From the NCBI GenBank assembly GCA_022750155.1, contig JAKIWG010000013.1, positions 1 to 58,925 of the forward strand: a stretch of DNA of 58,925 bases, given 5' to 3'. This document shows positions 1-58,925 of the stretch, piece by piece; position 1 is the first letter of the stretch; the number at the start of each line of letters is the position of its first letter. This stretch comes from Thermoplasmata archaeon. Its GTDB lineage: Archaea > Thermoplasmatota > Thermoplasmata > Lutacidiplasmatales > UBA184. A program made the translations under genes and the position numbers. The notes under the pieces are model-generated. The model was not told where the DNA came from, did no database searches, and saw only the letters and a program-made list of their open reading frames with translations.

Positions 1-157
1 GTTCCAGTGGAACGCCAGTCCCTAGGTGGCGCCTAGGGGCCGTGCACGATTCCACAGAGCAAGCTACATACGGCGGGAACCAGTGACAATCGCCCGGGGT
101 TCCCTCCATGAAGCGGCTCCCAGCCTCCCCACCATCTCCGTCGCCGGCCGGCGGCCG

Positions 158-1123
158 ATGAACGCTTCGGCCGAGACCCTGCGGGCGCTCTGGGTGGCGA
201 TCGGCGTCACGGTCGTGACCCTCGCGACGCTGTTCATCCTGGTCGGGATCACGGGGATATCTGCCCTGAAGACCGAGCCGCTCACGGCCGAGGTCCTCGC
301 GATCGACATCATCCTGGCCTTCGTCCTGGGGGGGGTCGTCCTGTGGGGTCTCGCTCCCGCCCGCTCGGGGACGCCCCGACCGGACGCCGAGGAGGCCGGG
401 GAAGCGGCATCGGTGCCGGTGTCGGAGACCGAAGGGGGGACCGGCGATCTCGGTGGATGGACCGACCTCCGCATCCCCTCCTCCCCCGACCCCTCGCCGG
501 AGGTCGCGCGCCCTCCGATGGTCCCGACGGGTCGCGGGGTCCCGGGGGTGGCGGCCTCTTCGATCCTGGGGACCTACGAGGAACGCCGATGGACGGAGGA
601 CCCGGGGCCGTCGGCGCCTCCCTGGTCCGAGGACCCGGAGCTGATGCGCGCCTCGTTGTCGTTCTCCCCGGGGCTGCACCCCGAGCTTCGCGCGGACCGG
701 TTCCGGCCGCAGGGCGCACCGCCGCCGATCCCGTCCCTCACGCCGGGGATTCCCCTCGGCCAACCGAGGTCGCACTCGACGGGTTCGCTGAGCCGGTCTG
801 GTGGCCGGGCCACCCCCGGCCTTCCCTCCCCCCTCGACCGGGTCCCTGCACCGCCGAGCTCGACGTCGCCCTCTCTCGCCGGACGCCGGAGCTGTGTGAG
901 CTGCGGAACCGGCCTGACGGGGGCGACCACCGACCCGCTGTGCGTGGGGTGCGGTCGCCCGCTCTGCTCGAGTTGTTACTGGAGGAACGCGTCGGGGACC
1001 TCGGCCCACCGGTGTCCGACGTGCCTTACGGCGGTGAATCAGACTTCCGGGGAGAGCCGCTCCGGGGGCCGCTCCGCGCCGCGTGGGACGTTCGAGAGCT
1101 CGATGACGGGCCCCGGACGCTGA
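158..1123 (+). CDS. Two-TM membrane protein with C-terminal zinc-binding Cys motifs
   Basis: Unrecognised family, 321 residues. Two hydrophobic helices lie near residues 11–33 and 44–66, followed by a long Pro/Gly/Ser-rich low-complexity linker. The C-terminal part has four CxxC-type pairs (CVSC, CVGC, CSSC, CPTC), resembling a RING/FYVE-like or double zinc-ribbon fold. The ATG at 158 is chosen because it begins directly before the first TM helix; the open frame upstream is arginine-rich and lacks a convincing start. The last 98 bp overlap the 3' end of the convergent polX gene. The linker composition follows the local GC bias, so only the TM and Cys parts are strong evidence for coding. Confidence 0.6.
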   Translation: MNASAETLRALWVAIGVTVVTLATLFILVGITGISALKTEPLTAEVLAIDIILAFVLGGVVLWGLAPARSGTPRPDAEEAGEAASVPVSETEGGTGDLGGWTDLRIPSSPDPSPEVARPPMVPTGRGVPGVAASSILGTYEERRWTEDPGPSAPPWSEDPELMRASLSFSPGLHPELRADRFRPQGAPPPIPSLTPGIPLGQPRSHSTGSLSRSGGRATPGLPSPLDRVPAPPSSTSPSLAGRRSCVSCGTGLTGATTDPLCVGCGRPLCSSCYWRNASGTSAHRCPTCLTAVNQTSGESRSGGRSAPRGTFESSMTGPGR

Positions 1124-2723
1124 GTCCGCCGCGCCCCCCGCAGTTCAGGATCCCCGAGGGGATCGCCCATCCGCGCCGTGCGAGGCCGACGGCGAGCTCC
1201 ATCGGGTCGGGGGTCAGAGGACCGGCTCCGCGGATGGCCACCCGCACCCCTGCCGCGATCGCTCGACGGACCCCGGAGCTGTCCAACCCATCTTGGGCCC
1301 CATCCGGAGTAACCTCGAGGCCGGTCCTGCTCCGCTTCGCGAAATCGACCCACCGTGCGACGAGCTCCGCAGGGGCATCCGACCCCGCCTCGGCGAGCGG
1401 GAGGTGCGTGACCAGCAGTACCGGCGCTCCCTCGAGCGAGGCCGGCGGTTCCGACGCCGTGGCCCGAGCGATCAGGTAGTCGTAGCGTTCCGGGGCGGGC
1501 CGCGCGTCGTTCAGGGGGCGCTCGCACACCGTATACAGCCACGGCGAGCCGGGCCCGGTCGGGTTGCTGGATGCGATATGTTCGCGGAGATGGGCATGTT
1601 CGGGACCCTCGGGGACGACGACGCCGAGGTACTCCCAGCCTCGCCCTTCGGCGTAGGCCCGCAGGTGGTCGATCGCGGCCGCGTCGGGTCGGTCGGGCAG
1701 GTGGACATGGAGGTCCCCCCGGAGGTCCTTCGGTTCGACCAACGTCGGGATCCCGGTCGTCGCGGCGTCGAACTCCCCCTGGTTCTCCCGGATCTCCGGT
1801 GGGAACCAGGGCAGCCCGAGGACCCGGTAGACCTCCTCCTCGGTCGCCCCGGCGACGCGGACCTCGTCGCGGGCGATGCCGTACTCGTTGAGCCGAAGCC
1901 CGCGGTCCCGGGCGAGGGAGCGGAGCCGGACGTTGTGGTCCTTCGAGCCGGTGAAGTACTGCCACGCCGCCCCGAACGCCGCCGGTTCGACGACCCGCAG
2001 GTCCACCTGGATATCCCCGGCAAAGATCACCGTCTCCTTGGTCGGGCCCCGCAGCTTCACCTCCTTCACCCCGGGCAGGGCGCTGAAGACGTCGAACACC
2101 CGTTCGGGCGAGTTCGAGGTGACGAGCAGGTCGAGGTCCCCGATGGTCTCCCGTCGCCGACGCAGGCTCCCGGCGACCTCGACGCGCTCCACGGGGGCCC
2201 CCGAACGCAGGCGCTCGACGATGGCGGACGCCACCTCCCACGCCGCCCTCATCGAGGTGCGACGGTTCGCCGGGACCCGGGCCGCGAGCGCCTTTCGAAA
2301 GAGCTCGATCTTGCGCTCCCCGAACCCCGCGAGTCCCTGGAGCCGGCCGGCCTCGATCGCCGCCTGGAGCTCGGCCGCCCCCTCCACCTTCAGCTCCACG
2401 AGGAAGCGGCGAGCGGTCTTCGGACCGATCCCGGGAAGGCGCATCAGCTCGACGATGCCGGGGGGGAACAGCTCCCGGAGCTTCTGGAGGTAGGCGATGG
2501 TTCCGTCCCGCAGGAACTCTCGGATCTTCTCGCCGATCGCCGCGCCCACCCCGGGGATCGACTCGAGCTCTCCCCTCCCCTCGATCTTTCGCACGTCCTC
2601 GGTCAGGGACTCGATGGAACGGCCCGCCCGTCGGTACGCCTCGGGCTTGAACCGCTCTCCCTGCAGGTCGAGGAGGTCTCCGATCTCCCGGAGCGCGTTG
2701 GCCACGTCCGCGTTCGTGCCCAT
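1026..2723 (-). CDS. polX: DNA polymerase X with degenerate PHP domain
   Basis: Family X DNA polymerase of gap-filling base excision repair, 565 residues, close to the usual bacterial/archaeal PolX length. Order: N-terminal 8-kDa-like domain, helix-hairpin-helix motifs (IPGVGAAIG near 56–64 and LPGIGPKTA near 96–104), then the nucleotidyltransferase core with GS at 185–186, GDLD (Asp196, Asp198) and the third catalytic Asp241 in DIQVD. The C-terminal PHP domain starts with DLHVH (His339, His341), but the other metal ligands expected for PHP nucleases are missing. The ATG at 2723 is favoured because the frame upstream is non-homologous. It lies 43 nt behind the GNAT gene on the same strand, so probably co-transcribed. 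Its 3' end overlaps the convergent first gene. Confidence 0.93.
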   Translation of the reverse strand: MGTNADVANALREIGDLLDLQGERFKPEAYRRAGRSIESLTEDVRKIEGRGELESIPGVGAAIGEKIREFLRDGTIAYLQKLRELFPPGIVELMRLPGIGPKTARRFLVELKVEGAAELQAAIEAGRLQGLAGFGERKIELFRKALAARVPANRRTSMRAAWEVASAIVERLRSGAPVERVEVAGSLRRRRETIGDLDLLVTSNSPERVFDVFSALPGVKEVKLRGPTKETVIFAGDIQVDLRVVEPAAFGAAWQYFTGSKDHNVRLRSLARDRGLRLNEYGIARDEVRVAGATEEEVYRVLGLPWFPPEIRENQGEFDAATTGIPTLVEPKDLRGDLHVHLPDRPDAAAIDHLRAYAEGRGWEYLGVVVPEGPEHAHLREHIASSNPTGPGSPWLYTVCERPLNDARPAPERYDYLIARATASEPPASLEGAPVLLVTHLPLAEAGSDAPAELVARWVDFAKRSRTGLEVTPDGAQDGLDSSGVRRAIAAGVRVAIRGAGPLTPDPMELAVGLARRGWAIPSGILNCGGRGGLSVRGPSSSSRTSHAARSGPRSGSPRKSDSPP

Positions 2724-2766
2724 GGGGAGCGGGAGGCGTCGTCCCGTGAAAGTCTGGCGGGGTGGT

Positions 2767-3555
2767 TCAGTTCCGGTTCTCGGCCGCGGCCAGGAGATGC
2801 ACCCGACGTGCGTACGGGCGGAACCCGATCCGCTCGTAGGCACGTCGGGCCGCAGCATTGTCTTCCCGGACCACCAGGGCGGCCCTTGCCCCGGCCTCCT
2901 CGGCGGCGCGGCTCAGCGCCGCGGTGACGTCCCCTCCGATCCCCCGGTTCCGCGCGCTCGGCGTGGTGAAGACCCCCCCGACGATCCAGACCTCCGGGAG
3001 CATGACCTGGGCCCGCGCGATCCCGACGAGCCGACCGTCGAGGAACGCGCCGTAGACCTGGGTGGCCTCCGGGTCGAGCCCCCGGTACGCGTGCAGGATC
3101 ACATCGTCCTGCCCCTCGCCGACGCGCTGGAGCTCGGCAAAGTCGTGTCGGGCGAGGCGACGGACGGTGTGCTCCCTTCGGCTCCGCCCCACCGGGGCGT
3201 CCCGCTCCCGCACGAGGAGCAACAGCGGGCTCGCCACAGCCGCACCCCGGACCGCCATCACGTGGGGCGCCAGGGGTTCGGGGACCATCGCCACGAACGG
3301 GCGCGGGGGGAACGCGTGGAGGAGAAGGGGGTCGGGTTCGGGGTCACCGCCCCAGTGGACGATGGGGTGCTGGGGGTTCCCGTCCCATATCAGGAGGTAC
3401 GACGCGGGATGGCCCCCACGGCGCAGGGTGACGAATCGGCATTGCGTCGGGGCGAAATCGACATCCCAGCGCGCGTACGCATGGACCACCGGGTCCTGAG
3501 CGAACAGCGAAAGCAGCCAGCTCCGGTCGATTCCGAGTTCGATCGTCGACGTCAT
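2767..3555 (-). CDS. GNAT family N-acetyltransferase
   Basis: 262 residues. The C-terminal half is a GNAT fold with the acetyl-CoA loop RNRGIGG preceded by the GVFTTPSA strand and followed by VVREDNAAARRAYERIGF, the usual motif-B ending. The N-terminal half (VHAYARWDVDFAP and onward) looks like the N-terminal domain of double-GNAT/FR47-type proteins. The substrate cannot be read from sequence. The ATG at 3555 is chosen; the frame upstream of it is antisense to the neighbouring TIGR02757 gene. It is the first gene of a probable operon with polX and is divergent from the gene at 3634. Confidence 0.88.
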   Translation of the reverse strand: MTSTIELGIDRSWLLSLFAQDPVVHAYARWDVDFAPTQCRFVTLRRGGHPASYLLIWDGNPQHPIVHWGGDPEPDPLLLHAFPPRPFVAMVPEPLAPHVMAVRGAAVASPLLLLVRERDAPVGRSRREHTVRRLARHDFAELQRVGEGQDDVILHAYRGLDPEATQVYGAFLDGRLVGIARAQVMLPEVWIVGGVFTTPSARNRGIGGDVTAALSRAAEEAGARAALVVREDNAAARRAYERIGFRPYARRVHLLAAAENRN

Positions 3556-3633
3556 GGGGTCTCGAGCGGGTTCGGTGGACGGAGTGCGCGGACCACGGCC
3601 ATCGACCTCCCTTGAGGGCACGCGAACGGTAAA

Positions 3634-4545
3634 ATGGCGCCGGTCGCGTGGGTCGACGTGACCCACGCCCACCGGCCCACGGCGGAGTTCCCGCAGCACC
3701 TGGAATCCCTCTTCCGGGACTTCCCGTTCGACCGTTCCCTGGCCCAGGACCCGCTCTCCTGCGTGATCCCGTACGCCCGGGACCGCCGCGCGGCGGAGGT
3801 CGCCGGCCTGCTGGCGGCGACACTCGCCGTCGGGAACACCACGGCGATCCGCCGGGCGTTCGGGGACCTCGAGGCGCGGACCGGGGGCGACCTGAACGGA
3901 TTCGTCGACTCCCGTTCCGATACGAACTGGGCCGGGGCCGTGCCCGGGTTCCGGCACCGGTGGATCCGGGGCGATCAGATCGGTTACCTCGGCCTCCGGT
4001 TGAAGCGCATCTATGAGGCTCACGGGTCGTTGGAGGAGCTCTTCCTGGAGGGGTTCGAACTCGGGGGGTTCGCCGGGGGCCTGCAACGCCTCTCCCTGGA
4101 GCTGCGCGGTCCGGTGGGAGGAAAGGCGCCCCGTGCGCCCCCGGGATACCGGGCCCTCTTCCCGCACCCGCTCGAACAGGGCCAGAGTGCATGCAAGCGG
4201 ATGACCCTCTACGTGCGTTGGATGGTCCGCCGAGAACGGCCCGACCTCGGACTGTGGACGAAGGTGGACCCTTCGGTGTTGCGGATCCCGCTCGACCAGC
4301 ACACGTTCTGGATCGCCTACCATCTCGGCCTCACGTCGCGCCGCACCCGGGGATGGCGCGCGGTCGAGGACGTCACCGCGGCGTTGCGTCAGGTCGACCC
4401 GGTCGACCCCGTCAAGTTCGACTTCGTCCTGTGCCACACCGGCATCTCCGGCGACTGCCCGAAGGAGCGAGACATGACCGTCTGCGGCCCGTGCGTGGTC
4501 CGTCCGGACTGCCTCCTGTGGAAGGGTCGGAGGAGCGCCGCATGA
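3634..4545 (+). CDS. TIGR02757 (DUF2400) family protein with probable Fe-S loop
   Basis: 303 residues; matches the TIGR02757/DUF2400 family through DPLSCVIPYARDRRAAEVAG, CKRMTLYVRWMVR, LGLWTKVDPSVLRIPLD and VDPVKFDFVLCHTG. The family is distantly related to helix-hairpin-helix DNA glycosylases and has no firm function. The C-terminus has C275-x8-C284-x2-C287-x5-C293, close to the C-x6-C-x2-C-x5-C loop that holds a 4Fe-4S cluster in endonuclease III, so a cluster is inferred. The stop overlaps the next start as ATGA. Divergent from the GNAT–polX pair across a 78-bp spacer. Confidence 0.9.
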   Translation: MAPVAWVDVTHAHRPTAEFPQHLESLFRDFPFDRSLAQDPLSCVIPYARDRRAAEVAGLLAATLAVGNTTAIRRAFGDLEARTGGDLNGFVDSRSDTNWAGAVPGFRHRWIRGDQIGYLGLRLKRIYEAHGSLEELFLEGFELGGFAGGLQRLSLELRGPVGGKAPRAPPGYRALFPHPLEQGQSACKRMTLYVRWMVRRERPDLGLWTKVDPSVLRIPLDQHTFWIAYHLGLTSRRTRGWRAVEDVTAALRQVDPVDPVKFDFVLCHTGISGDCPKERDMTVCGPCVVRPDCLLWKGRRSAA

Positions 4546-4943
4546 GCCCCGGTTCCCTCCCCGCGGACCCGGGCCTGTTGCACCGATTCCGGCAGGCAGG
4601 CGAGAAGATCGCCTGGCGGAGCGCGGACCGGGCCACGGCGTCCCTTTCCCCGCGGCGCGCCCGGATCGCTCACCTCCACGATGAGGAGTCGCGGGTGGAA
4701 GACCTGGAAGATGGACGAGGGTACTGCGTCGTCACCGACTCGGGTCCGGTCGGCGCCCTCGTACTGCTCCTCGAGATCGACCGACGGGGCCCGCCGGATC
4801 GACTTCGTACGCACGACGCGGGCGAGCTTCCGGCGTTCCCCCAGGGCGCTCTCGAGGCGGTGTGGGGCGGCGCGCCCTCGCAGCCCGAGCGAGGCCTCCC
4901 CCTCCTCGACCTCGTCAAGCTGGCCCGTTACGCGCTCGCTTGA
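4542..4943 (+). CDS. Hypothetical protein coupled to TIGR02757 gene
   Basis: 133 residues, no family recognised. Soluble mixed alpha/beta-looking sequence without TM helix or metal motif; the middle (GYCVVTDSGPVGALVLLLEID) looks like a beta-strand pair. Supported mainly by position: its ATG overlaps the previous stop (ATGA), which implies translational coupling, and it ends just before the marR promoter region. The function may relate to the upstream HhH-type protein, but nothing in the sequence proves that. Confidence 0.55.
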   Translation: MSPGSLPADPGLLHRFRQAGEKIAWRSADRATASLSPRRARIAHLHDEESRVEDLEDGRGYCVVTDSGPVGALVLLLEIDRRGPPDRLRTHDAGELPAFPQGALEAVWGGAPSQPERGLPLLDLVKLARYALA

Positions 4944-4980
4944 CGACGCGGCCCGGGGCGCCTGCGCCCGTGCGCATTAG

Positions 4981-5002
4981 TTAAGTAGTCTAATCGTTAG
5001 AC
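4981..5002 (+). promoter_or_regulatory. TATA box and perfect palindrome upstream of marR
   Basis: A TATA-like TTAAGTA at 4981–4987 is followed directly by GTCTAA-TCG-TTAGAC (4988–5002), a perfect 6-bp inverted repeat. It sits between the TATA element and the start codon at 5018, where a bound repressor would block initiation. MarR proteins commonly bind such short palindromes in their own promoters, so this is the likely autoregulatory operator. Confidence 0.65.
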
Positions 5003-5017
5003 GCTCAAACTATCTGG

Positions 5018-5497
5018 ATGACCGTGCCGACCAGGTCCCGTCGCACCGCACCCGCGTCCGTCCGGGAGTTGATGGATGGGCTCCACCGCACGATCCAGGG
5101 CTTCCGTCAGATGACGCTCGCGCCCGTGGCCCGCGCGGGAGTGACGCCCGCGCAGTTCTGGGTCTTGAATCACCTCCACGACACGGGCGAGCTCGCCTGT
5201 GGGCCGCTGGCCTCCAAGCTCGGGGTGACCCTGCCGTCGGTGACTTCGCTCATCGACCCGATCGAGAAGGCGGGGTTCGTGCGGAGGACGCGTTCCGCCA
5301 AGGATCGCCGCGTGGTCCGGCTCGAGATCACCCCGCGGGGAAGCGCGCTGCTCCGTCGCGTCTGGAAGGAGCTCGAGCGCGAGGTCTCGCTGCGGGTGCG
5401 CGAGCTCGACCCCGCCGACGTGCGAAGCGCGGCCCGAGTGCTCGCCGTGCTCGGACGCCGGGTGGAACCGGCGACCCCCGGCGGGGGGGGCCCGTGA
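5018..5497 (+). CDS. MarR family transcriptional regulator
   Basis: 159 residues. Winged-helix core: GVTPAQFWVLNHLHDTGEL, then LASKLGVTLPSVTSLIDPIEKAGFVRR as the recognition helix region, and RSAKDRRVVRLEITPRG as the wing, the standard MarR order. The C-terminal helix (LLRRVWKELEREVSLRV) is the dimerisation part. Its stop overlaps the GTG start of the efflux transporter (GTGA), so the two are one transcription unit. The palindrome at 4988–5002 is the likely binding site. Expected to derepress the pump on ligand binding. Confidence 0.92.
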   Translation: MTVPTRSRRTAPASVRELMDGLHRTIQGFRQMTLAPVARAGVTPAQFWVLNHLHDTGELACGPLASKLGVTLPSVTSLIDPIEKAGFVRRTRSAKDRRVVRLEITPRGSALLRRVWKELEREVSLRVRELDPADVRSAARVLAVLGRRVEPATPGGGGP

Positions 5498-7107
5498 GCG
5501 CGCCGGCCCTGGCGACCCCGGCGTCGGACGACTCGCCGCCCCCCGTGAGCGTCATCGACCGCAAGGCGATGATCGTGGTGATCTCGCTGATGATGGGCCT
5601 GTTGATGGGGGCCCTCGACGGGACGATCGTGCTGACCGCGCTCGGTCAGATCCTGACCGACCTCAACGGGCAATCGGCCGCGGAGACGACGTTCGTCGTC
5701 GCCGCCTACCTCATCGCCCAGACGATCGCCCTCCCGATCTTCGGAAAGCTGTCGGACTCGTACGGCCGACGCCGGTTCTTCCTGCTCGGCCTGGTCGTCT
5801 TCCTCGTCGGTTCCGCCCTCTCCGGGCTCAGCCAGTCGACGAACGAGCTCATCGTGTTCCGGGCGGTGCAGGGGGTCGGCGCGGGGGCGTTCTTCCCCGT
5901 GGCGATGTCGATCATCGGCGTGATGTTCACTCCGGAGGCCCGCGCCCGCCTGACCGGGGTCTTTGCGTCGGTCTTCGGGATCGCGAGCGTCATCGGTCCG
6001 TTCGTCGGGAGCTACATCGTCGATCACCTGAGCTGGCGCTGGGTGTTCTACGTGAACATCCCGATCGGCGTGATCGCGCTGCTCATGATCATCGCCTACC
6101 TCCCGCCGCTACGCGCTACCCAGAAGCCGAAGCCGTTCGATACGGTCGGCGCGGCCCTGCTCGCCGGTTGGGTGGCCCCTCTGGTGTTCGCGCTGCAGGA
6201 GGTCTCCAGTCCCCCGGGGATCGCCTGGGCGTGGAGCGACCCCCGGGTCATCGGCCTGCTCGCGGCGAGCGTCGCGCTATTCGCGGCGTTCCTATACCAG
6301 GAGCTCCGCTCCCCGGACCCCCTCCTTCCGCTCCGGTACTTCCGGCAGAGGGTGATCCTGGTCGGGAGCGCCATCAGCCTCCTGCGGGGGGTGATCCTGC
6401 TCGGCGTGAGCGTCTTCGTCGCCGTGTTCGTCGACATTCAGCTCAACTTCGGCGCCTCGTCGGCCGACGCGGTCCGCAACGTCCTCTACGGGTTCATCCT
6501 CCCGCTGGTCCTGGGGTCGATCGTCGGCGGCCGGCTCCTACTGCGATTCCCCTACCGGCCGATCATGGTCACGGCCATGGGGGTGATGTCCGCCGGCGTG
6601 TTCGTCCTCACGACGGCCTCGCTCGCGACGCCCACCTGGGGATGGAGCTCTGGCGGGGCGCCGACCGGCTTGGGCGTGTTCCTGATCCCCGTCGGGTTCG
6701 GCGTCGGCATGTCGTTCTCCGCCGTGATCCTGTCGGTGCAGTACGCCGTGCCGGTGCGCGAGATCGGGACGGCCACCAGTCTCGTCCAGTTCCTGGGGTC
6801 GCTCGGCGGCTCGATCGGGATCCCGATCCTCACCGCCTACCAGAGCGCCCGGTTCGCCGCCCTGACCTCCGGTGGACCGCCGGCCGGCACGACCTCCCCG
6901 CTCCATTGGGTCGAGGTCAATGGGGTCGCCTCCGTCCAGTCGGTCTTCCTCGCCATGCTCGGGGTCTCCCTGCTCGCCTTCGCGCTCTCCCTCCTGTTCA
7001 CGGGGCGGCTGCCCCGCGACCGGCCTAAGCCGGAGCACGTCGTGCCCGCCCCCGCGTCGCCCCCGGCGAGGGCGCCCCTCGATCCAGGGTCGGCGGCGAC
7101 GCCCTAG
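5494..7107 (+). CDS. MFS drug efflux transporter, DHA2 (EmrB/QacA) family
   Basis: 537 residues with 14 predicted hydrophobic helices. Carries the DHA2 signatures LMGALDGTIVLTALGQI in TM1, GKLSDSYGRRRFFLLG (MFS motif A) between TM2 and TM3, RAVQGVGAGAFFP (motif B) and GPFVGSYIVDHLSWRWVFYVNIPIG (motif C region). Proton-coupled export of hydrophobic compounds is the family role; the substrate is unknown. GTG start at 5494 overlaps the marR stop. Its TAG stop and the nrdJ stop share the palindrome CTAG (7104–7107), so the two convergent genes overlap by 4 bp. Confidence 0.93.
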   Translation: MSAPALATPASDDSPPPVSVIDRKAMIVVISLMMGLLMGALDGTIVLTALGQILTDLNGQSAAETTFVVAAYLIAQTIALPIFGKLSDSYGRRRFFLLGLVVFLVGSALSGLSQSTNELIVFRAVQGVGAGAFFPVAMSIIGVMFTPEARARLTGVFASVFGIASVIGPFVGSYIVDHLSWRWVFYVNIPIGVIALLMIIAYLPPLRATQKPKPFDTVGAALLAGWVAPLVFALQEVSSPPGIAWAWSDPRVIGLLAASVALFAAFLYQELRSPDPLLPLRYFRQRVILVGSAISLLRGVILLGVSVFVAVFVDIQLNFGASSADAVRNVLYGFILPLVLGSIVGGRLLLRFPYRPIMVTAMGVMSAGVFVLTTASLATPTWGWSSGGAPTGLGVFLIPVGFGVGMSFSAVILSVQYAVPVREIGTATSLVQFLGSLGGSIGIPILTAYQSARFAALTSGGPPAGTTSPLHWVEVNGVASVQSVFLAMLGVSLLAFALSLLFTGRLPRDRPKPEHVVPAPASPPARAPLDPGSAATP

Positions 7108-9896
7108 GAGCAGCCGCTCGTCGACCCGCAGACCGTGCACGCATAGCACGTGCCGGAGCGGACCATGATCCCGCCGCAGTTCGAGCAGGACGGGGAGTCC
7201 TCCTGGCTGGCCCCGCGGTTGAGGGCGTCTTCCCCGAAGGCGTCGAGCGGTTTGGTCTCGAACTTCACCGTCTGGGCCGACGACGGCTTGGCCGACGTCG
7301 GGGCGGAGGCGTGGCCCCCGCCGTTGCCGTCGCCCGCGTTCTCGAGGCCGATGGCGCGGCGGTCCTCCTCCGTCAGGAATTCGATCGCCATCCAGCGCGC
7401 GACGTAGTCGGGGATCGACTTGGCGAAGCGGACCTTCGGGTTGTTCGTCGCCCCGGCCGGCTCGAACCGCATATGGGCGAGCTTGCGGACGAGGTCCTTG
7501 AGCGGCACCCCGTGCTGGAGCGCCATCGACATGGAGATGCCGAGGGAATCCATCAGCCCGTTGACCGTCGATCCCTCCTTCGTCACCCGGAAGAACAGCT
7601 CCCCCGGCCGACCGTCCGGATACAGGCCGACGGTCACGTAGCCGTCGTGGCCCCCGACCTGGAAGTGGTGGGTGATCGCCTTGCGCTCGTCCGGCAACCG
7701 CTCGCGGGCCGGGCCCCGGACCCCCGGGGTCGCCACCGCGGTCCGTCCCTTGCCGGTCTCGTACGGCTGGGAGGCCTTGCAGCCGTCGCGATACAGTGCG
7801 ATCGACTTGACGCCGAGCTTCCATCCCTCGAGGTAGATCTTCTCGATGTCCTCGACGGTCGCGTCGTGGGGGAGGTTGATCGTCTTCGAGGCGCCCCCGG
7901 AGAGGAACGGCTGGACCGAGCCCAGCATCCACAGGTGGCCCATCGGGGAGATCGTGCGGACGCCGGCGGCCGGCGCGAGGGCGCAGTCGAACACCGGCAG
8001 GTGCTCGTCCTTGAGCCCCGGAGCCCCTTCGATCGTGCCGGCGGTCTCCACATGCTTGCGGATCTTGGCGATCTCCTCGGGGGAGTAGCCGAGGGTCACG
8101 AGCGCCTCCTCGGCGGTGCGGTTGACCATCCGCATCGTCCCGCCGCCGACCAGGTTCTTGGTCTTGACGAGCGAGAGCTCCGGCTCGATGCCGAGGGTGT
8201 CGCAGCCCATCAGGAGCCCGATCGTTCCGGTCGGGGCGATGACCGAGATCTGGGCGTTGCGGTACCCCCAGAGCTCGCCGGCCTTGGTCGTGTCGTGCCA
8301 GCGGTCCCGCGCGGCCTGGACGTAGGCGGTGAGGCGGGGGTCGTTGGTGGGGATCTGGTCGGCGGCGTGCGAGTGCTTGCCCATCACCCGGAGCATCGGG
8401 GAGCGGTTCTTCTCGAACCCGGGGAACGGTCCCATCCTTCGGGCGATCTCCGCGGACATATGGTAGCCCTCGGCGGAGAGGAAGGCGCTCACCGACGCGG
8501 CGAGCGTGCGGCCGGCGTCGGAGTCGTAGGGGAGCCCGTAGTGCATGATGAGGGAGCCCAGGTTCGCGTAGCCGAGCCCGAGGGGCCGGAAGTCGTGGGA
8601 GTTCTGGGCGATCGGAGCCGTCGGATAGCTCGACGCGTCGACGAGGATCTCCATGGCGAAGGCCATGGTGCGGATCGCCTGCTGGAACAGGTCGAGGTCG
8701 AACCCGCCCTTCGCGTCGAGGAACCGCATCAGGTTGATCGAGGCGAGGTTGCACGCCGTGTCGTCGAGGAACAGGTACTCGCTGCACGGGTTGGACGCGT
8801 TGATGCGTCCGGACATCGGGCAGGTGTGCCAGTCGTTGGTGATGTCGTCGAACTGGACGCCGGGGTCGCCGCACCGCCAGGCGGCGTAGGCGAGCTTTCG
8901 CCAGAGGTCGCGACCCTGGAACGTGTTGGCGACGGAGTGGTCGGTGCGGTTGTACGACTTCCAGGTGCCGTCCTTGACGACGGCCTCCATGAACGCGTCC
9001 GGGATCCGGACCGAGTGGTTGGCGTTCTGGTAGGCGATCGACGCGTAGGCGCTGTCGGGATCGGTCCCGTCGAAGTTCGGAGAATATCCTTCGCGGATCA
9101 GCGCGTAGGCCTTGTCCTCCTCGCGGACCTTGCACTCGATGAAATCGACGATGTCCGGGTGGTCCATGTTGAGGATGACCATCTTGGCGGCGCGGCGGGT
9201 CGTCCCGCCGGACTTGATCACGCCGGCCATGGCATCGAACGCGCGCATGAACGAGACCGGCCCGCTCGCGATGCCGCCGCCGGAGAGTCGTTCGTGGCTC
9301 CCCCGGAGCGAGGAGAGGTTCGAGCCGGTCCCGCTTCCGCCCTTGAACAGGCGGCCCTCGCTCGTCGCGAGGGCCAGGATCGAGTCCATGTCGTCGGAGA
9401 CCGACTGGATGAAGCACGCCGAGCACTGGGGAGGCTGCCGAACGCCGATGTTGAACCAGACCGGGCTGTTGAACGCCGCCATCTGGTGGACCATGAGGTA
9501 GGAGAGGCTCTCCTCGAGGAGCGTCGACTCGTCCGGGGTGTCGAGGTACCCGAGCTCGAGCCCGCGCTCGGCGATCCAGTGGCAGACGCGCCGGATCATC
9601 CCGTCGACGGAATTCTCGCGATGGCCGTTGATGACCCGGAAGTACTTCGACGAGGCGATGTTGATCGAGTTGTCCGACCAGGTCGAGGGGGCGCGGATGC
9701 CGCGCTGCTCGAAGATCACCTTGCCTTCGGCGTTCTTGATCACCGCGTCGTGGGTGCGCCACTCGACGGTGTCGAAGGCGGTCTTTCCTCGGGGGACGAG
9801 CCGGGGGATGGGGATCGGTTCGCGCCCCGCACGGGTCGGCGACCGGTTCACCAGCTCATCGGGCGGGGAGGACGTGCGTTTCTTTGCTGTGGCCAT
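7104..9896 (-). CDS. nrdJ: Adenosylcobalamin-dependent ribonucleotide reductase (class II)
   Basis: 930 residues. Makes deoxyribonucleotides with a B12-derived thiyl radical. The catalytic NPCSE motif (Asn369, Cys371, Glu373) is present, the FNSPVWFN and CSACF region (Cys161 as one half of the redox pair) precedes it, and a GGGTMRM segment follows. The C-terminus ends in CSNC…CYACTVCGSTSGC, the zinc-ribbon/redox-thiol tail of long NrdJ proteins. No NrdB partner is seen. The ATG at 9896 has TAGGAG about 10 nt upstream. No intein, although archaeal NrdJ genes often carry one. Requires vitamin B12; no cobalamin genes are visible here. Confidence 0.96.
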   Translation of the reverse strand: MATAKKRTSSPPDELVNRSPTRAGREPIPIPRLVPRGKTAFDTVEWRTHDAVIKNAEGKVIFEQRGIRAPSTWSDNSINIASSKYFRVINGHRENSVDGMIRRVCHWIAERGLELGYLDTPDESTLLEESLSYLMVHQMAAFNSPVWFNIGVRQPPQCSACFIQSVSDDMDSILALATSEGRLFKGGSGTGSNLSSLRGSHERLSGGGIASGPVSFMRAFDAMAGVIKSGGTTRRAAKMVILNMDHPDIVDFIECKVREEDKAYALIREGYSPNFDGTDPDSAYASIAYQNANHSVRIPDAFMEAVVKDGTWKSYNRTDHSVANTFQGRDLWRKLAYAAWRCGDPGVQFDDITNDWHTCPMSGRINASNPCSEYLFLDDTACNLASINLMRFLDAKGGFDLDLFQQAIRTMAFAMEILVDASSYPTAPIAQNSHDFRPLGLGYANLGSLIMHYGLPYDSDAGRTLAASVSAFLSAEGYHMSAEIARRMGPFPGFEKNRSPMLRVMGKHSHAADQIPTNDPRLTAYVQAARDRWHDTTKAGELWGYRNAQISVIAPTGTIGLLMGCDTLGIEPELSLVKTKNLVGGGTMRMVNRTAEEALVTLGYSPEEIAKIRKHVETAGTIEGAPGLKDEHLPVFDCALAPAAGVRTISPMGHLWMLGSVQPFLSGGASKTINLPHDATVEDIEKIYLEGWKLGVKSIALYRDGCKASQPYETGKGRTAVATPGVRGPARERLPDERKAITHHFQVGGHDGYVTVGLYPDGRPGELFFRVTKEGSTVNGLMDSLGISMSMALQHGVPLKDLVRKLAHMRFEPAGATNNPKVRFAKSIPDYVARWMAIEFLTEEDRRAIGLENAGDGNGGGHASAPTSAKPSSAQTVKFETKPLDAFGEDALNRGASQEDSPSCSNCGGIMVRSGTCYACTVCGSTSGCS

Positions 9897-10217
9897 GGGA
9901 GATAGCTCCTACCGGAGGGCGAGGGACGAGTCGCCGCTTGCCGTCAGGCAGGGGTACCACGCGCCCCGTCCCTTAAGGTCCCCCCCTCACGGAAGAGGAA
10001 ACGCCCCTGTCGGGGACCGTTTCTGCATGAGGAGAGGAGCTCCGGAACGCTGGCGCGCACACCCCCGACACCCGTCGCGGACCCTCCGGGCGCGCCTACC
10101 TCGTTCGGATATATCTGGCATTGGTCGGATTCGCCCGACGATCGCATCGGCCGGAGTTTTTTTCGCGTCGGCCCCGAGTGCTCCGTCCTCGAGAGGGACG
10201 CGCCGCGCGAACGCGAA
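9897..10217. other. Intergenic region upstream of nrdJ, no gene seen
   Basis: About 320 bp with no credible coding frame. Reading toward nrdJ, CTTAAG near 9972–9977 could be its TATA box, giving a leader of roughly 50 nt. A second TATA-like GATATATC lies near 10112–10119. A run of seven T (plus strand) occurs near 10157–10163. I looked for a cobalamin riboswitch because of the B12-dependent enzyme and saw no B12-box. Confidence 0.4.
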
Positions 10218-10240
10218 GAACCGTTCGACAGGAACGGTTC
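10218..10240 (-). terminator. Hairpin overlapping the stop of the small zinc-ribbon gene
   Basis: GAACCGTTC (10218–10226) and GAACGGTTC (10232–10240) form a perfect 9-bp stem with a 5-nt loop, overlapping the stop codon of the gene at 10239. No T-run follows directly, so it may be a 3' stabilising structure rather than a terminator. Confidence 0.5.
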
Positions 10241-10385
10241 ACGCGGACGGGAGCGGAAGGAGCCGCATCGAACACGGCATCGTGACGCCGCATTCCCCGC
10301 AGTAGAGCCCCTCCTCGGAGACCCAGAGGAACTCGGCACAGCGGTCGCATTTGCGCGGGTCGTCGTTGGAGTATCGGCAGGGCAT
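10239..10385 (-). CDS. 48-residue zinc-ribbon protein
   Basis: A very short protein with CDRC and CGEC separated by about 14 residues (CDRCAEFLWVSEEGLYCGEC), a complete four-cysteine zinc ribbon, plus two further cysteines near the ends. The ATG at 10385 is preceded by GGGGAGGGG as Shine-Dalgarno and an AAATA TATA-like element about 38 nt upstream. The stop lies inside a 9-bp hairpin. The intact ribbon, good start signals and structured 3' end argue that it is real. The function is unknown; such mini-ribbons may bind nucleic acid or proteins. Confidence 0.68.
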   Translation of the reverse strand: MPCRYSNDDPRKCDRCAEFLWVSEEGLYCGECGVTMPCSMRLLPLPSA

Positions 10386-10458
10386 CGGACCCCTCCCCAT
10401 CCGGAGGAGGTCGTCCGGCTATTTGCTGAGGAGGCCGGAGCGCATCCGCGCGTCGTCG

Positions 10459-10499
10459 AAAAAAATGGGAGGAACCCTTCCCCGAGGGGAGGGGTTCCT
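10459..10499 (-). terminator. Strong intrinsic-type terminator
   Basis: On the minus strand a 14-bp near-perfect stem (10470–10483 with 10486–10499, one G·T mismatch, 2-nt loop) is followed by a run of seven T (A at 10459–10465). It begins about 20 nt after the stop of the gene at 10520, so it terminates that transcript. Confidence 0.8.
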
Positions 10500-10519
10500 G
10501 GGAAGATCGGGGAGATGGT

Positions 10520-10735
10520 TCAGGCGTTCTTCATGCGGGCGCGGGAAATGTACCCCTTCTTGTCGAGGAAATACATGTAACCGTCGGCCCGGGTGACCTT
10601 TTCGCTGCCAACCTTAGCTTTGCGGCCCGATTTGTTGAGCTTGGTTGGGGTCTTCCACAGGTACCCGTCTTTGCCCAGGTAGTACAGGTATCCCTTCTCT
10701 CGCGTAATCTGCTCTTTGCCTACACGTTCGGCCAT
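10520..10735 (-). CDS. 71-residue basic protein made of two tandem repeats
   Basis: No named family recognised. Two ~33-residue repeats align: KEQITREKGYLYYLGKDGY then LWKTPTK, and SEKVTRADGYMYFLDKKGY then ISRARMK, joined by NKSGRKAKVG. The pattern of Lys/Arg and aromatic residues suggests a small beta-rich nucleic-acid-binding protein. ATG at 10735 chosen because GGTGAGGT sits about 8 nt upstream and a TATA-like TCAAATA lies about 41 nt upstream; the in-frame GTG at 10750 lacks these. Own promoter and a strong terminator make it monocistronic and probably well expressed. Confidence 0.78.
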   Translation of the reverse strand: MAERVGKEQITREKGYLYYLGKDGYLWKTPTKLNKSGRKAKVGSEKVTRADGYMYFLDKKGYISRARMKNA

Positions 10736-10792
10736 TTTCGGCGACCTCACCGGCGAGAAGGAAAGCCCCCCTATTTGAATGTAGGGTCCGAC

Positions 10793-12049
10793 TTACCTCG
10801 AAGGAATCAGTTTCCCCTGACGATAAACCCGCACCGGAACGGCCCCCCATCGGTACCCGATCCCCTCGACGCTTCCGGCGTCGAAGACCGCGAGGTCGGC
10901 GCTCCGGCCGAGCGCCACCTGGCCGGATTCGGCGGAGAGGCCGATCGCGTGGGCCGCGTTGACGGTCGCGGCCGTCAGCGCCTCGGCCGGCGTGAGGCGG
11001 GCCAGGTACGACGCGAAGGAGAGGACGAGCGGCATCGACTCGATCCACGAGTTCGGAGAGAGGTCCGTCCCGAGCGCGACCGGCACGCCCGCATCGACCA
11101 GCTCGCGCCCGGGCGAGCGCTTCGACGTGAACGACGCGACCGGGGTCGCGGGGAGGAGCACGGCCGTCACGCCGGCGCGGGCGAGGGCGAGTCGGTCGGT
11201 CTCCGTGGCCTCGATCAGGTGGTCGGCGGATCGGACGCCCAGTCGCGCCGCGACGGCGGCGCCCCCGCTCACGACGAACTCCTCGGCGTGGATCTTGGTC
11301 CCGAGACCCAGGGCCGACGCCGCGCTCAGCAGCCGTTCCGATTGCTCGGCGGAGAAGAAGCCCGGCTCGCAGAACACGTCGCAGAATGCGGCGAGGCCCC
11401 GGCGGGCGACCACCGGAAGCGTGCGACGGACGAGCAGGTCGATGTAGGCGTCGGCGCGCGCGGTGAACTCCCGCGGGATTGCGTGGGCACCGAGGAAGGT
11501 GGGCACGACCCGGAGCCCGAGCGACCGCCCGATGCGGGGGATCAGCTCGAGCAGTCGGAGCTCGCCGGCGTGCGTCAGGGCGTAGCCGCTCTTCACCTCG
11601 AGCGACGTGGTGCCGCTCGACGCCATCCGGGCGAGGCGTCGATCCGTCTGGGCGAGCAGCGAGGCCGCGGAGGCCTTCCGGGTGGCCTCGACCGTCGAGT
11701 ACATCCCCCCGCCCTTCGCGGCGATCTCCGAATAGCTGGCCCCGCCGATCTTCAGCGCGAGCTCGTCGTGCCGGTCGCCGGCGAACAGCACGTGCGTGTG
11801 GGCGTCGACGAGGCCCGGCACGGCGACGGCCCCGGCGGCATCCCATTCGGTGCCGGTCGAACGGACCCGCACCTCCCGCCGCGCGCCGCGCTCGGTGCCG
11901 ACGAAGACGAACCGACCCTCGTCGAACGCCACGGCCGCCCGGTCGATGAGCGAGAGCTTTCGCATCGCCGGGCCCGTGCGCGGGATCGGACCCGAGGTGA
12001 GCGTGGCGACCTCGGAGAGGCCTACGATCAGGTGGTCGGCGCGGATCAT
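10793..12049 (-). CDS. hutI: Imidazolonepropionase
   Basis: 418 residues, normal for HutI, an amidohydrolase that opens 4-imidazolone-5-propanoate in histidine degradation. Metal ligands HTH in VPGLVDAHTHVLFAG, the substrate region YSEIAAKGGGMYSTVEATR, KIHAEEF, SADHL and GTDLSPNSW are in the expected order. ATG at 12049 overlaps the RNase Z stop (ATGA), so it is translated from the same message. No other hut genes are nearby, so the pathway must be completed elsewhere or the enzyme acts on another imidazolone. Confidence 0.94.
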   Translation of the reverse strand: MIRADHLIVGLSEVATLTSGPIPRTGPAMRKLSLIDRAAVAFDEGRFVFVGTERGARREVRVRSTGTEWDAAGAVAVPGLVDAHTHVLFAGDRHDELALKIGGASYSEIAAKGGGMYSTVEATRKASAASLLAQTDRRLARMASSGTTSLEVKSGYALTHAGELRLLELIPRIGRSLGLRVVPTFLGAHAIPREFTARADAYIDLLVRRTLPVVARRGLAAFCDVFCEPGFFSAEQSERLLSAASALGLGTKIHAEEFVVSGGAAVAARLGVRSADHLIEATETDRLALARAGVTAVLLPATPVASFTSKRSPGRELVDAGVPVALGTDLSPNSWIESMPLVLSFASYLARLTPAEALTAATVNAAHAIGLSAESGQVALGRSADLAVFDAGSVEGIGYRWGAVPVRVYRQGKLIPSR

Positions 12050-12948
12050 GGTTGGCGGATCAGGTGGTCGAGCAGGTCGCGTGCCGTGTTCGCTCCGGGG
12101 TAGACCGCCCGCGCCTCGGCCTCCAACGGCTCGAGCTCCTTGTACCTCGAGGAGAAATGAGTGAGGTAGAGGGAGTCCACCTCGGCGTCGCGCGCGAGCG
12201 TCGCCGCCTGCCGGGCCGAGGAATGGCCCCAGCGGTTCGCCTCCTCCTCGAGCTCCTGGGCCGTCGTGGCCTCGTGGATCAATAGCGTGGCTCGACGAGC
12301 GAGCGCGAGGATCGCCTCCGAGGGCGAGCTGTCCCCGGAGTAGACGATGGAGCGGCCGGCCCGGGCCGGTCCCATGACGTCCTCGGGACGGACCGTGCGG
12401 TCGCCGACCTGCACGCTCTCGCCGGCCTCGAGCTGGCCGAAGGCGGGGCCCTTGATCCCCAGGGCGCGGGCCTTCGGGCCGTCGAACCGGCCCCGCCTCG
12501 GCCCCTCCTCGACGCGGTAGGCGACGGAGGGGACCGGGTGGTCCGCCCGCGCGGTGCGGACTGCGTACCCGGGGAGCTCGACGGACTCTCCCGGGGTCAG
12601 AGGGTGGATCTGCACGGGAAAGCGGAGGGTGAAGTATCCGAGTTCGAGCACGCGCTGGACGATCTCCTTCGCGTCCGGAGGGCCGTAGATGTCGAGCGGT
12701 TCGGTGCGATTGTTGAGGCACATGCTCTGGATGAGTCCGGGCAGGCCGAGGAAGTGATCGCCGTGGAAGTGGGTGAGGAAGACGCGCCGCACGCGCATGA
12801 ACGAGCGCGAGGACTGGAAGAACTGCCGCTGGGTCCCCTCCCCGCAGTCGAGCAGGATGAGCTCCTTCTCCAGGTCCACCGCGATCGCGCTCGCCGAGCG
12901 CTCCTTCGTGGGCCACGAACCGGCCGTTCCGAGGAAAGTGACCTCCAT
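12046..12948 (-). CDS. rnz: Ribonuclease Z (tRNA 3'-processing endonuclease)
   Basis: 300 residues, the short RNase Z form. Metallo-beta-lactamase core with FLGTAGSWPT, LLDCGEGTQRQ, THFHGDHFLGLPGL (HxHxDH), YSGDS and HEATT, then a histidine in LTHFSSRY. The insert NNRTEPLDIYGP is in the expected place. Cuts the 3' trailer from pre-tRNAs in the cytoplasm. The ATG at 12948 lies 27 nt from a TTAAT TATA element, so the transcript is probably leaderless. Followed by hutI through an ATGA overlap. Confidence 0.96.
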   Translation of the reverse strand: MEVTFLGTAGSWPTKERSASAIAVDLEKELILLDCGEGTQRQFFQSSRSFMRVRRVFLTHFHGDHFLGLPGLIQSMCLNNRTEPLDIYGPPDAKEIVQRVLELGYFTLRFPVQIHPLTPGESVELPGYAVRTARADHPVPSVAYRVEEGPRRGRFDGPKARALGIKGPAFGQLEAGESVQVGDRTVRPEDVMGPARAGRSIVYSGDSSPSEAILALARRATLLIHEATTAQELEEEANRWGHSSARQAATLARDAEVDSLYLTHFSSRYKELEPLEAEARAVYPGANTARDLLDHLIRQP

Positions 12949-12971
12949 GCGGCGGGGGGAGACGGGACCGG

Positions 12972-12978
12972 GTTAATG
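12972..12978 (-). promoter_or_regulatory. TATA box of rnz–hutI
   Basis: CATTAAC on the minus strand, centre about 27 nt before the rnz ATG. This predicts a leaderless transcript. Confidence 0.55.
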
Positions 12979-13046
12979 AGAGCCCCGCCGGCCGGCCCAC
13001 GCCGCGGGCAAAGCGGATGTAGGCCGCCCGGCCTTCGAGCGCGTCG

Positions 13047-14153
13047 ATGGTCGACTGGAAAGCGGTCGAACGGCTCCGCGCCCGGGGTTGGGATTGGGAG
13101 CGGATCGCCGCCGACCCGACCGTGGAGTTTCACCCTCCGGACGACCCGGCCCCCGGCGCGACGCTGCGCGCCCGCTACTATCGTCGTGCGAGCGTGCCGG
13201 CCGTCGACTCCCCCAGCGGACGCCTTCCGGATGCGCCCGCCCCCCGTGCCCCGCGCCGGTGGGGGCTCGTCCGGGGCGGATTCCTGCTCGCCCCGTGGTT
13301 CGGCGTGTGGGCCGTGTTGGCGTGGGTCGCCCCCTCGCCGGTCGGGGTGTACCTCGCGGCGATTCCCCTCCTCGGCATCCTCGCCGCCGTCGCCCTCGGG
13401 GTCCTATGCTTCGGCCTGTGGCGGAGCGCCGAAAAGTGGAACGCGGTGTACCGACGGACCCTCTCCATAGGTCTCGTGTTCGGGTTGCTATCGGCCGGAG
13501 TGCTCGGCGGGGTCGCCTACGCCGAGGGATGTCGCTACCTTACGCCGCTCACCATCGGTCAGCCCGGGGGCTGGACCAAGGCGGCGAACCCTCCCTGGGA
13601 GAACGGCGGGAGCCCGATGTTCTTCTTCTACGGGTCCGTGGCCTGCCCGTACTGCTCGGCGTCGAGCTGGGCCATGGAAGCGGCCCTCGTGAAGTTCGGG
13701 GTGCTGGGCGGAACGTCGTTCGGGCACTCGAGCCCGACGGACGTCTTCCCCAACACGCCGGAGGTCGTCCTGGCGGGCGCATCGATCTCGAGTGCGTACG
13801 TCGCGCTCGACATCCGGGAGGGAATCGACGCGAACCAGGTCACCGTCCCCCCCACCGCCCAGTGCGTGGAGCAGGGGTATCTCAGTGCCTACGATCCGGT
13901 CGGGTCGATTCCGTTCGTGACGGTCGGGGGGGTGTACTTCCATACCTCCACGCTGGTCGACCCCGGGACCCTCGGGGGGGTCAGCCCGACGTCGCTCCAG
14001 CAGCAGGTCGTGAACGAATCCGGACCCCAGTGGAGCGACATCGCGCCGCAGGCGTTCTTCCTGATGGCGTTCCTGGTGAAGCTCAACGGCGGACAGCCCG
14101 CGGCGGTCGCCCAGATCCCGGGCGTCGCCGCCGACCTACGGCTGATCGGGTAG
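13047..14153 (+). CDS. DUF929 family membrane protein with CPYC thioredoxin-like motif
   Basis: 368 residues. Soluble N-terminus, then three hydrophobic helices (about 76–96, 100–124 and 138–158), then an extracytoplasmic domain. This carries FFFYGSVACPYCSASSW with CPYC at 200–203 and SIPFVTVGGVYF, which gives the cis-Pro-like position of a thioredoxin fold. This matches the archaeal DUF929 family. It probably acts in thiol-disulfide exchange outside the membrane, by analogy with the CxxC motif; not demonstrated for the family. The last 18 bp overlap the convergent DUF169 gene. Confidence 0.85.
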   Translation: MVDWKAVERLRARGWDWERIAADPTVEFHPPDDPAPGATLRARYYRRASVPAVDSPSGRLPDAPAPRAPRRWGLVRGGFLLAPWFGVWAVLAWVAPSPVGVYLAAIPLLGILAAVALGVLCFGLWRSAEKWNAVYRRTLSIGLVFGLLSAGVLGGVAYAEGCRYLTPLTIGQPGGWTKAANPPWENGGSPMFFFYGSVACPYCSASSWAMEAALVKFGVLGGTSFGHSSPTDVFPNTPEVVLAGASISSAYVALDIREGIDANQVTVPPTAQCVEQGYLSAYDPVGSIPFVTVGGVYFHTSTLVDPGTLGGVSPTSLQQQVVNESGPQWSDIAPQAFFLMAFLVKLNGGQPAAVAQIPGVAADLRLIG

Positions 14154-14903
14154 GGGAGAGGGCCAGAGGGGGCCGCCGGAGGGGGACCCGCCCCTCGGCC
14201 GTTCGAACGGGTGGGCCGATGCGGTGCGACGGCGCCGGTTCTCGTCGCCCACGAGCTGGTTGGCGATTCGGAGGGTACGGACCTTGCCGGCGAACGTCTC
14301 CAGGTGGTCGCCTCGCACGCCGATGACCATCTGGTCGTCGCCCATCTGGGTATAGATCCGCGAGCCGATGCACGCGGTGGAGATCGCCACGGGCGCGCCG
14401 GCGTTGAGCGTCGGGACGATCGCGCACATCGGGCGCCCGTTCATCGGGACCGGGCCGTTCGCCGCCTCGACGGCGATCATCGCGGACTTCGGTCGCGCGA
14501 AGATCAGCACGGTGGTCGGGGGCATCGGGAGCGAGCCGAGCGGTCCGTAGGCGATGAACTTCGGAGGGTTCGGATTGCGGGGGATCTGGGCCTCCTCGCC
14601 CGGGTGTAGGTAGCCCTCCTTCTGCATCATCCCGACCATCGACATCAGCGCCTTGCCTTTCTCCCCCTCGGGAGGTATGCCGAGCACGAAGGCGCCGATC
14701 TCGCACGCCTCGTGGCCTTGCATTCCCGCGTAGAAGGGGGCGCGCTGCCCTTCGGCGAAGAACGTGCAGACCGACGGGGCCCCACCCGGGTGCTCCCCGA
14801 CCCCCTCGGGGGGGGAGTCCAGGTAGGAGATCTGGATCGGCGATCCCGAGAGCTCGAGGTCGGCCATCAGCTGCTCGGAGATCTGTTGGAGTGTTCTGCT
14901 CAT
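14136..14903 (-). CDS. DUF169 family protein
   Basis: 255 residues. DUF169 features: an N-terminal LSGSPIQISYLDSPPEGV, a Cys-containing CTFFAEGQRAPFYAGMQGHEACEIGAFVLGI segment, PMPPTTVLIFARP and a late MCAIVPTLNAGAPVAISTACIGSR. The cysteines in the middle and near CIGSR are typical of the family, whose role is unknown (often found near redox or one-carbon genes in archaea). The C-terminal ~40 residues are basic and may be tail only. A CTATAG TATA element lies about 31 nt before the ATG at 14903. Convergent overlap with the DUF929 gene. Confidence 0.88.
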   Translation of the reverse strand: MSRTLQQISEQLMADLELSGSPIQISYLDSPPEGVGEHPGGAPSVCTFFAEGQRAPFYAGMQGHEACEIGAFVLGIPPEGEKGKALMSMVGMMQKEGYLHPGEEAQIPRNPNPPKFIAYGPLGSLPMPPTTVLIFARPKSAMIAVEAANGPVPMNGRPMCAIVPTLNAGAPVAISTACIGSRIYTQMGDDQMVIGVRGDHLETFAGKVRTLRIANQLVGDENRRRRTASAHPFERPRGGSPSGGPLWPSPLPDQP

Positions 14904-15059
14904 GATTCCGGGCTGGCCGAGTATCCCCTCCTATAGAGGGTTTCCGATGTCGGGAGGGCCTCGCAGGCGCCTCGGTCGTACCCCCGTCCGGTCGGAGGGA
15001 AATCGGGGGCCCTTGCGTTATATACGCGACCTTTCTCGGCGCGGCGGGAGACGGACTCT

Positions 15060-15278
15060 ATGGTATCCGACTTCGCCGTGCTGGCCGCCGGGATCGCCAT
15101 CGCCGGAGGGCTCATCGGCACGGGCATGGCCCAGTCCGGTATCGGCGCCGCGGGCATGGGGATCATCGCCGAGAAGCCGGAAAAGTTCGGCCAGGTGCTG
15201 TTCTTCTTCGTGATTCCCGAGACCCTGTGGATCATCGGGTTCGTGCTGGGGATCATCCTGCTCCTCGGTATCCTGTAG
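15060..15278 (+). CDS. atpK: A-type ATP synthase proteolipid subunit K
   Basis: 72 residues, two TM helices joined by the loop AEKPEKFG: the membrane rotor c-ring subunit. The ion-carrying carboxylate is Glu54 in VIPETLWIIGF. Gln25 in helix 1 and Thr55 next to Glu54 resemble Na+-binding c subunits, but the usual following Tyr is Ile here, so H+ versus Na+ cannot be decided. Single-hairpin size, not a fused form. A TATA (TTATATA) lies about 39 nt upstream and GGGAG precedes the ATG. First gene of K-E-C. Confidence 0.95.
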   Translation: MVSDFAVLAAGIAIAGGLIGTGMAQSGIGAAGMGIIAEKPEKFGQVLFFFVIPETLWIIGFVLGIILLLGIL

Positions 15279-15299
15279 GCGCGGCGGAGGTCGACTCCG

Positions 15300-15854
15300 A
15301 TGCCCCTCGAGCGCCTCGTGGAGGAGATTCGCTCGCGCGCCGAGCTCGAGCTCGAGCGCGAGAGGTCGCGGATCGAGGGGGAGAAAGCGAAGATCACCCA
15401 GGACCGCGACCGACGCATTGAGGAGCTGAAGGCCGAGGGCGCCCGGCTCGCCGAGATCGAATCGGCCCGCGACCGTGCCCAGCGGATCGCCGCCGCCAAG
15501 CTCCAGGCGCGCAAGCTGGAGTACGAGGCCCGGGAACGACAGACCGCCGGTTCGCTCCAGCAGGCCCGCCAGCTCCTCGCCGACTTCACGAACACCCCGG
15601 AGTACCCCCAGGTCCTCAAGCGGATGTTCGCCGTGGCGACGGACCAATTGGGCAAGCAGGTCAAGGTCAGCGGGCGGGCCGAGGACGCCGCCGTCCTCAA
15701 GACCGTGGCGGGCAAGAGCTTCGACCCGGCGCCGCTCTCCATCCTCGGCGGGATGGTCGTCGAGACCGCCGACGGGAGCCGACGCCTCAACCTCACCTTC
15801 GACGAACTGACGCGGCTGCGCGAGGACCGCGTCCGCGCCCTCCTGAGTTCGTAG
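15300..15854 (+). CDS. atpE: A-type ATP synthase subunit E (peripheral stalk)
   Basis: 184 residues. Long charged coiled coil (about residues 8–85, with repeated ELELERERSRIEGEKAK-like heptads) and a compact C-terminal domain ending LILGGMVVET-like (SILGGMVVETADGSRRLNLTF), the conserved E-subunit signature. Forms the peripheral stalk with subunit H. GGAGGT lies upstream of the ATG. Second gene of K-E-C, 21 nt after K. Confidence 0.94.
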   Translation: MPLERLVEEIRSRAELELERERSRIEGEKAKITQDRDRRIEELKAEGARLAEIESARDRAQRIAAAKLQARKLEYEARERQTAGSLQQARQLLADFTNTPEYPQVLKRMFAVATDQLGKQVKVSGRAEDAAVLKTVAGKSFDPAPLSILGGMVVETADGSRRLNLTFDELTRLREDRVRALLSS

Positions 15855-15865
15855 GGGGGGCGCGG

Positions 15866-16942
15866 ATGAGCGGGTTCGCCTACGCGAGCGCCCTCGGGAG
15901 GCTCAAGCCCCAGTTCTCCTCGTTCCTCGGCAAGGAGTTCTACGCCACCCTCACGGCTGCGAAGGACCTCAACGAGATCACCAAGCTCCTCGAGGGCACC
16001 GCCTATGGCCCGGAGATCGCGCAGTCCGCGAGCCAGTACCGCGGCGCGCCCCTCCTGGAGGTGGCGATCAACCGCTCCTTCGTCCGGCGGAACCGGCAGG
16101 CATTCGAGTCCGCCCCGTTCGCCGGGCGCCCGGTCGTCGGCGCCTACCTGCGCCGGTGGGACACCCAGAACATCGGGCTCATCCTCTCCTCGAAGGCGCT
16201 CGGGCGCACGGTGAGCGACGCCGAGCTGTTCCTCGTCTCGAGCCGGGAGATCCCCGCCGGTCTGTTCGCCGGCTCGATGACGATCGACGATTTCCGGCTC
16301 CTGCTGCAGCAGCCGAGCCTCGACGCGGTCGCCCAGGGCCTCGTGCGGTTCGGATACGGTGGGGTCCTGCTGCCCCTGATGGAGTCGTACTCCCGCACCC
16401 ACGACATCTTCCCGCTGCTCCTCGCGCTCGACCGCGACTACTACACCCGCCTGCTCGAGACGAGCCGGTTCTTCCAGGGAGATGAGTGGACCGTCCGGCT
16501 CCTGGTGCAGAGCGAGATCGATCTGCGCAACGCCCTGCTCCTGCTGAAGGGGAAGGACGGGAACCTCCCGGTCGACGTCGTCCAGGAGCGGTTCCTCCCC
16601 GGGGGGCTGATGCCGGCCTCCGTCGTTCCCGAGCTCTACTCGGCCCGGGCCGTGCCCGAGCTCGTCCAGGGGCTCGAGAGCCGGTTCCCCACGCTCGCCC
16701 AGGGGAATGCGCTGTACGCGAGCGACCGCAGCCTGACCGCCTACGAGGCCGAGCTGCTCCGCGACCGCGCCGTCCGCGAGTTGAAGCGCCTGCGGTCGTA
16801 TCCCCTGTCCCTGTCGGTCATCTTCACCTACCTGCTCCTCGCCGAGCTCGAGCGGACCGACCTGCGCCGGATCATCTACGGGAAGGTCTACCAGGTCGAC
16901 CCCAACCAGCTCTCGGGCCTCCTCGTCGTCCCGAGGCTCTGA
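15866..16942 (+). CDS. atpC: A-type ATP synthase subunit C
   Basis: 358 residues, the usual length for the V/A-ATPase C (d-type) subunit, the socket between the central stalk and the c-ring. Recognised by YASALGRLKPQ at the N-terminus, the repeated three-part helical organisation, LRRWDTQNIGLIL and the ending LAELERTDLRRIIYGK. Starts 11 nt after the E stop. Last gene of the plus-strand operon; convergent with subunit I. Confidence 0.94.
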   Translation: MSGFAYASALGRLKPQFSSFLGKEFYATLTAAKDLNEITKLLEGTAYGPEIAQSASQYRGAPLLEVAINRSFVRRNRQAFESAPFAGRPVVGAYLRRWDTQNIGLILSSKALGRTVSDAELFLVSSREIPAGLFAGSMTIDDFRLLLQQPSLDAVAQGLVRFGYGGVLLPLMESYSRTHDIFPLLLALDRDYYTRLLETSRFFQGDEWTVRLLVQSEIDLRNALLLLKGKDGNLPVDVVQERFLPGGLMPASVVPELYSARAVPELVQGLESRFPTLAQGNALYASDRSLTAYEAELLRDRAVRELKRLRSYPLSLSVIFTYLLLAELERTDLRRIIYGKVYQVDPNQLSGLLVVPRL

Positions 16943-16957
16943 AGCGGCCCACCGCGC

Positions 16958-16971
16958 GGCCCGTACGGGCC
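16958..16971. terminator. Perfect palindrome between the two ATPase operons
   Basis: GGCCCGTACGGGCC is a 14-bp perfect palindrome in the 46-bp gap between the converging atpC and atpI ends. It could act as a bidirectional 3' structure; no T-run follows, so termination is an inference. Confidence 0.4.
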
Positions 16972-16988
16972 CGACGGTACGCCGGCCC

Positions 16989-18956
16989 CTAATGCCGGGC
17001 GGGGGCGGCGGGGAGCGGCGCGGAGGGCGTGGTATGCGTCCTCGCGGCGCCGAACGGCTTGAACTCCTTGCCGTTGCCGCCATAGAACTTCGAGAAGTAC
17101 TCCACGAAGATCAGCCGCGCCCCCTGGATCCCCGGCTCGAAGACCCCCAGGACGATGTTGAACGTCTCGATGAGCACGACGATCAACGCTCCGGCGATGA
17201 GCCCGCCGATCCCGTGCGACGGGTAGAGCAGGCCGGCGACGGTGAAGGCGACGACGGTGAGGATGACGGACGCGAGCAGGATGCCCAAGAGCCGGGTGTA
17301 CGACAGGATGTGGCTCACCACCTCGATGAGACCGAGGCCCCCCTCCTGGAACCCGAGGGCGACGACCATGGTGACCGCGCCGGTGGCGAGGGTCCCGAGG
17401 ATGAGGGCGCTCAGGGGGGAGAGGGGGAGGGAGATCTGGTGGCGGATCACGCCGAGCCCGAAGAACGCGACGCCGACGGCGAACAGGATCCCGCCCACCT
17501 TGCCAATCGCGTGGCGGAACTTGTGGTGGTAGTACTCCTTGAGCGCCCCGAGCAGGAACCCGAAGGAGACCATCGCGAGCCCGATGTAGCCGGTGAGCAG
17601 GAGCAGCTGCGAGGCGCCCGTCTTGCTCGCCGCGTCGAGATAAGGGGTGGGCAGGAGGTGGTAGCCGAAGAACTCGTTGAACAGAAGGCCCGCCCCGATG
17701 GCGACGACGCAGCCGGGCACGAGGGCGTAGGCGAGGGAGCGCATCGAGCTCGGGCCCATGATCCGTTTCAGGAAACTGCGGAGGAACGAGGGAACGTGGC
17801 GGCCGCCGGGGAACCCGGCGATCATCCACAGCGAGATGGTCAGGATGACGAGGCCGTAGCCCCAGTCGCCGAGCATGAGGCCGAAGAAGATGGGGAACAC
17901 GACGGCGAAGACGAACGTCGGGTCGAATTCGGAGGAGGTCGGAAGCGAGTAGAACCGGATGAAGAACTCGAACCGTCGGACCCCCGGCGGGTTGTCCATC
18001 AGCGTCGGGGGCTCTTCCGGGCTCCCGATCTCGTAGAGCAATGCGCGGCCCTGCGTCGCTCCGACGAGCTGCTGCTCGACCTGGGCGACGTGGCGCCGCG
18101 GGATCCACGCCTCGAGCGTGAAGGTGCTCCGCCCCGCCGCGAGCCGGGTGTAGATGTCGAGCTTGCGGCTCTCGATCGAGAGCGCCTCCTCGATCGACGC
18201 GACCGCGGGGTACCACGCCCTCGCGATCGCCGACAGGCGCGCGCGGATCTCGGCGAGGCGAGCGTCGACCTGGGCGAGGTCGGCCGTCACTTTCGGCACG
18301 ACCTCGCCGATCGGACCCTCGTAGCGGGGCGCGGCGATGAGGGTGACCCCCCGCTGCTGGGCGAGGCGGCTGACGGCCTCGGCCTGCTCGGCGCGGACAG
18401 CGACGATGAACCGGACGCTCGTACCCTCGACCGAATCGAGGAACATCGCGTCGGAGAGGGCGGGCAGTTCCGAGCGGAGGGTGGAGAAGACGTCGGCGTG
18501 CGCCTCCCCGAAGAAGGCGAGCGCGCTCTTGGCGGAGAGGAGCTCCAGGCGGTCCGGATAGAACCGGAACCGGCGGAACAGGTCGAGGTCGTCGGTCAGG
18601 GCCTTTCGCCGGGTGAGGAGGGCGTCCTCCTCGCGCTTGAGCGAACCCACCTCCTCGTCGATCGGCACCGCCTTCGCGGCGTTCAGGACCGCGCTCTGGT
18701 CCTCGAACTGGCGGGGCGCGGCCGAGGGCATCGGCGGCAAGGCCGCCTTGAGGCCCCGGAACCGGACGAGCTCGTCCCCCACTGCCCGCTGGACGTCGGA
18801 GGCCCGCTCCGGTTCGAGGACCTCGAGCGCCTCCTTCCCGACGGGCTCGACCTGGGCGACGCCCCCGTCGTAGAGGATCGAGAGGATCCGGTCGCGGTCG
18901 TCCTTCAGGCCGACGACGGCGACCTTGGCCATGGCGACGGGGCGAAGGAAGGACAC
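16989..18956 (-). CDS. atpI: A-type ATP synthase subunit I (membrane a-subunit)
   Basis: 655 residues. The N-terminal cytoplasmic half has coiled-coil segments and begins LRPVAMAKVAVVGLKDDRDR, as in other I subunits, which supports the GTG start at 18956 rather than the internal ATG at 18932. From about residue 345 there are seven to eight TM helices (FDPTFVFAVVFPIFFGLMLGDWGYG, SFGFLLGALKEYYHH, LSYTRLLGILLASVILTVV and others), the last bearing the expected Arg. Supplies the ion half-channels. Directly follows H with a 3-nt gap. Confidence 0.95.
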   Translation of the reverse strand: MSFLRPVAMAKVAVVGLKDDRDRILSILYDGGVAQVEPVGKEALEVLEPERASDVQRAVGDELVRFRGLKAALPPMPSAAPRQFEDQSAVLNAAKAVPIDEEVGSLKREEDALLTRRKALTDDLDLFRRFRFYPDRLELLSAKSALAFFGEAHADVFSTLRSELPALSDAMFLDSVEGTSVRFIVAVRAEQAEAVSRLAQQRGVTLIAAPRYEGPIGEVVPKVTADLAQVDARLAEIRARLSAIARAWYPAVASIEEALSIESRKLDIYTRLAAGRSTFTLEAWIPRRHVAQVEQQLVGATQGRALLYEIGSPEEPPTLMDNPPGVRRFEFFIRFYSLPTSSEFDPTFVFAVVFPIFFGLMLGDWGYGLVILTISLWMIAGFPGGRHVPSFLRSFLKRIMGPSSMRSLAYALVPGCVVAIGAGLLFNEFFGYHLLPTPYLDAASKTGASQLLLLTGYIGLAMVSFGFLLGALKEYYHHKFRHAIGKVGGILFAVGVAFFGLGVIRHQISLPLSPLSALILGTLATGAVTMVVALGFQEGGLGLIEVVSHILSYTRLLGILLASVILTVVAFTVAGLLYPSHGIGGLIAGALIVVLIETFNIVLGVFEPGIQGARLIFVEYFSKFYGGNGKEFKPFGAARTHTTPSAPLPAAPARH

Positions 18957-18959
18957 GGC

Positions 18960-19346
18960 TCACGCCTCCGGGCGGCTCGTTCCCTTTCGGAACTCTCCGG
19001 CGACCACGTCGAGGACCTTGTCGCGCAGGCTGGCGAGGTCGCGGGAGCCCGCGGCGCGGATCGTCTTGGCGATCCGCTCCCCCTCGGCGACGATGCGCGC
19101 CGCCTCCTCCTCGGCCAGGGCCCGCGAGCTCTGCACCGACGCCTCCCGGGTCCGGTCGACCTCGGCGCGCGTCGCCTGGACGGCGGCCTCGGCGTCGCTC
19201 CGGAGCTGCGCGAGGGCGCGCTCCCCCTCGGCGAGGAGGGTCTTCAGGCGGGACTCCCCGTCGACCTCCGCCTGCTTCAGCTGCTTGAGGGTCGAAAGCG
19301 CCGCGGAGCCGGAGGCGCCGGGGTTCGCCGGAGCGGGGTCCGTCAT
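18960..19346 (-). CDS. atpH: A-type ATP synthase subunit H (peripheral stalk)
   Basis: 128 residues. Almost entirely a charged coiled coil (LKQLKQAEVDGESRLKTLL through AEEEAARIVAEGERIAKTI) with a short C-terminal tail, matching the AhaH/V-ATPase G-like peripheral stalk subunit that pairs with E. Lies between the 42-residue membrane peptide gene and subunit I. Confidence 0.88.
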   Translation of the reverse strand: MTDPAPANPGASGSAALSTLKQLKQAEVDGESRLKTLLAEGERALAQLRSDAEAAVQATRAEVDRTREASVQSSRALAEEEAARIVAEGERIAKTIRAAGSRDLASLRDKVLDVVAGEFRKGTSRPEA

Positions 19347-19350
19347 TCCT

Positions 19351-19479
19351 CTAGTGCCCTCCCAGGTAGGCCAGGAGCGCGAAGAAGACGAGCAGGGCGG
19401 CGAGCTTCACTCCGAGGGAGCGGCCGATCACCCGGTAGAACCGGACGCGGGCGGAGTCGACGTCAGATGGCGACGCCAC
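19351..19479 (-). CDS. 42-residue single-TM peptide in the ATPase operon
   Basis: GTG at 19479, inside the end of atpD (17-bp overlap), preceded by AGGAGGAGGCC as Shine-Dalgarno; the stop is 4 nt before the atpH start. Sequence: a polar N-terminus with four arginines (about residues 11, 13, 16 and 20), then KLAALLVFFALLAYL as one TM helix and a GGH end. Positive-inside rule puts the N-terminus in the cytoplasm. The space between D and H is fully used by this frame, which supports it. No family recognised. It may be an accessory or assembly peptide of the A-ATPase membrane part. Confidence 0.68.
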   Translation of the reverse strand: MASPSDVDSARVRFYRVIGRSLGVKLAALLVFFALLAYLGGH

Positions 19480-20107
19480 CGGCCTCCTCCTGCTCCATCT
19501 TGCGCTTGACCGTCTTCAGCATGCTGAAGGCGTCGCGCTCGAGCTCGTCGAATCGGAACTTGATGTATCGCACCGTGCCCTGGAGGCGGGGGATGAGCAC
19601 GTTCTCGATCGCGCTCGCCCGACGCTTGGTCTTCTCGATCTCGTGGAGGAGGCGGCGCAGCGCGTTCTCCTTCTCGGCGATCCCGAGGACGACGGAGTAG
19701 ATCCCCTGGAAGTGGCGGATCGACTCGTTGATCGACGTAGGGAGGTCGAGGAGCGACGGGGCGCCGACCGGCGTGTAGGCACCGGCGTCGACCTTGGGGG
19801 TCTTCACGCCCATGACGTTCTTGGTCTGGACCGTCACGGGGTGGACCTCGGGGAGGAGCATGGAGATGTTCTCGAGGCGCGTGGGGCCCTCCATCATCTC
19901 GGCCATCCGGATCGACTGGTAGCCGGCGGCGATCCGCTTCTGGAGGTCCCCGCGCAGCGCCAGCGCCTCCTTCGAGAGATTGAAGAACTCGGCGATGAGC
20001 GCCGAGCGCTTGAGCTTGAGGAGGTTGAGGCCCTTGCGGGCGAGGACGATGCGGCGCCGGGTGCGCAGCAGTTCGAGGCGGGTGGGCCGGATGTTCTCCT
20101 GGGCCAT
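19463..20107 (-). CDS. atpD: A-type ATP synthase subunit D (central stalk)
   Basis: 214 residues. N-terminal RPTRLELLRTRRRIVLARKGLNLLKLKRSALI and C-terminal KTKRRASAIENVLIPRLQGTVRYIKFRFDELERDAFSMLKTVKRK are the paired coiled-coil signatures of V/A-ATPase subunit D, the rotor shaft. Begins 27 nt after the B stop. Confidence 0.95.
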   Translation of the reverse strand: MAQENIRPTRLELLRTRRRIVLARKGLNLLKLKRSALIAEFFNLSKEALALRGDLQKRIAAGYQSIRMAEMMEGPTRLENISMLLPEVHPVTVQTKNVMGVKTPKVDAGAYTPVGAPSLLDLPTSINESIRHFQGIYSVVLGIAEKENALRRLLHEIEKTKRRASAIENVLIPRLQGTVRYIKFRFDELERDAFSMLKTVKRKMEQEEAGGVAI

Positions 20108-20134
20108 CGCTCGTCCTCCCGGTGACGGACCCCG

Positions 20135-21559
20135 TCAGGCCGCCGTGGTCCTGCGGTACTTGGCGATGAACTCCGGTTTCAACCGCTTGAGCTCGCTCTC
20201 GGGAAGGTCGGAGAGGATCTCCCAGGCGATGGCGAGCGACTGGTCGATCGTCCGGTCCTCGTCGGGGCGCTGGTTGACGAACTCGTTCTCGAAGCGGTCG
20301 GCGATCTTGAGATAGATCCGGTCCGTCGCGCTCAGCGACTCCTCGCCGACGATCGCCGAGAGCGCCCGCTGGTCCTTTCCGGTGGCGTAGCTCGCGTAGA
20401 GCTGGTCTGCGACCCCGCGGTGATCCTCGCGGGTGCGATCCTTGCCGATCCCCTGGTTCATCAGGCGGGAGAGCGACGTGAGCACGTCGATCGGGGGGTA
20501 TACGCCCCGGCGCTGGAGGTCGCGGCTCGCCACGATCTGCCCCTCGGTGATGTACCCGGTGAGGTCCGGGATGGGGTGGGTGATGTCGTCGGCGGGCATC
20601 GTCAGGATCGGGAGCTGGGTGATCGACCCCTTGCGGCCGTGGATCTTCCCGGCGCGCTCGTACAGGGTCGCGAGGTCTGTGTAGAGGTATCCGGGATAGC
20701 CGCGCCGGCCGGGGACCTCCTCACGGGCCGAGGCGATCTCGCGCAGCGCCTCGCAGTAGTTGGTCATGTCCGTCAGGACGACCAGGATGTGCATGTCGCA
20801 CTCGTAGGCGAGGTACTCGGCCGTCGTGAGCGCCATGCGCGGTGTGACGATGCGCTCCATCGACGGGTCGCTCGAGAGGTTGAGGAAGACGACGGTTCGT
20901 TCGAGGGCGCCCGTGGTCTCGAACTCCTTGAGGAAGAAGTTCGCCTCCTCGCTAGTGATCCCCATCGCCGCGAAGATGACGGCGAAGTTCTCGGTCGAAT
21001 TCCTCAACTTCGCCTGCCGGACGATCTGGGCGGCGACCTGGTTGTGCGGGAGTCCCGCGCCGGAGAAGATCGGGAGCTTCTGTCCCCGGACGAGGGTGTT
21101 CATCACGTCGATGTTCGATAGACCGGTCTGGATGAACTCGCTCGGCTCCTCGCGCGAGTACGGGTTCATCGCGTTGCCGACGATCTCGAGTCGGGTCTCC
21201 GAGACGATGGGGGGGCCTCCGTCGCGCGGCTCGCCGAGTCCGGTGAACACCCGTCCGAGCATCTCGCGCGAAACCGGAAGGCGGGCGACCTCGCCCAGGA
21301 ACTTGACCGAGGTCTCGGTGACGTTCATGCCCATCGTCGGTCCGAACACTTGGACGATGGCGAGCCCTTTGCGGGAATCGAGCACCTGACCCTGGCGGCG
21401 CGTGCCGTCCGGGAGGGTGATCTCCACGATTTCCCCGTACGCCGCGGTCTCGACCTCGCGGACGAACAGTAGCGGGCCGGAGACCCGGTCGATGGTACGA
21501 TAGTCGATGGGGACTGCTGGGGGCGTTGCGCCCGGGGCGGGGCTCTTCGTCTGCGCCAT
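20135..21559 (-). CDS. atpB: A-type ATP synthase subunit B (non-catalytic)
   Basis: 474 residues, typical B length. Non-catalytic nucleotide-binding subunit: [16 protein letters not shown] replaces the Walker A loop, as in all archaeal B subunits, and [37 protein letters not shown] and [19 protein letters not shown] are conserved. ATG at 21559 overlaps the A stop (ATGA); a longer upstream reading frame is antisense noise within A. Confidence 0.96.
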
Positions 21560-23313
21560 CAGCTCGCCCCCACCGCCGCGGCGATCGACTGGCTCATCTC
21601 GAGGTCGAGGGCGTCGAAGGAGTTCGCGAGCTCCTTCTCCGGGATCCACTTCATGCGCGAGAGTTTCGATCGAACCGGGAGCTTGGAGAGCGCGGCGACC
21701 GTAGCCCCCTTGCTGATCGCCTCCTGCTCCTGGTCGCCGAAAGAGAGGATGGCGTGCAGCATCCGGAACTGCTTGCCGATCGAGGTGTAGGTATCGACGT
21801 CATCGTAGGCGCTCTGCTGGAGGTAGTCCTCTCGGAGCATCCGAGCGACGTCGAGGACCCCCTTCTCGCGCTCGGGAAGGGCGTCGACGCCGACCAGCTG
21901 GACGATCTCCTGCAGCTCGGACTCCTTCTGGAGGACCTCGAGCGCCTTCTGACGGAGTTGCACGAACTCCTTGGCGAGGTTCGCCCGGTACCACGGCTCG
22001 AGGTCCCCCACGTAGAGCGAGTAGCTGTTGAGCCAGTTGATCGACGGGAAGTGGCGGCGAGACGCAAGCGCCGCGTCCAGGGCCCAGAAGACCCGCGTCA
22101 CGCGGAGCGTGTTCTGGCTCACCGGTTCGGAGAAATCACCGCCCGGAGGAGAGACGGCGCCGACGACGGTCACCGACCCGGGGCGCCCCTCGGGCGAGAG
22201 CGTGACCACGCGGCCGGCCCGCTCATAGAACTCGGCTACCCTTCGTCCGAGGTAGGCCGGATAGCCTTCCTCCCCGGGCATCTCCTCGAGACGGCCGGAG
22301 ATCTCGCGCATTGCCTCCGCCCAGCGGCTCGTCGAGTCGGCCATGAGGGCGACGTCGTAGCCCATGTCCCGATAGTACTCGGCGATCGTGATACCGGTGT
22401 AGACACTCGCCTCGCGGGCGGCGACGGGCATGTTCGAAGTGTTGGCGATGAGGATCGTCCGCTCCATCAGCGGCCGGCCGGACTTCGGGTCCTGCAGGTT
22501 TGGGAAGGTGGCGAGGACCTCCGTCATCTCGTTGCCCCGCTCTCCGCATCCGACGTAGACGACTACGTCGGAATCGGCCCACTTTGCCAGCTGCTGCTGA
22601 CAGACGGTCTTCCCGGATCCGAAGGGCCCTGGGATGCAGGCAGCGCCGCCCTTCGCAATCGGGAAGAAGGTGTCGATGACCCGCTGACCGGTGATGAGCG
22701 GGATCCCCGGGGCGAGCTTCTGTTTGACCGGGCGGGGGATTCGGACCACCCACTTCTGGACGAGCGTGACCGGTTGGCTTCCCGACGCCGTCTTGATCGA
22801 GCCAATTGGTTCGCGGATGTTGTACGAGCCGCTCGCAAGCTTCTCGAGTGTCCCGCTGACACCGGGGGCGACCATGATCTTGTGCAGGATGAGCGGCGTC
22901 TCTTGGACAGTGCCGAGGATCGTGCCGGGGGTCACCTCGCTCCCGACCTTAGCGACCGCAGTGAACTCCCACTTCTTCGTCTCGTTGAGCGCGGCGGCCG
23001 AAAAGCCCCGCGTGATGAAGTCCCCGAGATTCTTCTTCAACACGTCGAGCGGGCGCTGGACCCCATCGTAGATGGAGGTCAGTAGCCCCGGACCGAGCTC
23101 GACGGAGAGCGCCTGGCCGGTGTTCTCCACCGGGTCGCCCGGCCGGACCCCCGTAGTGTCCTCGTAGACCTGGACCGTCGCGGTATCGCCCACGAGCTTG
23201 ATGATCTCGCCGACGAGCCCGAGGGTCCCGACCCGTACGACGTCGAACATCTTCGCGCCGGTGAGCCCTTCGGCGATGACGACCGGACCGGAAACGCGAG
23301 CGATGACTCCCAT
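21559..23313 (-). CDS. atpA: A-type ATP synthase subunit A (catalytic)
   Basis: 584 residues. Catalytic hexamer subunit with P-loop GPFGSGKT, the [11 protein letters not shown] motif containing the catalytic Glu, [32 protein letters not shown], and the archaeal/vacuolar bulge domain near residues 110–190. No intein at the P-loop, unlike some Thermoplasmatales homologues. Starts 10 nt after subunit F and overlaps B. Confidence 0.97.
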
Positions 23314-23323
23314 CTTCTACCTC

Positions 23324-23662
23324 TCAGGTCGGAACGGCGAGCGAAACCCCGAGGACCCTCTTGGCAAGCGTGCCGATGCTCTCGACCTCGTACTCCCCGC
23401 TGGGGGTGGGCACGAAGACGACGAGCGGCTTGAGGGAGGAATCGGCGTGGACGCGCTGGTTCTCCGAAAGCAGTGGGCGGATCGACTGGCTGGCGATCAC
23501 GAGCGAGTAGCGCCCGCTCGTCATCGCCTTCTGGAACTCGGAGGCGCCCGTTTGCGGCGTCACCTCCACTACTTCTTTGAGGCCGATCAATCGGAAGCCG
23601 ATGGCCAGCTCGCGCTCGCCCAAGACCACGGTTTGACCGGCGTCCGGTACGAAGTCGGGCAC
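23324..23662 (-). CDS. atpF: A-type ATP synthase subunit F
   Basis: 112 residues. Small Rossmann-like central-stalk subunit: VVLGERELAIGFRLIGLKEVVEV, YSLVIASQSIRPLLSENQR and PLVVFVPTPSGEYEVESIGTLAKRVLG match the family. GTG start at 23662 lies 28 nt from a TATTTAA box, so the F-A-B-D-x-H-I message is probably leaderless. First gene of the operon. Confidence 0.93.
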   Translation of the reverse strand: MPDFVPDAGQTVVLGERELAIGFRLIGLKEVVEVTPQTGASEFQKAMTSGRYSLVIASQSIRPLLSENQRVHADSSLKPLVVFVPTPSGEYEVESIGTLAKRVLGVSLAVPT

Positions 23663-23685
23663 GGCGCCCCCGGCGGGGACTCGGC

Positions 23686-23695
23686 GTATTTAAGG
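23686..23695 (-). promoter_or_regulatory. TATA box of the ATPase F-A-B-D-x-H-I operon
   Basis: CCTTAAATAC on the minus strand, centre 28 nt from the atpF GTG; one of the best TATA matches in the window. Confidence 0.65.
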
Positions 23696-23745
23696 CCTGC
23701 CCCGAGCGGCGTGCCGGCGCACCATTCACGATAGAAAATCGAGCG

Positions 23746-23768
23746 AAAAACTGGTGGCGCGGCCACCA
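23746..23768 (-). terminator. Terminator after the ferredoxin gene
   Basis: Perfect 7-bp stem TGGTGGC/GCCACCA (23752–23758 with 23762–23768, 3-nt loop) followed on the minus strand by GTTTTT. Lies about 34 nt after the ferredoxin stop. Confidence 0.68.
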
Positions 23769-23801
23769 CCGCAGACGGGTCCGGATGAGGGCGTGTTGGC
23801 G

Positions 23802-24080
23802 CTACTTGTAGGTCGAGGTGTGGACGTGGCCTTCGTCGTCCGTGATCGTGATGCACTCGCCTTCGCACTCGAACAGGCACGCCTCGCAGACGATGCACTC
23901 CGGACCGTTGACCGCCAGCGAGCGCTCGGTGCGGAACTGGAACTTGGCCGCGACCCCCGCATCGTCGACGACGCCTGGGAACTGGTCGCGGGGCTTGAGC
24001 TCGAAGACGTTCACCGGGCAGACGTCCCGGCAGTGCGCGCACCCCGTACACTTTTCCAAGGCGATATCGACCTGGACCAT
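23802..24080 (-). CDS. Dicluster 4Fe-4S ferredoxin
   Basis: 92 residues. Two cluster motifs: CTGCAHCRDVCP, and CIVCEACLFEC which is followed by one extra Cys (EGEC). About 35 residues separate them (QFPGVVDDAGVAAKF…). Soluble electron carrier. The ATG at 24080 is preferred over the in-frame GTG at 24104 because the TATA box at 24114–24120 would put the transcription start downstream of that GTG. Monocistronic with its own terminator. Redox partner unknown. Confidence 0.9.
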   Translation of the reverse strand: MVQVDIALEKCTGCAHCRDVCPVNVFELKPRDQFPGVVDDAGVAAKFQFRTERSLAVNGPECIVCEACLFECEGECITITDDEGHVHTSTYK

Positions 24081-24113
24081 CTGGGGCCTCGAGGAGTTTT
24101 CCACAGGTCCGTT

Positions 24114-24120
24114 GTATATA
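24114..24120 (-). promoter_or_regulatory. TATA box of the ferredoxin gene
   Basis: CCTATATAC on the minus strand, centre about 37 nt before the ATG at 24080, giving a leader of about 10 nt and deciding the start codon. Confidence 0.6.
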
Positions 24121-24226
24121 GGGTTTCGCCCGGAGCGAAACCTGACGCGGTTTTCCGGGAGGAATCGAGCGTTTCAAGGGCTCCCCGTCGGGGCCTAGTA
24201 GGCCACCCGTCCTGTCCCCGACCGGC

Positions 24227-24994
24227 ATGGGAGAAGTCGTCCTCGGGACGAGCGGCTGGGACTATCCGGAGTGGGTCGGTCCGGTCTACCCGCGGCATGG
24301 AACCATCGACCGTTTGAGGTTCTACACCGACCTGTTCCCCATTGTGGAGGTCAACTCCACCTTCTACCGGCTCCCCCGGGTGTCGGTCGCCGAGTCGTGG
24401 GCCCGCCGCACCCCACGTCGGTTCCGGTTCGCTGCCAAGTTCCCGCAGACGATCACCCACGAGCGGCGCCTCGTGGGGGCGGAGGAGGAGCTCGGGCGGT
24501 TCCTCGAGGTGCTGAGCCCGCTCCGCGACGCAGGGAAGTTCGCGGCCGCGCTCCTCCAGCTTCCCCCGTCGCTCGCCTTCGACCCAGCCAATGTGCGGGC
24601 GTTCTACGAACGGCTCCCGGCAGACCTGCCCGTCGCCGTCGAGTTCCGCGAACCGTCGTGGAGGTCGGCCGAATCGTTCGACCTCCTGAGGGAGTTTCGG
24701 CTCGCCTACGTCGTCGTCGACGAACCGTTCCTCCCCATCGACCTCGAGGTCACGGCATCGTTCAGCTACATCCGCTGGCACGGTAGGGGGGAGCAGCTCT
24801 GGTACGACTACACGTACTCCAAGGACGAACTCACCGACTGGGTCCCGAAGGTCCGTGCACTGGAGGAACGCTCCGAGCACGTCTACGGGTTCTTCAACAA
24901 CCACTTCCGCGGCGATGCCGCGGTCAATGCCCAGGGCCTGACGGAGCAATTGGGTCTGCCGCCGCCTCCGTGGAGCTCGAAGCTGGACCGGTGA
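24227..24994 (+). CDS. DUF72 domain protein (YecE-like TIM barrel)
   Basis: 255 residues, typical length. DUF72 signatures: LGTSGWDYPEWVGPVYP at the N-terminus, FPIVEVNSTFYRLP, FAAKFPQTITHERRL, LLQLPPSLAF, VEFREPSW and YGFFNNHFRGDAAVNA near the end. Biochemical function unknown; a TIM-barrel fold is known for the family. The 3' end overlaps the convergent zinc-ribbon gene by 71 bp. Confidence 0.93.
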   Translation: MGEVVLGTSGWDYPEWVGPVYPRHGTIDRLRFYTDLFPIVEVNSTFYRLPRVSVAESWARRTPRRFRFAAKFPQTITHERRLVGAEEELGRFLEVLSPLRDAGKFAAALLQLPPSLAFDPANVRAFYERLPADLPVAVEFREPSWRSAESFDLLREFRLAYVVVDEPFLPIDLEVTASFSYIRWHGRGEQLWYDYTYSKDELTDWVPKVRALEERSEHVYGFFNNHFRGDAAVNAQGLTEQLGLPPPPWSSKLDR

Positions 24995-25214
24995 GGGCCG
25001 TCGGGGACGTGCCGTACTGCAGGAGGAGGATCTTGCAGTCCCGGCATCGGAAGCCGGAGATGTAGACCATCCCGAACCCGCTCGTGGGCGCCAGCTCCTC
25101 CCCGCCGAAGCCGAGGCGGGTCCGTTCGAGATACCATCTCGAGCCGGAGACGAGGCCCTCGGAGCCGAGGAAGCCGGGTGACATCGGCTTTGAGCAGTTG
25201 GGACAGTTGGGCAT
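24924..25214 (-). CDS. DUF6487-like zinc-ribbon protein
   Basis: 96 residues. MPNCPNCSKPMSPGFLGSEG with CPNC and a second pair CRDC near residue 58, separated by a beta-rich WYLERTRLGF segment: a split zinc ribbon like DUF6487. The C-terminal third is low-complexity Ala/Ser/Pro and lies antisense to the end of the DUF72 gene, so the true functional part is probably residues 1–66. A TTTATC TATA-like box inside a GCTCCG/CGGAGC inverted repeat lies about 42 nt before the ATG. Confidence 0.75.
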   Translation of the reverse strand: MPNCPNCSKPMSPGFLGSEGLVSGSRWYLERTRLGFGGEELAPTSGFGMVYISGFRCRDCKILLLQYGTSPTALTGPASSSTEAAADPIAPSGPGH

Positions 25215-25559
25215 CTGACGACCCTCGGAGAAGGTTCAAGGTTCCCCGGCTCCGATAAAGATTCCGGAGCGCGGGTCCGTCGTGGGGCGAAGGAATGTCG
25301 GGGAACTCCCCCCATGACACCGATCGACCCTTCTTTTTGGGCGGGATTCGGAGTGGGATGCGCTGCACGGGTCCCAGGCCCGCGAGCGCCATGTTCTCCC
25401 CCCCGGAAGGTCGTCAGCTTCCCCGTGGGCTGGAGTAGGTCTCCCACCCGAAGGGCCAGTCTACGACGGCGCCCTCGGGCCTGTCCGTCATGTCCGGCGG
25501 GAATCGATCGGGAACAAGGGAACCGCTGACGCTGGGAAGAGGGGCATCGGTTGGCGGTG
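25215..25559. other. Intergenic region, no gene supported
   Basis: About 345 bp between the DUF6487-like gene and the end of the secreted-protein gene. A short plus frame exists but has no start signals or recognisable motif. The only structure seen is the 6-bp inverted repeat around the TATA-like element near 25248–25271. Confidence 0.4.
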
Positions 25560-26186
25560 CTAACGGGAGGTGACTGAGATGGTGGACCCGACGGAGACCG
25601 TTTCCGGCCAAGGCTCCAGATCGACCACCCAGATGGTCCAGACCAATGGCGGGAGTACGCCCGTCGTGCCGATGAAGTCGAAAGACAACCTCGAAAAATC
25701 GATTGCGCCCGCCGTCCGATCCGTTTCGTTCCAGATGAACGGTGGGACGTACCCAAACGGTGGGGGGCATGGTAGAGCGAAATTGGTTAGCTGAGCCAAC
25801 ATGTCGCACCCGTCCGCTGCGGGGAAGAGCCAAACCTGGAACGACCCGGGGACCTGGAGAGTGCCACTCAGGCTCGAGTTGCGTGTCTCGTTGAAGGAGA
25901 TCGAAAGCGCCTTCGCCCCGCAGCTCCAAGTGGTCGATGTGTAGCTCCCATTCCCGCCGTTCTGAGTCGTGGTGTTCATCGCGAGGCACCACGCATCCAG
26001 GGGACCGAGCGACCAGACGGACCCTGCGGCTGCCAAACTACAGGATGTGTTGGGAGCCGGCGAACACGTTCCACTCACGTCTCCCCCTTTGCCATACGCC
26101 GATCCGGAGTAGGCCAAGTCCGAGGGCGCGCCGGTGAAAGCGAAGACCCCACCGGTTAGTAGTAGGAGAGCAGCGGTCGCAAGCAC
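25560..26186 (-). CDS. Secreted or membrane-anchored protein, uncertain start
   Basis: 208 residues, no family recognised. Begins with a hydrophobic segment (LATAALLLLTGGVFAFTGAP) like a signal peptide or anchor, followed by a Ser/Thr/Asn-rich extracytoplasmic domain with about six N-glycosylation sequons (NTS, NTT, NGS, NSS, NET) and three to four Cys pairs. GTG at 26186 is the only standard start, but it leaves no charged n-region. In-frame codons upstream encode two arginines (PRLQPAAPSRFS) before a stop near 26249 with no ATG, GTG or TTG. Lower G+C than its neighbours. Weakly constrained surface protein is likely. Confidence 0.6.
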   Translation of the reverse strand: MLATAALLLLTGGVFAFTGAPSDLAYSGSAYGKGGDVSGTCSPAPNTSCSLAAAGSVWSLGPLDAWCLAMNTTTQNGGNGSYTSTTWSCGAKALSISFNETRNSSLSGTLQVPGSFQVWLFPAADGCDMLAQLTNFALPCPPPFGYVPPFIWNETDRTAGAIDFSRLSFDFIGTTGVLPPLVWTIWVVDLEPWPETVSVGSTISVTSR

Positions 26187-26342
26187 GCTGAATCTGGAGG
26201 GAGCCGCAGGTTGCAGACGAGGAGCGTTGGAAAGCGGGATGGCTCGACCTCCTCAACACCGAATTAGCCACAACTGCCGGCGAAGATAGGTGTTCGTACC
26301 GTTCTTGCACCACCGTGAGTGTGGGGCTGGGAGAATCGGGAC

Positions 26343-26566
26343 CGGTTTCCCGCCATGTGGCCGGAGACCGCTCGATCCTACCCCAAGGGGGGCTTTCGCC
26401 CAGGTATCGATGTCGGCCTACCGATACCCGGGCGGGAAGGCGGGGTAACGGCCCACCGAAAAACCTCCCCGGGCGGAAACGCCGCCTTTCCGCCCCGTTT
26501 CCGCCCCTCCTGCCGGGCCCTTGACGCTCTGATCTCGCGTCGCACCGGCCCGAGGTGATCTCGCGT
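26343..26566 (+). promoter_or_regulatory. Dense repeat/dyad region upstream of the RecA-like–PolB2 cassette
   Basis: Contains TTTCC(C)GCC elements at 26345–26354, 26486–26494 and 26497–26505, with inverted copies at 26430–26443 and 26472–26480. Two dyads are present: GGTATCG…CGATACC (26403–26409/26422–26428) and a perfect 11-bp GGGCGGAAACG…CGTTTCCGCCC (26471–26481/26496–26506). An 11-bp direct repeat TGATCTCGCGT occurs at 26530–26540 and 26556–26566. No gene is seen in 26187–26564. Probable operator region, possibly damage-responsive (inference). Confidence 0.5.
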
Positions 26567-27440
26567 GCTGGACCCGCTCGATGCCCTGGCCGCCGATCCG
26601 GTGGAGCTCTTCGACCTCGCGGAGGAGGTGCCGCGGCCCGGACCGGACCTGGTACACCCGGAGCCGGTGGAGCCGATCCCTTCGTCGGTGCGGATCTCCA
26701 AGAGCCGCCCGGGCCGGCATCGCTCGACGCTCCCGAGCTCCCCTCCGCTCGTGCACTGGCTCGGCCGTCACATGGCGCCGGGTGAGGCGACCCTGTGGGT
26801 CGGCTCTCCCGCGACGATCGAACCGATCCTCGAACTGTTCTATGCCGGGGTTGCCCGGGCCGGAGGCCGTCTCTCGCTCATCGAGGGAGCCAACCGGTTC
26901 CAGCCGTACCGCATCGGCGAGACGGGCCGGTCGCTCGGCCTCGACCCGGGCCGGCTCCTCGACCGGATCCGCCTCGCGCGGGCGTTCACGGCCTACCAAC
27001 TGGTCGCGCTCGTCGACGGGTGGGCGTCGGAGGCCCGACGGCGCCGCCCGACGGTCCTCGTCGGGCACGACCTGACGACGCTGTTCGAGACCGAGGAGGT
27101 TCCCGAGGAGGAGCGCGCCCCGCTCCTCACCCACGTCGCCGAGACGCTCCGCGCGACGCTGCGCGTGGTCCCGGTCCCGCTCCTCCTGACGCTCGGCCGC
27201 GGGTTCTCCCAGTTCCCGGGACTGACCGACCGCGGCCCCCGGCTCTTCGACCTCATCCGGGTCAGCGCCCGTCGCGGCCACCTCCGCCTGGAGGCGCTCC
27301 GGGACGGGTCGCGCCTTTCCGTCGTTCCCCGCCCGGCCGGCCAGTGGGGTCTCGAGGAGTTCGCCTCGACCGGCCCGGAGGAGGTGACCGCGTGGGCCGC
27401 ACAGTTCCGACGTACCGCCAGGCGCTCGAGGAGCGGATGA
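26565..27440 (+). CDS. RecA/RadA-superfamily protein with degenerate Walker A
   Basis: 291 residues. The RecA-fold signature GGRLSLIEGANRFQPYRIGETGR, then GLDPGRLLDRIRLARAFTAYQL, matches the region after the P-loop of RadA/RadB-like proteins. The P-loop itself is lost: the equivalent is GSPATIEP (residues 80–87), without GKT/S. A Walker-B-like strand is PTVLVGHDL. The first ~60 residues are Pro-rich. GTG at 26565 has GAGGTGAT about 6 nt upstream. Overlaps the next gene as ATGA and is followed by a PolB2-type polymerase. Probably a non-ATPase partner, as ImuA is for error-prone polymerases in bacteria (inference). Confidence 0.82.
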   Translation: MLDPLDALAADPVELFDLAEEVPRPGPDLVHPEPVEPIPSSVRISKSRPGRHRSTLPSSPPLVHWLGRHMAPGEATLWVGSPATIEPILELFYAGVARAGGRLSLIEGANRFQPYRIGETGRSLGLDPGRLLDRIRLARAFTAYQLVALVDGWASEARRRRPTVLVGHDLTTLFETEEVPEEERAPLLTHVAETLRATLRVVPVPLLLTLGRGFSQFPGLTDRGPRLFDLIRVSARRGHLRLEALRDGSRLSVVPRPAGQWGLEEFASTGPEEVTAWAAQFRRTARRSRSG

Positions 27441-27661
27441 AACGCTGGGAGGCGTTCGGCCGCCTCCTGACGACCCCGGAGGAGCGGGAGGCGTTCAACC
27501 AGCTCGTCACCGGCGCCCGGCGATACGCGGCGCAGGCGACGTACGTCGGGAGCCCGGATCTCCTGGAATCGATCCTCCTCTCCGTCCTCCTGGACCTCGC
27601 CCGCCGGATGGCGCCGGTCCCGGGAGCGGAGGGCTCCCCGGTCCCGTCGCCCCGGAATTGA
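27437..27661 (+). CDS. Small helical protein between RecA-like and PolB2 genes
   Basis: 74 residues, no family recognised. Mostly helical: MKRWEAFGRLLTTPEEREAFNQLV, then a second amphipathic helix DLLESILLSVLLDLARRM, and a Pro-rich tail. The ATG at 27437 overlaps the previous stop (ATGA); a GTG at 27392 in the same frame is possible but would overlap by 49 bp. Lies 25 nt before the polymerase. Its fixed place between the two suggests an adaptor or accessory subunit. Confidence 0.72.
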   Translation: MKRWEAFGRLLTTPEEREAFNQLVTGARRYAAQATYVGSPDLLESILLSVLLDLARRMAPVPGAEGSPVPSPRN

Positions 27662-27686
27662 CCGGCCTCCCCGCCGGGGGGCGAGG

Positions 27687-29984
27687 ATGAGCGACGCGTG
27701 GCTCCTCGACATCACCGAGGACCGGCGCGGGCACGACGTCGTCCTGTGGCTCAAGGACGGCGACGCCGCGGGCCGGGTCCGCGCGGTCCGGCGTCCGTTC
27801 CGGCCGCCGTTCCTGCTCGACGGACCGCGCGAACACCTTCGGGCGGTCGCCGAGCGGTTCACGGGATCGCCGGACGTGGCGACCATCGAGTGGCGGACCG
27901 AGCGCCCGTCGATCTTCGAGCGGCGGCCGCGCCGTCTCCTTGCGATCACCCCGGAGCGGAACGACCGGCGTCGTCGGCTCGCGACGGCCGTCGACGCGTT
28001 CGGCGGATACCATCGGGGCACATTGTACGACGTCGACCTGGCGCCGGCCCAGCTCTACCACCTGAGGTTCGGCCTCTACCCGTTCGCCCCGGTGGAGCGG
28101 GAGGGGGACGGGTGGGTCGCCACGGTCTCGGCCGATGCGGTCGACTACCCGCTCCCTCCGCTTAGGATCTCCCGGCTGGCCGCCGAGCTCCATGGGGTGC
28201 GACGTGGCGGGATCGTACGGGGGGACCCTGCGCTCTCGGCCGTCGTCGTGGGGGACGCGCGGCTCGAGGGGCCGGAGGCGGAGTTGTTGGACGAGGTGAT
28301 GCGGGAGCTCTCCCGCCAGGACCCGGACATCCTGTTGACCGACGACGGGGACGGGTTCGACCTGCCGTGCCTGTACCGACGGGCCGCGGCGCTCGGCCGT
28401 TCGGAAGAGGAGTTCTTCCTCGGACGCGAGGCGGTGTCGTTCCGGCCGGCGCGGCCGGCCCGGTCGTTCGCCACCTACGGGCAGGTCATGCACCGGGAGG
28501 CGTCGTTCCCGCTTCCCGGGCGCTTCCACCTCGACCGCGAGAACTCCTTCCTGTACGGCGACGCGGCGATCGACGGGCTCATCGACGCCGCGCGGCTCTC
28601 CCGGCTCTCGCTCCAGACGGTGGTGCGCCAATCGCCGGGGACGTGCTTCACGGCGATGGAGATGGCCCACGCCCTCGCCGAGGGGACCCACGTCCCGTTC
28701 CGGAAGAACCGGCCGGAGGAGTTCAAATCGGCCCACCAGCTCGTGGAGGCCGACCGCGGGGGGGTGATCTTCCTTCCGCCCGTCGGCGTGCACGACCACA
28801 TCGACGAGTTCGATTTCGCGAGCCTGTATCCGCACATCATGGTGCGGCACAACCTGTCGACGGAGACGCTCAACTGCCGGTGCTGCCCGAAGAGCACCGA
28901 GGTCACCCCCGGCCTCGGCTACCGCTCCTGCCAGCGCCGGGTCGGCCTGATCCCCCGGACCCTGGGCCCGCTCCTCGAGCGCCGCCTGGCGTACAAGGCG
29001 GCGATCCGGCGGCCCGGGACCTCGGCGGAGGACGCCGAACGCCTGCGTCGCCGGGTGAAGATGCTCAAGTGGATCCTCGTGACGGCCTTCGGCTACCAGG
29101 GGTACCGCAACGCGCGGTTCGGCCGGATCGAGTGCCACGAGGCGATCAACGCCCATGCCCGGGAGCTCATCGTCCGGCTGGTCGGCTACGCCGAGGAGCG
29201 CGGGTACCGGGTCGTCCACGGGATCGTCGACTCGCTCTGGCTCACGCCCCGGGACCGGCAGGCGTGGCCGGACCCGGAGGAGTTCGCCCGGTCGGCGAGC
29301 ACGAAGTTCGACCTGCCGCTGGGCTACGAGGGCCGGTACCGGTGGATCGTCTTCCTGCCGTCGCGCCACGGCCTCGGGGTCCCGAACCGCTACTACGGTC
29401 TCTACGAGAGCGGCGCGTTCAAGCTGCGGGGCGTCGGCTCGCGGCGGCACGACACCCCGCTCCTCCTGCGACGATTCGAGGGGGAGATCCTCGACCTGAT
29501 GAAACGGGCGACGGATGCGCCGGAGGTCGCCGCCCTCCTCCCCCGGCTCCTCGCCCGTGCCGACCGGTTCGCCGAGGAGGTCCGAGCACGACGCTGGCCC
29601 GTCGAGGAATTGCTGATCACGCACCGGCTGAGCCAGCCGGTGGACGCCTACGTGACGTTCACCGACAGCGTGGCCGCGATGCGCCAGTTGGCCGACGCCG
29701 GGGTGACGCGCGCGCCGGGTGAAACGGTCCGCTTCGTCATCCGGGACCGCCGTTCGCGCTCCTGGCGGGACCGGGTGCGCGTCGCCGAGCTCCTCGAGCC
29801 GGACGACCGCTACGACCCTCAGGCGTACCTGGAGCTGATGGCCCGCGCCGCCGAGACGCTCCTCGCTCCACTCGGGGTCCGGCGCGAGGGGCTGCTCGAA
29901 CGCTGGAACGCCGGGCCGGCTCCCGAACGCGACCGGTACCGCTCGGTCGAGGGCCGGACCCAGAGGCCGCTCTCGGCGTCGTAG
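27687..29984 (+). CDS. Family B DNA polymerase, PolB2 (Dpo2)-like
   Basis: 765 residues. Motif A is intact (DFASLYP, Asp376). Motif B is altered: KWILVTAFG has Val where the conserved Asn and Phe where the Tyr would be. Motif C is GIVDS instead of GDTDS, keeping only the second, essential Asp (Asp515). The exonuclease domain is decayed: Exo I DIE is replaced (LRISRLAAELHG), Exo II keeps GFDLP (224–226). The YxGG motif is DRGG. This fits archaeal PolB2/Dpo2, linked in crenarchaea to damage-induced, error-prone synthesis. Not a replicative enzyme. ATG at 27687 follows GGGGGGCGAGG. Confidence 0.88.
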   Translation: MSDAWLLDITEDRRGHDVVLWLKDGDAAGRVRAVRRPFRPPFLLDGPREHLRAVAERFTGSPDVATIEWRTERPSIFERRPRRLLAITPERNDRRRRLATAVDAFGGYHRGTLYDVDLAPAQLYHLRFGLYPFAPVEREGDGWVATVSADAVDYPLPPLRISRLAAELHGVRRGGIVRGDPALSAVVVGDARLEGPEAELLDEVMRELSRQDPDILLTDDGDGFDLPCLYRRAAALGRSEEEFFLGREAVSFRPARPARSFATYGQVMHREASFPLPGRFHLDRENSFLYGDAAIDGLIDAARLSRLSLQTVVRQSPGTCFTAMEMAHALAEGTHVPFRKNRPEEFKSAHQLVEADRGGVIFLPPVGVHDHIDEFDFASLYPHIMVRHNLSTETLNCRCCPKSTEVTPGLGYRSCQRRVGLIPRTLGPLLERRLAYKAAIRRPGTSAEDAERLRRRVKMLKWILVTAFGYQGYRNARFGRIECHEAINAHARELIVRLVGYAEERGYRVVHGIVDSLWLTPRDRQAWPDPEEFARSASTKFDLPLGYEGRYRWIVFLPSRHGLGVPNRYYGLYESGAFKLRGVGSRRHDTPLLLRRFEGEILDLMKRATDAPEVAALLPRLLARADRFAEEVRARRWPVEELLITHRLSQPVDAYVTFTDSVAAMRQLADAGVTRAPGETVRFVIRDRRSRSWRDRVRVAELLEPDDRYDPQAYLELMARAAETLLAPLGVRREGLLERWNAGPAPERDRYRSVEGRTQRPLSAS

Positions 29985-30030
29985 GGGACGGCCGGACGGG
30001 GCGAAGGGGCCGATGGACCGCCGTCCCGGT

Positions 30031-30399
30031 CTACCGGCGCTTCGCTCGGTGGTCGTGGAGGCCGAGGACGTTCCCGGACGGGTCCCAGACGATCCCCTGG
30101 TGGTCGTCGGAGCGCTTCACCCGGAATCCCTGGCGCTCGAGCGCGTCGGCGGATTTCGGAAAGCTCGAGACGTGGAAGAAGAACGGGGAATCCTCTGCGT
30201 CCTTTCCGAGCGCGATGCGAGGTGCCTCGGGCTGGAGAAAGAGGGTGAGCTCCATCCCCCGCGCGTCCACTACCGTCCAGACGGGATCCTCCTTCCCGAC
30301 GACGGGGAACCCGAGCGCGTCCCGGTAGAACGCGAGGGCGAGGCCCATGTCACGGACCGGCACCACCACGTGCCCGATCCCGGTGACCACGGGATTCAT
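30031..30399 (-). CDS. VOC family (glyoxalase/bleomycin-resistance-like) protein
   Basis: 122 residues, one VOC module: GIGHVVVPVRDMGLALAFYRDALGF, then VDARGMELTLFL, FFFHVSSFPKSADALERQGF and GIVWDPSGNVLGLHD. Candidate metal ligands are His10, Glu50 and a late residue. Substrate unknown. Convergent with polB2, divergent from the SufR-like operon. Confidence 0.88.
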   Translation of the reverse strand: MNPVVTGIGHVVVPVRDMGLALAFYRDALGFPVVGKEDPVWTVVDARGMELTLFLQPEAPRIALGKDAEDSPFFFHVSSFPKSADALERQGFRVKRSDDHQGIVWDPSGNVLGLHDHRAKRR

Positions 30400-30550
30400 G
30401 CCGGTCCGACCCGCGGACTCCTATAGACCTGACGGGCCGCCCCGGACGCCCTGGGCTCGGGCGCTCCCGCACCGAGAGGGCGCCGCGACGTCGTGGGCGG
30501 GTTCCGGAACCCTCACGCGCGGGGCAGCGAGTCGGGCGCGTCGACCTTTG

Positions 30551-30558
30551 TAATATAT
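30551..30558 (+). promoter_or_regulatory. TATA box of the regulator–SDR–QueA-like operon
   Basis: TAATATAT in an unusually A+T-rich stretch (30548–30580, including GTTAAC and GTATAATT). The transcription start is expected near 30580, so the ATGs at 30603/30606 have a leader of about 20 nt. Confidence 0.55.
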
Positions 30559-30602
30559 GTTAACTGAAAAGTGTATAATTGGCCGAGGCCATCCCGGGAT
30601 GG

Positions 30603-31262
30603 ATGATGGCAGAGTCCGGCCGAATGCCGGAGGGGTTCTCGTCGCCGAAGCAGCGGACCCTCCTGTTCCTCAAGCGCTCCCCCGGCGCCTCGCTGGCCGA
30701 GGTCGCCGGGGAGCTCGGGGTCTCTAAGGTCGCGGCGCTTCGTCACCTCGCGAGCCTCGAGGCCGAGGGGCTGGTGGAGCGATCCTACCAGCGCAACGGC
30801 GTCGGTCGGCCGAGGGTCCACTTCCGTCTCGGGCGCGGCTCTTCCCGTCTGTTCCCTCAGGCCTACACCCAGATGTCGATCTGCGCCCTACAGTTCATAG
30901 AGGGGAAGCTCGGGCGCGACGCCGTCGTCACCCTGCTGAAACAGCGAACCCGCGAGGTGGAGGTGGAACGCCGGGGCCAGATGCGCAGCCCGGAGCTGTC
31001 GGCCCGCGTGACCGAGCTCGTCAAGATCCGGCAGGAGGGGGGCTACATGGCCGAGGTCGGGGCGCGGCGTCGCGGCAGCCACGAGCTCCTGGAGCACAAC
31101 TGCCCGGTGCTCGCCATCGCCGAACGGTTCCCCGAGGCGTGCGAGGTGGAGCGGAAGATGTTCGAATCCCTGCTGCGCGCCCGCGTGGAGACCTCCCACC
31201 GGGTCGTCGCGGGGGACCCGGTCTGCCGATTCGTGATCCGACCGCAAGCCGAGCGGGCATGA
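30603..31262 (+). CDS. SufR-like winged-helix regulator with Fe-S cysteine pattern
   Basis: 219 residues. N-terminal ArsR/DeoR-type HTH (SPKQRTLLFLKRSPGASLAEVAGELGVSKVAALRHLASLEAEGLVERSYQ). The C-terminal domain has NCPVLAIAERFPEAC and a late Cys giving C-x12-C-x27-C, exactly the spacing of the three cluster ligands of cyanobacterial SufR. A 4Fe-4S sensor is therefore inferred. Start at ATG 30603 (or 30606) rather than the TTG at 30579, which falls at the predicted transcription start. Ends with ATGA overlap into the SDR gene. Likely autoregulates the three-gene operon. Confidence 0.85.
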   Translation: MMAESGRMPEGFSSPKQRTLLFLKRSPGASLAEVAGELGVSKVAALRHLASLEAEGLVERSYQRNGVGRPRVHFRLGRGSSRLFPQAYTQMSICALQFIEGKLGRDAVVTLLKQRTREVEVERRGQMRSPELSARVTELVKIRQEGGYMAEVGARRRGSHELLEHNCPVLAIAERFPEACEVERKMFESLLRARVETSHRVVAGDPVCRFVIRPQAERA

Positions 31263-32008
31263 CCGACCTCTCGGGATCGACCCCCCCGCACCGACGGGTC
31301 GCGGTGGTCACCGGGGCGAGCGGCGGCCTCGGGCTGGTCCTCAGCCGGGTGATCGCCGGCGAGGGGTTCGACCTGATCGCCCACGCGCGGGGCCGCCCCG
31401 GGCTCGACGCCGTCGCCGAACGCCTCGCTCCCCTCGGCGGCCGGATCGAGACGGTCGCCGGGGATGTGTCGCGACCCGCGGACCGCGAGCGGCTGGCCGA
31501 GCGGGTCCGGGCGGCCGGCCGCCTCGATCTCCTGGTCAACAACGCCTCCGAGCTCGGACTCTCCCCGCTCCCCCCGCTCGGCCGGTATCCGGTGGAGGAG
31601 TTCGAGCGGGTGTTCCGGACCAATGTGGTCGCCCCGTTGGCGCTCGTCCAATCGGTGCTCCCCGAGCTTCGAACGGCGCACGGAACGGTGGTGAACATTT
31701 CGAGCGACGCCGCCGTCGGCGGCTATCCGGGGTGGGGGGCGTACGGGGCGAGCAAGGCAGCGCTCGACCTCGTGTCCCTGACGCTGGCCCACGAACTGGA
31801 AGGAGACGGGGTCAGCGTGATCTCCGTGGACCCGGGAGACATGCGGACCGCAATGCACCAGGCCGCGTTCCCCGGCGAGGACATCTCCGACCGGCCTCTT
31901 CCCGACGTGACCCTCCCCTTCTGGGCCTGGCTCCTCGGCCAGCCGGCCCCGAAGCTGAGCGGTCACCGGTTCCGCGCCCAGGCCGAGAGCTGGGTGGTGG
32001 AACCGTGA
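31259..32008 (+). CDS. Short-chain dehydrogenase/reductase
   Basis: 249 residues, classical SDR. Cofactor motif VTGASGGLG, NNAS, NISSDAAVGGYPGWGAYGASKAA with catalytic Ser and YxxxK, then VDPGDMRTAMHQ. Arg residues after the Gly-rich loop suggest NADP(H). Starts within the regulator stop and ends within the QueA-like start, so all three are coupled. Substrate unknown. Confidence 0.9.
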   Translation: MTDLSGSTPPHRRVAVVTGASGGLGLVLSRVIAGEGFDLIAHARGRPGLDAVAERLAPLGGRIETVAGDVSRPADRERLAERVRAAGRLDLLVNNASELGLSPLPPLGRYPVEEFERVFRTNVVAPLALVQSVLPELRTAHGTVVNISSDAAVGGYPGWGAYGASKAALDLVSLTLAHELEGDGVSVISVDPGDMRTAMHQAAFPGEDISDRPLPDVTLPFWAWLLGQPAPKLSGHRFRAQAESWVVEP

Positions 32009-33039
32009 GTGCCGCCGCGCCGCCTGCGCTCCCGCCCCGCGCGCTCGAAGCCGACCGGCCGCCGGAGGCCCGAGGGACCGAGCGGGACGAGGTGCGATTG
32101 ATGGTCTCGCGCCCCGACCGGATCGAACACCTACGCTTCCGCGACCTCGCCGGCCTGTTGGGGCCGCGCGATCTGGTGGTCGTGAACGAGAGCCTCACCC
32201 TGCCGGCGAGCGTGCCGGCGGAGGGGGCGTTCGGGCCGTTCCGAGTCAGCGTGAGCACCCGGTACGGTCGCGGAGTATGGCTCGCGGAACCCCGATGGAG
32301 CGCCCATCGCCCCGGACCGGTTCCGCTCGGGGAGGGGGAAGGCTTCCGGATCGCCGGGTTGCCGGCCCGGGTCGTCGCTTCCTATCCGGGGATCCCTCGG
32401 CTCGCGTTCGTCCACGTCGAGGGCGATCTCGAGCGTAGGATGGCGGAGGTCGGGGTACCGATCCAGTACTACTACGCCCATCGGGAATTCCCGCTCGAGG
32501 CGTACCAGACCGTCTTCGGGAGGTACCCGGGAAGCGCCGAGATGCCCTCGGCCGGCCGGCCGTTCACACCTCGACTGGTCCAGGCGCTTTCCGCGCACGG
32601 GGTCCGGTTCTCGAGCGTCATCCTCCACGCCGGGGTTTCCAGCCTCTCGACCGACGATTGCGCCGCGGGGTCGCTCCCCATCTTTCCGGAGCCGTTCCAT
32701 GTCCCGCGGGAGACCGCGGAGGCCGTGGAGCACACCCGGAACCTCGGGGGGCGGGTGATCGCCGTCGGCACCACGGTGGTGCGAGCCCTCGCTGCCGCGT
32801 CGCCCGGGGGCGTCGTGCGCGCGGCCTCCGGGTTCACCCAGGCGTTCGTCCACCCCGGGCGGGCGGCCCCGTCGGTCGATGCTCTGCTCACGGGGCTCCA
32901 TGACCCGGGCACGACGCATCTGTCAATGCTCGAGGCGTTCATGGGCGGCGCTCAGCTCCGAGATTCGTACGCGGCGGCGATCGACGCGGGCTACCTATGG
33001 CACGAATTCGGGGATAGTCATCTCATACTCCGCGGCTGA
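32005..33039 (+). CDS. Divergent QueA-like (tRNA ribosyltransferase-isomerase family) protein
   Basis: 344 residues, QueA length and layout: an N-terminal PDRIEHLRFRDLAGLLGPRDLVVVNESLTLPA, IQYYYAHREFPLEAYQTVFGRYPGSAEMPSAGRPFTPRL, VILHAGVSSL and IAVGTTVVRALAAA. Key QueA strings are changed: AGLHFT is AGRPFT and HVGLGTF is HAGVSSL. True QueA makes epoxyqueuosine from SAM; archaea make archaeosine instead, so another substrate is likely. GTG start at 32005 overlaps the SDR stop. Confidence 0.8.
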   Translation: MSAAAPPALPPRALEADRPPEARGTERDEVRLMVSRPDRIEHLRFRDLAGLLGPRDLVVVNESLTLPASVPAEGAFGPFRVSVSTRYGRGVWLAEPRWSAHRPGPVPLGEGEGFRIAGLPARVVASYPGIPRLAFVHVEGDLERRMAEVGVPIQYYYAHREFPLEAYQTVFGRYPGSAEMPSAGRPFTPRLVQALSAHGVRFSSVILHAGVSSLSTDDCAAGSLPIFPEPFHVPRETAEAVEHTRNLGGRVIAVGTTVVRALAAASPGGVVRAASGFTQAFVHPGRAAPSVDALLTGLHDPGTTHLSMLEAFMGGAQLRDSYAAAIDAGYLWHEFGDSHLILRG

Positions 33040-33162
33040 TCGAGCGTCCGCTCCCTCGGCGCGCGCGCGCCGGACGGAGGGAACGGGATCCCGCGTAGCG
33101 AGCCCGGGGCGTCGGCTCGGTAGCGGCGACGCGACCGGAACCGGCCCCGAGAGTAGCGCCTC

Positions 33163-33169
33163 CTTATGC
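33163..33169 (+). promoter_or_regulatory. TATA-like element of the HEAT-repeat gene
   Basis: CTTATGC with its centre 27 nt before the GTG at 33192. Weak match, but the spacing fits the leaderless pattern seen elsewhere. Confidence 0.35.
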
Positions 33170-33191
33170 CCCGGAAGCGCCTCGGTCGCAC

Positions 33192-34676
33192 GTGACCGGT
33201 CGCAGTCGCCGGCCCAGCGTCCGGGACCGGAGCAAAGATCGGGAGCCCCCGACTCCGGCCGCCCGCCTCGCCGAGATCAAGGCGATGGCCGACGAGGGGC
33301 AGACGGTCGACCTGGAACGCCTCGTGCGGTGGCTCGCCGATCCGGATCCGCTGGTTCGCCAGGGATGCGCCTGGGTACTCGGGGAGAAACGGGAACGCCG
33401 GGGACGCGCCGCGTTGGAGGCGGCCCTGAACGACCCGTCCAACCGGGTCCGCGCCACGGCGGTCGAGGCGCTGGGGGCGATCCGCGCCCCCGAGAGCCGG
33501 ATCGCCCTCGAACTCTCCCTGAAGGATCCCGACGCGCGGGTCCGCTCCCAGGCCGCGTGGGCGGTGTGGGCGTTGGATGACGCGCGCTCGGGAGCGGCCA
33601 TCCTCCCCCTGTCCCTGGACCCGGACCCGGCGGTCCGCCAGGGGGCGGCCGCCGCGGTGGGACGCCTGCAACCGAAAGGCGGCTATGATCGACTGGTCGT
33701 GATGCTCCGGGACCCGAACGACCGGGTCCGTCGCCAGGCGGTATACGGCCTGGGCGGGTTCCGAAACCCTCGGACCCCCTCGCTCGTGCGTCCGCTCCTG
33801 GGAGACCCGGCGCTCCGCGTGCGGATCGCCGCCGCCACGATCCTCGGCCGTTGCCGGGACGTGGAATCGGTTCCGCTCCTGCTCGAACACCTCGCGACCG
33901 ACGACGCGTGGATGAAACCGGCGGCGCTCGTCGCCCTCGGACAGGTCGGCGACCTGAGTGCCCTCCCGCAGCTGCTCGCCGCCATCGACGATCCGGCCGG
34001 GTGGGCGAGGGTGTGCGCCTTCCACGCGTTGGCCGCCCTGAAGGACCCGTCGGCGCGCCCCGCGGCTCGCTCCCGAATGAAGGATACGCTCTGGTCCGTG
34101 CGCGGCGCGGCGGCCGAGTGCCTCGGCGCCGTAGGGAACGAGGAGGATCTTTCGCTGCTCCTCGAAACGCTCGAGGACCCGCACCCGTGGCCACGGCGAG
34201 GGGCGGTCTACGCGCTCGGGAACCTCGGCCTGTCGGAGGCCTCCCCCCGCATTCGCGAGGAGCTCCGCCATCCGGTCGCCGAGGTCCGCCTCGCCGCCGT
34301 CTGGGCGCTCGGTCGACTCCGCGACGACGGAGCGAGGGAGGCGATCGCGGCGGTGCTGCGCCAGTCCCACCCGGCCCGAGGGAACCGTCCGACGATCGCG
34401 GAGGGGGACGGGGCCGTGCGGCTCCTCAGCGATGCGGAGGACCGCCTGTTCGATTCCGCAGTGCAGGCACTGGGCCGCCTGAGCCAGGGTGAGTTCGACC
34501 CGGTCGTGGCGCGCGCCCTGCTGGAGGCGCGCTCGAGGGTGCCCGAGGAGGAGCTCGAGCGCCTCGCCCGTCTTCCGACCCCCGAGGTGAGCGTCCGCGG
34601 GACCCCGCCGACGCTCCGTCTGATCTTCGAGACGGCCCTGCCCGCGGCGGTCGACGAGGACGAGCTGGGATGCTGA
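33192..34676 (+). CDS. HEAT-repeat (PBS lyase-type) protein
   Basis: 494 residues, about ten to twelve HEAT/Armadillo-type repeats of ~31 residues, each with the pattern DPxxxVRxxAxxALGxx (LADPDPLVRQGCAWVLGE, LNDPSNRVRATAVEALGA, LSLDPDPAVRQGAAAAVGRL and so on). Such solenoids are protein-interaction scaffolds or bilin-lyase-like; no catalytic motif seen. The C-terminal ~120 residues are less regular. Overlaps the next gene by 7 nt. Confidence 0.9.
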   Translation: MTGRSRRPSVRDRSKDREPPTPAARLAEIKAMADEGQTVDLERLVRWLADPDPLVRQGCAWVLGEKRERRGRAALEAALNDPSNRVRATAVEALGAIRAPESRIALELSLKDPDARVRSQAAWAVWALDDARSGAAILPLSLDPDPAVRQGAAAAVGRLQPKGGYDRLVVMLRDPNDRVRRQAVYGLGGFRNPRTPSLVRPLLGDPALRVRIAAATILGRCRDVESVPLLLEHLATDDAWMKPAALVALGQVGDLSALPQLLAAIDDPAGWARVCAFHALAALKDPSARPAARSRMKDTLWSVRGAAAECLGAVGNEEDLSLLLETLEDPHPWPRRGAVYALGNLGLSEASPRIREELRHPVAEVRLAAVWALGRLRDDGAREAIAAVLRQSHPARGNRPTIAEGDGAVRLLSDAEDRLFDSAVQALGRLSQGEFDPVVARALLEARSRVPEEELERLARLPTPEVSVRGTPPTLRLIFETALPAAVDEDELGC

Positions 34677-35608
34677 GGGACCTGCGCAAGCGGGACCTGG
34701 CGGAATTCAACCTCCTCATCACCCGCGAATTCCCCCAGGAAGGGGCGCTCCTCGGGCTGGACGCGGTCGCCCAGGGGAAGGTCATCGACCGGGTCTTCAA
34801 CCCGTTCGTGCGGGGGCTCCTGGGGCTGATGCGATGGGTCGGCAAGCCGATCGTCCGATTCCTCATCGTCGAGGCGGATGGCAAGGTGGCGGCCACAGCG
34901 ATCGTCTCGTTCAACAAGCGTTCCGGCTACATCGGAGGCGTCTCGGTCCATCCGGACTACCGGCGTCGCGGGTTCGGCCGGCAGGTGATCCAAGGGTGCG
35001 CCGATACGGCGAGGGCCGCGCACCGGGAGTTCGCCGTCTTGGACGTGCTGCGTGACAACGCCCCGGCCCTCGCTCTGTACCGTTCGAGCGGCTACCTGCC
35101 GCTCCGCACCGGTGCGTTCCTCCGCAAGGAGCTCGAGTCCCGTCCCGCCCCTATGGCCGCGCCCCAGGGAGTTCGGCCCATTCGGCGGAGCGACCGGGAG
35201 GGTCTCGCCGTCCTGGCCCGGTCGGCGCTGCCGGAGGAGGTCTCCCGCGTGCTGCCCGTAGAACGCGGCTCGTTCACCCTCCCGCCCATGATCGTGCGGT
35301 TCCTTCTCTCGGAGACCCAGGCCTGGGTCATCGACGACGGCCAGGGCCCCCTCGCTTTCCTGCGCGCCACCGTCAGCCGGGCGATGGCGGCGGGCAACCT
35401 TACCGCCCCGATACTCTCCCCCGACCTTCCCGACGAACGGGCGCGCGAATTCCTCCGATTCGCCGAGTCTTGGCTCGCGTCGAAGGGAGCGCCCCGGCTC
35501 GTGACGGAGGAGTGGGACCATCACACCCGCTCCCGCGAGCTCCTCCGGTCGGAGGGGTTCGTCGACGCGATCCCGATCGAGACCCTCTACCTCCCCCTGA
35601 ATGGCTGA
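34670..35608 (+). CDS. Double-GNAT acetyltransferase
   Basis: 312 residues. First GNAT domain: VAATAIVSFNKRSGYIGGVSVHPDYRRRGFGRQVIQG with the acetyl-CoA loop RRRGFGRQ, then LDVLRDNAPALALYRSSGYLP. The second half (PIRRSDREGLAVLARSALPEEV…LRFAESWLASKGAPRLVTEEWDHHTRSRELLRSEGF) is a second, weaker GNAT-like unit. Coupled to the HEAT gene and overlapping the next gene by 8 nt. Confidence 0.85.
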   Translation: MLRDLRKRDLAEFNLLITREFPQEGALLGLDAVAQGKVIDRVFNPFVRGLLGLMRWVGKPIVRFLIVEADGKVAATAIVSFNKRSGYIGGVSVHPDYRRRGFGRQVIQGCADTARAAHREFAVLDVLRDNAPALALYRSSGYLPLRTGAFLRKELESRPAPMAAPQGVRPIRRSDREGLAVLARSALPEEVSRVLPVERGSFTLPPMIVRFLLSETQAWVIDDGQGPLAFLRATVSRAMAAGNLTAPILSPDLPDERAREFLRFAESWLASKGAPRLVTEEWDHHTRSRELLRSEGFVDAIPIETLYLPLNG

Positions 35609-36941
35609 GCGGCGCACGACCCCCGCGGTCGACGTGTACCTATTCCCGGCCCCGCTCGGCGGCGGACGCGGGGACGTCGACGAAGTGTTCGTGGCGGGTC
35701 AGGTGCTCGCAGGAACGGGGGTGCGGGTGCGGTTGTTCCGCCTCCAAGGCCGGCCTTGGCCGAGCGCGATCGCGGACCCTCGCGATTGGCCCCCGTTTCC
35801 CCGGGTTTCCCGGCTGGGATCTCGGCGCCCGTGGGCCCTCACCGTGAGTGCGGCGTGGGGGGTGACCTGCGCCCCCCGGCGACCCGGTCCGCTCGGGCGG
35901 GCGGGGCCGTGGGCGCTGGAGTCGACCGCCGTGGAGGAGTCGTACGGTCCGGAGCGGACCATCCACCTCAGCTTCGAGGAGTTTGCGCGGACCCTGACCA
36001 GCCGCGAGCAGACGATCGAGCGGTACCGTGAAGGGGGGTGGAGCCGCCGGGCGATCCTCCGCCGGGCCCGGCTCCGGGGGTTTCGCCAAGAGGTGCAACG
36101 GTTCCGGACGGCCTATCGACGGTTCCGCGGATTCGACCAGCGAAACGTCCTGTCGATCTTTCCGGGATTGGAGCGAAGCCCGAGGTTTCAGAACGAGTTC
36201 GGCGAAGCGGTCCAGACCGGCCCGCTCTGGCCGCGCCGGTTCCGCCCCGGACACTCCGACCCCCGCCCGGTCTGGGTCTGGTACGCGGATTCTCCGTCGA
36301 CCGCTCGCCTGGCGCCGTCAATCCTCGAGGGACTTCAACGATCAGGACGCCGGGTACGCCTCGACATCCGGGGCTCCCCGGACGCGGTGGGCGCGCTCGT
36401 CCCGTCGGCCGGGTGGAGCCTCGTGCCGAAACGGTCGCCCCGAGCCTGGGGGGACCGGTTCGAGAATGCCGAGCTACGGATCGTGACGGGAAGTCGAAGC
36501 CTTCTCGAGGCCTTGGAAGTGGGCGGGCCGTTCCTCTACTTCAACGGCGTCACCGGCTCCGGGTCCTCGACCCGTCGCCACCGTCCGGAAAAGCTGACCC
36601 AGCTCCTCCGGGCCCTGGCCTCGCAGAGGGTCCCGCGACGGGTGCTGCGGGACCTCCGAGAGTTTTCCCTCGCCCGCCGGGTCGCCCAAGTCTGCGAGGC
36701 CGCCGCATCCCGGAGTTGGCAGAGGTCGTTTCCCCGGGGGACGGAGGTGCGCGGCTATTCGCCCCCCTTCGACTCGGCCAATTCCCTCCTCGTGGAACTG
36801 GTCCACCAGGTCCATCTCTCGCCCGAGGGACCCGGTGGCTCGTCGGCTCGGATCGTAGAGGAGCTGCGCCGTCGGTCCGTCGGAACCGCGGGCCCCGCGC
36901 GTTCTCACATCTATAAAGGGCGGGCTCCCATCCCGGGCTGA
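35601..36941 (+). CDS. Hypothetical protein, possible glycosyltransferase fold
   Basis: 446 residues, no confident family. The C-terminal half resembles a GT-B C-terminal domain: PVWVWYADSPSTARLAPSILEGLQRSGRRVRLDIRG, then LRIVTGSRSLLEALEVGGPFLYFNGVTGSGSSTRRHRPEKL, where a donor-binding loop would lie. The middle (SRRAILRRARLRGFRQEVQRFRTAYRRFRGF) is very basic. Its TGA overlaps the next ATG (TGATG) and its last codons contain the TATA box of that gene. Function unknown. Confidence 0.65.
   Translation: MAERRTTPAVDVYLFPAPLGGGRGDVDEVFVAGQVLAGTGVRVRLFRLQGRPWPSAIADPRDWPPFPRVSRLGSRRPWALTVSAAWGVTCAPRRPGPLGRAGPWALESTAVEESYGPERTIHLSFEEFARTLTSREQTIERYREGGWSRRAILRRARLRGFRQEVQRFRTAYRRFRGFDQRNVLSIFPGLERSPRFQNEFGEAVQTGPLWPRRFRPGHSDPRPVWVWYADSPSTARLAPSILEGLQRSGRRVRLDIRGSPDAVGALVPSAGWSLVPKRSPRAWGDRFENAELRIVTGSRSLLEALEVGGPFLYFNGVTGSGSSTRRHRPEKLTQLLRALASQRVPRRVLRDLREFSLARRVAQVCEAAASRSWQRSFPRGTEVRGYSPPFDSANSLLVELVHQVHLSPEGPGGSSARIVEELRRRSVGTAGPARSHIYKGRAPIPG
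36912..36917 (+). promoter_or_regulatory. TATA box inside the end of the preceding gene
   Basis: TATAAA, centre 26–27 nt before the ATG at 36941, located within the last codons of the upstream gene. Gives the M29-like gene its own leaderless promoter in addition to coupling. Confidence 0.6.
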
Positions 36942-38050
36942 TGGCCCCCGATGAAGCGCCCCCCGCCGCGGTGGCCGAGGCGCTGCTCGGAAAGGCGCTC
37001 CGGGTCCGACGCGGGGAGAATGTCATCATTGAGAGCTGGAGCCACACCCTCCCTTACGCCGCGGCCTGCGTCGTCGAGGCGCGGAGGCTGGGCGCCCACC
37101 CGATGCTCCTGCTGGAAGAGGAAGGTGCCTTCTGGGAGAGCCTCGAGCGGGCGCCCAATTCCGGTCGTTGGAGCGGCGTGGCACGCCACGAGGGAGCCGC
37201 GCTCGGAAACGCGCATGCCTACGTCTTCTTCCCGGGACCGGCCGACCGCCCGAGATTCCGGAATCTGCCGAACGCCCGGAGCCGGCAGAATACGACGAAC
37301 AACGACGAGTGGTACCGCCGAGCCCGCGCCGCGAAGCTGCGCGCGGTGCGAAGTGTCCTCGGCTACGCTTCCGACCAGCAGGCGGCGCACTGGGGCGTCT
37401 CCGGCGCCGCGTGGCGCACGGCCCTTTCGCAGGCGACCGTCGGCGTCGACTACGCGGCGCTGGTCAAGGACGCCCAGCGCGCGTCGGCGAAGCTCCAGTC
37501 CGGTACCACCCTGCGGATCACGGCCGCCAACGGGACCGACGTCACCCTCAAGCTGCGCCGGCGGCGTCCCATGGTCGACGACGGCGTCGTGACGCCCCAG
37601 GACGTGAAGGACGGGGCGATCCTGACGGTCTCCCCTCCCGGAACGGTCGTCGTGGCGGTCGACGAGAAGTCCGCGGAAGGGGTCGCGATCGCGAACCGCC
37701 CGAGCTTCCTGCGGAGCGGCCGAGTGGAGGGTGGCCAATGGGAGATGAAGGCCGGAAAGCTCTCGAACTTCTGGTACACGGACGGCCAAGCGGCGTTCGA
37801 GGAGGTGTATCGACCGGCCGGCAAGGGCCGCGACGTCGTCGGCCTGTTCTCGCTCGGCCTCAACCCCGCCCTTCCCCCCGGCGTCCCGCAGGTCGAGGAC
37901 CAGGAGGCCGGCGCGGTCACGCTCGCGGTCGGGGGGAACCACGCCCAGGGGGGCACGAACCGGTCGCCGTTCATCTCCTGGATCGTCCTCGGCGAGGCGA
38001 CGGTCGCCGTCGACGGAAAGCCCGTGTGCGACCGCGGCAAGCTCCTCTAG
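36941..38050 (+). CDS. M29 aminopeptidase-like protein, metal ligands missing
   Basis: 369 residues, the size and order of M29 (thermophilic metalloprotease) aminopeptidases: KALRVRRGENVIIESWSHTLPYAAACVVEARRLGAHP, a middle beta domain, then VVGLFSLGLNPALPPGVPQVEDQEAGAVTLAVGGN and a final GGTNRSPFISWIVLGEATVAVDGKPV. The Glu before GxGxNP, the His in the following strand (TVHIALG in active enzymes, AVTLAVG here) and the HxD pair (SWIV here) are absent, so peptidase activity is unlikely. Own leaderless TATA. Followed by the glycosylase gene after 38 nt. Confidence 0.72.
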   Translation: MAPDEAPPAAVAEALLGKALRVRRGENVIIESWSHTLPYAAACVVEARRLGAHPMLLLEEEGAFWESLERAPNSGRWSGVARHEGAALGNAHAYVFFPGPADRPRFRNLPNARSRQNTTNNDEWYRRARAAKLRAVRSVLGYASDQQAAHWGVSGAAWRTALSQATVGVDYAALVKDAQRASAKLQSGTTLRITAANGTDVTLKLRRRRPMVDDGVVTPQDVKDGAILTVSPPGTVVVAVDEKSAEGVAIANRPSFLRSGRVEGGQWEMKAGKLSNFWYTDGQAAFEEVYRPAGKGRDVVGLFSLGLNPALPPGVPQVEDQEAGAVTLAVGGNHAQGGTNRSPFISWIVLGEATVAVDGKPVCDRGKLL

Positions 38051-38088
38051 CGCCGCGCCACCGCCGGGGAGCCGCTCGGGGAGTTCCG

Positions 38089-38658
38089 ATGGGACCGTCG
38101 TCCGGTACGCCGCTTCCGCGCTCGTTCTACGACCGGGCCACCCGTCGGGTGGCTCGCGACCTGCTCGGGAAGATCCTCGTCCACGATCCAGGGGACGGGG
38201 CGCGGTCGGTCCGTATCGTCGAAGTCGAGGCGTACCTCTCGAAGGATCCGGCGAGCCACGCGTTCCACGGGCCGACGCCGAGGAACGCCTCCATGTTCGC
38301 GCGGCCGGGGACGCTCTACGTCTTCCGGATCCACCAGGTGGTGTGTGCCGATGTCACCACGCGGGTGGGCGAGGCGGTCTTGCTGAGGGCTGGATCCCCC
38401 ATCCCCCCGTTCGACGGCAACCCGTCCGGTCCCGGTCGATTGTGCCGCCACCTGGGGGTGACCCTGGACGACGACGGGGTGGACCTACTGACCTCCGCGA
38501 CGCGAATCCTGGGAGCCCCGAGGCCCCTGGAACGGGTCGACACCGCCCCCCGGGTGGGGATCTCCCGGGCGAAGGAGGCCCGGCTGCGATTCTTCCTATC
38601 CGGAGATCGGTGGGTCTCGGCTCCGCGGCCCTGGGGCCGCGTAGGTCGCGTTACTTGA
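38089..38658 (+). CDS. mpg: DNA-3-methyladenine glycosylase (AAG/MPG family)
   Basis: 189 residues, typical AAG size. Recognised by [46 protein letters not shown] with the catalytic Glu in [32 protein letters not shown] and a late [18 protein letters not shown]. Excises alkylated and deaminated purines in base excision repair. ATG at 38089 with GGGGAG upstream. Its end overlaps the convergent L37e gene by 8 bp. Confidence 0.93.
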
Positions 38659-38812
38659 GCTTCGCCCAGGCGTATCGGCGCAGGTGGGCGGTCTCGCCGA
38701 ACCCGCAGGACGCGCACGCGCGCTTCTGGCGGTGGTAGGAGTGCTTGCCGCAGCGTCGGCAGCGGAAATGGACGATCTTTCCACCGCGCTGGGACGGGGT
38801 ACCCTTCGTCAT
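38651..38812 (-). CDS. rpl37e: Ribosomal protein L37e
   Basis: 53 residues. [20 protein letters not shown] start, CRRC and CASC zinc-ribbon pairs 14 residues apart, ending [15 protein letters not shown]: archaeal/eukaryotic eL37. Large-subunit rRNA-binding protein. Starts 18 nt after the Lsm stop on the same strand, the common archaeal lsm–rpl37e order. Confidence 0.97.
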
Positions 38813-38830
38813 CGCTCTCCTCCGACCCGA

Positions 38831-39043
38831 TTACGGCGAAATATAAACGATGGAGTCGCCGCGGAGCAGCGTGAGCCCCTGGTGGGGCGTGACGACCTCC
38901 TGGACGACCTCTTCGGCGGAGGAGAGGACCAGGTTGAGGTGCTGGTCATACGCGTCCAGGACCCCCCGGAACGACCGGCCCCCCTTCATCTCCACGAGGA
39001 CCCGCTTGTGCAGGCTCTGTTGGAGCAGTTCGAGGGGCTTCAT
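38831..39043 (-). CDS. Sm-like archaeal protein (Lsm)
   Basis: 70 residues, one Sm fold. Sm1 motif: VLVEMKGGRSFRGVLDAYDQHLNLVL; Sm2: LLRGDSIVYISP. Forms a ring that binds U-rich RNA. A TGTTAAG TATA-like element about 35 nt upstream lies in the end of the kinase gene, so it may have its own promoter as well as read-through. Pairs with L37e. Confidence 0.96.
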   Translation of the reverse strand: MKPLELLQQSLHKRVLVEMKGGRSFRGVLDAYDQHLNLVLSSAEEVVQEVVTPHQGLTLLRGDSIVYISP

Positions 39044-39075
39044 CGGCGGAGGGGTCGGGAGAATGGCTTGGCTTC

Positions 39076-39810
39076 TTAACAGTTACCGAGGACGGTCGAA
39101 CGCCCTCTCCGGAGCGGCCCGCCGAGCGCGGTCAACGCGGCCTGTCCGTCCTCGACGGAGGGGGTCGGGAGCGCCGGAGCGCCCCGAATCGCCGCGAGGA
39201 CACGCTGGGCGGCGCGCCCGGGGGGGCCGTCCACGGGGACGACGACGACCCGGCCCGGAAGGGCGCTGGCGAGATCCTCCGTCCAGTACCTCTTCTCGAG
39301 CGCCCCGACGCGCGCGTGGCGCTCGGCCAGCGCCTGCGGGTGCGCGGCCGGACTCCCTCGCACCCGACGCGCGATCACGTCCGGCGGCGCGTCCAGATAG
39401 ATGGTAAGGTCCGGGATGCCCCATCGGCCGATCGCCAGCTCCGAAGCGAACATGGAGAGAATTTCGTGCCGGACATCCCACTGCGGGCCCAGCAGCTCGT
39501 CCAGCCCCCGGCTGTAGGTGAGCGGACCGGCGAACCCGGTGTCGAGAAGAAGCAGCTCATGGTCCGCGCTCCGCCGCACCGCGTCCGCGTGCCGGGCGAG
39601 CTCGAGACGGACCAGCGCCCGCTCGATCGCACGGAGTTCCCTGCGGGAGCGGAACTCCAGGGAGGGGGGGTGGGTCACGCCGTCGATCGCCTCGACCATT
39701 GCGGTGCGTCCCGTCTGTCGTGCCAGCGCCCGCAGCAACGTCGTTTTGCCGACCCCGCTCGGCCCCTCGAGGGCCACCCACGCCAGGGGGGGTCGGGTCG
39801 CATTCGCCAC
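39076..39810 (-). CDS. P-loop nucleoside/nucleotide kinase (thymidylate kinase-like)
   Basis: 244 residues. Walker A EGPSGVGKTT near residues 15–24, then LLLLDTGFAGPLTYSRGLDELLG as the DR-like region, PDLTIYLDAPPDVIARRVRG and a lid-like RGSPAAHPQALAERHARVGALEKRYW. This is the dTMP kinase/deoxynucleoside kinase superfamily, but without the usual DRY/LID signature I do not assign a substrate. GTG at 39810 is 27 nt from a TATA (CTTATC). Divergent from folP. Confidence 0.82.
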   Translation of the reverse strand: MANATRPPLAWVALEGPSGVGKTTLLRALARQTGRTAMVEAIDGVTHPPSLEFRSRRELRAIERALVRLELARHADAVRRSADHELLLLDTGFAGPLTYSRGLDELLGPQWDVRHEILSMFASELAIGRWGIPDLTIYLDAPPDVIARRVRGSPAAHPQALAERHARVGALEKRYWTEDLASALPGRVVVVPVDGPPGRAAQRVLAAIRGAPALPTPSVEDGQAALTALGGPLRRGRSTVLGNC

Positions 39811-39833
39811 GTAGGCCTACGCCCCCCGACCGC

Positions 39834-39875
39834 GATAAGGGCTGGGCCGAAGCGACGCAAGAAGTCCCTTTAATT
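39834..39875. promoter_or_regulatory. Divergent promoters of the kinase and folP genes
   Basis: CCTTATC on the minus strand (39834–39840), 27 nt from the kinase GTG at 39810. CTTTAATT on the plus strand (39868–39875), 27 nt from the folP GTG at 39899. Both predict leaderless messages. Confidence 0.6.
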
Positions 39876-39898
39876 CGCCCGCCGGCTCGTCCGCTCCC

Positions 39899-41107
39899 GT
39901 GGGAGTGGCCAACGCGCAGGTCCCGGACCGGGTCCGGCCGCCGAAGTTCCACGCCCGGGTCCTTGAATCCGGCGGGCCGCGGCCCCAAGGGTTGCGGGTC
40001 CGATTGGAACACGTGCCGTCCGATGCCTCCGAGGAGCTCCTCCGCAAGATGCATGCCCTCGGGGGCCCGGGGGCGGCACCCCCCGTTCGGCCTGGGTCCG
40101 GCATGGAGTGGCCCGAGCTCGTGCTCACGGGGACCGCCGAGCAGTTTCGGGGTCTCCGGACGGCCCCGGGCCCGCTTTCCCCCGCCAGCGAGCGGTGCGC
40201 CGAAGCGATCGCCCACGCGATCGGCAACCACTCGGCACGTCGACCTCGCACCGTCCAGGGGTTGCACCGTCGGTTCATCGTAGGGGAACGAACGCTGGTC
40301 ATGGGCGTGGTCAACGTCACGCCCGACTCGTTCTCCGACGGGGGCCGCTTCCTCGAACCGGCGACGGCCGTTTCCCACGCCCTGCGCCTCGCCGTCGAAG
40401 GAGCCGACCTCATCGATCTGGGAGGCGAGTCCACCCGCCCCGGCGCCCCCGAGCTGTCCCCCGGGACCGAGTGGCAGCGCATCCACCCGGTGCTTTCCCA
40501 GCTCCACGGCCAGCTGACCGTCCCGATCTCGGTGGACACCCGTCACGCGGAGGTCGCGGAGAAGGCCCTCGACGCGGGAGCCGACCTGGTCAACGATGTC
40601 GGCGGCCTACGAGATCCGGCGATGAGGCGGCTTCTCGCCCGAACCCAGGCGCCGGCGATCGCCATGCACATGCGCGGTACGCCCGCGACGATGCAGTCCG
40701 ACCTGACCTACGACGACCTCCTGACCGAGATCTACGACACCCTCGCCGACGCCGTGGAGACCGCCGTGGGCGACGGCGTCGGCCCGGACGGATTGATCAT
40801 CGACCCCGGCCTCGGGTTCGGGAAGTCCCCGGCCCAGAATCTGGAGCTGCTCGACCGACTGGGGGAGTTCCGCTCGATGGGGTTCCCGATCCTGGTGGGG
40901 GCGTCGCGCAAGTCGTTCCTGGGATGGGTCCTCGGGACCGCCTCCTCCGAGTCGCGGTTGGAGGCCGGCCTCGCGGCGGCGGTGGTGGCGGCCCGGGGCG
41001 GCGCGGACATCGTGCGGACCCACGACGTGGCCCCGACGGTCCGCGCCCTGGCCCTCCACGATGCCATCGCCCGGGCCCGCGGGGAACCCGACGGTCCGGG
41101 CCGCTAG
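39899..41107 (+). CDS. folP: Dihydropteroate synthase with N-terminal extension
   Basis: 402 residues. The catalytic TIM barrel starts near residue 135: MGVVNVTPDSFSDGG, GADLIDLGGESTRPGA, ISVDTRHAEVAEKAL, NDVGG, MHMRGTPATMQ, IIDPGLGFGKSPAQNLELL and VGASRKSFLG are all canonical. Makes dihydropteroate for folate. The first ~130 residues (PDRVRPPKFHARVLESGG…TGTAEQFRGL) are an extra domain seen in some archaeal DHPS. GTG at 39899 chosen from the TATA spacing; GTG at 39905 is an alternative. Confidence 0.95.
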   Translation: MGVANAQVPDRVRPPKFHARVLESGGPRPQGLRVRLEHVPSDASEELLRKMHALGGPGAAPPVRPGSGMEWPELVLTGTAEQFRGLRTAPGPLSPASERCAEAIAHAIGNHSARRPRTVQGLHRRFIVGERTLVMGVVNVTPDSFSDGGRFLEPATAVSHALRLAVEGADLIDLGGESTRPGAPELSPGTEWQRIHPVLSQLHGQLTVPISVDTRHAEVAEKALDAGADLVNDVGGLRDPAMRRLLARTQAPAIAMHMRGTPATMQSDLTYDDLLTEIYDTLADAVETAVGDGVGPDGLIIDPGLGFGKSPAQNLELLDRLGEFRSMGFPILVGASRKSFLGWVLGTASSESRLEAGLAAAVVAARGGADIVRTHDVAPTVRALALHDAIARARGEPDGPGR

Positions 41108-41111
41108 TAGG

Positions 41112-41300
41112 CTACTTCCACGCCTTCTCGGGCGGGACCTGGGCCAGGTCGTCGAACTCGAGCACGAGCGAGCCGACGTAGTCACACCGAAGGCAGTGGT
41201 AGCGCTGTCCGGTGATCAGGCCCGCGTCGTAGATCAGCCGCATCGAGTAGCACTGAGGGCACACGAGGATCGGCTTACCCCGGGGCTTGCGGTGCCGCAT
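41112..41300 (-). CDS. Small zinc-ribbon protein downstream of gyrA
   Basis: 62 residues. CPQC and CLRC pairs separated by [18 protein letters not shown] make one zinc ribbon, followed by an acidic [11 protein letters not shown] tail. ATG at 41300 lies 26 nt inside the gyrA end and has GAGGAGGAGG directly upstream; ATG at 41315 is also possible. Last gene of the S15–DHH–gyrA transcript. Function unknown. Confidence 0.78.
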
Positions 41301-43893
41301 CGTCCTCCTCCTCATCGTCCTCGGGTTCGTCCGCCCGCTCCGGGTCGTCCTCCACGGGCGCGGGAGCCTCCGCTTCGCCGCCTCCGGGCGGGGGCGCCGC
41401 CTCCCCCGCGGGGACGTCGACCGTCTCCGCTCCCGGCAGCACGATGGCGTCGCGCACCGTGTCGCCCTCCTCGATGCGAATGATCCGGACCCCGAGCGTG
41501 TTGCGGCCCATCGAGCGGACCCCCGAGATCGCGAGACGGATGGTGATCCCGCCCTCCGTCGTCACGAGGATCTCCGACTCCTCCCGGACGGGGAGGACGG
41601 CGACGACCACACCGTTCCGGCCTCCGACCCGGATCGTGCGGACCCCCTTCGCGCCCCGCTTGGTCTCGCGGTAGTCGGCGACGGGGCTCCGCTTTCCGAA
41701 ACCGGTGGAGGTGATCGTCAGGATGGACGGATACTCCGCGGTCACCGGCGCCATGGTGACGAGCTGGTCGTCCTTCTCGCTCGAGAGGCGGACGCCGATG
41801 ACCCCGTAGGTCGCGCGGCCCATCGGGCGCACCTCGGCGAGGGGGAACCGGACGAGCTGGCCCATGCGCGTCGCGAGGACGATCTCGGTCTGCTCGTCGC
41901 CGAGGAGCGCCACGTCGACGAGCTCGTCGCGCTCCTCCAGCAGTACCGCCTGGATGCCGCTCGTGCGGATGTTCTGGAACTGGTCGAGCCCGGTGCGCTT
42001 GACGATCCCCCGGCGCGTCGCGAAGAACAGGGACCCCTCGGTATCGAGGTCGCGGATGGGCAGGAGCGTCTGGACCTTCTCCCCGTCCTTGAGCTTCCCG
42101 AGGAGGTTGATGACGGCCTTGCCCTTGGAGTGTCGGCTCCCCTCGGGGAGTTCGTACGCCTTGAGCCGGTAGACCCGGCCGAGCGTGGTGAAGAACAGGA
42201 CGTTGTCGTGGGTACGGGTGACGAAGGTCCGGATGACGTAGTCCTCCTCCTTCGTCTCCATCTGGACGAGGCCCTTGCCCCCGCGCCGCTGCCGACGGTA
42301 CTGGTCGAGCGGGAGTCGCTTGATGTAGCCGTCGCGCGTCACGAGGACGACGACGTCGGTGTCGGGGATCAGGTCCTCGAGGGTCCGTTCGGTGAACGCC
42401 GGGACGATCTTCGTGCGTCGTGCGTCCCCGAAGCGCTTCTTCAGGTCGTTCAGCTCGGCGACGATCAACTGGTCGAGCTCGTGGGGGGAGGCGAGGATCG
42501 CCTTGAGCTCCAGGATCAGCGCCTCCTTCTCGGCGGACTCCTTCAGGACGGCCTCTCGCTCGAGCGCGGTCAGGCGCGCGAGTCGCATGTCGAGGATCGC
42601 CTTGGCCTGCTCCGTCGAGAGCAGGAATCGGCCCATCAGCGAGGTCTCCGCCGCGCCCGCGTCCTTGGAGCGGCGGATGATCTTGATCACCTCGTCGATG
42701 TGGTCGATCGCGGTGAGGAATCCCTCGAGGATGTGCTTTCGTTCCTCGGCCTTCTTCAGGTCGAAGTGGGTGCGGCGGGTGATCGTCGCCCGCCGGTGGG
42801 TGAGGTGGAGCTCGAGCAGGTCCTTGAGCGGCAGGACCTTCGGCCGCCCGTCGACGAGGCACAGGTTGATCACGCCGAAGCTCGACTCGAGCGGCGTGTG
42901 CTCGTAGAGCCGGTTGAGGATGATCTCGGCCGGGACGTCCCGCTTGATCTCGAGGACGACGCTCGTTCCGTCGCGGTCGGACTCGTCGCGCAGGTCGGTG
43001 ACGCCTTCGAGGCGCTTGGTCTTGACGAGATCGGCGATGATCTGGAGCAGGTTGGTCTTGTTGACCTCGTAGGGAATCTCGGTGATGACGATCTCGTCGC
43101 GTCCGTCGCGCTCCCGGACCTCGGCCTTGCCGCGCATCCGGAGCATCCCGCGTCCGGTCGCGTAGGCGTCCCGGATCCCGTCCGACGCGGCGAGGAATCC
43201 CCCCGTCGGGAAATCCGGCCCGGGCACTTTCTGCATGATCTCCTCGAGGGTCGCCTCCGGTTTGGCGAGGAGCAGCTGGAGCGCGTCGACGATCTCCCCC
43301 AGGTGGTGCGGAGGCATGTTCGTCGCCATGCCGACCGCGATCCCCGCCGAGCCGTTCAGCAGCAAGTTCGGGACCTTCGACGGAAGGAGCAACGGCTCGC
43401 GCAGCGACCCGTCGAAGTTGTCCCCCCAGTCGACGGTCTCCTTCTCGACATCGAGGAGCATCTCCTCGGCGATCTCGCTCAGGCGGGCCTCGGTGTAGCG
43501 CATCGCCGCCGGGGAGTCCCCGTCGATCGAGCCGAAGTTTCCCTGGCCGTCGATGAACGGGTATCGGAGCGAGAACGTCTGGGCCATGCGGACGAGGGCG
43601 TCGTAGACGGAGAGGTCGCCGTGGGGGTGGTACTTCCCGAGGACGTCGCCGACGGTGCGCGCCGATTTCCGGTACGCCTTGTCGTGTGTCGCACCGGACT
43701 CCCACATCGACCAGAGGATCCGTCGGTGGACCGGTTTGAGGCCGTCACGGCCTTCGGGGAGGGCGCGCCCGACAATGACGCTCATGGCATAGTCGATGTA
43801 CGAGCGGTGCATCTCGCGCTCGACGCTGAGGTCGCGGATCCGGTCGATCACCGGCACCTCGGCGGTCGGCACCTCGGCCGGCGGGGTGCTCAT
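41275..43893 (-). CDS. gyrA: DNA gyrase subunit A
   Basis: 872 residues, full-length GyrA: N-terminal breakage-reunion domain with catalytic Tyr133 in [14 protein letters not shown] region [10 protein letters not shown], tower and coiled-coil domains, then a six-bladed C-terminal beta-pinwheel with GyrA box QRRGGKG, indicating true supercoiling gyrase and not topo IV. The tail is very acidic. At the residue equivalent to E. coli Ser83 there is Leu94, while Asp98 (Asp87) is kept. ATG at 43893 overlaps the DHH stop (ATGA). gyrB is not in this window. No intein. Confidence 0.97.
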
Positions 43894-45278
43894 GGGGCGG
43901 CCTCCGCCGGTGCGATCCTAAGTTGGAGCTGGACCAGCCGGTCGGCCTCGTTGAGGAACGGGTCCCGGGCCCCAGGGGGGATGGTGGCCCCGCTGGCCAC
44001 GCGATGCCCGCCCCCCTCGCCCTGGACCGACAGGGCCGCGTCCCGGCAGACGACGGAGAGGTCGAGGCCCTGGCTGACGAGCCACTGGGTGCCACGCCCG
44101 GAGACCTTGATCGTCCCCTCGCCCTCGGAGAAGACGAACAGGGGGCGTTTCGAGTCGACGAGGTAGTTCATCGCGAGTCCGGCCTGCGTGCCCGCGAGGG
44201 TGGTCTCGGGGCTCTCGAACCACTGGACCGCGCCCCGGGAATTAACACCGCCGTCCTCGATGCGGCGTAGCCCGGTGAGAACCCCGGTCCGCCAGGTCTC
44301 CTCGGCGTGCCGGGCGCGTGCGAGCGCCTCGGGATCCCCGAGGGCGAGGGCGATGCCGACGCCGGGTTCGCCGATCCGTCCCGTGGCGTTCTGCAGGTTG
44401 GAGAGCTCCTGGGCGTCCATCCCGACGGTCGGCAGCGTCCAGCGGTCCTGGGTCAGGATGTCGCGGAACTCCGGCCGGGTCCCCTGGTGGACCATCCTCG
44501 CCACCAACGCGTTCGTCAGGCGGCGCTCCTCCGCGGGTGTGACGCCAAGGACCGGGCGGCTGGGGTCGATGCCGAGGCCGTCGAGGAGCCGACGGGCCTC
44601 CTCGAGGCGTCCGGAGAGCCCGGTGAAGTACGGGTCGATGCTGCGGGAGAGCGCGTCGGCGACGGAGCTGCCAAACAGCGGGAGGGCAGAACGACGCACG
44701 ACGAGGGAGCGCGCCTGCGCCTCCTCGACCAGTTTGGCGTTGAGCCCCCGGAACCCCCCGACGTGCTGCCGGTCGGCGATCGCTCCGGAGAGGCCGAAGG
44801 GGGCGTTGTCCCAGTTCTTCGGGTCGAGGTGGATCGTGAACAGCCACGTGAGGGTCGCCGCGCACAGCTCGCTCATCCCGTCCACGCCCCAGTTGAGCGG
44901 GTTGACGAACGCCACGTGGGCCGGGAGGGTCGCGGGCGGGGGGAACTTGTGGTGGTCGAGGACGATCACCGGCGCCGAGTGCGCGGCGGCGAGGTCGAGC
45001 CAGCTCGCCCCGGTATCCACGATCAAGACCGGACCCTTCGTCGCGCCGAGGAGCTCGGCCATCCGCGGCTTCTCCACCCCCACGAGGGGGGAGGCCTGCG
45101 AGGCGTAGCCGAGGCGCTGCAGCGCGCGGATCGCCGAGGAGGCGCTCGCGATCCCGTCCCCGTCGTAGTGGTAGATGATGCGCCACCGCCCCGGGTGGCC
45201 GAGGAGCAGCTCCCGGGCGTGGGTGAACTCGGGGATGTACGAGGGATGCGAGACGAAGCTCTCGGGCCCCGAGGGCAT
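43890..45278 (-). CDS. DHH family nuclease/phosphoesterase, archaeal RecJ-like
   Basis: 462 residues. Motif [10 protein letters not shown] (Asp39, Asp41), VDTG (Asp88), the DHH motif in VIVLDHHKF (108–110), a conserved Asp/His in GAIADRQH, and a DHHA1-type [10 protein letters not shown] near the C-terminus. This is the archaeal RecJ-like family (GAN/RecJ1 type), linked to the replisome or to RNA/DNA 5' end trimming. ATG at 45278 overlaps the S15 stop; the pairing with rps15 is common in archaea. Confidence 0.92.
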
Positions 45279-45733
45279 CACTCCACCTGGAGCACCGCAC
45301 CCGCCGACGTGTAGCTCCAGTTCTCCGGGAGCACCTTGTGCTGGCGGTAGTAGTGGGCCAGGCGCCGGATCCGCGACTCCATCAGGTTGAGACCCCGCCG
45401 GTTGGAGAGGTCCTTCGGGTGGGTGACGAGGTGGCGCTGTAGGTGGACGACGCGCTTGAGGAGGGCCTGCAGGTCCTCCGGCAGGTCCTGCTTGATCCCG
45501 TTGGCGGTGAGGAGGTCGCTCAACCGGGTCCCGGTGACGGCCCGGACGGACGGAACGCCGTAGGAGTCGCGAAGGACGGCGCCGACCTGGGCCGAGTTCA
45601 TGCCGCCCTTGGCGAGCTTCACCGCGGTCTCGGTCAGCTCGGCGCGCTCCAGGGAAACCCACGTGGGGGCCACCAGGGGGTAGGGCCGGTGCGAACCGGA
45701 ACGGCCCTTCCGACCGGAGTGGATGCGCGACAC
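45278..45733 (-). CDS. rps15: Ribosomal protein S15 (uS15)
   Basis: 151 residues, the longer archaeal/eukaryotic form. MSRIHSGRKGRSGSHRP at the start and LKRVVHLQRHLVTHPKDLSNRRGLNLMESRIRRLAHYYRQ, the rRNA-binding core. GTG at 45733 is about 25 nt from a GTTAAGTA TATA box, so probably leaderless. First gene of S15–DHH–gyrA–zinc ribbon. Confidence 0.97.
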   Translation of the reverse strand: MSRIHSGRKGRSGSHRPYPLVAPTWVSLERAELTETAVKLAKGGMNSAQVGAVLRDSYGVPSVRAVTGTRLSDLLTANGIKQDLPEDLQALLKRVVHLQRHLVTHPKDLSNRRGLNLMESRIRRLAHYYRQHKVLPENWSYTSAGAVLQVE

Positions 45734-45754
45734 GCCGAATCCACGGCGGTTCCG

Positions 45755-45762
45755 TACTTAAC
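45755..45762 (-). promoter_or_regulatory. TATA box of the S15 operon
   Basis: GTTAAGTA on the minus strand, centre 25–26 nt before the rps15 GTG. Confidence 0.55.
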
Positions 45763-45794
45763 CCTTGTCCGGGACGAGGGCGCGTCGAGGGTTG

Positions 45795-46133
45795 TCAGGG
45801 GATCCGGTCGGCGGTCTCGATGGCATCGACGAGGAATTTCTTGCCCTCCGCCGTGATCTGGAACCGTTCGGCGACCGTGCGTTGCCGCTGCCAGGAGAAA
45901 TCCGCGCCCCCCGGGACGGAGACAAGGCCGTTCCGCAAGAGCAGCCCGAGCGCGAGGGCGACGGGGACGGTCCCCTGCTTCACCGCCCAGAAGTCGGCGA
46001 GCCGGTTCTCGATCTCTCCGAGTTCGAGCGACTGCTCCATGCGCCGGCCCTCGTGGGCGGAGTCCGCCTGGTTGAGCTGGCGAAGGATCGCAAGGATGGT
46101 CGCGCGGGCGGGGTCCGGGCCTGCGGCCTGCAT
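45795..46133 (-). CDS. Winged-helix-like protein, paralogue 1
   Basis: 112 residues, unnamed. Helical N-terminus (ILAILRQLNQADSAHEGRRMEQSLELGEIENRLADFW) then LALGLLLRNGLVSVPGG, FSWQRQRTVAERFQITAEGKKFLVDAIETADRI, which reads like a winged helix with a C-terminal wing. Clearly homologous to the next gene upstream on the same strand. ATG at 46133 is about 29 nt from a CTAAGTA TATA element, supporting it over the GTG at 46142. Confidence 0.75.
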   Translation of the reverse strand: MQAAGPDPARATILAILRQLNQADSAHEGRRMEQSLELGEIENRLADFWAVKQGTVPVALALGLLLRNGLVSVPGGADFSWQRQRTVAERFQITAEGKKFLVDAIETADRIP

Positions 46134-46158
46134 CCGGACCAATCACGTCGGGAAGCAG

Positions 46159-46165
46159 TACTTAG
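46159..46165 (-). promoter_or_regulatory. TATA element of paralogue 1
   Basis: CTAAGTA on the minus strand, centre 29 nt before the ATG at 46133. Confidence 0.45.
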
Positions 46166-46182
46166 ACCCCGCGCCCACCGGC

Positions 46183-46524
46183 TCAGTGGATCCGCTCGGA
46201 GTCCTCGATGGCCCTAAGGAGGTACGCCTTCCCGAGGGAGGTGATCTCGAACCGTTCCCCGATCATCCGACGGCGGTCCCACGCGAACCGGGGTTCCGCC
46301 CGCTCCTGGACCAATCCGTTCTCGACCAGCAGTTTGAGGGCGCCGTCGACCTGGTTCTCGCCGGCCCGCAGGGTCCAGTAATCCCGCATCGAGCGCTCGA
46401 GCTCGACGAACTCCATCCCATCGATCTCCGTGCGACGTTCGGCCGCCTGGTTCAGGCGCCGGAGGACCTCGAGCAGCGTCTCGTGGAACGCCCAGGCGAT
46501 CTGTTCCGGACTCTCGGAACGCAC
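46183..46524 (-). CDS. Winged-helix-like protein, paralogue 2
   Basis: 113 residues. LLEVLRRLNQAAERRTEIDG, VELERSMRDYW, ALKLLVENGLVQE, FAWDRRRMIGERFEITSLGKAYLLRAIEDSERIH align with paralogue 1 along the whole length. Both share RLNQA/RQLNQA, DYW/DFW, ENGLV/RNGLV, ERFEIT/ERFQIT and an Ala-Ile-Glu end. GTG at 46524 is chosen from the TATA at 46547–46554 (26–27 nt); upstream in-frame codons are basic noise. A tandem duplication. Confidence 0.75.
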   Translation of the reverse strand: MRSESPEQIAWAFHETLLEVLRRLNQAAERRTEIDGMEFVELERSMRDYWTLRAGENQVDGALKLLVENGLVQERAEPRFAWDRRRMIGERFEITSLGKAYLLRAIEDSERIH

Positions 46525-46546
46525 GGAAGACACCACGGCCGAACGC

Positions 46547-46554
46547 AACTTAAG
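46547..46554 (-). promoter_or_regulatory. TATA box of paralogue 2
   Basis: CTTAAGTT on the minus strand, centre 26–27 nt before the GTG at 46524; it selects that start codon over GTGs at 46533 and 46536. Confidence 0.5.
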
Positions 46555-46694
46555 CCCCCGCCCGCCGAGGCCCAAGGCGGAACCCCGGTGGAAGGGGAAC
46601 GGGGTACCGGCTCCGCGGGGGGCCTCCGTACAAAACGACCATTTAGGGGACCCCCCTTCCGCCCGATGACGATTCCGTCGGGGTGGAGACAAAG

Positions 46695-47765
46695 ATGAGC
46701 GGTTCGAATGCGTTGGACCCGAAGAAGCTCGACGAATTCATCGGCAAGTTTGTCCAGGACCTGGGGGCCGCGATGCACGGCTCGACGGTGGTCATCGGGG
46801 AGAAGCTGGGGCTGTACCGGGGGCTCAACGTGCCCGGGGGGAGGAGCGCCGCGGAGCTCGCCAAGGAGACGGAGACCTCGGAACGGTTCGTCCTCGAGTG
46901 GCTCTCCGCCCAGGCGGCCTCCGGATACATCCACCACGACCCGAAATCGGGCAAGTTCTACCTCTCTCCGGAGCAGGCGTTCACGCTGACGAACGAGAAG
47001 GGCCCCGCCTATTTCCCGGGCGCCTTCCTGATCGCCTCGTCCAACTACCGCGACGAGGGGCGGATCCTCGACGCGTTCCGGACCGGCAAGGGGGTCGGCT
47101 GGCACGAGAGGAACGAGAATCTCTTCGCCGGGACGAACAAGTTCTTCCGGCCGAATTATGTGGCGAACCTCGTCAGCGCCTGGCTCCCCAGCCTGGAGGG
47201 GATGGTCCCGCGCCTCCAGAAGGGGGCCCGGGTCGCGGACGTCGGATGCGGCTTCGGGTCCTCGACGCTATTGATGGCCGCGGAGTATCCGCGCTCGGAG
47301 TTCTTCGGATTCGATTATCACAAGGGGTCGATCGACGCCGCACGCTCGGAGGCCGCGATGGCGAGGGCCGTCGAGCGGGTCCACTTCGAGGTCGCCTCGG
47401 CCCAGGCGTACCCCGGCAAGGAGTACGACCTCGTCACGTTCTTCGACTGTCTCCACGACATGTCCGACCCGGTGGGTGCGGCCAAGCACGTCCACTCCAC
47501 GCTGAAGCCGGACGGGGTCTGGATGCTCGTCGAGCCGTTCGCGGGCGAACACTTGGAAGAGAACCTGAATCCGGTCGGCCGCGTGTTCTACAGCGCTTCG
47601 GCGATGATCTGCACCCCCGCCTCCCTCTCGGAAAAGGGAGGGGCCGGGTTGGGGGCCCAGGCGAGCGAGCACCGACTCAAGGAGGTCGCGACCGCCGGAG
47701 GGTTCACCCGGTTCCGCCGATCCTCCCAGACGCCGTTCAACCGGGTCTTCGAGATCCGCCCCTGA
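46695..47765 (+). CDS. SAM-dependent methyltransferase with N-terminal winged helix
   Basis: 356 residues. N-terminal winged-helix/dimerisation part (VVIGEKLGLYRGLN, SAAELAKETETSERFVLEWLSAQAASGYI), then a class I Rossmann methyltransferase: VADVGCGFGSSTLLMAA (SAM motif I), FFGFDYHKGSI, YDLVTFFDCLHDMSDPVGAAKHVHSTLKPDGVWML. Resembles the Rv2258c-like O/N-methyltransferase family; substrate unknown. ATG at 46695 has GGTGGAGAC upstream; the GTG at 46683 is an alternative. Confidence 0.9.
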   Translation: MSGSNALDPKKLDEFIGKFVQDLGAAMHGSTVVIGEKLGLYRGLNVPGGRSAAELAKETETSERFVLEWLSAQAASGYIHHDPKSGKFYLSPEQAFTLTNEKGPAYFPGAFLIASSNYRDEGRILDAFRTGKGVGWHERNENLFAGTNKFFRPNYVANLVSAWLPSLEGMVPRLQKGARVADVGCGFGSSTLLMAAEYPRSEFFGFDYHKGSIDAARSEAAMARAVERVHFEVASAQAYPGKEYDLVTFFDCLHDMSDPVGAAKHVHSTLKPDGVWMLVEPFAGEHLEENLNPVGRVFYSASAMICTPASLSEKGGAGLGAQASEHRLKEVATAGGFTRFRRSSQTPFNRVFEIRP

Positions 47766-47866
47766 GCTACGCCCGGTTCTCACGGGACCCGGTACACGGG
47801 GGCTCGGCCCCCTGGGCGCGACGCCGTCGACCCGGTAGGCGACGGCCCGCGCGCCGCTGACGAGAC

Positions 47867-47874
47867 GTTTTAAT
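47867..47874 (+). promoter_or_regulatory. TATA box of the Cys-rich protein–trpS operon
   Basis: GTTTTAAT, centre 27 nt before the ATG at 47898, predicting a leaderless message. Confidence 0.55.
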
Positions 47875-47897
47875 CCAAGGTCGGGTGAAGTAGTTCG

Positions 47898-48206
47898 ATG
47901 GCCTGCTCGTGTCGGAACCCGGCCCGTTGCCCCGTGTGCAACACGCCCGTACGGGTCCCGCTCTCCAACCTGGAGAACGCGAGCGGCGCCGCCGTGCTGG
48001 TCGACCGGTTCGCACGTCGGGACTCTTCCGCGAACCGCGAGGGCCTGCGTCGGCTGATCGAGGGCTCGTGTTCCTGCCCGGCCTGCGGCCACTCGATCCA
48101 CCACAACCACAGCCGCTCCTGTGTCGCCGAAGCCCTCGCGAGCGCGGGCGTCCCCCTCAACGAGCGCGAGTCGATCCTGGCGAAGATCACCTTTCCCGAG
48201 GGGTGA
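47898..48206 (+). CDS. Cys/His-rich metal-binding protein upstream of trpS
   Basis: 102 residues, no family recognised. An N-terminal MACSCRNPARCPVC (two CxC/CxxC clusters) and a middle CSCPACGHSIHHNHSRSC give about eight to nine Cys and several His, enough for two metal sites. A short helical C-terminus follows (NERESILAKI). Its leaderless promoter drives the unit and trpS begins 13 nt later, so it is co-expressed with TrpRS. Confidence 0.72.
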   Translation: MACSCRNPARCPVCNTPVRVPLSNLENASGAAVLVDRFARRDSSANREGLRRLIEGSCSCPACGHSIHHNHSRSCVAEALASAGVPLNERESILAKITFPEG

Positions 48207-48219
48207 GCCTCCCGCCCCC

Positions 48220-49386
48220 ATGGCGAAGGAGGAGTTCACCGTCACCCCCTACGAGGTGAAAGGTCGGGTCGACTACGTTAGGCTCCGCGAGCTGTTCGGC
48301 ACCCAGGAGCTCGACGCGCTGCTCCTCGAACGCCTTCGCACCATGGCGGGGGGCGAGCTCCACCCGCTCCTGTCCCGCGGGATCTACTACTCGCACCGCG
48401 ACCTCGGCTGGACCCTCGACCAATACGCGAAGGGGAACCCCTTCTTCCTCTACTCCGGGAGGGGGCCGTCCGGACCCCTCCACACCTCCCACCTCGTCCC
48501 GTTCGACCTGTGCCGGTGGCTCCAGGAAAAGTTCGGGGTGCCGATGTACATCCAGATTACGGACGACGAGAAGTTCTGGTTCCGTCCCCACCTGACCCGG
48601 GCGGAGACCCGAAAGTGGGGGATGGAGAACCTCGCCGACATCCTGGCCGTGGGCTTCGACCCGAAGAATACCCACGTCTTCTTCGACACCCGGTCGATCG
48701 GGGCGATGTACTCGTTGGCCGTCGACGTCGGGAAGAAGATCCCGTACTCGACCGTCAAGGCGGTGTTCGGTTTCCCGCCGAGCACGAACATCGGACTCGT
48801 GTTCTACACGGCGCTGCAGACCGTCCCGGCGTTCTATCCAAGCTGGGTCAGCGGCCGGCGCACCCCGTGCCTGATCCCGTGCGGGATCGACCAGGACCCC
48901 CATTTCCGGGTCACCCGGGATATCGCCGAGGGTCTGGGATACCCCAAGCCCGCGCTGGTCCACAGCCAGATGCTCCCCGGACTCCTGGGCGAACGGGTCA
49001 TGTCGACCACCGGCGAGCAGAAGGACAATGCGCTGTTCCTGAACGACTCCCCCAAGGAGGTCGAACGGAAGCTCCGCAAGGCGTTCACCGGAGGCCGGGC
49101 GACGGTCGAGGAACAGCGGCGTCTCGGGGCGACCCCGGAGGTATGCTCCGTGTGGGCCGCGTGGCGTTCGAAGTTCGCCAAGAGCGAGGCCGAGTTCACC
49201 CAGATCACGGCCGACTGCCGTTCCGGTGCCCTTCTGTGCGGAGATTGCAAGGCCAACCTCATCGACCGCGTGCACGGATTCCTGGACGACCACGCGAAGC
49301 GCCGGGAGCAGGCGATGGGCTGGGCCGAGTCGCTGATCATCGAGCGGGCGCCGGCCGGCGCCGGTGGGTCGGCCCCGGCACCGTAG
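48220..49386 (+). CDS. trpS: Tryptophanyl-tRNA synthetase
   Basis: 388 residues, archaeal/eukaryotic type. HIGH-like SGRGPSGPLHTSH (80–91), YIQITDDEKFW, PCGIDQDPHFRVTRDIA, the tRNA-contacting FTGGRATVEEQRRLGATPEVCSVW and CRSGALLCGDCKANL are all present. The KMSKS loop reads ERVMSTTGEQ: the usual Lys of KMSSS is Val260. ATG at 48220, 13 nt after the Cys-rich gene. Charges tRNA-Trp. Confidence 0.96.
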   Translation: MAKEEFTVTPYEVKGRVDYVRLRELFGTQELDALLLERLRTMAGGELHPLLSRGIYYSHRDLGWTLDQYAKGNPFFLYSGRGPSGPLHTSHLVPFDLCRWLQEKFGVPMYIQITDDEKFWFRPHLTRAETRKWGMENLADILAVGFDPKNTHVFFDTRSIGAMYSLAVDVGKKIPYSTVKAVFGFPPSTNIGLVFYTALQTVPAFYPSWVSGRRTPCLIPCGIDQDPHFRVTRDIAEGLGYPKPALVHSQMLPGLLGERVMSTTGEQKDNALFLNDSPKEVERKLRKAFTGGRATVEEQRRLGATPEVCSVWAAWRSKFAKSEAEFTQITADCRSGALLCGDCKANLIDRVHGFLDDHAKRREQAMGWAESLIIERAPAGAGGSAPAP

Positions 49387-49546
49387 GACCGCGACCCCCG
49401 ACCGGTCTCGGCAGGATCCGCCGTGCGGGAATCCGCCCCCCGACCGTTCGGGACGTGACGGGATCCGGAACCCCCCGAAGGCGGACGCTCGAGGGGGTGC
49501 CGAGCTCAGCTCCCGGGGGGTGCGGGCCCGGTCGCCCTACGGTCGC

Positions 49547-50365
49547 CTAGGCGACGTCCGGTCGAGGGTCGGTGCGGACCGAGTAGACGGAGCGCAACGG
49601 GTCCGGTCGACGCGGTCCTTGGGGACCGTTTCGGTCCCCCGGCTCCTCGTCGATCGGGCGCCCCGCGGCCGCGGTGACCAGGTGGAGCATGGGCCGGAAA
49701 AGCGAATGGGCCGCCCGCTTCGGGTCGAGTGTGTAGGCTCGTTCGTAGGCGGCCATCGCCTCCTCCTCCTCGCCCAGGGAGAGGAGGGAGAGGGCGAGGT
49801 CGATCCAGCTTTCGGCCTCTCGCCCGGTCTCGACCTCCCCGGCCTCGTTCAGGTGCGAATCCTCCGGAACGGGGGGGACGGGCTCCTCGAGCGGCTTCTC
49901 CCCGGTCTCCCGGGACAGCACGAGGGCGCGCTCGAAGGCGGCCGCCGCCGAGCGCTCCTCCCCCGACTCGGCGAGGGCCACGCCGAGCCGGTGCCACGCC
50001 ACGAGGTCCTCGGGGAGGAGGGCGACGGCGTGCCGGTACGCGCTCGCCGCCTCGGGCCACTCGGCCCGCAGCGAACGGGCGACGCCGAGATGGAACCAGG
50101 CTTCGGCGTTCTGGGGGGCGAGGGCGATGGCCCGGGAGAGCGCGGCCTCCGCCTCCGCCCCCCGACCGAGGTGGGCTGCGGAGATCCCGAGGTACGACCA
50201 GGCCCGCGGATTCTGCGGGTCGTCGAGCAGCACGTCGCGGAACGCCCGGATGGCGCGCTCGTGGTCTCCCCGCAGGGAGTAGTGCACACCGATGTCGAAC
50301 CGCTGGCTCACGAGTGCCCCGGGCTCCTCCGAAGGGAGGGGGTGGCAAAAGCGTGTCGTCCTCAC
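49547..50365 (-). CDS. TPR-repeat protein
   Basis: 272 residues, about four to five tetratricopeptide repeats: HYSLRGDHERAIRAFRDVLLDDPQNPRAWSYLGISA, AEAEAALSRAIALAPQNAEAWFHLGVA, WPEAASAYRHAVALLPEDLVAWHRLGVALAES and a last unit after an acidic linker. Scaffold for protein interactions. GTG at 50365 or GTG at 50311 are both possible; the latter gives a protein starting SQRFDIG. A GTATTTAAC TATA near 50420–50428 lies upstream on this strand. Confidence 0.85.
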   Translation of the reverse strand: MRTTRFCHPLPSEEPGALVSQRFDIGVHYSLRGDHERAIRAFRDVLLDDPQNPRAWSYLGISAAHLGRGAEAEAALSRAIALAPQNAEAWFHLGVARSLRAEWPEAASAYRHAVALLPEDLVAWHRLGVALAESGEERSAAAAFERALVLSRETGEKPLEEPVPPVPEDSHLNEAGEVETGREAESWIDLALSLLSLGEEEEAMAAYERAYTLDPKRAAHSLFRPMLHLVTAAAGRPIDEEPGDRNGPQGPRRPDPLRSVYSVRTDPRPDVA

Positions 50366-50572
50366 GGAAACGCCGTTTGGGCCCGCTCCGTGCGGCCCCC
50401 CCGCACGCCGGCCGGGTCGTTAAATACCGCACTCCACTCCTTTGCCCGAAGGAAACCGAGACCTCGACTCGCGCGGTGCGCCACCGTCAGACCATTTTTG
50501 ACGCGTGCCTAACTTTGTGAGTCAAGGACCCGGGGAACCATCGACAACGCGAAACGCGAAATGGAGACCCAA

Positions 50573-51103
50573 ATGGAGAAGACCCTGACGAAGGTGCGAG
50601 ACCTGACCCCGAGTTCGAAGCAAGTGAACGTCCATGCAAAGGTGACGAGCGTGGGCGAGGCGAAGGAGGTCATGGGCAAATACGGAGACCCGCGCAAGGT
50701 GGCCGAGGCGGTCATCGGCGACGACACGGCGACGATCACCCTGTCGCTGTGGAACGAGCAGATCGGCTCGATCGCCAAGGACGATGTCATCCTGGTCGAC
50801 AACGGCTATGTCTCCCTCGTGCGGGGTCACATGCGCCTGAACGTCGGGCGGTACGGCAACCTGACCAAATCCACGGACCCGATCGGCGAGGTCAACTCGA
50901 CGCTCGACATGAGCCAGCAGGAGTTCGAGAGCGAGCGGCGCTCCTTTGGCGGCGGCTACGGACGTGACCGCGGCTCCGGCGGCGGTGGCGGCGGCAGCTA
51001 TGGTGGCGGCGGCGGTGGCCGCTATGGTGGCGGCGGCGGCGGTGGGAGCGGCGGCGGTGGCGGCGGTGGCCGCGAGCGCTCCGAGACCTACAAGCGCTAC
51101 TGA
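50573..51103 (+). CDS. ssb: Single-stranded DNA-binding protein, single OB fold with Gly-rich tail
   Basis: 176 residues. OB domain near 1–115: VNVHAKVTSVGEAKEVMGKYGDPRKVAEAVIGDDTATITLSLWNEQIGSI, then VILVDNGYVSLVRGHMRLNVGRYG, closely resembling Sulfolobus SSB and human hSSB1. The tail (from about 135) is GGGYGR-type glycine-rich with Arg/Tyr, ending RERSETYKRY. ATG at 50573 has GGAGA 6 nt upstream; the ATG at 50561 is an alternative. Binds ssDNA in replication and repair. Confidence 0.92.
   Translation: MEKTLTKVRDLTPSSKQVNVHAKVTSVGEAKEVMGKYGDPRKVAEAVIGDDTATITLSLWNEQIGSIAKDDVILVDNGYVSLVRGHMRLNVGRYGNLTKSTDPIGEVNSTLDMSQQEFESERRSFGGGYGRDRGSGGGGGGSYGGGGGGRYGGGGGGGSGGGGGGGRERSETYKRY
50948..51073 (+). 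repeat. GGC/GGT microsatellite-like tract encoding the SSB tail
   Basis: Imperfect runs of GGTGGCGGC interrupted by TAT, CGC and AGC codons inside the SSB gene. Encodes a flexible Gly-rich tail; length polymorphism by slippage is expected. Confidence 0.7.
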
Positions 51104-51138
51104 TTCGTCAGCGATCAGGTCCCCATCCGAACCGATTC

Positions 51139-51171
51139 GGCGGCCCCTTCCCTTAGGGGGAGCGGGCCGCC
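51139..51171 (+). terminator. Terminator after ssb
   Basis: Perfect 8-bp stem GGCGGCCC/GGGCCGCC (51139–51146 with 51164–51171) followed by TTCGTTCTT, about 35 nt after the ssb stop. Confidence 0.65.
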
Positions 51172-51221
51172 TTCGTTCTTATCCCGGAGCCGGGAACGGG
51201 CGTTCGTCCCCGACTCGAACC

Positions 51222-51227
51222 TTAATA
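51222..51227 (+). promoter_or_regulatory. TATA box of the thioredoxin-like/RAM gene
   Basis: TTAATA, centre about 28 nt before the ATG at 51253. Confidence 0.5.
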
Positions 51228-51252
51228 CCGCACCTTCCATCCCGCGGCGGCC

Positions 51253-51936
51253 ATGCCCGAGGACACCTCCCGCGAACTGACCCTGTACATCCAAAGCAAG
51301 AAGGTCATCACGAGCTTCTACCGCCCTCCCTCGGACCGAGGCCCGACCCCCGGGATCGGCTCGGGGTCGATGGAGATCCACCACGCCGGTGCCACAGAGG
51401 AGGACACCCCGCGTGGCTCGGAGGAGGCGTTCTTCCTCTCCGACGACCAGGCGAAGTGCCTCGCCCTCACCGAGGAGCTCGCCGGAAAGCGGGGCTACGC
51501 GGTCAAGGTCGTCGACGTCGCCAAGGCCGGACGGCTCGAGCGGCTCGTCGCCGAGCGGCTGCGTGGGGTCCAGAACCTGCCCGTCCTCGTCGGCCCGGGG
51601 GACCGGCGCCTGGAGGGGTGCCCCGCGTTCACCGAAGAGCACCTGAGCGAGATGATGCCGACCGAGATGAAGAGTCTGCGCGCGTTCACCTACCTCAAGG
51701 TGCGCGGCGGGGACCTCGACCGCATCCGGGCGACGGTGCTCGCCTTCCCCGAGGTCCGAGAGCTCCACCTGCTGACGGGCGACTGGGACGTCTTCATCGT
51801 GCTGGAGTTCCCCAGCGGGACGACCCGCAAGCGCCAGGTGTTCGATTTCGTCACCGAGCGCATTCGCGGGATCCCCGAGGTGCTCGATACGAGCACGCTG
51901 GTCCCGGAGTTCTCCGTGACCAAGTTCCCGGTGTGA
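51253..51936 (+). CDS. Fusion of a thioredoxin-like domain and an Lrp/AsnC RAM domain
   Basis: 227 residues. The C-terminal ~85 residues (LRAFTYLKVRGGDLDRIRATVLAFPEVRELHLLTGDWDVFIVLEF…RGIPEVLDTSTLVPEF) are an Lrp/AsnC ligand-binding (RAM) domain. No HTH precedes it. The N-terminal part (FFLSDDQAKCLALTEELAGKRGYAVKVVDV, then LRGVQNLPVLVGPGDRRLEGCPAFTEEHLSEM) resembles a thioredoxin/glutaredoxin fold with a cis-Pro-like NLPVLV but no CxxC. Possibly senses amino acids and interacts with Lrp-type regulators (inference). Leaderless TATA at 51222. Confidence 0.75.
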   Translation: MPEDTSRELTLYIQSKKVITSFYRPPSDRGPTPGIGSGSMEIHHAGATEEDTPRGSEEAFFLSDDQAKCLALTEELAGKRGYAVKVVDVAKAGRLERLVAERLRGVQNLPVLVGPGDRRLEGCPAFTEEHLSEMMPTEMKSLRAFTYLKVRGGDLDRIRATVLAFPEVRELHLLTGDWDVFIVLEFPSGTTRKRQVFDFVTERIRGIPEVLDTSTLVPEFSVTKFPV

Positions 51937-51948
51937 CCTACCGCTACC

Positions 51949-54900
51949 CTACCGACGCGGACGCCGGCGGCGGGAGCGCGCCCTTCGCCCGAGCGGGATC
52001 GGTCGGGGGGTGGGGGCCGAGGCCCGTTCGGGGGATTCCGGGGAGCCGTAGAGCGCGTCGACGGTGATCGGGTGGTCTTCGAGCCACGCGATCCCCTCGG
52101 TGTACGCCCCGAACGCCTCCAGGCTGGTGAACAGGGGGATCCCGAGCTCGACGGCCCGGCGCCGCAGTACGTAGTCGTCCTCCAGCATCCGCTCGAGCTT
52201 CTCCTGGGTGAGCGACGACGGGACGTTGAGCATCAGGTCGACTTCGCCGCGGTCGACGGCCTCCAGGACGTTCGGTTTCCGGTCGGGCTCGCTCACCTTG
52301 TGCAGGACCCGCACGCCCCGGAACCCCTGGGCGGTGAGGAACGCGGCGGTGTCCTCCGTCGCGGCGAGCCGATAGCCCAGGTCGGCGAGCCGACGCGCCG
52401 ACGGCAGCATGTCGAGCTTGTACTGCGGACCGCCGACGGAGAGGAACGCGGTCCCGCTCCGGGGGACCAACCTCACGCCGGTGGCCACGAGGGCCTTGAC
52501 GAGCGCGTCCGGGAACGTCGGCCCGAAGCAGGCGACCTCGCCGGTCGATTGCATCTCCACGCCGAGGAGCGGGTCGGAGCCGGTGATCTGCAGGAAGGAG
52601 AACTGCGGGACCTTCACGCCCCATCGACCCGCCGGAAGCGGGCACAGCCCGGAGCGGGAGAGGGGGCGGCCGAGGATGGCGCGGGCGGCTTCGCGGAGGA
52701 GCGGCACGCCGGTGGCCTTCGTCAGGAACGGAAGGGAGCGGCTGGCCCGCAGGTTGAGCTCGATGATCTGGTACTCCTCGTCCTTGACCAGGAACTGTAC
52801 GTTGAACGGGCCACGGATGTCGAGTGCGCGCGCGAGACGCTCGGCCGCATCGACGAGCTCGGCCTGCACCTGGGCGGAGGTGTGGCGGGGAGGCAGGCAG
52901 AAGATCGCGTCGCCGGAGTGGATCCCCGCCCGCTCCACGTGTTCGAGGATCCCCCCGACGAGGGTCGACTTCCCGTCGGAGATCGCGTCGAGCTCGACCT
53001 CGTCCGCGCCCTCGACGAACTTCGTCAGGACCACGGGATACTCCGGCGAGAGACGTGCGGCCTCGGTCAGGAATCGGCCCAGGTCGTGTCGACCGGCGAT
53101 GACGCGCATCGCCTGCCCGCTCAGGACGTAGGAGGGGCGCACGAGGACCGGGTAGCCGACCTCGTCGGCGAACCCCGCGGCCTCCTCGACGGTGGTGAAC
53201 GCCCGCCACGCCGGCTGGCGGATCTCGAGCTTCTCGAGCAGCCGGGCGAACCGGGCCCGGTCTTCCGCCGTATCGATCGACGCGGGGGAGGTCCCGAGGA
53301 CCGGGATCCCGCACATCTGGAGCAGCGGGGTCAGGTTCTGGGCGAGCTGGCTCCCCACGCACGTGACGACCCCCCGGAACCCCTCGAACTCGACCAGGTC
53401 GCGGACCCGTTCGAGCGTGATCTCCTCGAAGTAGAGGCGGTCGGAGCGGTCGTAGTCGGTGGAGACCGTCTCCGGGTTCGAGTTGAGGACTGCGACGGCG
53501 GGAACCCCCTCGGCCTTCAGGCCGTCGCACAGGTTCATCGTCGACCAGTCGAACTCCACGCTCGAGCCGATCCGGTATGGGCCCGCTCCCAGGACGAGGA
53601 TGCTCCCCTTCGGGGTCCGGGTCACGTCGTCGGCATCGGCGCGGTAGGTGACGTAGAGGTAGTTGGTCACCGACGGCCACTCTCCGGCGAGGGTGTCGAT
53701 CATGCGGACCCTTGGACGGATCCCTGCCGCGAGCCGCGAACGCCTCACCTCCTCCTCGTCCAACCTCCCCGCGCGGCCGATCGCCCGGTCGGATAGGCCG
53801 AGCTCCTTAGCGCGGCGCAGGAGGTCGGGGGGGATCTCCCCTCCGTCGCCCCCCAGGAGGCGGCGGTGGGTCTCCTCGACTTCGGCGAGGGCGTCGATGA
53901 ACCAGCGGTCGATGAACGTCACGCGCTCCAGCTCGTCCGGGTCGGCCCCGCTGCGCAGCGCCTCCAGGACTCTCCAGAGGATCTCCGGTTCCGGTCGGCC
54001 GAGCTCGGGAAGCAGCTCCTTGAGCGGCCGGCACTCCGCGGGCGGGACGAGCTCGGCCCGCGGGTCGCTCATCCGGACCGCCTTCAATAGCGCTTCCGGG
54101 AACGACGCGCCGACGCCCATGACCTCGCCGACGCTCTTCATCGACGGGCCGAGCCGGCGGTCGGCGTGGGAGAACTTGTCGAGGTCCCAGCGCGGCAGCT
54201 TGACGACGACGTAGTCCATCGCCGGTTCGAAGCAGGCGGTGGTGACGCCGGTGACCCGGTTCTTCAGCTCGGGGAGCGAGTAGCCGAGCGCGAGCTTCGC
54301 GGCCACGTAGGCGAGCGGGTAGCCGGTCGCCTTGCTCGCGAGGGCGCTGGAGCGCGAGAGGCGGGCGTTGATCTCGATGGCGTAGTACTCCTCGCTCTCG
54401 GGATTGAGGGCGAACTGGATGTTGCACTCGCCGATGATCCCGCACTCCTCGACGGCGCGCAGCGCCGCCTGGCGGAGGAGCTGGTACTCCGAATCGTTGA
54501 GGGTCTGGGACGGGGCGACGACCACGTTGTCGCCGGTGTGCACCCGCATCCCGAGGACGTTCTCCATGTTGCAGACGGTGAGCGCGTTCCCCCGGGCGTC
54601 GCGCACGACCTCGTACTCGAGCTGCTTGAACGCGCCCACGTAGCGTTCCAGCAGGATCTGCCCGACCGGGCTCGCGCGGAGGCCGCGGCCGGCGACCTCC
54701 TTGAGCTGGCTCCGGTCGAACGCCACGCCTCCCCCTTTCCCCCCGAGGGTGAAGGCGACGCGGATCATCACGGGGAATCCGAGCCGCTCGGCGGCGACCT
54801 CCGCCTCCTCGAGCGAGTAGACGGCGGTGCTCGGGAGGGTGGGCACGTTCGCCTTCTTCATCCGGGAGACGAACTTGGCCCGGTCCTCGGTCTCCCGGAT

Positions 54901-55263
54901 CCCCCGCAGCGGAGTGCCGAGCACCTTCACGCCGTGGCGACGCAGGGCCCCGCGGTCGGCGAGGGCGATCCCGCAGTTGAGGGCGGTCTGGCCCCCGAAG
55001 CTGAGGAGGATCCCCTCGGGCCGTTCCGCCTCGAGGATCGGCTCGACGAACTCCGGGGTCAGGGGCTGGAAGTACACGCGACCGCGCCTCGGGGGGTCGG
55101 TCTGCAGCGTGGCGATGTTCGGGTTGACGACGACCGCGTAGACGCCCTCCTCGTCGAGGGCCTTCAGGCACTGGCTGCCGGAGTAGTCGAACTCGCCGGC
55201 CTCACCGATCTTGAGCGCCCCCGACCCGAGGACGACCACCTTGCCGTAGTGCCGGACGGTCAT
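51949..55263 (-). CDS. carB: Carbamoyl-phosphate synthase large subunit
   Basis: 1104 residues, full-length. Two ATP-grasp halves: GSGALKIGEAGEFDYSGSQ and FGGQTALNCGIAL in the first, VLGAGPYRIGSSVEFDWS in the second, FTLGGKGGG and EINARLSRSSALASKATGYPLA / ELNLRASRSLPFLTKATG at the active sites, and a C-terminal MGS-like allosteric domain (GTAFLSVGGPQYKLDMLPSARRLADLGYRL) followed by a basic tail. Makes carbamoyl phosphate for pyrimidines and arginine. ATG at 55263 overlaps the carA stop (ATGA). Confidence 0.97.
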   Translation of the reverse strand: MTVRHYGKVVVLGSGALKIGEAGEFDYSGSQCLKALDEEGVYAVVVNPNIATLQTDPPRRGRVYFQPLTPEFVEPILEAERPEGILLSFGGQTALNCGIALADRGALRRHGVKVLGTPLRGIRETEDRAKFVSRMKKANVPTLPSTAVYSLEEAEVAAERLGFPVMIRVAFTLGGKGGGVAFDRSQLKEVAGRGLRASPVGQILLERYVGAFKQLEYEVVRDARGNALTVCNMENVLGMRVHTGDNVVVAPSQTLNDSEYQLLRQAALRAVEECGIIGECNIQFALNPESEEYYAIEINARLSRSSALASKATGYPLAYVAAKLALGYSLPELKNRVTGVTTACFEPAMDYVVVKLPRWDLDKFSHADRRLGPSMKSVGEVMGVGASFPEALLKAVRMSDPRAELVPPAECRPLKELLPELGRPEPEILWRVLEALRSGADPDELERVTFIDRWFIDALAEVEETHRRLLGGDGGEIPPDLLRRAKELGLSDRAIGRAGRLDEEEVRRSRLAAGIRPRVRMIDTLAGEWPSVTNYLYVTYRADADDVTRTPKGSILVLGAGPYRIGSSVEFDWSTMNLCDGLKAEGVPAVAVLNSNPETVSTDYDRSDRLYFEEITLERVRDLVEFEGFRGVVTCVGSQLAQNLTPLLQMCGIPVLGTSPASIDTAEDRARFARLLEKLEIRQPAWRAFTTVEEAAGFADEVGYPVLVRPSYVLSGQAMRVIAGRHDLGRFLTEAARLSPEYPVVLTKFVEGADEVELDAISDGKSTLVGGILEHVERAGIHSGDAIFCLPPRHTSAQVQAELVDAAERLARALDIRGPFNVQFLVKDEEYQIIELNLRASRSLPFLTKATGVPLLREAARAILGRPLSRSGLCPLPAGRWGVKVPQFSFLQITGSDPLLGVEMQSTGEVACFGPTFPDALVKALVATGVRLVPRSGTAFLSVGGPQYKLDMLPSARRLADLGYRLAATEDTAAFLTAQGFRGVRVLHKVSEPDRKPNVLEAVDRGEVDLMLNVPSSLTQEKLERMLEDDYVLRRRAVELGIPLFTSLEAFGAYTEGIAWLEDHPITVDALYGSPESPERASAPTPRPIPLGRRARSRRRRPRR

Positions 55264-56285
55264 CCCGCACTCCGGCGGACCCGCTTCGCGAACTGGTCGA
55301 AGACGAATCCGGCCTCCTGCGGACCGGGGTGCCCTTCGGGGTGCCCCTGGAGTGCCAGCAGTCGCCCCCGCCGGTCCTTCAGTCCTTCCAGGGTCCCGTC
55401 GTCCGGGTTCGTGGCCCACGGGACGAGGCCCGTGGGCTTCAGCGAGGCGGCGTCGACGGCGTAGCCATGGTTCTCGCTGACGATGAACGCCCGTCCGTCG
55501 GGGAACCCCACCGTCTTGTTCTGCCCCCGGTGGCCGAACTTGAGCTTGTACGTCGAGGCCCCCCGAGCGAGGGCCACGAGCTGGTGGCCGAGGCAGATCC
55601 CGAGCGTCGGCAGCGCCCTCGTCGAGGGGCGCTTCAACTCCTCGACGGTATCGGAGAGCAGCGCCGGGTCCCCCGGCCCGTTCCCCACGACCAGTCCCGC
55701 GACGTGTCTCCCCTCCCACCGCGCCGGAACCTCGTGGTCGTGGGGGAGCCGGAGCACCGAGAGGTGGCGGTCCAGGAGCGCCTTGAGGATGCTCGCCTTG
55801 ATCCCACAATCGAGCACCGCCACCAGCGGACCTCCCTCCGAGGCGTAGTGGACCGGCCGACGGATCGATACCTCGGGCATGAACTGCTCTTGCCCGTACT
55901 CCGGGGCGCGTCGGAGCGCTTGGCGGAGTTCGGCGTTCGTCGGGCGGTGGTCCCGTGGGCCGACGTCCACGACCCCCCGGATTACCCCCTCCGCGCGCAG
56001 GTGTTCGGTGAGCCAACGGGTATCGATGCCGGCGATCCCCGGCACCTCCTCGTCGGCCATCCACTGCTCGAGGGACCGCCGGGATCCCCAGTGGTGGGGT
56101 CTCGTCAACCCGCGTACGAGCAGCGCCCGGACCTGGACCCCAGAGGACTCGGCGTGGGCGGGGAGACCAAATCGGTCCTTCGCGGACATCGACGGAACGC
56201 CGTAGTTTCCCAGCAGCGGGTAGGTGAACGTGAGGATCTGGCCCCGGTAGGAGGGGTCCGTCAGGGACTCCGGGTAGCCGACCAT
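55260..56285 (-). CDS. carA: Carbamoyl-phosphate synthase small subunit (glutaminase)
   Basis: 341 residues from the ATG at 56285, but homology continues upstream in frame: about 30 more residues, including LADGTRLEGAGFGSPQRRVG and EVVFTTG, to about 56375, the normal CarA N-terminus, without an ATG, GTG or TTG. CTG at 56366 is a possible non-canonical start, or one base is missing. Glutaminase core: GNGPGDPALL, LGICLGHQLVALARGA with the catalytic Cys, and SENHGYAV; GHPEGHPGPQEA near the end. Supplies ammonia to CarB. Upstream of carB with an ATGA overlap. Confidence 0.93.
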   Translation of the reverse strand: MVGYPESLTDPSYRGQILTFTYPLLGNYGVPSMSAKDRFGLPAHAESSGVQVRALLVRGLTRPHHWGSRRSLEQWMADEEVPGIAGIDTRWLTEHLRAEGVIRGVVDVGPRDHRPTNAELRQALRRAPEYGQEQFMPEVSIRRPVHYASEGGPLVAVLDCGIKASILKALLDRHLSVLRLPHDHEVPARWEGRHVAGLVVGNGPGDPALLSDTVEELKRPSTRALPTLGICLGHQLVALARGASTYKLKFGHRGQNKTVGFPDGRAFIVSENHGYAVDAASLKPTGLVPWATNPDDGTLEGLKDRRGRLLALQGHPEGHPGPQEAGFVFDQFAKRVRRSAG

Positions 56286-56569
56286 CCCGGTGGTGAAGAC
56301 GACCTCGCCGACCCGACGCTGGGGACTGCCGAACCCGGCTCCCTCGAGGCGGGTCCCATCGGCCAGAAAAAGGGTCCCCCCGAGTGGGGACGAAAGTGTG
56401 CCGGTCGACTCGGGCGTCGGAAACCCAACGTGTCCGAGGAGGGCTCGGCACTAAAAGATTTGCGACCTCGGAACGACTTCATCGCGCCGGAACGTCCGGT
56501 TCCGGTCGGAGGACCGTGCGCCGCGCCGCGACGCCAGCCGTCAAATGGACGGAGGACGTGGACGGCACG

Positions 56570-57565
56570 ATGCCCGGGTTTCCCCGCCTGAAGGAGGAGT
56601 ACGACCTCGTCGTCCTCGGCGGGGGTCACGCGGGGCTGCAGGCGGGGTTGAAGGCCGCCCTCCTCCACCACACCGCCGCCGTGATCGACCGGGGCCCGAA
56701 GTATTCGCGTTCCTTCTACGCCCCCCGGATGGACAACATTCCGGGGTTCCCGGAGGGGATCTCCGGGCACAAGCTGCTCGACCTACAGATCGCCCAGGTT
56801 CGGCAGGTCGAGGAGCGGGTAGGCTACTTCACGCCGGCGCACGTCGTCTCCGTGAAGAAGACGGACACCGGATTCGAGGTCACGTTCGACTGGTTGATGC
56901 AGCGCAAGGCGACCCGGGCCCGCGCGGTGGTCTTGGCCCTGGGGGTGGTCGACCGGGTGCCGGACATAGGCGGGGCGATCGAACCGATCTTCCCCTGGGC
57001 CAACTTCGCGATCGTCGAGTTCTGCATATTCTGTGACGGCCACACATTCCCCGGGAAACATACCGCGGTCTTCGGCCACGACCAGTACGCGGCGCGGACG
57101 GCGCTTGACCTATTGCACTTCGGCGCCGGACCGGTGGAGATCCTGACCAACGGCCGTCCGTTTCTCTCCGAGAGCGACGAGCCGACCCGGGCCTCCCTGA
57201 GGGCGGAGCTGGACTCCAAGCACATCACCTGGAGCGAAACGGCGATCGCCGGATTCGGCGGGATCCGGGAGAAGGCGCTCGAGGTGAAGTTCGCTGACGG
57301 ATCGACGCGCCACTTCGACCGAGGCTTCTCGGCGCTCGGATGGTACACGATGAACTCGGAGATCCCGCGCTCCCTGGGGTGCGATTTCGACCCGGACGGC
57401 TACGTCGTCACCGACGAGGATTGCCGGGCCCTGGCCGCCGCGACGCACGAGCCCATCCCCGGGCTGTACTGCGTCGGCGACCTCCGCAACGGGTGGAACC
57501 AGATCCCCGAGGCCTGGGCGACGGCCGAGCGAGCGGTGATCCACGCGTATTCGTGGTATCTGTAG
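56570..57565 (+). CDS. FAD-dependent oxidoreductase, thioredoxin reductase-like
   Basis: 331 residues. FAD motif YDLVVLGGGHAGLQAGLKAAL, NIPGFPEGISGHKL, a redox CxxC in EFCIFCDGHTFPGKHTAVFG (as CATCDG in TrxB) followed by the NAD(P)-binding region, and a C-terminal FAD motif GLYCVGDLRNGWNQIPEAWATAERA. It lacks the usual GxGxxA/S in the NADPH domain (GHDQYAART). May reduce a thioredoxin-like partner. ATG at 56570; GGAGG lies 14 nt upstream, so GTG 56559 is an alternative. Confidence 0.9.
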   Translation: MPGFPRLKEEYDLVVLGGGHAGLQAGLKAALLHHTAAVIDRGPKYSRSFYAPRMDNIPGFPEGISGHKLLDLQIAQVRQVEERVGYFTPAHVVSVKKTDTGFEVTFDWLMQRKATRARAVVLALGVVDRVPDIGGAIEPIFPWANFAIVEFCIFCDGHTFPGKHTAVFGHDQYAARTALDLLHFGAGPVEILTNGRPFLSESDEPTRASLRAELDSKHITWSETAIAGFGGIREKALEVKFADGSTRHFDRGFSALGWYTMNSEIPRSLGCDFDPDGYVVTDEDCRALAAATHEPIPGLYCVGDLRNGWNQIPEAWATAERAVIHAYSWYL

Positions 57566-57585
57566 TTCGTCGTCTCGCCCGCCCC

Positions 57586-58317
57586 TCAGGCGGGGGCGAG
57601 CGGAACCCCGACCAGGTGGGCGAGCTCGGCGAGGTCCGAAACGACCTCTCGGGCCCCCGCGGCGCGGAACCTCTCGGGAGTGATCCCGTCGGGTACGGCG
57701 ACCGCCGGAAGGATCCCGTAGAAGCGGATCCGGGCGCGCGTGGCGCACTCCGCGTCGATCAGATGGTCCCCGACGAACGCGGCCCGGTCGGGAGGCACGC
57801 CCATCTCGTCGAGAAGGCCGAGCAACGCCTCGGGGGATGGTTTCGCCGGTCCGGGGGCGCTTCGCGTCCTCAGGTACGGCAGGAACTCGAGGAGTCCCGT
57901 CTGCTTCAGGGCCGACCGGCAGAACTCCTCGGAGCTGCGGGTGAGCACCCCGATCCGGAATCCCCTCTCGGTGAGACGGGTCAATAGCTCGGGGGCACCC
58001 GGACGGACGACGGTGCGAGGCAACGCCTCCATCTCGATCGCGTCGATCCGCGCGTTGACCTCGGCCTCGAATCGGAACACCTGCCCTTCGGGGACCTGGC
58101 CGCGCGCGAGTTCCGCCCGTGCCGCCTCGAGGATCTGGTGGATGGGTTCGGTAGGATGCAAATGTCCCGGGATCACGCCATGACGTTCTGCGATCCGGAT
58201 GACCTCCCGCCGCATGCGGACGAAATCGTGCTGGCTGAGCACGAGCGTCCCGTCGAGGTCGAACACCACCCCGAGCAAGGGGTCGTGGTACCGAGTAGCC
58301 GTATCCTCCGCCGACAT
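57586..58317 (-). CDS. HAD-superfamily hydrolase
   Basis: 243 residues from the ATG at 58317. Motif I VVFDLDGTLV, motif II VLTRSS, a Lys in PAKPSPEALLGLL and motif IV VGDHLIDAECATRA: phosphoglycolate phosphatase/beta-phosphoglucomutase-type HAD with a helical cap. Substrate unknown. The start at 58341 would add a basic stretch without support. Same strand as, and 78 nt after, the methyltransferase-like gene. Confidence 0.9.
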   Translation of the reverse strand: MSAEDTATRYHDPLLGVVFDLDGTLVLSQHDFVRMRREVIRIAERHGVIPGHLHPTEPIHQILEAARAELARGQVPEGQVFRFEAEVNARIDAIEMEALPRTVVRPGAPELLTRLTERGFRIGVLTRSSEEFCRSALKQTGLLEFLPYLRTRSAPGPAKPSPEALLGLLDEMGVPPDRAAFVGDHLIDAECATRARIRFYGILPAVAVPDGITPERFRAAGAREVVSDLAELAHLVGVPLAPA

Positions 58318-58395
58318 CGTGCGCCTCCGCCGAACTCGCACGGGGGCGGGCGAAGGTAAGGATTTGCCTGCAGGGGAAACGGGGCGGCGGACGCG

Positions 58396-58925
58396 CTAGG
58401 AACTGCTCCGGGGTTTCTCGAGCGTGATGATCGATTCCCGGAGTCGGAAGCTTCGGCGCTGCCCGGAGCGGCGCTCCCTCGCCACGTCGACCGAGGCGAT
58501 CCGGAATCCGAGCCGCGCCCCGATGCGGGCGAGCAGGAGGTCGCCCGGCACGTAGGTGCCGGCGAGCAGGGAATCCCCCACCACGAGGACGAAGCGCCCG
58601 CCGGGTCGGAGCGCGCGATGGACGTTGCGGAGCACCGGCACGAGGTCGGCGAAGTACCGATGGACGATGCCGTGGGCGTCGTTGCGTCGGTAGGTCTGCT
58701 TCCGGTCGACGTTCCGGCGGATCCGCTCGAGGATCTCCGGGAGCCAGGGGTCCGGGGTCGAGCGGGTGGATAGGTATCGGGTCGTCTCGCGGCGCGGAAG
58801 ATTGTCGCACGCCACCATCGTGGACCGAAGCCGCGCGAGGTCCGCATACCCCCTCGCGTAGCCGAGCCAGGCGAGGTCGAGCTTGTAGTTCATCACGTAG
58901 TCCATCCCGTTGACGTACGGCGGGC
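58396..58925 (-). CDS. DNA methyltransferase-like protein (partial, cut by window end)
   Basis: The visible C-terminal part is about 176 residues and continues beyond the window. Just inside the edge it reads PPYVNGMDYVMNYKLDLAWLG, the motif IV (S/D-PPY) region of amino-methyltransferases, followed by LARLRSTM and HRYFADLVPVLRNVHRALRPGGRFVLVVGDS, then LGFRIASVDV, a Rossmann methyltransferase core. Resembles the archaeal/bacterial family with SPPYLNAIDY-type motifs. Target (DNA or RNA) is not decided. Probably upstream partner of the HAD gene. Confidence 0.78.
   Translation of the reverse strand, partial: PPYVNGMDYVMNYKLDLAWLGYARGYADLARLRSTMVACDNLPRRETTRYLSTRSTPDPWLPEILERIRRNVDRKQTYRRNDAHGIVHRYFADLVPVLRNVHRALRPGGRFVLVVGDSLLAGTYVPGDLLLARIGARLGFRIASVDVARERRSGQRRSFRLRESIITLEKPRSSS

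Follow-up and report, generated by a model that had tools for sequence, protein, structure and literature searches.

The three genes on the + strand at 26565-29984 of the window, the 58,925-nucleotide stretch analyzed here, very probably constitute a PolB2 mutasome operon for error-prone damage bypass, with the order iRadA-PPB2-PolB2, in an acid-soil-type Thermoplasmata archaeon akin to Lutacidiplasmatales/UBA184. The PolB2 mutasome has already been predicted in print: the linkage of its genes was published in 2014 (Makarova et al., PMC4104785), and it was modeled as a complex in 2025 (Timinskas et al., PMC11791011), with the gene order seen here among those listed. The present cassette is a clean further example; its biology is sound and not new. 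The original prediction, of three tightly packed genes for a RadA-fold protein, a small helical protein, and a PolB2-type polymerase, is confirmed for all three proteins, which are encoded on one strand, and its reading as an archaeal error-prone lesion-bypass complex of these proteins is the published one (PMC4104785; PMC11791011). The features of the locus are as follows.

24227-24994, upstream of iRadA: DUF72 gene, separated from iRadA by about 1.6 kb with minus-strand ORFs
26552..26559, +: Shine-Dalgarno-like GAGGTGAT, preceding the GTG start of iRadA (read in the sequence)
26565..27440, +: iRadA, RadA/Rad51-fold, 291 aa, GTG start, ATP site lost (Pfam, PDB-sequence profile, model/Foldseek)
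26802..26825, +: GSPATIEP, iRadA residues 80-87, at the Walker A P-loop site (alignment with the genome's RadA and RadB-like protein)
26976..26999, +: ARAFTAYQ, iRadA residues 138-145, the most conserved iRadA segment (5 of 10 invariant columns, 36-row alignment A2)
27342..27362, +: PIP-like (PCNA-binding-like) QWGLEEF, iRadA residues 260-266 (pattern count in iRadA tails)
27380..27387, +: Shine-Dalgarno-like GGAGGTGA, within iRadA, ahead of the PPB2 start (GGAGGTG in 20/20 same-genus rows)
27392..27661, +: PPB2 (arCOG07300-like), 89 aa, GTG start, MGRT arm with Arg3 and Arg9 (sequence, same-genus rows, model)
27687..29984, +: PolB2, family-B DNA polymerase, 765 aa (Pfam DNA_pol_B, E = 1.5e-20; alignment A1; tree)
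28533..28538, +: D(K/R) motif, Asp283-Arg284 (alignment)
29217..29243, +: motif C, HGIVDSLWL, Ile in place of the first Asp of the catalytic DTD, last Asp retained (alignment)

A locus scan with a Thermoplasmata query matched 593 stretches, 578 of which were confirmed, and the best 80, those nearest to the query, were used. The three genes are neighbors in other genomes: in 74 of the 80 named loci (best 80 of 578 confirmed), PolB2 is preceded by both partners on its own strand. These loci are related, many coming from related MAGs, and so are not independent. The same arrangement, strand included, is found in 22 of 25 stretches taken from relatives. The co-occurrence of the partners with PolB2 is more than chance. 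Neither partner was found beside PolB2 in L085, L106, and L112, each with at least 1.7 kb of upstream sequence; two of these genomes have the partners on another contig, and the third has only a weak RadA-like match. Haloarchaeal plasmid loci have the same gene order, with Cdc6 genes nearby.

The product of the first gene, iRadA, matches Pfam Rad51 with E = 2.6e-5 and 24.1 bits (cut-off 22), and its profile finds RadA among PDB sequences at E = 9.3e-13. The predicted model matches RAD51/RadA chains, with a best Foldseek E of 2.7e-12; the RadA core fold is matched, while residues 1-56 are mostly of low confidence and there is no confidently modeled N-terminal domain. At the Walker A position, iRadA has GSPATIEP, whereas the same genome's own RadA has GEFGTGKT in the alignment. 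The RecA/RadA fold and the lost P-loop, both of which had been read from the sequence in the original prediction, are thus upheld by Pfam, Foldseek, and the RadA alignment. An intact ATP site was also sought in the RecA-like protein of relatives, and of the 74 iRadA rows that could be assessed (best 80 of 578 loci), none keeps the P-loop. Neither of the two outcomes named in the original prediction as refuting it was seen. The segment ARAFTAYQ corresponds to RadA ARAFNSNHQ, and by analogy with RAD51 we take it to be the probable subunit-binding surface of iRadA. Its conservation was read in 36 hand-picked rows, that of the window plus 35 from the 74 iRadA-bearing loci among the best 80 of 578.

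The start of PPB2 is the GTG at 27392, behind GGAGGTGA, so that the gene overlaps iRadA by 49 nt. The equivalent start is common to 20/20 same-genus loci, the window included, and the ATG codon chosen in the original prediction reads Leu in 5 of these 20. The 74-residue protein beginning at an ATGA overlap is therefore a truncated version and was rejected in favor of the 89 aa protein, while the helical character of the product and the 25-nt gap to the polymerase gene (27662-27686) both stand. The corrected N-terminus reads MGRTVPTYR, and the predicted model has helices at residues 8-24, 29-44, 46-51, and 57-73. The GRT of the arm is invariant in all 38 hand-picked PPB2 rows of alignment A3 (the window plus 37 from the 75 PPB2-bearing loci among the best 80 of 578). 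By automated reading, the arm is GRT in 70 of 75 PPB2 (best 80 of 578); the other five (GRM, GRC, GRD, GRS, and none) may be placement errors of the script. PPB2 appears to fit the published description of a helical protein of about 90 aa with an N-terminal MGRT arm carrying Arg3 and Arg9, as judged from its own sequence, its model, and the A3 rows.

No Pfam or NCBIfam family matches PPB2, and Foldseek gave no structural relatives at E ≤ 0.001. The listed chains of a SigE N-terminal domain have E values of 2.4 or worse and recall, faintly, the sigma-factor resemblance described in print. The best hit of the PPB2 profile among PDB sequences, a chain named OR280 with E = 0.024, was taken as chance.

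The alignment of the polymerase with PolB2 rows in A1 spans the length of the protein. In a 39-row tree (built from the window, 33 of the best 80 of 578 loci, 2 haloarchaeal sequences, and 3 other PolB, with Sulfolobus Dpo2 absent), it groups with the PolB2 rows, apart from the three other PolB, with support of 100/100. Its D(K/R) motif is of the kind reported to contact the PPB2 arm (PMC11791011). The altered catalytic motifs noticed in the original prediction in a family B polymerase are seen as IVD in place of DTD in a protein matching Pfam DNA_pol_B. Among the best 80 of 578 loci, the first Asp of DTD is replaced in 78 of 80 (74 Ile, 4 Leu, with 2 gaps), and the last Asp of motif C is present in 78 of 80. 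In the exonuclease region, FDIE of the genome's other PolB aligns with LAAE in the window PolB2, and changes are also seen in the ExoII and ExoIII stretches; judging by these motifs, the proofreading active site has probably been lost.

A clamp-binding motif in iRadA or PolB2 is present in a fraction of the published PolB2 mutasome members (PMC11791011). In iRadA tails from the best 80 of 578 loci, a PIP-like pattern occurs in 38/38 near-clade and 29/36 other sequences, versus 6% of shuffled tails, a control that ignores the relatedness of the tails. For the tail of the polymerase, a canonical PIP box was rejected: 37 PolB2 tails (loci from the best 80 of 578) contain none (0/37). Separately, 36 of 37 PolB2 tails (best 80 of 578) have the ending S-[PAVG]-[EQSG]...Q..[LIMFV].

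The window cassette resembles the published PolB2 mutasome in its three genes and their order, the lost P-loop, the MGRT arm with Arg3 and Arg9, the altered DxD, and the D(K/R) motif, and possibly also in a clamp-binding motif, the PIP-like sequence of iRadA. It differs in that the iRadA/PPB2 overlap is fixed at 49 nt in the window genus, and in that QWGLEEF lies 25 residues from the iRadA end and lacks the second aromatic residue of a full PIP box. A further difference is that no Orc1/Cdc6, LexA, or SRAP was found among the 17 hand-chosen flanking ORFs scanned in the window.

By analogy with the published relatives, the three proteins would form a complex, induced by DNA damage, that carries out translesion synthesis and causes mutagenesis. 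PolB2, with its IVD active site and decayed proofreading domain, would continue primer extension across lesions and introduce mutations in doing so. Having lost the P-loop, iRadA would keep the surface through which RadA subunits hold one another and would dock onto PolB2 at a RadA-like segment; its PIP-like motif would probably tether the complex to PCNA. A trimer has been predicted for PPB2, within a modeled complex of one iRadA, three PPB2, and one PolB2 (PMC11791011). One MGRT arm of the trimer would be inserted between the polymerase and iRadA, next to the DNA.

Could the polymerase instead be catalytically dead, in a complex with a structural or regulatory role such as stalled-fork clearing or replication-initiation control, as suggested in 2014? 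The replaced first catalytic Asp and the altered exonuclease motifs point that way, and the PolB2 family has been read as mostly inactivated (PMC4104785). However, Dpo2 of Sulfolobus islandicus, with IID at the same site (PMC11791011), acts in vivo as a bypass polymerase and is reported to be solely responsible for damage-induced targeted mutagenesis (PMC7390963), and the window protein retains the remaining catalytic Asp residues in motifs A and C. We consider a dead polymerase very unlikely. Both damage induction and error-prone bypass are reported for Sulfolobus (PMC7390963; PMC11791011), and the role in error-prone damage tolerance that the original prediction had given to Dpo2/PolB2 agrees with the S. 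islandicus genetics (PMC7390963). The window polymerase is like Dpo2 in being a PolB2 with the first DxD Asp replaced and in coming from a lineage with a family-Y polymerase as well, although the function of Dpo2 was shown by genetics (PMC7390963) and the window protein is known by homology only. The family-Y polymerase of this genome is on another contig, C9.

There is next to no chance that the cassette is an archaeal ImuA-ImuB-DnaE2 system, the parallel drawn in the original prediction. In that system, a RecA-like protein is encoded with an error-prone polymerase, and the components include a family-C DnaE2 and a Y-family-like ImuB. The likeness is one of logic only: the window enzyme is a family-B rather than a family-C polymerase, and with no Pfam or NCBIfam match for the small protein, the cassette has no Y-family-like ImuB. 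These family assignments refute membership. The published analogy is instead with bacterial Pol V (UmuC, UmuD', RecA), which is alike in parts: a bypass polymerase, a RecA-family partner, and a small subunit with an inserted N-terminal arm (PMC11791011). Pol V is unlike the cassette in its family-Y polymerase, active RecA, and unrelated small subunit, and neither UmuC nor UmuD' was found in the cassette by the Pfam/NCBIfam scan.

Is the upstream DUF72 protein a working partner that handles the lesion in a four-protein system? Among near-clade loci from the best 80 of 578 in which 2.5 kb or more precedes the iRadA domain, 26 of 27 have a same-strand DUF72 gene upstream, 16 within 1 kb (11 shorter near-clade loci were omitted, 5 of them showing DUF72). 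Some enrichment of DUF72 near polB2 is also reported, for archaea as well as bacteria (PMC11791011). However, in 28 clade loci (the 27 near-clade loci and L102; best 80 of 578), DUF72 is present in 27, a ferredoxin in 23, and an A-ATPase subunit in 21, and outside the clade DUF72 is found in only 2/9 and 2/18 loci. In the window, moreover, the distance and the minus-strand ORFs noted above separate it from iRadA. Because the ferredoxin and the A-ATPase subunit are nearly as often present, the linkage is explicable by shared synteny; this control weakened the initially strong case for a fourth component, and we do not claim DUF72 as such. A role of this kind seems unlikely. Less likely still is a tuned four-part variant, in which the 49-nt overlap would couple iRadA and PPB2 synthesis and fix the iRadA tail, clamp binding would have moved inward, and the DUF72 TIM-barrel would handle the lesion.

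The synteny control means that the striking linkage of DUF72 within the clade, taken alone, is no evidence of function. The questions raised by the PolB2 mutasome reading of this cassette are those of the 2025 paper (PMC11791011), and none is opened beyond them. The corrected start of PPB2 matters in that annotation would otherwise miss the conserved arm of the protein. With this cassette, an uncultured acid-soil Thermoplasmata lineage is added to the holders of the PolB2 mutasome.

The three genes lie on one strand, and their reading frames are as follows.

26565-27440, plus strand: gene 1, iRadA, a RadA-fold protein (Pfam Rad51, E 2.6e-5)
27392-27661, plus strand: gene 2, PPB2, a small helical protein (no Pfam match)
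27687-29984, plus strand: gene 3, PolB2, a family-B polymerase (Pfam family-B DNA polymerase, E 1.5e-20)

The window corresponds to contig C7 of its genome (2.13 Mb, 93.7% complete). Its closest named relatives among the best 80 of 578 confirmed relatives are Thermoplasmata MAGs, including UBA184 and the AcS and SubAcS isolates. These genomes have been assigned to the order Lutacidiplasmatales (PMC9287336), to which the window probably belongs too. The linkage of the three genes was published in 2014 (PMC4104785), crenarchaeal polymerase mutagenesis in 2020 (PMC7390963), and a model of the three-protein complex in 2025 (PMC11791011), the last being the only match among the papers searched for the names of the parts.

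Whether the homologues are neighbours elsewhere had been set beforehand as a test. A scan of named genomes, using the best 80 of 578 confirmed relatives, showed PPB2 upstream of PolB2 on the same strand in 75 of 80 loci, iRadA in 74, and both in 74, a result that does not refute the proposed cassette. Among the six other loci, L108 and L136 have hardly any upstream sequence, L128 has PPB2 only, with no iRadA beside PolB2, and neither partner adjoins PolB2 in L085, L106, and L112. In the L136 genome (G045), iRadA and PPB2 occur on a separate contig. In the L085 genome (G041), DUF72, iRadA, and PPB2 cluster on a separate contig and are not followed by PolB2, and in the L112 genome (G043), other ORFs lie between iRadA and PPB2 on another contig. 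The L106 genome (G042) gave a single weak match (E 2.5e-7), which is presumably an ordinary RadA. PolB2 was detected in 21 of 25 same-genus genomes, this one included; the four in which it was not found (G004, G008, G017, and G021) are 61-80% complete. Both partners are present in 22 of 25 PolB2 stretches from relatives, the exceptions being a cut locus (L057) and two partial PolB2 loci without partners (L060 and L061). L061 (G028 contig C164) has a fragmented PolB2 with an internal stop and is perhaps a decayed locus. At L097 (1-8385 of G044 contig C153), two cassettes stand tail to tail as assembled, with the PolB2 genes on opposite strands, 85 bp apart, and a DUF72 gene with one cassette. 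Two haloarchaeal plasmid loci carry iRadA, PPB2, and PolB2 with nearby Cdc6-family genes, and one also has an SOS-response-associated peptidase.

The loss of the iRadA P-loop extends to close relatives. When iRadA rows were aligned with RadA (GEFGTGKT) and the RadB-like protein (GEGGSGKT) of the same genome, no P-loop was present in any of the 74 rows that have residues at that position, the window included (best 80 of 578); a 75th row ends at a contig end. The iRadA structure predicted from a 36-row alignment has a mean pLDDT of 80.6 and reaches 90 or more in 186 of its 291 residues. It matches RAD51 and RadA chains, the top match having E 2.7e-12 and TM-scores of 0.71 (target) and 0.56 (query). 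RadA was likewise recovered from PDB sequences by profile search (E 9.3e-13). The segment ARAFTAYQ is retained (ARAFNSNHQ in RadA) and holds five of the 10 invariant columns of the 36-row alignment. In RAD51, the matching part contributes to the pocket that receives the FxxA oligomerisation motif. Retention of the segment would fit the published modelling, with PolB2 bound to iRadA in the way that one RadA subunit binds another (PMC11791011). The RadB-like gene (G000:C29:39020-39676), with an intact P-loop, lies about 6 kb from a second PolB gene (31796-32989) on the same strand of that contig.

The PolB2 active site is altered. Motif C in the window is HGIVDSLWL; across the best 80 of 578 relatives, Ile replaces the first catalytic Asp in 74 and Leu does so in four, with a gap in two, and the last motif C Asp is retained in 78. 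The motif A Asp is retained in 12 aligned sequences. The exonuclease stretches are unlike those in the genome's other PolB, and a 39-row tree separates the PolB2 rows, haloarchaeal included, from three other PolB with support of 100/100. None of the 59 PDB sequences matched by the window PolB2 is named PolB2 or Dpo2. A conserved RSPE...Q..L-type tail (window 29865-29984) ends 36 of 37 full-length near-clade sequences and is not a canonical PIP box in this set.

The start of PPB2 requires correction. It had been proposed that the gene encodes 74 residues from an ATG overlapping the gene 1 stop; instead, the start is an upstream in-frame GTG at 27392, behind GGAGGTGA, which adds MGRTVPTYRQALEER ahead of the proposed Met. 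We compared 20 same-genus rows, window included, with L053-L055. In all 20, PPB2 starts with ATG or GTG at precisely a 49-nt overlap with iRadA, with GGAGGTG ahead of the start and GRT after it, and five of the 20 have Leu at the proposed ATG codon. Of the L053-L055 rows, two have gaps, of 4 nt and 1 nt, and the third an overlap of 8 nt; GRS occurs in one of these rows, and the aligned first codon is ACG in one. The 49-nt overlap occurs in 39 of 74 named loci with both genes (best 80 of 578). G2, R3, and T4 are invariant in 38 selected PPB2 sequences, and the G043 protein opens with MGRT although other ORFs separate it from iRadA. The haloarchaeal N-termini are MGRTNPTYR (Haloarcula) and VGRTNPTYR (Haladaptatus). 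Helices are predicted at 8-24, 29-44, 46-51, and 57-73 (mean pLDDT 77.8), and structural comparison of the model gave no confident match. Published modelling presents PPB2 as a trimer (PMC11791011).

A clamp-binding-like pattern, Q..[LIMV]..[FYWL], was sought in the last 70 iRadA residues. It is present in the window, in 38/38 near-clade and 29/36 other sequences (best 80 of 578), vs 6% of shuffled tails, counts that are inflated by the relatedness of the rows. The window motif, QWGLEEF, lies 25 residues before the end and has no second aromatic; a fuller eight-residue type occurs in L114, L115, L116, and L123, which are more distant. Since the final 15 iRadA codons overlap the PPB2 arm in this genus, the tail may be constrained from acquiring a motif, and this would account for the motif's placement further in.

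DUF72 is described as enriched to some degree near polB2 (PMC11791011). Among those of the best 80 of 578 loci that have 2.5 kb or more of sequence ahead of the iRadA domain, DUF72 is upstream and on the same strand in 26 of 27 from the near clade, and in 2/9 and 2/18 of less related sets. In a synteny control that looked for the window's neighbouring genes in 28 clade loci, DUF72 was found in 27, a HEAT-repeat protein in 24, ferredoxin in 23, an A-ATPase subunit in 21, and a zinc-ribbon gene in three; none of the 28 showed the intervening membrane ORF or any of the four genes that come next downstream. Because ferredoxin and the A-ATPase subunit are nearly as frequent as DUF72, shared synteny can explain the DUF72 linkage. 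Of the genome's two DUF72 genes, that near the cassette (window 24227-24994) scores 219.7 bits against the family and the other (G000:C21:2047-2709) 187.9 bits, a split that relatives share. The HEAT-repeat matches, to the downstream protein at window 33192-34676 with about 50% identity, reflect either conserved synteny or repeat cross-matches.

The cassette is a clean new member of the published three-protein system, and homology is the basis for its putative function in this lineage. The genome additionally encodes a family-Y polymerase, a second PolB, and an intact RadA; the cassette adds to this set and is not the sole candidate for a bypass polymerase.
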